DNA of 37,510 nt from an uncultured bacterium (lineage in GTDB: Bacteria > Bacillota_I > Bacilli_A > Izemoplasmatales > Hujiaoplasmataceae), in the NCBI GenBank assembly GCA_903844055.1, contig CAIMSF010000138.1, positions 1 through 37,510 of the forward strand, read 5' to 3'. Position 1 is the first letter of the stretch; each line of letters begins with the position of its first letter. The position numbers and the translations under genes were made by a program. Of this stretch, positions 1 to 37,510 are shown one piece after another. Under the pieces are notes generated by a model, which saw only the letters and a list, made by a program, of their open reading frames with translations, did no database searches and had not been told where the DNA came from.

Positions 1-526
1 TCCGGTTCTTCATGTCCATGTCGAGCTCGGCGACGGTGCGGCCGTAGGCGGACAGGAAAAACAGCGGATCGTACCCGAAACCGGAGGACCCGCGGGGCGT
101 CTTGGCGATCTCGCCCGCAAGGGTGCCCTCGTAGAAGCGGTGGGTTCCGTCCGGTCGCAAGACGGCGATCGTGCAGACGAAGCGGGCGCTGCGGCGTTCG
201 ACGCCGGAAAGCGCCGACAGCAGTTTCTCGTTGTTGGCCGCGGCGGTGCCTTCGGCGGAATAGCGCTGCGAATGGACGCCGGGGGCGCCGCCGAGGGCGT
301 CGACGAGGAGCCCGGAGTCGTCGGCGACGGCGAGGGTATGGAAACGGGTCAAGACGGCTTGCGCCTTCAAGAGGGCGTTTTCCGCGAAGGTCGCGCCCGT
401 CTCCGCGACGTCGGGGATGCCGGGGTGGTCGAGGAGCGACTCGACATGGAATCCACAGGGGGCGAACATGGCCCGGTATTCATCGATCTTGCCTTGGTTC
501 CGGGTGGCGACGATGATCGTTTTCAC
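1..526 (-). CDS. rdgB: XTP/dITP diphosphatase (RdgB/HAM1 family), 3' end cut by window edge
   Basis: Reverse-strand translation from GTG at 526 (VKTIIVATRNQGKIDEYRAMF...AVADDSGLLVDALGGAPGVHSQRY...GSSGFGYDPLFF) carries the HAM1 hallmarks. Absent from the ORF track because it runs off the window. Confidence 0.93.
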   Translation of the reverse strand, partial: MKTIIVATRNQGKIDEYRAMFAPCGFHVESLLDHPGIPDVAETGATFAENALLKAQAVLTRFHTLAVADDSGLLVDALGGAPGVHSQRYSAEGTAAANNEKLLSALSGVERRSARFVCTIAVLRPDGTHRFYEGTLAGEIAKTPRGSSGFGYDPLFFLSAYGRTVAELDMDMKNR

Positions 527-603
527 CGCGACCGTTCCCCCTTTCCGGTTCTTTCTCGTTATTATTAGTATATCATGACCGGGAAGCCGGAATCACCCGA
601 AAA

Positions 604-631
604 CAACAAAAAAGACCGTTTCCGGTCTTCA
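604..631 (-). terminator. Rho-independent terminator of the trkA-like gene
   Basis: AAGACCG-GAAA-CGGTCTT hairpin followed by a T-rich run on the minus strand, at the stop codon. Confidence 0.7.
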
Positions 632-1294
632 TTTGTTGAGCCATTGGATGAATTTCTCGATGTTCACGTTCGAACCGACGAGGAGGACCTCGTCGTTGGT
701 CTCAAACGGCGTGGTGGAACTCGGGATCATGATCTTCTCGTTCCGGCGGACCGCGACGATGTTGACGCCGAACCGCGAGCGGATCTCGAGTTCGAGAAGG
801 TGCTTCCCGATGATCTTCTTGGCGGCGGTGACGGTGACGAAGCTGTACTGCTGGTCGAGTTCGATGAACTCGAGGAAGTTGCCGGAAACGAGGATCTTCG
901 CGATCCGCCGTCCCGTCGATTGTTCCGGCCAGATCAGGTGGTCCTGGTCGACGCCGAGCTTTTCGACGACGCGGGCATGGTATTCGCTCTGGACCTTGAC
1001 GTAGACGTCCTGGATGCCGAGGTCTTTCAGGATGAGCGTGGTCATGATCGAGTTGTCGACGTTGATGCCGGTCGCGACGACGACGGTGTCGTAGTTGGCG
1101 ATGCCGACCTCGCGGAGCGCGTCGACGTCGGTCGAGTCGAGGCAGACGGCGTTGGTGACGAGCTTGGCGACCTTGTCGATCTTTTCGATGTTGCGGTCGA
1201 TCACGAGCACGTCGGCGCCGAGATTGACCAGTTCTTCGATGAGGGCGAGGCCGAACCGCCCGACGCCGATGACGGCGAATGATTTCTTTGTCAT
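629..1294 (-). CDS. TrkA-N/RCK potassium uptake regulatory protein (KtrA/KtrC-like)
   Basis: MTKKSFAVIGVGRFGLALIEEL Rossmann motif plus TrkA-C region. ATG at 1294 preceded by AGGGTGAT; the longer ORF start at 1387 is unlikely. Confidence 0.92.
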   Translation of the reverse strand: MTKKSFAVIGVGRFGLALIEELVNLGADVLVIDRNIEKIDKVAKLVTNAVCLDSTDVDALREVGIANYDTVVVATGINVDNSIMTTLILKDLGIQDVYVKVQSEYHARVVEKLGVDQDHLIWPEQSTGRRIAKILVSGNFLEFIELDQQYSFVTVTAAKKIIGKHLLELEIRSRFGVNIVAVRRNEKIMIPSSTTPFETNDEVLLVGSNVNIEKFIQWLNK

Positions 1295-1322
1295 AAGATC
1301 ACCCTTTTCCATGTATGCTATC

Positions 1323-1350
1323 ATTATACCTTTTTTTCTCGTAAAGTCAA
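1323..1350 (-). promoter_or_regulatory. Promoter of the trkA-like gene (TTGACT-16-TATAAT)
   Basis: Minus strand TTGACT TTACGAGAAAAAAAGG TATAAT. Confidence 0.7.
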
Positions 1351-1381
1351 ACGAGGCATTGGGACGCCGTGCGTTTTCTCT

Positions 1382-1409
1382 TTGCACGGGAGCGCGGATG
1401 CGTTATAAT
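1382..1409 (+). promoter_or_regulatory. Promoter of the CPBP gene (TTGCAC-16-TATAAT)
   Basis: TTGCAC, 16-nt spacer, TATAAT; about 30 bp upstream of the ATG at 1440. Confidence 0.6.
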
Positions 1410-1439
1410 AGAACCACGACAACCTGCGGAGGAACTGCG

Positions 1440-2546
1440 ATGACAAATCCTTACGAAGACCTCTTCAAAACCGCCGGGCAACCCGCGTCCGCCCAACCCG
1501 CGACGACGCCGCCGGCCGAGGCGGAGAGCGACGACCCGCTCGACGATCGGCACAAGACCGACAAACTGAACCTGCGGCTCCTCGTCATCTACATCCTCGG
1601 CCTCGTCCTCGTCAACGTCGCGATGTATGCGATCTTCTTCCTGGCTTACCCGGATCCCGCCGCGATCCAGGCGGGGATCGTCCCTACCGACGTCAACTTC
1701 ATCCCTTCTGCGAGCGGCCTCGATCAGGACTTTCCGCATGCGGTGATCCTTGCCGGCCGCTTCGAGAACCAAAATGGCGTCCGCCTCGGCAACGTCTACG
1801 CCGACTTCACCTTCTATGACGTCGACGGGAACATCATCGGCACGTCATCCTATTCGCAGGACGGCATCGATCCCGATCAGGCGCTGTTCGTGAGCGACGT
1901 CCTCTACTTCGACGTCGCCGTCGATTCGATCGACTACGACTGGGGATTCGACATGTCCTCGGGATTCTATCTCGCCGTCAACGCGATCCATACAATCTCG
2001 ATCGCATTGATCTTCGTGATCCTCGACCACGCCCACTTCGCCGACCGCTGGCGCCGCACCAGGAAGCAATGGACCCAGGCGATCGGCGGGATCGTCATGG
2101 GCGAACTCATGGTCTACATCGCGCTCGTCGTCTCGAGCGTCGTGATGGAGCGGCTCGGGCTTTCGACCGGATCGGAGAACGAGGCGACGATCGCCTCGAT
2201 GTTCGAGGCGGATCCGGTGGTTCTCGCCACCCTCTTCCTCACCCTCTGCGTCTTCACGCCGATCGTCGAGGAGACGATCTTCCGCAAGGTCCTGTTCGGG
2301 TTCTTCCCGAAAAGAATGGGAGCGACCCTGCCGATCCTCCTCTCCGGACTCGTCTTCGGCCTCATGCACGTCGCCGCCAACGGCGATTTCCTGCAGGCGA
2401 TCCCCTATGTCATGATGGGCTTCGTGTTCGGATACGTCTACTGGTCGTCGGGCAGGAACATCTATGTCGTGATGGGGGTCCACTTCCTGAACAACTTCAT
2501 CTCCTTCCTGATCTACGTCGCCGCCCTCTACGGCTTCATGGGATGA
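1440..2546 (+). CDS. CPBP-family (CAAX/Rce1-like) intramembrane metalloprotease with a large extracytoplasmic insert
   Basis: VEETIFRKVLFG (EExxxR), FGLMHVA (FxxxH), MGVHFLNNF (HxxxN). Start MTNPYEDLF with GGAGG upstream. Confidence 0.88.
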   Translation: MTNPYEDLFKTAGQPASAQPATTPPAEAESDDPLDDRHKTDKLNLRLLVIYILGLVLVNVAMYAIFFLAYPDPAAIQAGIVPTDVNFIPSASGLDQDFPHAVILAGRFENQNGVRLGNVYADFTFYDVDGNIIGTSSYSQDGIDPDQALFVSDVLYFDVAVDSIDYDWGFDMSSGFYLAVNAIHTISIALIFVILDHAHFADRWRRTRKQWTQAIGGIVMGELMVYIALVVSSVVMERLGLSTGSENEATIASMFEADPVVLATLFLTLCVFTPIVEETIFRKVLFGFFPKRMGATLPILLSGLVFGLMHVAANGDFLQAIPYVMMGFVFGYVYWSSGRNIYVVMGVHFLNNFISFLIYVAALYGFMG

Positions 2547-2555
2547 TCGAAAACA

Positions 2556-2588
2556 AAAGTCGGCCGTTGCGAACGGTCGACTTTTTTT
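2556..2588. terminator. Bidirectional terminator between CPBP (+) and hup (-)
   Basis: AAAGTCGGCCGTT-GCG-AACGGTCGACTTTTTTT hairpin between convergent genes. Confidence 0.85.
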
Positions 2589-2593
2589 CTCGG

Positions 2594-2866
2594 TTATCGG
2601 ACTTGTTCCTTGAGGACCTTGCCGGACTTGAAGGTCGGTGCTTTGAGACGGGGGATGTCGATGATCTTGCCGGAGCGGGGATCATGGCCGGCGCGGGCTT
2701 TGCGTTCCTTCACTTCGAAGGTTCCGAAGCCGGTGAGGATGACTTTTTCACCTTTCACCAAGGCTTCCTGGATGGCCAATACGGTCGAGTTCAACGCTTT
2801 TTCGGCATCCTTTTTGGTGAGGTCGGACAGTTCGGCGATGCGTGCCACTAATTCGGATTTGTTCAT
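2594..2866 (-). CDS. hup: HU family DNA-binding protein
   Basis: MNKSELVARIAELSDLTKKDAEKAL...GFGTFEVKERKARAGHDPRSGKIIDIP, classic HU. Confidence 0.97.
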   Translation of the reverse strand: MNKSELVARIAELSDLTKKDAEKALNSTVLAIQEALVKGEKVILTGFGTFEVKERKARAGHDPRSGKIIDIPRLKAPTFKSGKVLKEQVR

Positions 2867-2899
2867 TTAATCATACCCTCCTTCACTTTCTTTGGCTTC

Positions 2900-2928
2900 A
2901 TTATAAAATCGCAATGGGGAAATTGCAA
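2900..2928 (-). promoter_or_regulatory. hup promoter (TTGCAA-17-TATAAT)
   Basis: Minus strand TTGCAA, 17 nt, TATAAT upstream of hup. Confidence 0.65.
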
Positions 2929-2969
2929 GCCATTCGTTAGAATTTTCTCTAAATTTCGCCCAAATTCGG

Positions 2970-4277
2970 CTATTCGCGCTTGCGCAGGATCAATTTGATG
3001 GGGGTTCCCTCAAAATCGAATGCCTCGCGGATGCGGTTTTCCAAATACCGCTGATAGCTGAAATGGAGGGCTTCGGTGTCGTTGACGAACAGGACGAAGG
3101 TCGGGCATTTGACCGTGACCTGCGTGACGTAATAGACGCGCAGCCGGACCTGGTTGTGCTCGTGCGGCGGGAAAAACATCATCGCGTCGGTGATGACTTC
3201 GTTCATCACGGAGGTCGAGACGCGGCGCGTGAAGTTCTCGTAGACGCGCCGGATCACCGGGAAGAGCAGATGAACGCGGGTCTTCTTCTTGGCCGAGAGG
3301 AAGACGATCGGGACATAGGCGAGGAACTGGAACTCCTCGCGCATGACCTTGGTCCATTCCTCCATCGTATGGTCGTCCTTCTCGACGGCGTCCCACTTGT
3401 TGACGACGAGGATCATCGCCTTGCCGCTGTCGAGCGCGAAGCCGGCGATGTGCTTGTCCTGTTCCTGGATCCCGGCGACGGCGTCGATCACGACGATCGC
3501 GATGTCGGTGCGCTCGATCGCCTGCATCGCCCGCAGGGCGCTGTACTTCTCCACCGACTCGAAGATCTTCCCGCGTTTGCGCAGGCCGGCGGTGTCGATC
3601 ACGACGTACTTCTCGCCGTCCTTCACGAACTCGGTGTCGATCGAGTCGGTCGTGGTGCCTTCGACGGGCGAGACGATGACGCGCTCGGCGCCGAGGATGG
3701 CGTTCACGAGCGACGACTTCCCGACGTTCGGACGGCCAATCACGCAGATCTTGGTGCAGTCGACGCACTCAACCTCGGGGACGGCGGGCGGGAAGCGGGA
3801 GGTGACCTTGTCGAGCAGGTCGCCGATCCCGATGCCATGGGCGGAAGAGACGGCGACGACGTCGTCGGCGCCGAGCTCGAAGAACTCGTAGGTCTCGTCC
3901 ATCAGGCGGCGGTCGTCGACCTTGTTGACGGCGACGACGATCGGCTTCTTCGAGGAGTTGAGGATCTTCATCACGACATAGTCGTCGGGATGGACGCCGC
4001 TTGAGACGTCGGTGACGAAGATGACGACGTCGGCCTCCTCGATCGCGATCTCGGCCTGGGCCTTGATTTCAGCCAAAAAGGGCGCATCGCTGATTTCGAT
4101 GCCCCCGGTGTCGATCAAATTGAATTTTTGGGTCAGCCACGTCGCTTTCGCATAGATGCGGTCGCGCGTGACGCCCGGCGTATCGTCGGTGATGGAGATC
4201 CTGTCGCCCACGATGCGGTTGAAAAGCGTCGATTTGCCGACGTTCGGCCTTCCGACGATCGCTACGGTTGGCAGCAT
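2970..4277 (-). CDS. der: Ribosome-associated GTPase Der (EngA), two GTPase domains
   Basis: AIVGRPNVGKSTLFNRI and ICVIGRPNVGKSSLVNAIL in tandem plus a KH-like C-terminus. ATG at 4277 with AAGGGTG upstream. Confidence 0.97.
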   Translation of the reverse strand: MLPTVAIVGRPNVGKSTLFNRIVGDRISITDDTPGVTRDRIYAKATWLTQKFNLIDTGGIEISDAPFLAEIKAQAEIAIEEADVVIFVTDVSSGVHPDDYVVMKILNSSKKPIVVAVNKVDDRRLMDETYEFFELGADDVVAVSSAHGIGIGDLLDKVTSRFPPAVPEVECVDCTKICVIGRPNVGKSSLVNAILGAERVIVSPVEGTTTDSIDTEFVKDGEKYVVIDTAGLRKRGKIFESVEKYSALRAMQAIERTDIAIVVIDAVAGIQEQDKHIAGFALDSGKAMILVVNKWDAVEKDDHTMEEWTKVMREEFQFLAYVPIVFLSAKKKTRVHLLFPVIRRVYENFTRRVSTSVMNEVITDAMMFFPPHEHNQVRLRVYYVTQVTVKCPTFVLFVNDTEALHFSYQRYLENRIREAFDFEGTPIKLILRKRE

Positions 4278-4313
4278 GTCGATCACCCTTTTTGGTCCCG
4301 GGATTCCCGGGAA

Positions 4314-5738
4314 TTACTTTTTGAACTTGGCGAAGAGGTCCGCGAGGGACTGGTTGCCGGAAACGTTCTCGTTCAGATGCGATTCGAATTCCTTGCGGTC
4401 GGACTTGTAGGCGGCCTTCTTGAGGGAGACCGTGAACTTCCATTCCTTCGGGAAGAACTGCAGGACTTCGAGGTTCAGGACGTCGCCGACCTTGATGACG
4501 CTCTCGACGCGCTCGACGCGGTCTTCGGAAAGCTCGCTGATCGGCAGGAAGGCTTCGATGCCCTGGACTTCGACGAGGGCGCCCTTTTCCTGGATCGTCT
4601 TGACGGTGCCGGAGACGAGATCGCCCTGGCGGACCTTCAAATCGGCCCACGGATTGTATTCGAGGTGTTTGCGCGAGACGGAGAACTGATGCTTCTCCTC
4701 GTCGATGTTGGTGATCTGGACTTCGATCTGGCTGCCGACCTCAAGTTCGCCGGCGAGGTTCTTCGAGGGGTTCCAGGAGTAGTCGAAACGCGAGAGGAAG
4801 CCGCGCATTTCCTTGTCGACTTCGATCAGCATGCCGAACTGCATCTTCTTGAAGACGGTGCCGACGACTTTCTCGCCGACCTTGTGGTTCTTCGTGAAGG
4901 TGGTCCACGGGTCGTCGGTCATCGCCTTGAGCGAGAGCGAGATCTTGCGGCCGGCGAGCTTGATGACCTTGGCCGTGACGACGTCGCCGACCTTGACGGC
5001 GTCTTCCGTCTTGGCGGTGCGGAAATGGGAGAGTTCGCTGATGTGGCAGAGACCTTCGGTGAAGGCGCCGATCTTGATGAACGCGCCGAATTCGACGATG
5101 CGCTCGACGGTGCCGGTCACGACGTCGCCGACCTGCAGGTTGGCGATCTCTTCCTTTTCCTTGGCCTTGAGGAGGCCGTACTGGACCTGCTTGCGCGAGC
5201 CGATGAACTTGTCGCGGCCGCGTTCGTTGCGGATCTCGATGATCTTGACGCGCTCGGACTTGCCGACGAGGCCGCTCTTGATCTCGGCAAGGGCTTCGGG
5301 GCCGACGTTCTTGAGTTCGACGAGGGAATCCGGAACGAAGATCTCGATGCCGTAGTAGTTGCAAAGCAGACCGCCCTTGACGGCTTCGCGGACCTTGACC
5401 TCGACTTCGGCTTCGACCACGAGTTCGGCCTTGTGGGCTTCGCGCTGGGCGACCTTCTCGGCGCTCTGGACCTTCTTCTCGACGTCGAGACGGGAGAGCA
5501 GGAGGATGTTGGAATCATCCCCGAAGCTGATCTTGGTGACTTTGACTTCGATGTCATCGCCGACCTTGACGACCTCGGCGCAATCCTTGATCGGCTTGGT
5601 CGTCAGATGATCTCTATAAATCGTCCCTTCGAATGCGAAACCGACGTCGACGAGGACGGTGTTGGGTTCGACCTTCAAAACCTTTCCGACGACGACGTCG
5701 CCGACATGCAGTTCTTTGATTTCCATGTTGTTATCCAT
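4314..5738 (-). CDS. S1 RNA-binding domain protein (RpsA/YpfD-like), multiple S1 repeats
   Basis: Repeated S1 motifs (VGDVVTGTVERIVEFGAFIKIGAFTEGLCHISELS etc.); located next to cmk and der. Confidence 0.93.
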   Translation of the reverse strand: MDNNMEIKELHVGDVVVGKVLKVEPNTVLVDVGFAFEGTIYRDHLTTKPIKDCAEVVKVGDDIEVKVTKISFGDDSNILLLSRLDVEKKVQSAEKVAQREAHKAELVVEAEVEVKVREAVKGGLLCNYYGIEIFVPDSLVELKNVGPEALAEIKSGLVGKSERVKIIEIRNERGRDKFIGSRKQVQYGLLKAKEKEEIANLQVGDVVTGTVERIVEFGAFIKIGAFTEGLCHISELSHFRTAKTEDAVKVGDVVTAKVIKLAGRKISLSLKAMTDDPWTTFTKNHKVGEKVVGTVFKKMQFGMLIEVDKEMRGFLSRFDYSWNPSKNLAGELEVGSQIEVQITNIDEEKHQFSVSRKHLEYNPWADLKVRQGDLVSGTVKTIQEKGALVEVQGIEAFLPISELSEDRVERVESVIKVGDVLNLEVLQFFPKEWKFTVSLKKAAYKSDRKEFESHLNENVSGNQSLADLFAKFKK

Positions 5739-6420
5739 TGTGATTTTCTCCTTTGACTATATCTCCCGAAATGATTTTCGTGAACATGTCGTAAATGGTG
5801 TCGGCGACGGCCTTGATGTCAAGATGCGACGTATCGAGGTACACGGCGTCCTCCGCCTGCTTCAACGGGTTGTAGATGCGGGTCGAGTCGATCCGGTCGC
5901 GGCGCTCGATGTCCTTCTGTATTTTCAGAAGGTCCGATTCGCGTCCGTTCGCGAGGTTCTCCTCGTGACGCCGCCGTGCCCGTTCCTCCACGGTCGCCGT
6001 CATGTAGATCTTCAGGTCGGCGTCCGGCAGGACGACCGTTCCGATGTCGCGCCCGTCCATCACGACGTCCGTGTCCCGGGCGATCTGCTGCTGGATGGCG
6101 ACGAGCTGGTTGCGTACGTTGATGTGGCTCGCGACGATCGATACGCTCGAGGTCACGGCGGCCGAGCGGATGCTCGCCCCGACGTTCTCGCCGTCCAGGT
6201 AAAGGACGGAGTCGACGAAGGTCATGTCGGTGTCCTGAAGGAACCCGAAAGCCTCCGGGTCGTTGAGTTCGACCTTGAGTTTCAGAGCCTTGTAGGTCGC
6301 CGCGCGATACATGGCGCCGGTGTCGATGTAGACGTATCCGAGGCGTTCCGCGAGCATTTTGGCGACCGTCGATTTGCCGGCTCCCGCCGGTCCGTCGATC
6401 GCAAGCGCGTGTCGTTTCAT
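5731..6420 (-). CDS. cmk: (d)CMP kinase
   Basis: MKRHALAIDGPAGAGKSTVAKMLAERLGYVYIDTGAMYRA. End overlaps the S1 gene start by 8 bp. Confidence 0.96.
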   Translation of the reverse strand: MKRHALAIDGPAGAGKSTVAKMLAERLGYVYIDTGAMYRAATYKALKLKVELNDPEAFGFLQDTDMTFVDSVLYLDGENVGASIRSAAVTSSVSIVASHINVRNQLVAIQQQIARDTDVVMDGRDIGTVVLPDADLKIYMTATVEERARRRHEENLANGRESDLLKIQKDIERRDRIDSTRIYNPLKQAEDAVYLDTSHLDIKAVADTIYDMFTKIISGDIVKGENHNG

Positions 6421-6443
6421 CGTATCGCTCCTCAACTTTTCAT

Positions 6444-6452
6444 ATTATATCA
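6444..6452 (-). promoter_or_regulatory. Extended -10 promoter of cmk (TGATATAAT)
   Basis: TGA-TATAAT on the minus strand upstream of cmk; no good -35. Confidence 0.55.
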
Positions 6453-6486
6453 TATTTTCAGGCAATTCCACCAGAAAATGCAAAAA

Positions 6487-7218
6487 TCATTGTTCCGTTT
6501 TTCCGAATTTGCTGAGATTCCAGAGCTGTTTGATCTCATGCGGTTTGAGCTTGCGCCAACCGCCCGGCTTGAGCCCCTCGCAGGTCACCGTGCCGAACCG
6601 TTCGCGGCGCAATTTGAGGACCGGATGGCCGACCGCCTCGAACATCCGCTTGATCTGGTGGTACTTGCCTTCGTGGATCACGATCGTCAGGTGCGTCGAG
6701 GTCTTGTCCTCGTCGTAGCGGACGTCGCGGATCTTCGCCGGGGCGGTCTTGACGCCGTCGAGCTCGATGCCGCGGCACAGCGTGGCGGAGGTCTCCTTGC
6801 GGATCAGTCCGGCGATCTTGACGCGGTATTCCTTCTCGACGTGGAACCGCGGATGGATCAGGGCGTTGTTGAAGTCGCCGTCGTTGGTCAACAGGAGCAC
6901 GCCGGTCGTGTCGAAGTCGAGCCGGCCGATCGGGAAGATGCGTTCCTGCGCGTGGATCAGGTCGACGACCGTCTGGCGCTTCTTGTCGTCGTCGGTCGTC
7001 GAGACGACCCCGGCCGGCTTGTTGAGCAGATAATAGACCTTTTCCTCGCGGGTGAGGACGACGCCGTCGATGGCGACCTGGTCGGTCGGTTCGACCTGCG
7101 TGCCGAGGACGGTGACGGGGACGCCGTTCACCGCGACGTGCCCGGCGGCGATCAGTTCTTCCGCCTGGCGCCGCGAGGCATAGCCGGCGGCGGCGATCAC
7201 TTTCTGTAGTCTTTCCAT
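6487..7218 (-). CDS. rluB: rRNA pseudouridine synthase, RsuA/RluB family
   Basis: MERLQKVIAAAGYASRRQAEELI (S4 domain), PIGRLDFDTTGVLLLTNDG, GKYHQIKRMFEAVGHPV. Confidence 0.93.
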   Translation of the reverse strand: MERLQKVIAAAGYASRRQAEELIAAGHVAVNGVPVTVLGTQVEPTDQVAIDGVVLTREEKVYYLLNKPAGVVSTTDDDKKRQTVVDLIHAQERIFPIGRLDFDTTGVLLLTNDGDFNNALIHPRFHVEKEYRVKIAGLIRKETSATLCRGIELDGVKTAPAKIRDVRYDEDKTSTHLTIVIHEGKYHQIKRMFEAVGHPVLKLRRERFGTVTCEGLKPGGWRKLKPHEIKQLWNLSKFGKTEQ

Positions 7219-7239
7219 GGGAACCTGCTTTCTAAAGAA

Positions 7240-7270
7240 CGCCGGGGATAGTTTGGATCTACCCCCGGCG
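7240..7270. repeat. Intergenic 8-bp perfect inverted repeat (hairpin) between the corC-like gene and rluB
   Basis: CGCCGGGG (7240-7247) / CCCCGGCG (7263-7270). Confidence 0.75.
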
Positions 7271-7275
7271 ACGGA

Positions 7276-8676
7276 TCATTCTTGTTCGGTTTCCGCCGCG
7301 GCTCCGTGATTGGCGAGCTTGACGGACAGAAGCACGGATTTGATCCGGCGTTGCTTGACCTTGAGGACTTCGAAGGTGAGCACTTCCAGATCCTCGCTGA
7401 CGAGTTCGGACAGGGCGTTGTACTGCTGGTTGACCGATTGCGTGATCTCCAGCTTCTCGCCGACTTCCGGGATGTCCTGGAATTTCTCGAACAGCCAGCC
7501 GCCGACCGATGTCGCCTCGCTTTGCGGGGCTTCGCCGAGTTCGAGGTCGTCGAAGAGGCGCTTGAGGTCGAAGTCGGCGTCGACCACGTACGCGTTCGGA
7601 CCGCGCTTCACGACGTTCTTCTCGACGTCGTCGTGTTCGTCGTAGATTTCGCCGACGAGTTCCTCGAGGGCGTCCTCCATCGTCACGATGCCGTCCACGC
7701 CGCCGTATTCGTCGACGACGACGGCCATGTGGTTGTTCTCTCCCTGAAGCAGTTCGATGAGGGCGTCGACTTTCGTCGTCGCCGGCACGAAGAGCGGCTT
7801 GCGCAGGACCTTCTTGACGTTGAAGCTGCGGTTCTTGATCAGCTTCGTGAAGAAATCGCGTTCGTAGAGGATGCCGATGATGTTGTCGGAGTTGCCGTCA
7901 TAGACGGGCATCCGGGAGAACTTGTGCTTGAGGAACGTTTCCGTGATCTCGTCGATCGACTTCTCGATGTCGATCGCGACCATATCGACGCGCGGCGTCA
8001 TGATCTCCTCGACGGTGATGTCGGAGAGGTCGAGCACGCGCTGCAGCATGTCCGCCTCCTCCTCGTCGATCGAACCCTCTTCCTCCATCGTGTCGATGAT
8101 CGTCTCGAGTTCGTCCTCGGTGACCGTCGGCTTCTGCTCGCCGCCGTTGTCGAGGCGCTGGATCACGCGGCTGTTGAGCTTGCGGAACGGGAAGGTGATC
8201 GGCGTCATGACCCTGATCAGGAAATAGAGGATCCCGCTGATCTTGAGGCAGACTTTCTCGGGATTCATCTTCGCCGTGCTCTTCGGGAGGATCTCTCCGA
8301 AGACGAGGATGAGGATCGTCATCACGACGGTGTTGACGAGCGAGGTGACCGTCGTCGCGTTGGGAAGCGATGCGAAGAGCGGGGAGAAGAACATCACCGC
8401 CACGGAGGTATTCGCGATGTTCACCAGGTTGTTGCCGACGAGCAGGGTCGTCAGCGTGTGGTCGAAATGTTCGGCGATCCAGTAGGCTTTCTTGGAACCG
8501 TGCGCGTTTTGGTCGACGAGCGACTTGAGACGCACCTTGCCGACGGCCGAGAAGGCCATCTCCGCCATCGAGAAGAACGCCGATAGGGCCAGGAGAACGA
8601 GCATCAGCGCAAAAAGCGGAATGTTGAACACATCCCACATGCCAGCGATGGTGAAGCGTAAATGCTCGATGCTCAA
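7276..8676 (-). CDS. Hemolysin C/CorC-like membrane protein (CNNM domain, CBS pair, CorC_HlyC domain)
   Basis: N-terminal TM region, [14 protein letters not shown] motifs, [23 protein letters not shown]. Confidence 0.95.
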
Positions 8677-8704
8677 AACCGATCAGCTCCTCGGAGTCTG
8701 CTTC

Positions 8705-9265
8705 TCACTTGGCGCGGCTGTCGTACTTTCCGGTGATGGTCGATACGAGGATCTTCTCGCCCTGGTCGATGAAGAGCGGGACGGTCAGCTTGAGGCCGGT
8801 GTTGGTGAGGGCTTCCTTCTGCGCGTTGGAAGCGGTGTTGCCGCGGGCGGCGCCGGCGCATTCGACGACTTCGAGGACGACCTTGTCCGGCATTTCGATG
8901 CCGAGCACCTCGTCTTCGAACATCATGACGGTGATGTTGACGCCTTCGGTGATGTAGAGCAGTTCGTTCTTGATCCGATCGGCATGGATCTCGATCTGCT
9001 CGTAGGTGTCGTTGTTCATGAAGACATGCATGTCGCCCGAAGCGTACAGATACTGCATCTGCGTCTTCGTGACGTTCGCGGTGTCGAGGTTGACGCCGCC
9101 GTTGAACGTCTTGTTGATGACGCCGCCGGTGCGCAGGTTGCGCAGCTTCGTCTGCATCATCGCGCCCGACTTCGCGGTCTTCAGATGCTGGAACTCCAGC
9201 ACCATGTAAATGTTGTTTTCGAACAGGATGGTCATCCCGTTCCTGAGTTCGTTCGTGTTGATCAT
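8705..9265 (-). CDS. efp: Translation elongation factor P with atypical loop
   Basis: MINTNELRNGMTILFENNIYMVLEFQHLKTAKSGAMMQTKLRNLRTG...GLKLTVPLFIDQGEKILVSTITGKYDSRAK. Confidence 0.93.
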   Translation of the reverse strand: MINTNELRNGMTILFENNIYMVLEFQHLKTAKSGAMMQTKLRNLRTGGVINKTFNGGVNLDTANVTKTQMQYLYASGDMHVFMNNDTYEQIEIHADRIKNELLYITEGVNITVMMFEDEVLGIEMPDKVVLEVVECAGAARGNTASNAQKEALTNTGLKLTVPLFIDQGEKILVSTITGKYDSRAK

Positions 9266-9317
9266 GGCCGTGCCCTCCAGGTTGCTCAAGCGATTGCTCG
9301 TTAAAATTGACATAAGT

Positions 9318-9346
9318 ATTATATTACAAAAATCAATTATTGACAA
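9318..9346 (-). promoter_or_regulatory. efp promoter (TTGTCA-17-TATAAT)
   Basis: Minus strand TTGTCA (9346-9341), 17 nt, TATAAT (9323-9318). Confidence 0.8.
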
Positions 9347-9368
9347 CAGATTTCTCCGGCACTATAAT
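9340..9368 (+). promoter_or_regulatory. Rhodanese gene promoter, perfect sigma-A consensus (TTGACA-17-TATAAT)
   Basis: TTGACA at 9340-9345, 17-nt spacer, TATAAT at 9363-9368. Confidence 0.9.
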
Positions 9369-9402
9369 ATGTCGTAGTTTCCTGAGACAAGGATGTGATT
9401 CC

Positions 9403-9801
9403 ATGTTCCTCGCCACCTTCTGGGACTGGGCGCTGCCGATTTCCGTCGGCCTGCTCGCCGGTATCCTGATCGCCACCCGCAAGCAATACGACTATTCCAA
9501 GATCGTCACCCTCGCCCCCGAGGAGTTCCGCCAGAACATGCGGCGCGGCCAGCTCGTCGACCTCCGCAGCGAAGCCGCCTTCACGGCGAAGCGGATCAAC
9601 GGCGCCCGCAGTTTCCCGAAGCGGACCCTGTTCGGGCAATTGAACAAGCTGCGCCACGACATGCCCGTGTTCCTCTACGACGACATCCAGGGCGCCCTCG
9701 TCAAGGCCGTCGCCAGGAAACTGATCCAGAAGAAATTCCAGCCCGTCTACGTCCTCCAAGGCGGCTTTTCCGCCTGGACCTTCGCCGTCAAGGAAGACTG
9801 A
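9403..9801 (+). CDS. Membrane-anchored rhodanese-like domain protein lacking the catalytic cysteine
   Basis: N-terminal TM; EEFRQNMRRGQLVDLRSEAAFTAKRINGARSFP...VYVLQGGFSAW rhodanese fold motifs; VFLYDDIQG at the usual Cys position. Confidence 0.85.
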   Translation: MFLATFWDWALPISVGLLAGILIATRKQYDYSKIVTLAPEEFRQNMRRGQLVDLRSEAAFTAKRINGARSFPKRTLFGQLNKLRHDMPVFLYDDIQGALVKAVARKLIQKKFQPVYVLQGGFSAWTFAVKED

Positions 9802-9816
9802 CCCGCCATACAAAAC

Positions 9817-9845
9817 GAAAAGGGATGCTTAGCATCCCTTTTTTT
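9817..9845. terminator. Bidirectional terminator between rhodanese (+) and miaA (-)
   Basis: AAAAGGGATGC-TTA-GCATCCCTTTTTTT. Confidence 0.88.
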
Positions 9846-10756
9846 CATCGCGCAAGCCGTCCTCCGAGCGACGCGCAGACGGCCTCGACGGTGTCCTCGA
9901 ACCGCACCGGGTCGACGGTGAACCAGTCGACGGCCATCCGGTTCGAAAACCACGTCATCTGGCGCTTGGCAAACTGCCGCGAATGGATCTTGATCTGTTC
10001 GACGGCTTCCGCGAGGGACAGTTCCCCGTCGAGGTGGCGGTACAGTTCGCGATAGCCGATCGCCTGGACCGCCTGCGTGCGGACGCCGCGGTCGTACAAC
10101 GCGCGGACTTCCTCAAGCAGCCCGCGGCGCATCATTTCATCGACGCGTTCGGCGATCCGCCCGGCGAGGATGTCGCGCGGCATCGAAAGGCCGATCATCG
10201 TCAGGTCGGGATAGAACGGCGTCTTCCCTTGCTCCGAATCGAGGTCCGACGGCGCGGCGGAATCGAGGATGTCGAGCATCCTCAGGATGCGCCGCCGGTT
10301 GGCCGGTCCGATCGCTTCGGCCCGCGCGGGATCGCGACGTCGCAACGTCTCATACAAGGTTTCGGTCGATACGCCGGCGACCGCCTCGTCGCGTCTTTGG
10401 TCGCGTCCGGCGCCGGCGAACCGGTAATCGTAGAGGGCGGCCTGGACATAGAGACCGGACCCGCCGACGACGACCGGGAGGATGCCCTTGCCGTGCAGCT
10501 CCGCGATCTTCCCGCGGACCCGCTTCTGGTAGTCGGAGACGGAGAAGGCTTCTTCGGGATCGAGGATGTCGATCAGATGGTGGGGGATTCCGCCGGTCTC
10601 TTCCGGCCGCACCTTCGCCGTTCCGACATCCATCCCGCGGTAACACTGGAACGCGTCCCCCGAGACGACCTCGCCGCCAAAACGGCGGGCGATCGCGACG
10701 CCGAGCGCGGTCTTGCCGACGGCGGTCGGCCCGACGATGCCGACGACCGGCTTCAT
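9845..10756 (-). CDS. miaA: tRNA dimethylallyltransferase
   Basis: MKPVVGIVGPTAVGKTALGVAIARRFGGEVVSGDAFQCYRGMDVGTAK; HLIDILDP; ATGA overlap with the mutL stop. Confidence 0.96.
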   Translation of the reverse strand: MKPVVGIVGPTAVGKTALGVAIARRFGGEVVSGDAFQCYRGMDVGTAKVRPEETGGIPHHLIDILDPEEAFSVSDYQKRVRGKIAELHGKGILPVVVGGSGLYVQAALYDYRFAGAGRDQRRDEAVAGVSTETLYETLRRRDPARAEAIGPANRRRILRMLDILDSAAPSDLDSEQGKTPFYPDLTMIGLSMPRDILAGRIAERVDEMMRRGLLEEVRALYDRGVRTQAVQAIGYRELYRHLDGELSLAEAVEQIKIHSRQFAKRQMTWFSNRMAVDWFTVDPVRFEDTVEAVCASLGGRLAR

Positions 10757-12465
10757 CAGAGCACCCGCTTGAACCATTTTTCGATCTCGCGCAGGGCGAT
10801 CTTGACGACGATCGGACGTCCGTGCGGACACGTATAAGGTTGGTCGCAGCGTTCGAGATCGGCCATCAGGGTCCGGACCTCGTCTTGGTTGATGTAGCGG
10901 TTCGCCTTGATCGAACGCTTGCACGCGAGCGATTTGGCGAGACCGTCGCGGACCGCGGCGGTCGAAAGGGTCTTCTCGTTTCGGATCGTCTCGGCCATCA
11001 GTTCGATCGATTCGGCTTCCTCGCCGCGCGGCAACCAGGCGGGAACGCGCGTCGCGACGATCCTTCCGTCCGCCTCCGCATGGACCTCGACGCCGAGTCT
11101 CGCCAGTTCGCTTGCCATCGCGGGAACGGCGACCGCCTCGGATGTCGACCAGCCGATCTCGGTCGGGACGAGGAGCTGATAGGTCGCCTGCACCGGCGAG
11201 CCCATCGCCTTGGCGTAGCGCTCGTAGCGAATCCGTTCGGCGGCGGCGTGCTGGTCCACGAGGTACAAGCCGTCGGCGTTTTGAAAGATGAGGTAGGTGC
11301 CGGCGTACTGTCCGACATAGTCGAACGCCGGGAACGGGCGTTCGCCCTGCGAAGGCAGGTACGCGGCGGCGGTCTCGCGGATGTCCGAGGCGTCCCCGGA
11401 CTCCTGCGCGTCGAAGGAAAACGCGGGCTGGACCGGCGCCTCGGCCGACGCATCGGTCCGTACGGCGGGCTGGATCAAGGGCGTCTTTGCGAGCGCGGCA
11501 CCGACGGCGGAGGTGACGAGGCCGAGCAGGGCGGCCTCTTCGGAGAATTTGACTTCGAGCTTGGTCGGATGGACGTTCACGTCGAGCAGGGACGGGTCGG
11601 TCGCGATGTCGATCGCGGCGATCGGGTAACGTCCGTGCGGGAGCGTCTGGCCGTAGCCGTCGACGATCGCCTGGACGACGCGGACGCTTCGGACGACACG
11701 GCCGTTGACGGCGACCGTGACGTAGGACTTCGAGGCGCGGTTAACGAGCGGGTCGGCGACGAAGCCGCTCACGCGGTAGTCGCGGTCGCGTCCCGCGAAG
11801 GGCTTCATCCCCTTGGCCGCGGCCACGCCGTAGACGGTGGCGAGGACTTCGAGCGGCCGGTTGCGGCCGTTCGTGCGGATCAGGACGCGGGCGTCGTTTT
11901 CGAGTGTGAAGGCGACGTCCGGGCGGGCGATCGCGTATTTGTCGACGAGTTCCACGATGAAGGCCAGTTCGGCTTCGGCCGAACGGATGAACTTGAGTCG
12001 GGCGGGGGTGTTGTGGAAGAGTTTCGTGACCGTCACGGTCGTCCCCGGAGCGGCGGCGGAGAGGCCGCTTGCGACCGGCTTGCCTTCCTTCCAGACAACG
12101 CGCCAGCCGGAGGCGCCGCCGGTCGAGGTGACGAGTTCGACGTGCGAGACGGCGGCGATCGAGGGGAGCGCTTCGCCGCGGAATCCGAGGGTCGCGATCC
12201 GGAAGAGGTCGCGCTCTGTCCTGAGTTTGGAGGTCGCGTGGCGTTCGAAGGCGAGGACGGCGTCCTCGGGATCCATCCCGCAGCCGTCGTCGGCGACGGT
12301 GATGGAAGCGAGGCCGGCTTCCTTGAGGACGACGCCGATGTTTTTGGCGCCGGCATCGAGCGCGTTTTCGAGGAGTTCCTTGACGACGTTGCCGACGCGT
12401 TCGACGACTTCGCCGGCGGCGATCATGTTCGATAGATGCGGGTCGAGCCGGATGATCTTGCCCAT
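10756..12465 (-). CDS. mutL: DNA mismatch repair protein MutL with endonuclease motif
   Basis: IAAGEVVERVGNVVKELLENALDAGA; FRGEALPSIAAV; LVDQHAAAERIRYE (DQHAx2Ex4E); CPHGRP. Confidence 0.97.
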   Translation of the reverse strand: MGKIIRLDPHLSNMIAAGEVVERVGNVVKELLENALDAGAKNIGVVLKEAGLASITVADDGCGMDPEDAVLAFERHATSKLRTERDLFRIATLGFRGEALPSIAAVSHVELVTSTGGASGWRVVWKEGKPVASGLSAAAPGTTVTVTKLFHNTPARLKFIRSAEAELAFIVELVDKYAIARPDVAFTLENDARVLIRTNGRNRPLEVLATVYGVAAAKGMKPFAGRDRDYRVSGFVADPLVNRASKSYVTVAVNGRVVRSVRVVQAIVDGYGQTLPHGRYPIAAIDIATDPSLLDVNVHPTKLEVKFSEEAALLGLVTSAVGAALAKTPLIQPAVRTDASAEAPVQPAFSFDAQESGDASDIRETAAAYLPSQGERPFPAFDYVGQYAGTYLIFQNADGLYLVDQHAAAERIRYERYAKAMGSPVQATYQLLVPTEIGWSTSEAVAVPAMASELARLGVEVHAEADGRIVATRVPAWLPRGEEAESIELMAETIRNEKTLSTAAVRDGLAKSLACKRSIKANRYINQDEVRTLMADLERCDQPYTCPHGRPIVVKIALREIEKWFKRVL

Positions 12466-12487
12466 GGCGGCCTCCTTTCGATCGGAT

Positions 12488-15073
12488 TCAGCGTTTGCGG
12501 TTGAGTTCGGCGACGACGTCGGCGAGGAGGTTCATCGCCTTGATCGGCGTGAGTTCGTTGACGTCGAGCTGCTTGAGTTGCTCGACGATCGGCGTGTACT
12601 CGAAGGGAGCGGCGGTTTCGGCCGCCTCGGCCTCCTCGAAGTTGAAGAGCGTCTTCTCCTGCGGCTTGATCACGTTGTAGCCGTGGTTCTTCTCGAGTTC
12701 GGCGAGGATCGCGTCGGCGCGGGCGACGAGCGCCGCGGGCAGTTTCGCGAGCCGGGCGACGTGGATCCCGTAGGAGCGGTCGGTCGGGCCGTCCTCGACC
12801 TTGTGGAGGAAGACGATCCCGCCCTTTTCCTCGCGGGCGAGGACATGGACGTTGTGGAGCGCCTTCAGGTCGTCCTCGAGATAGGTCAGTTCGTGGTAAT
12901 GGGTCGAGAACAGGATCTTCCCCTTGATCTTGTGGTGGGCGTATTCGATGATCGCCTGGGCGAGCGCCATGCCGTCGTAGGTGGCGGTGCCGCGGCCGAT
13001 CTCGTCGAACAGGATGAGCGACTGCGCGGTCGCGTTCTGGAGCGCGTAGTTGACTTCGAGCATCTCGACCATGAACGTCGATTTCCCGCCGGTGAGGTCG
13101 TCGGCGGCGCCGATGCGCGTGAAGATCTGGTCGAACAGGGGCAGCCTGGCGGCGTCGCAGGGGATGAAGCAGCCCATCTGCATCATGATGACGCTGACCG
13201 CGAGCTGCCGCATGTACGTCGATTTGCCGGACATGTTCGGACCGGTGATGAGCAGGATCGTGTTCTTCTCGGGCATGACGACGTCGTTCTTGACGTAGCG
13301 TTCGCCTTCGAGCATCTGCTCGACGACCGGATGGCGGCCGCCGACGATCTCGATCGAACGGGTCTCGACGATCGTCGGCCGGACGTAGCGGTGGTCCGCC
13401 GAAACGATCGAGAACGCGAGGACCATGTCGATCTCCGCGATGATGCGCGCGATCGCCTGGAGCTCGGCGGTCCGTTCCCGGACGGCGTCGCGCAGCTCGA
13501 CGAAGAGGTCGTACTCCATCTTCACGGCGTCCTCTTCGGATCCGACGATGAGCGTTTCCTTCTCGCGCAGGGCGGGGGTGACATACCGTTCGGAATTGGC
13601 GAGCGTCTGCTTGCGTTCGTAGCCGAACTCGTCCTTGACCAGGTCGAGCTGGCCTTTGGTGATTTCGATGTAGTAACCGAACACGCGGTTGTAGCCCACG
13701 CGCAATTTCTTGATGCCGGTGCGTTCGCGCTCGGCGCGTTCGAATTCCGCAAGCCAGTCGCGGCCGCCGACGGCGTCGCCGCGGAGCCGGTCGAGGAGCT
13801 CGGAGAAGCCGGGACGGATGATCCCGCCTTCCTTGACGGAGAGGGGCGGATCGCTTGTGATGGTCCGCTCGATCCGATCGGCCAAAGACGACAGGTCGCC
13901 CATCGGCGCGACCAGTTCGGCGGCGTAGGCGTCGTCAAGGCGTTCCATCCCGTCCTTGATCGCGGGCATCGCCCGAAGCGATCTCGCCAGGTTCACGAGG
14001 TCCTTCGCGTTCGCCGTGCCGAACGAGAGCCGCCCGACGATGCGCTCGAGGTCGTAGACGGACTTGAGCCCTTCGCGGATTTCCTCGCGGGCGACGAACC
14101 CCTCGATGAAGGCGTCGACGAGCGAGAAGCGCTTCTCGATCTTCGTGCGGTCGAGGAGCGGCCGCAGGATCGTCTGCTTCAGGTAGCGCGAGCCGATCGC
14201 CGTCTCGCATTGGTCGAGGAGCCAAAACAGGCTCCCCTTGCGGTTCTGGAAACGATAGGTTTCGAGCAGTTCGAGGTTCTTCATCGAGTTGGCGTCGATG
14301 CGGAGGTATCCCGCGGCGTCGAAACGCTGGATCTTCTGGAGATGGAGGAGTTCGGCCTTTTGGGTCCGGACCATGTAGTTGACGAGCCGGCCGAACGTCT
14401 CGAGCGAATCCTTGTCGTAGACTTCGGCGGCGAGCGGCCGGTACAAGGCCGGCAGCGCGACGTCGTCGGAGACCGTCACGGTGACGGGGTGGTCGGCGAA
14501 CTGGCGGCGCAGGAGCCGCTGGCTGAACCGCGAGCCGACGACGATCTCGCGGGCCTGCAGGTTCAGGATCTCGTTATGCATGAGGTCGGCGTCGCGGGGG
14601 GTCGAGACGAGGCAGTTCTGGCCGGTCGAGAGGTCGGCGTAGGCGAGGATGAAGCCCGTCTTCGTTTCCGTGACGGAGACGATGTAGTTGTTCGATTTGG
14701 CATCGACCGTCCCGGCGCCGACGATCGTGCCGGGCGTGACGAGCTTGATCACGTCGCGCTTGACGAGGCCTTTGGCGAGGGCGGGATCCTCGAGCTGCTC
14801 GACGACGCAGACCTTGAAGCCCTTCGCGACGAGCCGTTCGATGTAGAGGTCCGCCGCGTGGAACGGCACCCCGCACATCGGCACGCGCTCCGCCTGCCCG
14901 GCGTCGCGGCCGGTCAGGACGATCTCGAGTTCCTTCGAGGCGATCGCGGCGTCCCCGAAGAACATCTCGTAAAAGTCCCCAAGTCGAAAAAAGACTATAA
15001 AGTCCATATAGTCTTTTTTGATATCGAGATATTGTTGCATCATGGGGGTGAAGCCGTTCGTGTTCTTGTCCAT
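12488..15073 (-). CDS. mutS: DNA mismatch repair protein MutS
   Basis: FFRLGDFYEMFFGDA; ITGPNMSGKSTYMRQLAVSVIMMQMG; LFDEIGRGTATYDGMALAQAI. Confidence 0.98.
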   Translation of the reverse strand: MDKNTNGFTPMMQQYLDIKKDYMDFIVFFRLGDFYEMFFGDAAIASKELEIVLTGRDAGQAERVPMCGVPFHAADLYIERLVAKGFKVCVVEQLEDPALAKGLVKRDVIKLVTPGTIVGAGTVDAKSNNYIVSVTETKTGFILAYADLSTGQNCLVSTPRDADLMHNEILNLQAREIVVGSRFSQRLLRRQFADHPVTVTVSDDVALPALYRPLAAEVYDKDSLETFGRLVNYMVRTQKAELLHLQKIQRFDAAGYLRIDANSMKNLELLETYRFQNRKGSLFWLLDQCETAIGSRYLKQTILRPLLDRTKIEKRFSLVDAFIEGFVAREEIREGLKSVYDLERIVGRLSFGTANAKDLVNLARSLRAMPAIKDGMERLDDAYAAELVAPMGDLSSLADRIERTITSDPPLSVKEGGIIRPGFSELLDRLRGDAVGGRDWLAEFERAERERTGIKKLRVGYNRVFGYYIEITKGQLDLVKDEFGYERKQTLANSERYVTPALREKETLIVGSEEDAVKMEYDLFVELRDAVRERTAELQAIARIIAEIDMVLAFSIVSADHRYVRPTIVETRSIEIVGGRHPVVEQMLEGERYVKNDVVMPEKNTILLITGPNMSGKSTYMRQLAVSVIMMQMGCFIPCDAARLPLFDQIFTRIGAADDLTGGKSTFMVEMLEVNYALQNATAQSLILFDEIGRGTATYDGMALAQAIIEYAHHKIKGKILFSTHYHELTYLEDDLKALHNVHVLAREEKGGIVFLHKVEDGPTDRSYGIHVARLAKLPAALVARADAILAELEKNHGYNVIKPQEKTLFNFEEAEAAETAAPFEYTPIVEQLKQLDVNELTPIKAMNLLADVVAELNRKR
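14987..15019. repeat. Perfect 13-bp inverted repeat, terminator-like, inside the 5' part of mutS
   Basis: AAAAAAGACTATA-aagtcca-TATAGTCTTTTTT. Confidence 0.9.
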
Positions 15074-15108
15074 GCGTGATTACACCCCGATCCGGCGGTA
15101 TGCCGAAT

Positions 15109-16593
15109 TTAGAATAGGTTGGCGATGAACGGGGGGAGGGATCCGGGCGTGAGGATGAAATAGTAATACGCGACCAACCCGGCAAAGCCGAGGACGGCGG
15201 CGCCGACGACGATGGCGAAGATGGTCCAGAACGCCTTCGTACGGCGCCGCTTGTTGTACTTGCGGATGATCTGGTTGATCTTCTCGTCGAGCAGCCCGCG
15301 CTCTTCATCGGAGAAATCCAGGCTTTCCGCCTGCGGGACCGGAATGCTCTTCTTGACGGGTTCGACGGCCGGGACGACGGCGGGAGCGGGTCCTTCCGGC
15401 TTGGCTTCCGGTTTCGGCTCCGGCTTGGGTTCCGGTTTCGGATCGGCCTTGGGTTCGGGTTTCGGTTCGGCCTTGGGTTCGGGTCTCGGCTCCGGTTTGG
15501 GTTCCGGTTTCGGCTCGGGCGCTGGTTCGGCCTTCGGTTCCGGCTTGGGTTCCGGTTTCGGCACCGGCTTGGGTTCCGGTTTCGGTTCGGGTTTGGTCTC
15601 GCGGACGGGAGCGGGCGGTTCGACTTCCTCTTCCTGGACGACGACAGCAACGGGGGCGACGGGCGCGGGCGCCGGCTCCGGCTTGACGTCCGCCTTGACC
15701 GGGGCGACGTATCCCTCGACCGGGATGTCCTGGTCGTTTTGGACGAAATCGATGCCGTCGATCACGACCGCGTCGAGATCGGCCGAGAGCGGGACCTGGT
15801 AGTTGTGGGCGTCGCGGGTCACTTCGACGTGATAGAGGTTGAGCGAGAAGACCATGAATTCGACCATGTCGCTCTTCTTCAGGTCGATCGAGATGTTGAA
15901 GCCCTTCTCCTTCGCGTAGATCTCGAGTTCGAGGACGGACTTGCCGTTGATCAGCTCGACTTCGGCGGGTGAGAGGCGGAACCGCTTGGCGAGGATGTCG
16001 ACGAGCTGGAACTTGTTGATGCGGCGGGGAATCTTGACGCCGTACTTCTCGCCGATGCCGCGGAGGTCGCCGAGCGTGCAAGAATGCACGAGGACGTCCT
16101 TCAGGATCGCGAGGTTGACGCCGTCGAGATATCCGGCGGGTTCGTAGAACAGGACGCCGAACTTCGCCATGAAGTCGCGGTAGGCGATCTTCTCGAAGTC
16201 GACCGCGTATTTGTATTTGAGCTTGTCGAGGTCGGAGACGAAGTTGTCCTTGATGCCGTAGAGGTCGCGGTTGAGGAACAGGATGTTGAAGAAGATCTCC
16301 TTGTAGCGCGCGGCGTCGAACTCAAGCGAGTACTCGTCGACCAGTTTCTCAAGCAGATAGAGCGAATACTCGTGGTATCCGCGGAGACGGTACTTGAGTT
16401 CGTCGGTATAGGTCTGGTAGACGCTCGTCTGGAAGACCTTCGGGTAGATGGTCTCCTTCAGGACGAACCGGTGGATGTACACCGGCACCTTGATCTTGTG
16501 GGCCGCGATGAGCGCGGCGAGATCTTCCGCGGGAATGACGGACAGCGTCTTCGAATAAGCGAAATAATCCTCGTTGGTTTTGAATTTGGCCAC
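15109..16593 (-). CDS. Uncharacterised tail-anchored protein ('X'): N-terminal Rho_N/SAP-like helix-extension-helix motifs, PEPK arm, C-terminal TM helix
   Basis: GTG start with AAGGGTG upstream. Motifs [33 protein letters not shown] and [40 protein letters not shown] repeats; [33 protein letters not shown]. Confidence 0.85.
15388..15687 (-). repeat. Degenerate 12-bp-unit tandem repeat encoding (Lys-Pro-Glu-Pro)n in protein X
   Basis: Recurrent ggcttgggttccggtttc-type units on the plus strand; translated [21 protein letters not shown]... Confidence 0.85.
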
Positions 16594-16618
16594 GGTTTCA
16601 CCCTTTGTTTGCGTCTTA

Positions 16619-16647
16619 TTTATATACTACTCCATTTTCATGCGCAA
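16619..16647 (-). promoter_or_regulatory. Candidate promoter of gene X and the mutS cluster (TTGCGC-17-TATAAA)
   Basis: Minus strand TTGCGC ATGAAAATGGAGTAGTA TATAAA, ending about 25 bp before the GTG start. Confidence 0.5.
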
Positions 16648-16727
16648 ATCAAGCGTACGACGTGAAAAGATATCGCAGTCTCGCGATTTCCAAGTGTTTT
16701 TATGGAGTCAGCCGTCCGGCTGCGCGA

Positions 16728-16756
16728 AGAAAAAGGCGGCCACCCGGGCCGCCCGT
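16728..16756 (-). terminator. Terminator after the ymcA-like gene
   Basis: Minus strand GGCGGCC-CGGGT-GGCCGCC followed by TTTTTC. Confidence 0.78.
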
Positions 16757-16759
16757 CGT

Positions 16760-17056
16760 TCAAATCCGCTTGATTCCGTCGTTGAGGATCCCCGCGACTT
16801 CCTGCAGGGCGTCGTCGAGTTCGTCCACCAGCGAGAGGTATTCGGCGACGGCGGGAGCGTCGGCCAGGTCCTCGAGCGCAGCGTCGTATTGAGCGCGAAG
16901 CCGCGCGGCGAGCTCCGAGCGACCGTCGAAAGCGGCGGCCACCAGACGTTTCTGAAGTGCCAGTAGAGCGCCGTATCTGGAGATCATTCCATCATCCGAA
17001 GCGATCGCTTCGGCCAGCTTTTTCAGACGCTCGACGAGATCCGACCCGCGGATCAT
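16760..17056 (-). CDS. YlbF/YmcA family protein (RicA/RicF-like Y-complex subunit)
   Basis: LVERLKKLAEAIASDDGMISRYGALLALQKRLVAAAFDG...YLSLVDELDDALQEVAGIL; located directly downstream of miaB as ymcA is in Bacillus. An alternative start at 17080 is possible. Confidence 0.7.
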   Translation of the reverse strand: MIRGSDLVERLKKLAEAIASDDGMISRYGALLALQKRLVAAAFDGRSELAARLRAQYDAALEDLADAPAVAEYLSLVDELDDALQEVAGILNDGIKRI

Positions 17057-17069
17057 CGCAAGCAGGCGC

Positions 17070-18509
17070 TCACCGGCCAAGGTGGATCAGCTCCCCGCCG
17101 AGGCTCCAGGTCTTCGCATCCGTGACGAGGACGTCGACGACCGTCCCGATCAGTCCGTCGGGACCGTCGAAATGCAGGATCTTGTTGTGTTCGGTATGGC
17201 CGGTGAGGTGTTTCGCACCGGTCGTGGACCGGCCTTCGACAAGCACCTTCGCGATGCGGCCGACGAACCGGCGGTTGCCTGCCAGGTAACCTTCGTTCAC
17301 CGCCAGGTTGAGGCGCTGGAGGCGTTCGTCCTTGACCGCGCGGGGCGTGTCGTCAAGGTATCCGGCGGCCGGCGTCCCGGACCTTGGCGAAAAGACGAAG
17401 GTATACGCGCCTTCGAATCCCGCCTTCGCGACGAGGTCGAGCGTCATCTGGAAATCCTCTTCCGTCTCGCCGGGAAACCCGACGATCAAGTCGGTCGTGA
17501 CCGACACGTCGGGGATCGCCGCCCGAAGCCGCGCGAGAAGCGCGAGGTATTGGGCCGCGCCGTACTTGCGGTTCATCGCGCGCAGGATCCGGTCGGAGCC
17601 CGACTGCACCGGCAGATGGACGTAGGGCATCAGGTTTCCGCCCTTGGCCAGGACGCCGATCAGCTCGTCGGAGAAATCCTTGGGGTGGGACGTCGTGAAG
17701 CGGATTCGTTCGATCGGCAACAGGCGCAGGCGCTCGAGCAGAGCGGCGAACGTCTCGTGCCGGTCGGAGAAATCGAGACCGTAGGAGTTGACGTTCTGAC
17801 CGAGCAGGGTGACCTCGCGGACGCCTTCGCGCGCGAGTGCGTCGACTTCCCCGACGATGTCATCGGGACGGCGGCTGCGCTCCTTTCCGCGGGTATACGG
17901 GACGATGCAGTAGGTGCAGAACTCGTCGCAGCCGAACATCACGCTGACCCAGGCGCGGAAGCCGTCCTGGCGCCGGCGCGGCACGTTCTCGACGATGTCG
18001 CCTTCGACGGAGCGGACCTCGACGACGCGTTCGTCGTGATAGGCGCGGTGGAGCATCGCCGGCAGGTCGTGGAGGTTGTGGGTGCCGAAGACGACGTCGA
18101 CCTGGTCGTAGGTCTTCAGGATCTTCGCGACGACCGCCTCTTCCTGCGGCATGCATCCGCCGACGGCGATTTTCATGCCAGGATGCCGTTCCTTGTAGAT
18201 CTTGATCCGTCCAAGTTCGCCGAACACCTTGTTTTCGGCGTTTTGACGAATCGCGCAGGTATTGAACACGACCAGGTCGGCGTGCTCGGCGTCTTCCGCG
18301 GGAACGAAACCGCATGTCGCGAGCAGGCCGGCGATCTTCTCGCTGTCGGCCTCGTTCGCCTGACAGCCGTACGTATCGATCAGATACGTCTTGCCGGCGG
18401 CGAATCCCGCCAGTCCGGCGGGCAGTTCGTACGCACAAAAGGCGGAAGCGGTCTTGGACCGTTTCCGCGCTTGGGCGAGATCTGGTTTGATGGGTTCCGG
18501 TTTGCTCAC
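17070..18509 (-). CDS. miaB: tRNA-2-methylthio-N6-dimethylallyladenosine synthase
   Basis: YLIDTYGCQANEADSEKIAGLL; FGCDEFCTYCIVPYTRGKERSR (radical SAM CxxxCxxC); TRAM domain C-terminus. GTG start. Confidence 0.96.
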   Translation of the reverse strand: MSKPEPIKPDLAQARKRSKTASAFCAYELPAGLAGFAAGKTYLIDTYGCQANEADSEKIAGLLATCGFVPAEDAEHADLVVFNTCAIRQNAENKVFGELGRIKIYKERHPGMKIAVGGCMPQEEAVVAKILKTYDQVDVVFGTHNLHDLPAMLHRAYHDERVVEVRSVEGDIVENVPRRRQDGFRAWVSVMFGCDEFCTYCIVPYTRGKERSRRPDDIVGEVDALAREGVREVTLLGQNVNSYGLDFSDRHETFAALLERLRLLPIERIRFTTSHPKDFSDELIGVLAKGGNLMPYVHLPVQSGSDRILRAMNRKYGAAQYLALLARLRAAIPDVSVTTDLIVGFPGETEEDFQMTLDLVAKAGFEGAYTFVFSPRSGTPAAGYLDDTPRAVKDERLQRLNLAVNEGYLAGNRRFVGRIAKVLVEGRSTTGAKHLTGHTEHNKILHFDGPDGLIGTVVDVLVTDAKTWSLGGELIHLGR

Positions 18510-18522
18510 GATGACCTCTCGG

Positions 18523-19287
18523 TTATGCCGATTGCGCGATGCGGATGGATTCGATCTTCTTTTGGACGAGATCGAGGAACACGGCGTTGAATTGGAGCGG
18601 TCCGGATGGTTCGGGGACGACCGTCTCGGGGACGCCGGTCAAAAACTTGCGGATCCCCTGCGTGGCGAGTCCGCCGATCACGCCGTAACGGACCCCCGTC
18701 ATCCCGACGTCGGTCACATAGAGGGTGCCTTTCGGCAGCTTCACGGCGTCGGCCGTGGGAACGTGCGTATGGGTTCCGATCACCGCGTCGACGCGGCCGT
18801 CGAGGTAGAGACCCATGCAGATCTTCTCGCTCGTCGCCTCGGCGTGGAAGTCGACGATGACGTAGTCGCTGTCCAGGTCGGCGAGGATCTGGTCGATCTT
18901 CGTGAAGGGATTGTCGATCTGGTCGCGCATGAAGACGCGGCCGAGCAGATTGATCACGGTGACTTTCTTGCCGTTGAAATCGATCGTGATCGACTCGCGG
19001 CCGGCGGCGCCGGCGCCGTAGTTGGCGGGGCGGATGATGTTGGGCAGCTTCAGGACCTCGGCGGCGTCGCGGCGCGTGTAGGCGTGGTTGCCGAGGGTCA
19101 CGACATGGACGCCCGCGGCCATCAGGTCTTTGTAGATGTCGGCGGTGATGCCGTTTCCGTCGGCGATGTTCTCGCCGTTCACGATCACGAACTGCGGCTT
19201 GTACGCACTCTTGACTTGTTCGAAATACTGGGCGAACGCCTTGCGGCCGGGGGCCATGTAGACGTCGCCGACAAACAGGACTCTCAT
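18523..19287 (-). CDS. ymdB: YmdB-family metallophosphoesterase
   Basis: MRVLFVGDVYMAPGRKAF; VNGENIADGNGIT; GNHAYTRRD; IGTHTHVPTAD. Confidence 0.94.
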   Translation of the reverse strand: MRVLFVGDVYMAPGRKAFAQYFEQVKSAYKPQFVIVNGENIADGNGITADIYKDLMAAGVHVVTLGNHAYTRRDAAEVLKLPNIIRPANYGAGAAGRESITIDFNGKKVTVINLLGRVFMRDQIDNPFTKIDQILADLDSDYVIVDFHAEATSEKICMGLYLDGRVDAVIGTHTHVPTADAVKLPKGTLYVTDVGMTGVRYGVIGGLATQGIRKFLTGVPETVVPEPSGPLQFNAVFLDLVQKKIESIRIAQSA

Positions 19288-19341
19288 GTCGACGCTCCTT
19301 CTAGAAAGCGAGCCTCCCTGAAAAGGAAGGCTCGTAGGGGT

Positions 19342-20907
19342 TTATTTTGCGACTTCTTGCGCGCGGGTTTCGCGGATGACGGTGATCTTGATCGTCCCCG
19401 GATAACTCATCTTCTCTTCGATCGCCGTGCGAATCTCGCGGGCGACGGCGAAGGTTCTCGCATCGTCGACCTCGTTCGGCTTGACGATGACGCGGACCTC
19501 GCGGCCCGCCTGGATCGCAAACGACTGTTCGACGCCTTTCACGGCGTTGGAGATCTCTTCGAGCTGGGTCAGGCGCTTGATGTAGTTTTCGAGCGATTCG
19601 CTGCGGGCGCCGGGCCGGGCGGCCGACAGGGCGTCGGCGGCGGCGACGAGCACGCCGATGACGGTTTTCGCCTCGGTGTCGCCGTGGTGGCTGGAGATCG
19701 CGTCGACGACGGCGGGATTCTCGCGGTAGCGGGTGGCCAGCGTGATGCCGATATCGACGTGGGATCCTTCGACCTCGTGGTCGACGGCTTTGCCGATGTC
19801 GTGCAAGAGTCCGGCGCGCTTGGCGAGGACTTCGTTCTCGCCGACTTCGACGGCGAGCTTGCCGGCGAGGAAGGCGGTCTCGATCGAGTGGCGCAGGGCG
19901 TTCTGGCCGTACGAGGTACGGAAATGCAGACGTCCAAGCAGTTTGACGATGTCGGGATGGACGCGGCCGACGCCGGTTTCGAAGACGGCCTTGTCGCCCT
20001 GGTCGCGGATGAACTGGTCGACCTCGACGCGGGTCTTCTCGACGATCTCCTCGATGCGGGCGGGATGGATCCGGCCGTCCTGGATCAAGGTCTCGATCGT
20101 CTTCTTGGCGATCTCGCGGCGGATCGGGTCGAAGCCCGAGAGGACGACCGCTTCCGGCGTGTCGTCGATGATGAGGTCGACGCCGGTCATCGCTTCGATG
20201 GTGCGGATGTTGCGGCCTTCGCGGCCGATGATGCGGCCTTTCATCTCGTCGCTCGGGAGGTTGACGACGGAGACGGTGGTCTCGGTGGTGACGTCCTGGG
20301 CGTACTTCTGGATGGCGTTCGCGATGATGTTCTTGGCGGTCTTGGCGGCTTCTTCGCGGGCCGTTTCCTCGGCGTCGCGGAGATACTTCCCGATCTCCTC
20401 GTTCATCTGCGTCTCGACGCGGTCCATGATGATCGATTTCGCTTGTTCTTCGCTCATGTTGGCGATTTCAAGGAGCTTGGTGTTCTGTTGCTGGATGATG
20501 CTTTCCAGGCGGGTGTTCTTTTCCTCGAGAGCGGCTTTCTTCTCGTCGATGGCTTCTTCCTTGCGATCCAGATTCAGTTCGCGCTTGTCCAGGTTCGAAG
20601 AGCGGCGTTCCAGCAGGTCATCGCGTTGATTGAGTTTGTTTTCAATCTCGGCGATCGCCGACTTCTTCTCCCTGATGACTTTATCGGTCTCCGAATTGAG
20701 GGTGTAGATTTCCTGTTTCGCTTCAAGAAGCTTCTCTTTTTTCAGTTTATCCGCTTGCGCGACGGCGTCGTCGACGATACCCTGTGCTTTGTTGCGGGCG
20801 GTCTGGAAACCTTTTTCCACGATCACCACGCGCAGGATGAAGCCGGCGATTCCGCCGAGGATCAGGCCAACCACGCTGGAAATAAGGAATGTTCCTAGGT
20901 CAAACAT
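19342..20907 (-). CDS. rny: Ribonuclease Y
   Basis: N-terminal TM helix, coiled coil, KH motif ([41 protein letters not shown]), HD motif ([21 protein letters not shown]). Confidence 0.98.
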
Positions 20908-21027
20908 TGCATTACCTCCATGTAGTTTTTTTGTTCGCGTGCAGTTATATCATCGGGTTCTCCGCACGGTTTCCCACAAACCCCGCGGTCGCCCATCAAT
21001 ATACGTTTGATGCTTGATACCTTTTCC

Positions 21028-21056
21028 ATTATACCGTAAATCGCGTCCATAGTCAA
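21028..21056 (-). promoter_or_regulatory. rny promoter (TTGACT-17-TATAAT), leader of roughly 110 nt
   Basis: Minus strand TTGACT ATGGACGCGATTTACGG TATAAT. Confidence 0.8.
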
Positions 21057-21106
21057 AAAATATTTACCGCCGGGGCAGGGAATCGACGTCATCGACGCCC
21101 AAAAAA

Positions 21107-21131
21107 GAAAAAACCCGTTTCGGGTTTTTTT
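21107..21131 (-). terminator. recA terminator
   Basis: AACCCG-AAA-CGGGTT hairpin with T-tracts just past the recA stop. Confidence 0.85.
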
Positions 21132-21134
21132 CGA

Positions 21135-22157
21135 TCATTCCTTGTCCGGCGTCTTCGTCGAGGTGGTGGGCTTGTACTTGGCGCGGACGATCGCCGCGAT
21201 CTCTTCCATCACGACGGGATTCTCCTCGAGGTACCGCTTGACGTTCTCGCGTCCCTGACCGATCTTCTGGTCGTTGTAGGCGAACCATGAGCCGCTCTTC
21301 TTGATCACGTCGAGTTCGACGCCGAGGTCGACGATTTCGCCCGAACGGGAGATGCCCTTGCCGAAGATGAGGTCGATCTCGGCGACCTTGAAGGGTGCCG
21401 CGACCTTGTTCTTGACGACTTTGACGCGGGCCTGGTTGCCCACGATGTCGTTGCCTTCCTTGATTTGCTCGCCGCGGCGGATGTCGAGGCGGACGGAGGC
21501 GTAGAATTTGAGCGCGCGGCCGCCGGGGGTCGTTTCCGGGTTGCCGAACATGACGCCGACCTTCTCGCGGATCTGGTTGATGAAGATCGCGATGCAGTTG
21601 GACTTCGAGAGGACGCCCGAGAGCTTGCGCATCGCCTGGCTCATGAGGCGGGCCTGGAGTCCGACGTGGGAGTCGCCCATCTCGCCGCGGATTTCCGCTT
21701 CGGGGACGAGCGCCGCGACCGAGTCGACGACGAGGATGTCGACGGCGCCGCTGCGGACGAGCGCCTCGGCGATCTCCAAACCCTGTTCGCCGGTGTCCGG
21801 CTGCGACAGGATGAGGGAGTCGATGTCGACGCCCAGGTGCTTCGCGTATTCCGGATCGAGCGCATGTTCCGCGTCGATGAAGGCCGCGTATCCGCCGCCC
21901 TTCTGGACTTCGGCGATCGCGTGGAGCGCGAACGTCGTCTTGCCGGTGGATTCGGGTCCGAAGATCTCGATGATGCGGCCCTTCGGATAGCCGCCGACGC
22001 CGAGCGCGGCGTCGAGCTTGATCGAACCGGTGGAGATCGATTCGACCTGCATGTTCTGGCGTTCCTCGCCGAGGATCATGACGGCTCCCTTGCCGTATTC
22101 CTTTTCGATTTCACGAAGTGCGAGTTCCAGATTCTTCTTGCGTTTTTCGTCAGCCAT
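21135..22157 (-). CDS. recA: Recombinase RecA
   Basis: [47 protein letters not shown]-terminal extension in the ORF track is spurious. Confidence 0.98.
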
Positions 22158-22216
22158 GGTCGTTCCTCCGTAGTGTAGGTCAGTCAAATGATACGCGCGC
22201 CGGCCGGGTTTGCTCG

Positions 22217-22801
22217 TCAGACCGAAGCGAAGATGGTCTTGCGGTTCTTCCAGAAGTAATCCGCCCCGGAAACCAGGGTGAGCGCGACGGCGCCCGCCAT
22301 GAGCACGATCCCGACGACGTTGAGGGCGGGATGGAGCTGCCAGGGAAGCACGAGGAAGTAATAGATGGTGGCCGCCATCGTGAGGGCGGTCTTGGCCTTG
22401 CCGAGGCCGGAGGCGGCGATCACGGTGCCTTCGCCGACGGCGACGAGGCGGATCGACGTGACGACCAGTTCGCGGGCGAGGATGACGATCGGCACCCAGA
22501 ACGGCATCCAGAGGTCGACCAGACCGCGGGCGGAAGCATCCGAGAGGATGATGATGGCCGTCAGGACGAGCAGTTTGTCGGCGAGCGGATCCATGAACTT
22601 CCCGAAGGTGGTGACCATGTTGCGCTTGCGGGCGATCTTGCCGTCGAGATGGTCGGTGTAGGACGCGACGACATAGATGACGCCCATCGCGACGTAGGTC
22701 CACACGCCGAAGGCTTCGGCGAACAGGTAGACGGCGATCATGACGGGGATCAGGATGATCCGGAGCATCGTGAGCTTGTTGGGCAGATTCATCTTATGCA
22801 C
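22217..22801 (-). CDS. pgsA: CDP-diacylglycerol--glycerol-3-phosphate 3-phosphatidyltransferase
   Basis: [22 protein letters not shown]-alcohol phosphotransferase-type region [32 protein letters not shown]. Confidence 0.95.
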
Positions 22802-22810
22802 CTCGAAACC

Positions 22811-22819
22811 ATTATATCA
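22811..22819 (-). promoter_or_regulatory. Extended -10 promoter of pgsA (TGATATAATGG)
   Basis: TGA-TATAAT-GG on the minus strand upstream of pgsA. Confidence 0.5.
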
Positions 22820-22856
22820 CGAATCATTCTTTTTTCACCCCGGAAAGCGCAATTTT

Positions 22857-22885
22857 CAAAAAAAAGCAGACCCTATGGGTCTGCG
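22857..22885 (-). terminator. Terminator of the yebC-like gene
   Basis: GCAGACCC/GGGTCTGC hairpin followed by TTTTTTTT on the minus strand. Confidence 0.88.
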
Positions 22886-22891
22886 ATTCTG

Positions 22892-23623
22892 TCATTCGGC
22901 TTCCGGCGGGAGCTTGATGTTGGTGTAGACGTCCTGCACGTCGTCGAGTTCGTCGGTCATGTCGCGGAACCGGTAGAACTTGCGGAGGTCCTCCTCGTCG
23001 AGTTCGACGAGTTCGTTGGGCAGGTAGGTGACCTTCTCTTCGAAGACGTCGCAGGTCGGTTTGGCTTTCAGGAGCGCTTCCTTGATCGATTCGAGGTCGG
23101 TCGGTTCGCCGATCACGGAGACGGCGTCGTCCTCGGTCTTGATGTCGCGGACCTCGAGGCCGGCTTCCATCACGGCTTCGAGCGCTTCGTCCTCGGTGAT
23201 GCCTTCGGCGGTCACGAGGGCGACGTACTGGTATTGGTGGATGACGCTTCCCGCGATGCCGATCTTGGCGCCGGATTTGGTGAAGATCGACCGGACTTCG
23301 CCGAAGGTGCGGTTGACGTTGTCGGTCATGCATTCGACGATGAGGGTGCATCCGCCCCAGCCGAAGCCTTCATAGCGGATCGGCGTGTAGTCTTCGCCCG
23401 ACGACCCTTTCGCCTTTTCGATGTTGCGCTTGATGACGTCGGTCGGAACCTGCGCCGCCTTGGCCTTTTCAATCGCCTTTTTCAGGGCGAGGTTGGAATC
23501 CGGATCGGGGACGCCGGCCTTCGCGGCCATGTAGATTTCCTTGCCGAAACGCGAATAGACTTTGCTTTTCAAAAGCGAGGTGCGCGCCATCGCTTCTTTT
23601 CTGACTTCATGGGCTCTTCCCAT
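22892..23623 (-). CDS. YebC/PmpR (TACO1) family protein
   Basis: MGRAHEVRKEAMARTSLLKSKVYSRFGKEIYMAAKAGVPDPDSNLALKKAIEKAKAAQVPTDVIKRNIEKAKG; YEGFGWGGCTLIVECMTDNVNRTFGEVRSIF. Confidence 0.95.
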   Translation of the reverse strand: MGRAHEVRKEAMARTSLLKSKVYSRFGKEIYMAAKAGVPDPDSNLALKKAIEKAKAAQVPTDVIKRNIEKAKGSSGEDYTPIRYEGFGWGGCTLIVECMTDNVNRTFGEVRSIFTKSGAKIGIAGSVIHQYQYVALVTAEGITEDEALEAVMEAGLEVRDIKTEDDAVSVIGEPTDLESIKEALLKAKPTCDVFEEKVTYLPNELVELDEEDLRKFYRFRDMTDELDDVQDVYTNIKLPPEAE

Positions 23624-23675
23624 TGGAATATACCTTCGATTCTCTGGATTTTCCCGACATGGCGGGAATGGGGGT

Positions 23676-24527
23676 TCAACGATCTGTTTTGAGTAGGGTC
23701 TGGTCGGGACGCAACTCGACGCGTCCGTCGCGATAGAGAGTGCCGAGCGCGCGTTTGAAGGCGCCTTTGCTCATATGGAACGCGGCCTGGATCTCTTCAG
23801 GGGCCGATGCGTCGGTGAAACGCATGCGGCCGGCATGGGCTTCGAGATAAGCGAGGATGACGTCGGCGTCCGGCTGAAGCATCAGCTCTTTTTGCTGGAT
23901 CAGCGTGCCGACGGCTTCCCCGTCGGGATTGAGTTTGAGGATGCGGACGGAAACCGTCTCGCCGAGACGGTATTTCTTCCGGGTGTTGTTTTCGTGGACG
24001 AAAATCTCGTGTCCCGATTCGGTGTGGAGGATGATGCCCTCGACGACGAAATGGGAGACGATCGCGTCATAATACTGGTCGGGTTCGAGCGGCGTCGTCG
24101 GGCGGAGGATCGTCGCGACGGCCTTGCGGGCGACGACTTTCGCGAACAGGAGGCCTTTCTTCACCTTGACGGTACAGAAGAGCTTGTCGCCGACCACCGG
24201 CCAGGCGTTGACCGACAACGGCAGGTCGTCTTTGGACAAGAGCAGGTCCTTGGCGATGCCGTTGGCGAGAAAGACGCCGTATTCGTGGTTGATCGAGACG
24301 ACTTCGAGGAAGGATGCGGTACTGGTCGTCGCGAACGGTCTTTTGATTGACGCGGTCGGACGGCCGAGGTTGTCCGCATACAGGAACACGGTCAGCTCCT
24401 CGCCGGGCAGATAGGCGCGTTCGGCTTCCTTCTTGTGCAGGAAGATCTCCTCTTCGCCGTCCGTGAGCATGTAGGCGAGGTCCGTCTCCCGGACGACCTT
24501 CAGGCTGTTATAGTTTCCGAGTTCCAT
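23676..24527 (-). CDS. cvfB: CvfB-like S1 RNA-binding protein
   Basis: S1-like N-terminal domains (EIFLHKKEAERAYLPGEELTVFLYADNLGRPTAS), GMSKGAFKRALGTLYRDGRV-type winged helix at the C-terminus; GGAGG upstream of ATG. Confidence 0.88.
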   Translation of the reverse strand: MELGNYNSLKVVRETDLAYMLTDGEEEIFLHKKEAERAYLPGEELTVFLYADNLGRPTASIKRPFATTSTASFLEVVSINHEYGVFLANGIAKDLLLSKDDLPLSVNAWPVVGDKLFCTVKVKKGLLFAKVVARKAVATILRPTTPLEPDQYYDAIVSHFVVEGIILHTESGHEIFVHENNTRKKYRLGETVSVRILKLNPDGEAVGTLIQQKELMLQPDADVILAYLEAHAGRMRFTDASAPEEIQAAFHMSKGAFKRALGTLYRDGRVELRPDQTLLKTDR

Positions 24528-24874
24528 GGGATCGCCTCCGGTTTCGTGATCGCCGGCATGCAGCCGGGTCTTGACGCCTCGGCGCCGGTCAGGGTGCCAA
24601 GGATGGTGGTCATGAGCCCCAAGGGGACGAGCGCGATCGGATGTTCTTCCGGCGCGGAGGCAGCGAAAAGCGAAGGAGGTTCCTCCGTCGCCTGATATTC
24701 TTTCGGGGTGAGGCCGCAGTGCAAACGATCGGCAGCCATGCGAAAAGACGGGACGGCCGAAGGGCCTTCCGCACCGTGGGAAAACGGGGAGAGACGCCGA
24801 TCGTTGGTTCCGGGGGCCGCAAGCGGCGCTTCGGGATCGAATTGTCGGGATGCCGAGAGGAGCAAGTCGTCCAT
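24500..24874 (-). CDS. Orphan hypothetical ORF (124 aa) overlapping the cvfB start; alternatively an untranslated cvfB leader
   Basis: Open ORF directly downstream of a strong promoter; no recognisable family; weak ribosome-binding site. Confidence 0.35.
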   Translation of the reverse strand: MDDLLLSASRQFDPEAPLAAPGTNDRRLSPFSHGAEGPSAVPSFRMAADRLHCGLTPKEYQATEEPPSLFAASAPEEHPIALVPLGLMTTILGTLTGAEASRPGCMPAITKPEAIPWNSETITA

Positions 24875-24913
24875 GTTTACACCAAAAAAAACATTCTGCT
24901 GAATGCTGCCTCC

Positions 24914-24942
24914 ATTATATCAAATAAACCAGGCGATGTCCA
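24914..24942 (-). promoter_or_regulatory. cvfB upstream promoter (TGGACA-17-TATAAT with extended -10)
   Basis: Minus strand TGGACA TCGCCTGGTTTATTTGA TATAATGG. Confidence 0.75.
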
Positions 24943-25147
24943 CCGCAAACGGGGTCGAACGGACCGCTTGGACGGAATTTTCGGATTGCCGCGCATTTCA
25001 CCGAATCTTCACATCCGCGACACCGAATCTTCAACCTCGCACGGTAGAATGATGTCGTACCGTGAGAACGGCACAACGGTTTCTTCATTTTCCCACCCGC
25101 GCTCCCCCCGCGGGCCTCCTGTCCCCTCCTTTTTTCCCGATAGATTG

Positions 25148-25182
25148 AAAAACGCCCCGGCCTGGTCAGCCGGAGCGTTTTT
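25148..25182. terminator. Terminator of the serine hydrolase gene, possibly bidirectional
   Basis: AAAAACGC(C)CCGGC...GCCGG(A)GCGTTTTT. Confidence 0.85.
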
Positions 25183-25196
25183 CGTCTTGTGCGCGT

Positions 25197-26246
25197 CTAC
25201 CAGACGACGCGATTTTGCTTCTCCTTCTCGAGGATGGAGACCGACTCCTCATGGAATCGGGCGATGTAGTTGCGGAGCGTGAAGTTGTCGTAGAGCCAAC
25301 CCTTGCGGCAGGACGGCAGGATATAGCTGGACACGAGATCGAGCAACTCGCGTTCCTCGTATCCCTGGATCGCGAAGACGAACTTGTACTCGCGGTTGAC
25401 GACGACGTACTGCTTGTACATCCCGGCCAGCCGGAAGTCGCCGAAATCGTTGATCCAGAACTGGAAACCGTATCCGTAGCGGTCGCGCGGACCGCCGGCG
25501 TCGACGGTCGGGACCTGGAACGAGGTCGCTTCCCGGACATATCCTGCTGAGACGATCCGCTCGCCGCGCCAGACCCCGTCGTTCAAGAGCAGGTGTCCGA
25601 ACTTGGCGAGCGAGATGGCGTCGAGCCTGAGGCCGGTGGCCCCGGCGGTATATCCGCCGACCGTCTTCCAGACCGGCTTGGCGATCTCGAGCTTGTTCCA
25701 GAGGGGGATCTCCAGAAAGTCGTTGAGCGCCATCCCGGTGAGTTTCGTCGTGATCGCCGAAAGCAGGTAGGATGCCACGTTGTCGTAGAAGAACTTCGTC
25801 CCGGGTTCGTCGACGACCGGTATCTGGAAGCATGCCTGAATCGGATCCTTCGCTTCCAGGAGCGTCTCGTAGGCCCATTCGCGGTGCCCCGTCGTCATCG
25901 TCAGCAGATGGCGGATCGTCATTTGTCCATAAGCCGGAAGATGGTTTCGGATTTCGGGGAAATACTTGAGGATGCGGTCGTCGAGCGACAGCATCCCGCG
26001 GTCGGCGAGGATCCCGATCGCGATCGAAGTGAACGATTTGGAACAGGAATAGGTTTCTTCCGCGACGCCGGGGCCGAAACCCTTGGCATAGGCGTCGAAC
26101 ACCTTGTTGCCATCCTTCACGAAGACGATCGAATGGATGTCCAGCCGGTCGTCCTTGATCTTGTCGAAGAGGTCGACGAGCAGGCCTTTTTCGACGTTGG
26201 CGTCGCGGCAGGACGCTTTTTCAAAGTCGGAATGGGGAAAGTTCAT
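25197..26246 (-). CDS. Serine hydrolase, class C beta-lactamase/esterase-like
   Basis: YSCSKSFTSIAIGILADRG (SxxK), YDNVASYLLS (YxN). ATG at 26246 preceded by GGAGGGACAAC. Confidence 0.9.
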   Translation of the reverse strand: MNFPHSDFEKASCRDANVEKGLLVDLFDKIKDDRLDIHSIVFVKDGNKVFDAYAKGFGPGVAEETYSCSKSFTSIAIGILADRGMLSLDDRILKYFPEIRNHLPAYGQMTIRHLLTMTTGHREWAYETLLEAKDPIQACFQIPVVDEPGTKFFYDNVASYLLSAITTKLTGMALNDFLEIPLWNKLEIAKPVWKTVGGYTAGATGLRLDAISLAKFGHLLLNDGVWRGERIVSAGYVREATSFQVPTVDAGGPRDRYGYGFQFWINDFGDFRLAGMYKQYVVVNREYKFVFAIQGYEERELLDLVSSYILPSCRKGWLYDNFTLRNYIARFHEESVSILEKEKQNRVVW

Positions 26247-26274
26247 GTTGTCCCTCCAGATATTGTTTTCTTCC

Positions 26275-26303
26275 ATTGTAGCATCCCCGCCGGGTTGCCG
26301 CAA
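26275..26303 (-). promoter_or_regulatory. Promoter of the serine hydrolase gene (TTGCGG-17-TACAAT)
   Basis: TTGCGG, 17 nt, TACAAT on the minus strand. Confidence 0.5.
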
Positions 26304-26320
26304 GCACGGGCCGGAATTTC

Positions 26321-26348
26321 GAAAAAAAAGACACGTTCACTGTGTCTT
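26321..26348 (-). terminator. queH terminator overlapping the stop codon
   Basis: AAGACAC-agtgaac-GTGTCTTTTTTTT on the minus strand; the queH stop lies in the hairpin loop. Confidence 0.75.
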
Positions 26349-26885
26349 CTTCGCCTGTCTGGCACGATAGCGTTCCTCTTCCGAAAAGATGCACCCGCAG
26401 TACTTCTGCATGTAGATCGGAAGGGTCCGGGCGATCCGCTGGCCTTCGCGGAACTGCGGACGGAAATCGACGTAATGGAACGGCACGCCGACTTCCATGG
26501 CGATCCGATTGGCGACGTCGATCAATCGCTCATGCTTCTGGTAGGGAGAGATCAGAAGCGTCGTCGAAAACGCATCGTAACCGCCCCGTTTGGCCTCTTC
26601 CGCGGTCTTTCTGAGGCGTTCCTCGTAACACCCGGCGCACCGGTTGTCAGGATCCTTCAATGCCCGTTCGACGAACGGCCGCAGGCCGTAGAAATCGTTC
26701 CAGACGACCGGCAGGCCGATCGACGCGGAGTAGGATCGGAACGCCTCGCGCCGCGCCTCGTATTCGGTGAAGGGATGGATGTTGGGGTTGTACCAGTAGG
26801 CGGTGAGGTCGGTGCCCGCCTCGCGGAGCGTCGATACCACCATCACGCTGCACGGGGCGCAGCAGACATGCAGGAGCAGCTTCAT
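26337..26885 (-). CDS. queH: Epoxyqueuosine reductase QueH
   Basis: MKLLLHVCCAPCSVMVV; WYNPNIHPFTEYEAR; RCAGCYEERLRKTA; TTLLISPYQKHE; KYCGCIFSEEERY. Confidence 0.95.
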   Translation of the reverse strand: MKLLLHVCCAPCSVMVVSTLREAGTDLTAYWYNPNIHPFTEYEARREAFRSYSASIGLPVVWNDFYGLRPFVERALKDPDNRCAGCYEERLRKTAEEAKRGGYDAFSTTLLISPYQKHERLIDVANRIAMEVGVPFHYVDFRPQFREGQRIARTLPIYMQKYCGCIFSEEERYRARQAKKTQ

Positions 26886-26895
26886 GGGAATCCTC

Positions 26896-28611
26896 CTAGA
26901 GAAGCATCAGTTTCCCGATGGCTTCCTTGTGATTGAGCCGGGCGGCGGCCTCGAGCAACAGACGGCCCGCCTTCGGATCGGCGTTGACGAACGAATTGCC
27001 CTCGAGGAGCAGGCAGCCCTTCTCGAAGAGCGCGTCGGCGTTCTCGCGATCGGCCGCGGCGCGGTCGAGCCACTCCTTCGCGGCCGCAAAATCCGCCTCC
27101 TTGAGCAATCGGTACATCTCGACCATCGCCTTCGTGAGGCCGGCCTCGGCGGCCGACTCGAACCAGTAGCGGGCGCGCCGCAACGAAGCTTCCGTCCCGC
27201 GGCCGAGCCGATGGATCAAGCCGAGGTAGTACATCGCGTAGGCATGGTTCGACGGATTGTGTGCCGGATCCTCGACATAGGAGACGAACAACTCGCGCGC
27301 GGTGGTCCAAGCCTGATCGGCTTTCTTGCCTTTGAGTTTGCGGTCCGGCAGTTCTTCAAAAAGCATCGAGGCGTATTTGTACTTGGCGCCGAGGTTGCCC
27401 GCCTCGATCGCCTTCTTGAAATGCTTCTCGGCCTCATCGAAATCCTTCGGGACGCCGACCCCCTTGTCGTGGAAGATGCCGAGCCAGTAATGGGCGGGCG
27501 CATACCCGGCCTTCGCGGCCGTCTCCATGTAGTTGAAGGCGAGCTGGGCGGAAGCCCCCTCGACGAGATTGCGGTAGTTGAGGAGTCCCAGATCCATGGT
27601 CGCCTCGGGCTCTTGCAGACGGGCGGCGTCCATGTACCAGCGCTTCGCCTCCTCGTTGTCGACGGGCATGCCGAGTCCGAGGCGGGCGGCGTCGCCGAGC
27701 CGCGTCATCGCGAGTGCGTGACGTTCCTGCGCGGCTTCCTTGAGCAGGCGTCTGGCCTCGTCGCAATCGGTCTTGACACCCTGTCCGTACAGAAGGGCGA
27801 CGCCATAGCCGTATTTCCCGACGGCATCGCCGCGGTCGAGCAGCATCTTGTAGTAGAACGCGGCCTTCTCATGGTTGACCGTCGTGACGTCGGACCCTTC
27901 GCGGTAGTCGTTCGCGACCGACCGGAGGCTATGGACATCGCCCGTCTTCGCGAGCAGTTCGCGGTAATAGAACGCCATCTCGCGGAGATGCAGACGCGAC
28001 TTCTTGAGCAGCCACGGGTGCTTCCCGGCGGCATAGATCTCTTCGAGGGTGCGCATCGCGTCGGCGTTTCCGCCGGTCGCGCCGCGGTCGAGCCAGCCGA
28101 ACGCCGGTTCGGGATTCTTCTTGTAGGCGGCATCCATCGTCATCAAGAGACCGAGCTGGAAACAGCCGGCCGCATCGTTCTGATCGGCGGCTTTCCTGAA
28201 CCATTCCTTCGCCTTCTCGGGATCCTTCTTCGTCCCGACGCCGTTCTTGTAGCAGAGCCCGACGGCGTCGTAAGCCTCGACGTCCGACAGCTTCGCGGCG
28301 CCGAGATACATCTTGAAGGCCTTGGCCTTGTTCTTGCGCACGCCCACGCCGGTCTCAAAGAGGCGGGCGAGCGCCAAAAAGGCGGGCGCATGGAGAAACG
28401 CCTTCGCTTTCTCGTAATTGACGACGGCGGCCTTGTAGTCGCCCTTGGCGGCGAAATATTGGCCGAGGTTGTGGTATCCGACCGGATTGTCGAGGTCGGC
28501 CGCCTGCTTGTAGTAGGTATAGGCGAGTTCGCGGTTGACGGCTCGGCCGATGCCGAAGAAATAGGCGTCGCCGGTATCGTTCAGCGTTTTCGGATTCGCA
28601 TTGTCTGCCAT
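26896..28611 (-). CDS. Sel1-repeat protein (long, 571 aa), no signal peptide
   Basis: Many Sel1-type repeats, e.g. AYDAVGLCYKNGVGTKKDPEKAKEWFRKAADQND, APAHYWLGIFHDKGVGVPKDFDEAEKHFKKAIEAGN. Confidence 0.92.
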   Translation of the reverse strand: MADNANPKTLNDTGDAYFFGIGRAVNRELAYTYYKQAADLDNPVGYHNLGQYFAAKGDYKAAVVNYEKAKAFLHAPAFLALARLFETGVGVRKNKAKAFKMYLGAAKLSDVEAYDAVGLCYKNGVGTKKDPEKAKEWFRKAADQNDAAGCFQLGLLMTMDAAYKKNPEPAFGWLDRGATGGNADAMRTLEEIYAAGKHPWLLKKSRLHLREMAFYYRELLAKTGDVHSLRSVANDYREGSDVTTVNHEKAAFYYKMLLDRGDAVGKYGYGVALLYGQGVKTDCDEARRLLKEAAQERHALAMTRLGDAARLGLGMPVDNEEAKRWYMDAARLQEPEATMDLGLLNYRNLVEGASAQLAFNYMETAAKAGYAPAHYWLGIFHDKGVGVPKDFDEAEKHFKKAIEAGNLGAKYKYASMLFEELPDRKLKGKKADQAWTTARELFVSYVEDPAHNPSNHAYAMYYLGLIHRLGRGTEASLRRARYWFESAAEAGLTKAMVEMYRLLKEADFAAAKEWLDRAAADRENADALFEKGCLLLEGNSFVNADPKAGRLLLEAAARLNHKEAIGKLMLL

Positions 28612-28612
28612 G

Positions 28613-29560
28613 TCAGTACCCCCGGAGGCCGACGAGTTCGGCCGCCGCTTCGGCATTCTTGGCCTTCGCGGCCTGCGCGTACCAGGAAGCGGCCGCCACC
28701 GCCGAGGATTTCACGCCGTCGCCCGCCTCGCACTTGCGTCCGACCGCGAGCATCGCGGTCGCATCGCCGAGCGCGGCGGCGCGGAGGGCAAGGTCGTAAG
28801 CCGCCTTGGCGTCCTTCTTCCAGCCGCGTCCGGTCTCGGCCGCCTTCATCAAGAGCAGGAGGGAAGAGGCGTCGCCTTCGTTGCCGGCGATCTGCAGATA
28901 CGGGATCGCCCGTTCGGGCCGGTCCGTCTGGAACAGCTCGCGGCCGATCTGCGCGACATCCTGGGTCGTACGGGCGTCGGTCTTGCTCTTGGTGCCGATC
29001 AGACGGAATTGGTTCATCGCGTCGGGAGAACCGAGCGCGAGCGCCTTGTTGAGCCATGAAAAGGCCGATTCCGGGCTTTTCGCGACACCCTTGCCTTCCA
29101 GATAGGCCATCCCGATGCGGTAGGTGGCGTAGGGATTCTGACGCTTCGCGAGCTCGACGTAGGTGGCGAGCGCCTTCTGCTCGTTCTTGGCGACGCCCTT
29201 GCCGGTCTCGAGGCATTCGGCTTCCTTGAGTGCGGCTTCGGGATCGCCCTTGGCGGCGCCGGCGGCGTAATAGTCGTAGGCCTTGCCGAGGTCCTGTTCG
29301 ACGCCGCGTCCTTCTTCGTAGCAGCGGCCGCACATGTACAGGCTTCTGACCTCGAGTTCCATCGCCGAACGGCGGAAACAGTCGAAGGCGTAGGCCGGAT
29401 CGGGTTTGCCGGCGTGCTCCCCAAAGGAAACCATCCCGAGATAATACAATGCCTCGGGATCGTTCTTCTTGGCCAGTTTGCGGAAGATCGGGAGCGCCCG
29501 TTCATATTGCCGGACCTCGTATGCCTTGATCGCTTCGATGATGATCGCGTCGCGTTCCAT
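28613..29560 (-). CDS. Sel1-repeat protein (short, 315 aa), no signal peptide
   Basis: SLYMCGRCYEEGRGVEQDLGKAYDYYAAGAAKGD and similar; its stop is 1 nt from the ATG of the next Sel1 gene. Confidence 0.92.
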   Translation of the reverse strand: MERDAIIIEAIKAYEVRQYERALPIFRKLAKKNDPEALYYLGMVSFGEHAGKPDPAYAFDCFRRSAMELEVRSLYMCGRCYEEGRGVEQDLGKAYDYYAAGAAKGDPEAALKEAECLETGKGVAKNEQKALATYVELAKRQNPYATYRIGMAYLEGKGVAKSPESAFSWLNKALALGSPDAMNQFRLIGTKSKTDARTTQDVAQIGRELFQTDRPERAIPYLQIAGNEGDASSLLLLMKAAETGRGWKKDAKAAYDLALRAAALGDATAMLAVGRKCEAGDGVKSSAVAAASWYAQAAKAKNAEAAAELVGLRGY

Positions 29561-29582
29561 CGGACCACCGTCCTTCCCTTTG

Positions 29583-29591
29583 ATTATAACA
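29583..29591 (-). promoter_or_regulatory. Extended -10 promoter of the Sel1 operon (TGTTATAAT)
   Basis: TG-T-TATAAT on the minus strand in the 37-bp gap to GH20. Confidence 0.5.
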
Positions 29592-29597
29592 TAGAAA

Positions 29598-31427
29598 TCA
29601 ACGTTGCGAGGGGTCTCCCATGATGTTTTTGAGGGTCGTCGGACGGATGAGGGAACGCGTCAGTCCGCCTTCCCGGTTGCGGGCGCGCCAAAGGCGCCCG
29701 TGTTCGGGCAGCAGGTCTTCGAGCATCGAAAAGGCCAGCTCCCCGGCCTTCTTGGCGCGGTCGGGATCGGTCAGGGCCAGATTCGCCGTGACGCATGCGA
29801 CGATCCAGTCGCAGGTCGCGAGGACCTCGTCGCGCACCGTCGAGGGCGGCGCGGAGGAGGCCGAGCGGGCGACGAATTCGCAGAGTCCGAACACGTCGTC
29901 GGCGGCTTCCGCCCCGTAGGCGGAGCCGGCGAGCGCGCCGGCCAGGATCGCCCGTTTCGCCGCAAGGTCGCGTCCCTCGGACGGGTCGACGAACATGACC
30001 GACTTGAACGCGGTCGTGCCGTTGTAGACGTAGTCCTTCTCCAGCCCCGGGTACGTCGACAGGTCGACGATGCAGCGGCCGAGCCTGCCCTTGCCTTCGG
30101 GAGCGAGATGCCGGTCGATATGACGGATCACGGCGGTCTCGGAGGGGGCTTCCCCCCATGCGCAGCCGGCCGCCTGGAGCATGCCGGGCCAGGAGAACGG
30201 GAGATACTGGAGATGGCCGAAGTCGCCCCAGTCGGTCTGGATCAGGCCGAGCCCGTGGTGCTTCTTCATCGCCGCGGCGGCGCTTTCGGTCGTCGCGAGC
30301 ATGTCCGCCCGGCGACCCGCGAAGCTGTTCCAGGTCGACGTCCCCGGCGCCGCGCAGAAGCGGACGCCGGTCTTCGCGATTTGCTCCGCATGCGATTCGA
30401 ACGGATATCCGCGGTCATAGCCCCAGTCGATGAAGATCACGTCTTGCGGAAGCTTGGATACCGCTTCCGGATGGTTGACGAGGACGTCGCCCCACATCAT
30501 CGGGGTCTTGCCGTGCCTGCGCGCCTCGGCGCACAGTTTGGCGATGAACTCGACGTAGACGGTCTCCTTCCCGCGTCGTTCGCACGCCTCTTTCGCCTTG
30601 CCCTGCCCGAGTTCGAACGGTTCGTCGCCGTCGATGTTGACGTACGCCGACTTGCAGCGCGGCAGCATGTCCCCGTACAGTTTCTTCACCAGTTCGAAAG
30701 CGTCCGGGTCGAGCGGGTTCAAGGTCGACGGCGGGAACGGATAGCCCCAGGCGACGAACCCATCCTCGCTTTCCGCCAGCTTGCGGAATTCGGGACGGGC
30801 GAGCCAGGCCGACATATGCCCGAAGCCGTTCAGGTTCGGGACGAAGTCGATCTCGCGGGCGGCGCAGTAACGGTCAAGCTCCTCGTACTCTTCGGGGGTG
30901 AACGGCGTCTCGTCCCGCCAAACCTCCGGAAAGGAAGGGAAGGCGAACGAGAAGCCTTCGACATACAGTTCGAAGTGGTTCATTTTGACGAAGGCCATCG
31001 CGTCGACGAAACGCTTGACGGTGTCCATCGTCGGGATCTTGTCGCGGCTCACGTCCATCATGAAACCGCGCAGCGGCAGGTCGGGTTCGTCCTCGATCGA
31101 GACGCACGGGATCGTGCCGGTGCGCGGATCGGCCAGCTGCCGCAGGGTCAGAAGCGCGTAATGGGCGCCGCGGCGCGTCGATGAGACGACGTCGACCCGG
31201 CGGTCGGCGACGGTGAGGCGGTATGCTTCCCGACCGAGCGAGGGGTCGAGCGTAAAGCCCATCAGGCAATCGAGCCGGCGGCCGGGACGATGCGGGAAGA
31301 GCGAAAGGACGACCTCGGCGAGATCGAACGGGACGTCTTCGGCGCGGCGGATCGAGAATCCGCCGGCATAGGACGCGCGCCCTTCGGCGGGGACGACGCG
31401 CCGCGGTTTCGGGATGATGTCGTTCAT
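29598..31427 (-). CDS. GH20-family beta-N-acetylhexosaminidase-like protein, cytoplasmic
   Basis: RGAHYALLTLRQL...PLRGFMMDVSRDKIPTMDTVKRFVDAMAFVKMNHFELY; SAYVNIDGDEPFELG (catalytic Asp-Glu); no signal peptide. Confidence 0.85.
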   Translation of the reverse strand: MNDIIPKPRRVVPAEGRASYAGGFSIRRAEDVPFDLAEVVLSLFPHRPGRRLDCLMGFTLDPSLGREAYRLTVADRRVDVVSSTRRGAHYALLTLRQLADPRTGTIPCVSIEDEPDLPLRGFMMDVSRDKIPTMDTVKRFVDAMAFVKMNHFELYVEGFSFAFPSFPEVWRDETPFTPEEYEELDRYCAAREIDFVPNLNGFGHMSAWLARPEFRKLAESEDGFVAWGYPFPPSTLNPLDPDAFELVKKLYGDMLPRCKSAYVNIDGDEPFELGQGKAKEACERRGKETVYVEFIAKLCAEARRHGKTPMMWGDVLVNHPEAVSKLPQDVIFIDWGYDRGYPFESHAEQIAKTGVRFCAAPGTSTWNSFAGRRADMLATTESAAAAMKKHHGLGLIQTDWGDFGHLQYLPFSWPGMLQAAGCAWGEAPSETAVIRHIDRHLAPEGKGRLGRCIVDLSTYPGLEKDYVYNGTTAFKSVMFVDPSEGRDLAAKRAILAGALAGSAYGAEAADDVFGLCEFVARSASSAPPSTVRDEVLATCDWIVACVTANLALTDPDRAKKAGELAFSMLEDLLPEHGRLWRARNREGGLTRSLIRPTTLKNIMGDPSQR

Positions 31428-34400
31428 GGCTGTATACCTCCGGTTTCGACGAGCTGGTCGTCAAGGATGGAATAGAGATAGGTGCGGACCGGCAGGCCGG
31501 TCGTCTTTCGGACATAGTCCGCATACCCGGCCAGTTGGGTCCGGTAGCCGGGATCGTCGAGATGCTTCAGCTTGTAGTCGACCACCGTCGCGCCATGATC
31601 GTCGAGGTACAGCAGGTCGATCGTGCCCCGCCCCGCATCGGGACCGGGGCCGTCGACGAAATCGAGTTCGCGGTATATTTGCGAAGCGGCGATGCCGGAC
31701 AGTTCGGGATGCGCGAGGAACCGTTCGAGCCGGACGCGCCAGACGGGATCGAGTCCCGCAAGCGACCGTTCTTGGTCGCGGAAGTCGAATTGTTCGAGCA
31801 GCGCGTGGAACCGGACGCCGGTCTCCATCGCGGCCTTCGTCGCCTCGTCCGGGGCGGTACCGCGTTTCGCATACGTCCGCGGCGCAGCGGCGCGGGGGAC
31901 GAACGCGAATCCGGCGACGTCGGCGGGAGCGGCGTCGGCGTCGGCCCGGGAATCCCGGATGCCGGGTTCGAAGGCCGGCGGCGGAGCGGTGCGGAACCGA
32001 TCGAGCGCGGCGACGCTGTTGATCATGTCCGCATAGCGGTCGTATCCGAGCCGCACGCCCTCCGGAAGCGTCCCGTGCGGTCCCGGCGCGGGACGGAAGC
32101 CGTCGTCGCGGGAGACGTCGAGGAGAAGGAACTGCTTTTCGCGGGCCCGCGTCAGGGCGACGTAGAATAGCCGGATCCGCTCGGAGATCAGATCGCGGTC
32201 GAGCGCCGAACGGTAGAGGGCGTGGACGAAGGTATCCTTGAAACCGTCGTCGAAGGCCTTCGTGATCAAACCGAAGCGGCGGTCGAACAGGAAGAACCCG
32301 CGCGTGTCGCTGTGGTTGAACCGTTTCGAAAGTCCGGGGTAAAGGCAGAACGGGAATTCGAGTCCCTTCGCCTTGTGCATCGTCATCAGGACCACCGCGT
32401 CGTTGGCAAGATCGAGCGGACGTTTGAACTCGACGTCGAGGTCCTTGGCCGCGGCGACGCCTTCGATGTAGTCGAACAGGTCGGAGAATCCCGACAGCGG
32501 CAGGCTCGCCGCCTTCTCCAGCAGGAAATCGAGTTTGGCCTCGACCGCCGCGGGGTCGGGGAGGGAAGCGGCGTGGCGATAGATGTCGGTTCGCTCGTAG
32601 AGGGACGCGAGGAACGCTTCGGCCGTGACCCGCGGCGCGGACGCCGCAAGCGCGGCGACGAGGGCGGAGAGCCGATCCAGCGGTTCCGGCAGACCGGACG
32701 ACGGGAAACGGACGAGGCTCCGGTCGGCGACGATGGGCAGGACGAGGTCGTCGGGGACGACGAAGACGAAGGAGCGGGCCGCGCCGTAGAGCGCATGGCG
32801 GAACCAGTCCTTCGCATACGCGGGGTCGGCGGACGCGCGGACGAGCCGCAGGACCGACAGGACGAACAGGATTTCCGAAGAAGCGACGAACCTCTCGTCG
32901 GTGACCGCGAAGACGGGGATGCCGGAAGCGGTGAAGGCGCCTTGGTACACCGCGAAGTCCGACTTCCGGTCGACGAGGACGCAGAAGTCGCCATAGCGGC
33001 AGGGCCGATGGATCAGCGTTCCGTCGACCTTCTCGGAGACCGGGGTCCCGGAAGCCATCTCCCGCGCGACGATCCGCGCGAGCAGCTCCGCCTCGACCGC
33101 GACCGCGGGGCGATCGCCCGGTTCGTAGGCGATGACCTCCGCCCGGTCGTCCAACGACGCGGGGGCCGCGAGGTCTTCGCGCGACGGCAGGAGCGATTGT
33201 CCGTCCGCATAATCGACGCCGCCGAGCGATTCGTCCATCACGGCGTCGAACAGCGCGTTCACGGTCGCGAGGACGCCCGGACGGGATCGGAAATTGGCGA
33301 CGAGCGAAATCAGCTCGCCGCCTTGGGAGGCGACGTCGCGGCATTTGCGGAGGAAGTTCCCCGGGTTGGCGTTGCGGAAACCGTAAATCGACTGTTTGAC
33401 GTCGCCGACCATGAACACCGAGGCGCCGGAAAGCAGGTCGACGAGCCGGTCCTGGGCGTCGTTGGTGTCCTGGTATTCGTCGACCATGATCTCGACGATG
33501 TCGTCCTGGTAGCGCCGGCGGACCGTCTCGTCGGTCTCGATGAGACGAATCGCGAAGTCGGTGACGTCGTCGAATCCGAACATGTTTCGCGTGCGCTTCG
33601 CACAGGCAAGCCTGTCGCGGTAGCCGCGGGCGGCGTCCATCACGGCCATCACGACGTCCTCCGTCTCGCGCCAGGCGAGGACGAGGTCGGCCTCCGTCGC
33701 GGCGTAGAGCGATTCGAACCACGCCTTCAGTTTCTTCAAACGCTTGCGGAACGGTTCGACGATGGCGCGGCACGTTTCGGCGAGCTCGGCGTCAAACGAT
33801 TTCGATTTCGCCGGGGTGGACGGCGCCTTGCAGGCGAAGACGGCGGCGCGGAAGGCCGCATAGGACGGATCTTGGAACATATCGGAAACGGCCTCGTGGG
33901 CGTCCGCGGCGGAGCGCACCTTCGGGTCGGCGAAGCGGCGGAGCCGTTCCGCGGCGTCCTGGGCGGATTTCCGAAGGGAGTCGCAGCGCTCCTGCAAAAG
34001 TCCGCGGAAAGCGCCCGAAAGGGCCGATACGGCCGCATCCGAGTAATGGTCGTCGCGATACCTCGAAAGCCAGGCGGAGGCGTCGGGGACGGTCCGGAGG
34101 CCGTCCGCGACGAGTTTCACGGCATCCGCGAAACCATCGTCGCCGCCGTTCCAGACGCGGTCGACGGCGTGCAGGAACCAAGGCTCGCCGCGACCGTAGA
34201 GGTCTTGGATCGTGGCGTCCAGGGTTTCGTTTTCCAGTCGCGACAGGGAAGCGGCGTCGGCGACGCCGACGTCGCGGGGCAGTCCGAGCAGGTGGTGGTT
34301 CGCCCGTACGATCCGGAGGGTGAAGCTGTCGAAGGTCGCGATCACGGCGTTGTCGAGGCGGCGAAGCTGGTCGGCGAGTTGCGGATCGGCCGCGATCGCG

Positions 34401-34603
34401 GTCTTGATCCGCGTCCTCATCTCGGCCGCGGCGGCGTTCGTGAAGGTCAGGACGACGAGGCGGTCGACGTCGACGCCATGGCGCAGCCGGTCGAGCACGC
34501 GCGCGGCCAGGACGGACGTCTTCCCGGAACCGGCGCCCGCGGCGACGAGGACGCGAGGCTTCTTCGAGGTGACGGCGCGCTGCTGTTCGATGGTGAAGGG
34601 CAT
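31424..34603 (-). CDS. addA: ATP-dependent helicase/nuclease subunit A (AddA)
   Basis: MPFTIEQQRAVTSKKPRVLVAAGAGSGKTSVLAARVLDRL; MVDEYQDTNDAQDRLVDLLS; nuclease motif GTIDLLYLDDHGATVVDYKLK. Confidence 0.95.
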   Translation of the reverse strand: MPFTIEQQRAVTSKKPRVLVAAGAGSGKTSVLAARVLDRLRHGVDVDRLVVLTFTNAAAAEMRTRIKTAIAADPQLADQLRRLDNAVIATFDSFTLRIVRANHHLLGLPRDVGVADAASLSRLENETLDATIQDLYGRGEPWFLHAVDRVWNGGDDGFADAVKLVADGLRTVPDASAWLSRYRDDHYSDAAVSALSGAFRGLLQERCDSLRKSAQDAAERLRRFADPKVRSAADAHEAVSDMFQDPSYAAFRAAVFACKAPSTPAKSKSFDAELAETCRAIVEPFRKRLKKLKAWFESLYAATEADLVLAWRETEDVVMAVMDAARGYRDRLACAKRTRNMFGFDDVTDFAIRLIETDETVRRRYQDDIVEIMVDEYQDTNDAQDRLVDLLSGASVFMVGDVKQSIYGFRNANPGNFLRKCRDVASQGGELISLVANFRSRPGVLATVNALFDAVMDESLGGVDYADGQSLLPSREDLAAPASLDDRAEVIAYEPGDRPAVAVEAELLARIVAREMASGTPVSEKVDGTLIHRPCRYGDFCVLVDRKSDFAVYQGAFTASGIPVFAVTDERFVASSEILFVLSVLRLVRASADPAYAKDWFRHALYGAARSFVFVVPDDLVLPIVADRSLVRFPSSGLPEPLDRLSALVAALAASAPRVTAEAFLASLYERTDIYRHAASLPDPAAVEAKLDFLLEKAASLPLSGFSDLFDYIEGVAAAKDLDVEFKRPLDLANDAVVLMTMHKAKGLEFPFCLYPGLSKRFNHSDTRGFFLFDRRFGLITKAFDDGFKDTFVHALYRSALDRDLISERIRLFYVALTRAREKQFLLLDVSRDDGFRPAPGPHGTLPEGVRLGYDRYADMINSVAALDRFRTAPPPAFEPGIRDSRADADAAPADVAGFAFVPRAAAPRTYAKRGTAPDEATKAAMETGVRFHALLEQFDFRDQERSLAGLDPVWRVRLERFLAHPELSGIAASQIYRELDFVDGPGPDAGRGTIDLLYLDDHGATVVDYKLKHLDDPGYRTQLAGYADYVRKTTGLPVRTYLYSILDDQLVETGGIQP

Positions 34604-34604
34604 G

Positions 34605-36917
34605 TCACTCCGCCTCCGTTTCCTGGGCCGCGTCGTCGATTTCCGCGATCCTGTCGACGGAATAGCAGATGCCGCGGTTCTGACAGTATTCGCAGGACGC
34701 GGACGTCCCGCCGGGTTTCCGCGGTTCGGGATTGATCGCATAGGCGCCGGACAGGACCGCGTCGACCGCAAGGGCGATGAAGCCGTCGATCTTCCTGATC
34801 ATCGCGCGCAGTTCCTCGCGATCGGCGACCGCGGCGTTCTCATAGAAGGTCCCATCGTCCTTCAGGCGGACGTTGCGGAGCGCCTCGGGACCGCCCGCGG
34901 CCGCGACGGCATCGCGTTCGGCCAGGGTGAGGCCCTCCTGCTTGAGGGCTTCGCTCACCATGTCCTTTTTGTCGGATCGGACGAGTCGTCCGAGGGTGAC
35001 CGGCTGGTAATAGAAACCTGCCGGGACGAACGATGGCATCGCGCCGGACTTTTCGAGCAGATGGAGATAGAAGACGGGCTGCAGGTCCGTCCCCTTCTCG
35101 AAATCCTCGCGCGAAAACGACGGCGATCCGGTTTTGTAGTCGATCACGAAGACATAGCGTCCGTCGGCGCGGTCATAATAGGTGATGCGGTCGATCGTGC
35201 CCTTGACGACGAATCCGGGACGGCCTTCGATCGTGTAGGAACATTCGAGTTCGTGGGCGTATTCGGCGACCGTCTTCGCGCGTTCCCGCAGATAGGCCTC
35301 GACCTTCTCGAGACGGGACGCGAGCATCGCCGCAAGCGCGTCCAGACGCGGATCGCTATGATCGAACGGGGCGATGGACGCCGCCCGCGCGGCGGGCACG
35401 CCGTCGGCGAAGGCGTCGCGCAACGCCTTGTGGGCGAGGTTTCCGAGTTCTTGGGAAACCGTCGACTCATACGGCGCAAGCCTCAGGAGATGGTCGCACA
35501 GGAAGCGGAAACGGCAGCGGTTGAACGTCTCGAGGGAGGTCGCCGACAGGGAGACGCGGCGGCTCGCGAGGAGGTCGCGGGTCGGTCGCGACAGGGGTCG
35601 AAAGGCCGGATCGTACTCCCGGAAGGCGCCCTTGAAACGGGCGGCGAGCCTGTCAAGGGCAGCCGTGCGGAGCCCGTACGCGAGTTCGTCATGGCGCTCC
35701 TTGGCATAGGCCAAAAGGCCGGTGGAGGGGGAATGGACGACGCGTTCCGCCGTGAAGCGTTCGGTTCGGACGGGGCGGACGCCTTCGAGGACGGCGGCGG
35801 GACGGGTGTCGCTCCCGTCCGCCTTGAGCGGCCGGAACAGGACGACATGTTCGAGCGACCCGACCGCCCGCCCCAGGGCGGTGCGGACGCGCTCGTTGCG
35901 TTCCGTCGAGGTTTCCAGCGACAGCGACGCCTTTTCCACGTCGGTCAGGTAATCGTCGTCGATCCGGACGGCGGGGAACAGATCGTCGGTGTAGTTGAGC
36001 ACCAGGACGTGTTCATCGCCGTAACCGGTGAGGCGGTCCAGGCCGCATGCCATGACGACGTTGGAAACCCGCGGCCGGCGGAGAATCGCGCTTGCGCCTT
36101 CGTAGTCGATCAGCGCGGGTTCGAGGGTGACGTCGGAAGGGTATTTCGCGAGGATCGAAGCGATCGCCCCGATGGCTGCGGCAGCCGCTTCGTCGCGGTT
36201 GCCTTCGTCGGATTCCATGATCGCGAGGGCGTCCGCCGGTTTCATCGTTTGGCATGCGGCGCGAAACGCCGCGAAGAGCGGGAGCCGGTCGAGCCGGATC
36301 GGCGAGTCGTCCTCGATCGAGAAACCGTAGGTCCGGGCGAGCAGCGCGAGTTTGCGCAGGTCCGCGGGCGTCGCATTCACGATCCGGATGTCGTCGGGGG
36401 CCGCGCCGGTTTGAAACAAACGGACCAGTTCGGCGATCGCGGCGGACATCTGGGCGTCGCGGTCGTCGGTCTCGACGAGTCGGATCGGGGTGGGAAGCGG
36501 ATCCAGTCCGAAGATGTGGGGGATGGACCGATAGCGGGGGTCGGGAATCGGCGAAGCGCCGTTCCAGCGGATGAGGAGCGAGGGATCGGGGCGATAGGCG
36601 GATGGGACCTGCTTTCCGGTTTCCGCCAGCCGGCGGGCGATGTCCTTCAGGAAGGCGATCTTCGGCGTCAGGGGGTCGGCGTTCAGGGCGAACGGGCAAA
36701 AGGCCGCGATCTTCGCGGCGTGGTGGACGTCGACGCCCGCCATCTCCATCACGACCCGCAGGACGTCGTCGGACTGGGTCGGCAAAAAGCGCGCCGCTTC
36801 CACCGCCTTGAAGGCCGGCAGAACGCGCCTGCGCGCCGCCATCGTCAAAAGCGCCTCCTTGTCGGCCGGGGTCATGAGATAGATCAGGTCGGGGGAAAGT
36901 CGGAAGAACGGATCCAT
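34605..36917 (-). CDS. addB: AddB-like helicase/nuclease subunit B, short form lacking the N-terminal P-loop
   Basis: LSATSLETFNRCRFRFLCDHLLRL; GTIDRITYYDRADGRYVFVIDYKTGSPSF; CEYCQNRGIC; adjacent to addA with a 1-nt gap. Confidence 0.88.
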   Translation of the reverse strand: MDPFFRLSPDLIYLMTPADKEALLTMAARRRVLPAFKAVEAARFLPTQSDDVLRVVMEMAGVDVHHAAKIAAFCPFALNADPLTPKIAFLKDIARRLAETGKQVPSAYRPDPSLLIRWNGASPIPDPRYRSIPHIFGLDPLPTPIRLVETDDRDAQMSAAIAELVRLFQTGAAPDDIRIVNATPADLRKLALLARTYGFSIEDDSPIRLDRLPLFAAFRAACQTMKPADALAIMESDEGNRDEAAAAAIGAIASILAKYPSDVTLEPALIDYEGASAILRRPRVSNVVMACGLDRLTGYGDEHVLVLNYTDDLFPAVRIDDDYLTDVEKASLSLETSTERNERVRTALGRAVGSLEHVVLFRPLKADGSDTRPAAVLEGVRPVRTERFTAERVVHSPSTGLLAYAKERHDELAYGLRTAALDRLAARFKGAFREYDPAFRPLSRPTRDLLASRRVSLSATSLETFNRCRFRFLCDHLLRLAPYESTVSQELGNLAHKALRDAFADGVPAARAASIAPFDHSDPRLDALAAMLASRLEKVEAYLRERAKTVAEYAHELECSYTIEGRPGFVVKGTIDRITYYDRADGRYVFVIDYKTGSPSFSREDFEKGTDLQPVFYLHLLEKSGAMPSFVPAGFYYQPVTLGRLVRSDKKDMVSEALKQEGLTLAERDAVAAAGGPEALRNVRLKDDGTFYENAAVADREELRAMIRKIDGFIALAVDAVLSGAYAINPEPRKPGGTSASCEYCQNRGICYSVDRIAEIDDAAQETEAE

Positions 36918-36943
36918 GTCGCCACTCCCTTCATGTCGAATCC

Positions 36944-36952
36944 ATTATATCA
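36944..36952 (-). promoter_or_regulatory. Extended -10 promoter of addB (TGATATAATGG)
   Basis: TGA-TATAAT-GG on the minus strand upstream of addB. Confidence 0.55.
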
Positions 36953-36984
36953 TGAACGACGGAAGGCGGTGCGAGACGCAGGAA

Positions 36985-37019
36985 AATTAAAAAAACGCCG
37001 CCGTGGGGGACGGCGGCGC
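36985..37019 (-). terminator. hsp20 terminator
   Basis: CGCCGCCGT-cccc-ACGGCGGCG followed by TTTTTTTAATTTT on the minus strand. Confidence 0.88.
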
Positions 37020-37051
37020 TCATGCCCGCTCCTCGGCGGGCGCGGAGCGGG

Positions 37052-37480
37052 TCATTCGATGGCGATGAACTTCTTCGCCTTGACGTTGGTGCCCTGTTTG
37101 GGGATCGACAGGGTGAGGACGCCCTTGTCGAAGGAAGCCTTGACGTCATGCTCGGCGACGTCTTCGCCGACGAAGAAGCTGCGGGCGGCGGAACCGACCG
37201 TGCGTTCGCGGCGGAGATAGTGGTTGGCCTTCTCCTCCTTCGATTCCTCTTTCTTGGCTTCGACGGTCAGATAGCCGTTCTCGAGGCTGATCTTGATGTC
37301 TTCCTTCGCGAAACCGGGGACGTCGATGTCGAGGATGTAGTCGTGTTCGTTCTCGCGGATGTCGGTCTTCATCGCCTGGCCGAGGGCGCGGCCGGGGGTC
37401 CCGCTGAAAAAGCCGTCGAAGAAGTCGTTGAAGAAATCGAGGTCGTTGTTGGGGTTGGTGCGTCTGATGATGGCGTTCAT
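37052..37480 (-). CDS. Small heat shock protein, Hsp20/alpha-crystallin family
   Basis: YILDIDVPGFAKEDIKISLENGYLTVEAKKEE...SFDKGVLTLSIPKQ; GGAGG upstream. Confidence 0.95.
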   Translation of the reverse strand: MNAIIRRTNPNNDLDFFNDFFDGFFSGTPGRALGQAMKTDIRENEHDYILDIDVPGFAKEDIKISLENGYLTVEAKKEESKEEKANHYLRRERTVGSAARSFFVGEDVAEHDVKASFDKGVLTLSIPKQGTNVKAKKFIAIE

Positions 37481-37510
37481 GGTAGATATCCTCCTATATG
37501 GTAGATTCGA

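Follow-up and report, generated by a model that had tools for sequence, protein, structure and literature searches.

A conserved protein family with Rho_N-type units and a predicted C-terminal membrane anchor, a candidate nucleic-acid tether in wall-less bacteria

Overview

Protein X, encoded in the window analysed here (the whole stretch of DNA, 37,510 nucleotides), belongs to a conserved, unnamed protein family of wall-less bacteria (Acholeplasma, Izemoplasma and their kin). The reading that we favour, with a probability of about 0.6, is that X is a tail-anchored inner-membrane protein: its C-terminal helix would fix it in the membrane with the N-terminus inside, a flexible spacer would present tandem helix-extension-helix (HeH) units of the Rho_N type to the cytoplasm, and these units, judging from their fold, would bind nucleic acid and keep it close to the membrane. 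How bacteria hold the chromosome or mRNA at the membrane is an old question, and few dedicated proteins are known. With its fixed locus and its conservation across Acholeplasma and Izemoplasma relatives, X is a direct candidate for such tethering, and in wall-less bacteria it may keep nucleic acid at the inner face of the membrane. The proposal is testable by binding assays, CLIP or ChIP, and localisation in culturable Acholeplasma.

Three parts make up the protein, as seen in the sequence and in an AlphaFold2 model (Table 1): a head that is all helices, an arm of (KPEP)n and a membrane helix at the C-terminus. Hydropathy, repeats and the model all bear out the original prediction of a three-part reading frame with one C-terminal helix. 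Alignment with homologues indicates that the start residue is common to the relatives of X.

Table 1. Coordinates of protein X, its parts and its neighbours in the window
Feature	Position	Strand	Remarks
Protein X	15109..16593	minus	494 aa; GTG start at 16593, stop at 15109
HeH unit a	16435..16530	minus	aa 22-53; helix-extension-helix in model
Possible HeH-like unit b, doubtful	16273..16362	minus	aa 78-107; two helices in model
HeH unit c	15976..16080	minus	aa 172-206; model, conservation, Rho_N match in relatives
HeH unit d	15838..15942	minus	aa 218-252; model, conservation, profile match to unit c
Spacer arm	15319..15693	minus	aa 301-425; tandem-repeat core 15395-15596
Basic juxtamembrane helix	15235..15309	minus	aa 429-453
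C-terminal membrane helix	15160..15234	minus	aa 454-478; hydropathy
Short outer tail	15112..15159	minus	aa 479-494; about 15 residues, no K, R, D or E
mutS	12488..15073	minus	35 bp downstream of X
Terminator-like hairpin	16734..16754	minus	after the YmcA/YlbF-like gene, upstream of X
YmcA/YlbF-type gene	16760..17080	minus	upstream of X; Com_YlbF 1.6e-8

Distribution of the family

Homologues of X occur in 55 of the 61 relatives, in a matching position of the gene order and with similarity that persists down to about 32% identity, so the reading frame is not a chance one. A profile search extended the family to 71 of 296 genomes sampled from the class, spread over seven family groups and reaching other orders, among them genomes that we take to be Acholeplasma brassicae and A. 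palmae. Among named records, the closest copies carry the labels Izemoplasmatales, Tenericutes, Bacilli, Bacillota and Acholeplasmataceae. The small genomes sampled from families f6 and f17, which we guess to be Mycoplasma- or Spiroplasma-like, had no X.

Genomes that carry X usually have one such gene at a fixed locus, and some have a distant second copy. These second copies have the layout of X and lie at other loci (L060-L062 and L103-L108, in some genomes of families f1 and f3); genome G055 carries such a paralogue (L103) elsewhere, while its mutS locus is without X. The genes next to the paralogues (ketopantoate reductase, subtilase, M29 peptidase) gave no functional hint. A literature search limited to open-access papers found no description of the family. 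The domain is known, as are membrane-tethered nucleic-acid binders; their combination in a conserved family, as predicted here, was not found described in these papers.

The helical head

The AlphaFold2 analysis (10 sequences) gave a confident all-helical head (pLDDT 81, pTM 0.76) and a very confident tandem HeH region (pLDDT 92). All three segments that had been picked out from the sequence (aa ~20-53, ~172-206 and ~218-252) are helix-extension-helix in the model and of the size of HeH units (~35 residues). Comparison of X-family sub-alignments by hhalign related units c and d with 95% probability and units a and c with 81%, shuffled-column controls giving at most about 5% (below 6%), and unit a, formerly a weaker third candidate, can now be placed beside the other two. 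Unit b reached 10% to c and 13% to d. There is thus good support for three related HeH units, with a joined to the others by way of c, but a fourth is doubtful. Compared with the Rho_N tails of S2, L20 and membrane proteins of the lineage, described below, units c and d scored 96% and 97%, and unit a 3% (controls below 2%).

Pfam Rho_N (PF07498), the N-terminal HeH domain of the terminator Rho, is matched by 40 of 44 X-family heads, the best at 9.3e-11. Units c and d provide the likeness, and four heads score above the curated 24.9-bit cut-off (L080, 31.8; L081, 33.2; L085, 26.0; L096, 45.8). X alone has no significant Pfam match, Rho_N included, and it does align with the members that match. 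The HeH assignment thus stands at the level of the family, by Rho_N matches and by the relatedness of the repeats, but not by a match of X itself. The family differs from Rho in having three related units rather than one, together with a C-terminal membrane anchor; neither a RecA-type ATPase nor a cold-shock domain was matched in Pfam by the X-family proteins scanned.

Units c and d are the best-conserved part of X among 47 aligned members (relatives and named records). Across the 44 diverse heads, invariance is limited to P189 and R191, both in unit c, and K183 and K194 (unit c) and S235, L238 and K240 (unit d) are conserved in at least 90%. Net charge is positive for unit c in most members (median +3.5) and differs widely between members for units a and d; the stretch between a and c is net negative.

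Structure prediction yielded HeH shapes, but Foldseek against the PDB returned nothing at E <= 0.001 for either the head or the tandem HeH region, the 35-residue units probably being too short, and the whole head had no significant match among viral structures. The best hit of the head in a profile search of solved structures was the Ku70 SAP region, a weak match (E 0.035); LC3-type matches of the tandem region in the same kind of search were rejected as chance matches. As for the HeH-type profiles, Rho_N was matched above its cut-off by some family members, and HeH/LEM matches stayed under theirs (17.6 against 28.9 bits).

Arm, anchor and orientation

Tandem Repeats Finder identified 8.4 copies of a 24-bp unit in the core of the arm, encoding (KPEP)n. 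Of the regions measured, the arm is one of the least conserved, half its columns being empty on average in the 47 aligned members. Spacer length ranges from 42 to 527 residues in the orthologues that bear a membrane helix (66 complete distinct orthologues examined), and the spacer is acidic in most relatives, with a median net charge of -22.5. Its kind also varies: PEPK in X, acidic in most members, coiled in some, nearly absent in family f3 and built of List_Bact repeats in A. palmae. The long spacer noted originally is therefore present, but its TonB-like, rigid PEPK make-up is particular to this genome and not to the family. KPEP matches to PspC and TonB models had raised a TonB or surface-protein reading of X, which was rejected because no signal peptide is seen, the anchor lies at the C-terminus and the repeats lack conservation. 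Another protein of the same genome has a long run of pure (KPEP)n (L002:1468-2673, contig C203), where the run is followed by small-domain repeats (FRLKASNGE / FKLKASNGE) and the gene adjoins an ABC transporter gene.

A single segment of X stands out strongly in the hydropathy analysis, with a maximum of 2.43 over the 19 residues from residue 457, and there is no signal-like helix at the N-terminus. KRRRTK precedes the membrane helix; the motif of the basic juxtamembrane helix, LLDEKINxIIKKYxK, recurs in almost every member of the window's own family, and a related basic helix is found in the sister family f2. A membrane helix follows the head in 60 of the 66 complete distinct orthologues, and in 57 of these 60 the charge is more positive before the helix than after it. 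From hydropathy and charge, X is predicted to be tail-anchored, with a single C-terminal helix, a short outer tail and the positive side inside, in agreement with the N-in topology first proposed.

Tails of 30-59 aa are frequent in Acholeplasma-type relatives, some of which show additional hydrophobic segments (for instance L087 and L091 of family f12). Six of the 66 orthologues lack a membrane helix in the reading frame (L041, L042, L084, L089, L094 and L099). L041 and L042 have a His-rich stretch near the C-terminus instead, and L099, which is followed by a separate acidic ORF, may be split into two ORFs.

Rho_N tails on other proteins and the possible ligand

Searching the genomes for Rho_N revealed that ribosomal protein S2 of the window's own genome (L116:1658-2644, contig C104) carries a C-terminal Rho_N unit on an A/P/E/K-rich arm, with 34.3 bits. 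The tail is present on S2 in most relatives read (25 loci besides L116), and one S2 reading frame (L148) ends without it. Ribosomal protein L20 has the same kind of tail in f3 and several other families (14 loci). At seven further loci Rho_N units sit on other proteins: a membrane protein with several helices, the ATPase of an ABC transporter, a coiled protein anchored at its N-terminus, a sigma-70 factor bearing two N-terminal units and, with a match below the cut-off, FtsH. The multi-helix membrane carriers appear HdeD/DUF308-like in our own reading, Pfam naming only Rho_N there. Because Rho_N tails are also present in genomes without X, they do not depend on it. Open-access papers, to which the search was limited, yielded no description of the S2 and L20 tails, which offer a second, independent system for testing the same module.

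The S2 and L20 tails share with X the HeH unit, the P/E/K/A-rich arm and the lineage; they are ribosomal and have one unit, whereas X is membrane-anchored and has several. Since the same domain sits on similar arms on S2 and L20 in the same lineage, RNA (mRNA or polysomes) is by analogy somewhat more likely than the chromosome to be the ligand of X. Tethering of nucleic acid is favoured by the conserved basic residues R191, K183, K194 and K240 of the HeH units. Counted against it are the missing Pfam match of X itself, the lack of a solved relative, the acidic spacers, the six anchorless orthologues of 66 and the ability of HeH folds to bind protein.

Were the units to bind DNA, X would be a nucleoid tether that fixes the chromosome at the membrane, possibly standing in for Noc, which is absent from these lineages. 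This is a possible reading, if not a probable one. The HeH/LEM inner nuclear membrane proteins of eukaryotes combine an HeH-type head with a transmembrane helix and face chromatin; X has a similar layout, although the organisms and the head differ and the analogy is functional only. No genome bearing X was above the Noc cut-off, and most have a single ParB, a result compatible with replacement of Noc by X but confounded by phylogeny, as Noc absence follows the phylogeny and is common to several families without X. The Ku70 SAP region, the best match among solved structures, would point to DNA, but the match is weak, and the same domain family on ribosomal proteins in these genomes favours RNA. 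A similar layout is seen in Rv3852 of Mycobacterium tuberculosis, described as a membrane-anchored nucleoid-associated DNA-binding protein with a C-terminal transmembrane helix, confined to M. tuberculosis and close relatives and annotated as H-NS (PMC8233713). By description only, the two are alike in the C-terminal transmembrane anchor, and the portion of the paper used for the comparison reports no HeH units for Rv3852 (PMC8233713).

Returning to tethering of RNA, a broader and rather speculative form of it, to which we give a low likelihood, is that the HeH module has spread on disordered arms over S2, L20, X, HdeD-like proteins, the ABC ATPase and the sigma factor, and physically links ribosomes, membrane and nucleic acid, with X as the membrane hub that would tether polysomes or mRNA.

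Not every HeH fold binds nucleic acid, and some bind proteins, the binding of BAF by LEM being an example; X could on this ground be a membrane scaffold unrelated to nucleic acid. The widely varying charge of units a and d, the net negative region between a and c and the absence of a nucleic-acid-binding neighbour in Foldseek are in line with such a role. It is nevertheless unlikely in view of the conserved basic residues in the HeH units, of Rho_N as the closest sequence match and of the attachment of the same domain to ribosomal proteins.

Gene order around mutS

X stands at the head of the mutS-mutL-miaA cluster, as was originally noted, with a terminator-like hairpin upstream. Its place is between miaB/ymcA and mutS in the window's family, in family f3 and at most of the f12, f16 and f22 loci read, and in nearly all the genomes read that possess both genes it is found directly upstream of mutS. 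Homologues are thus kept next to mutS at most loci, but not in f2, where in the genomes read X is found between miaB and miaA, and a mutS query gave weak MutS2-like partial matches or nothing. At the f2 loci L047-L050, L055 and L056, mutS and mutL are apparently gone, and neither ymcA nor ymdB was matched at the X locus. Conversely, genus g18 of f3 and genome G055 keep ymcA-mutS with no X between them. X did not depend on the presence of mutS and mutL in this survey of f2, g18 and G055; being kept without these genes and lost beside mutS, it owes its position to inherited gene order, which is no proof of a shared pathway. The link between X and mutS is positional only, and a functional tie to mismatch repair is not supported. 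The idea that X is a mismatch-repair accessory recruiting MutS/MutL to DNA or membrane, suggested by its place directly upstream of mutS, is contradicted by these gene losses and is highly improbable.

RNase Y and a YmcA/YlbF-type protein are encoded nearby, as the original prediction pointed out, but having RNase Y, YmdB, MiaB and YmcA near X is usual for the gene order of this group. Each of YmcA, YmdB and MiaB is absent from beside X in some relatives, so the neighbourhood speaks only weakly for a link to RNase Y. Elsewhere in the window, two neighbouring Sel1-repeat proteins are encoded on the minus strand, at 26896-28656 and 28613-29560.
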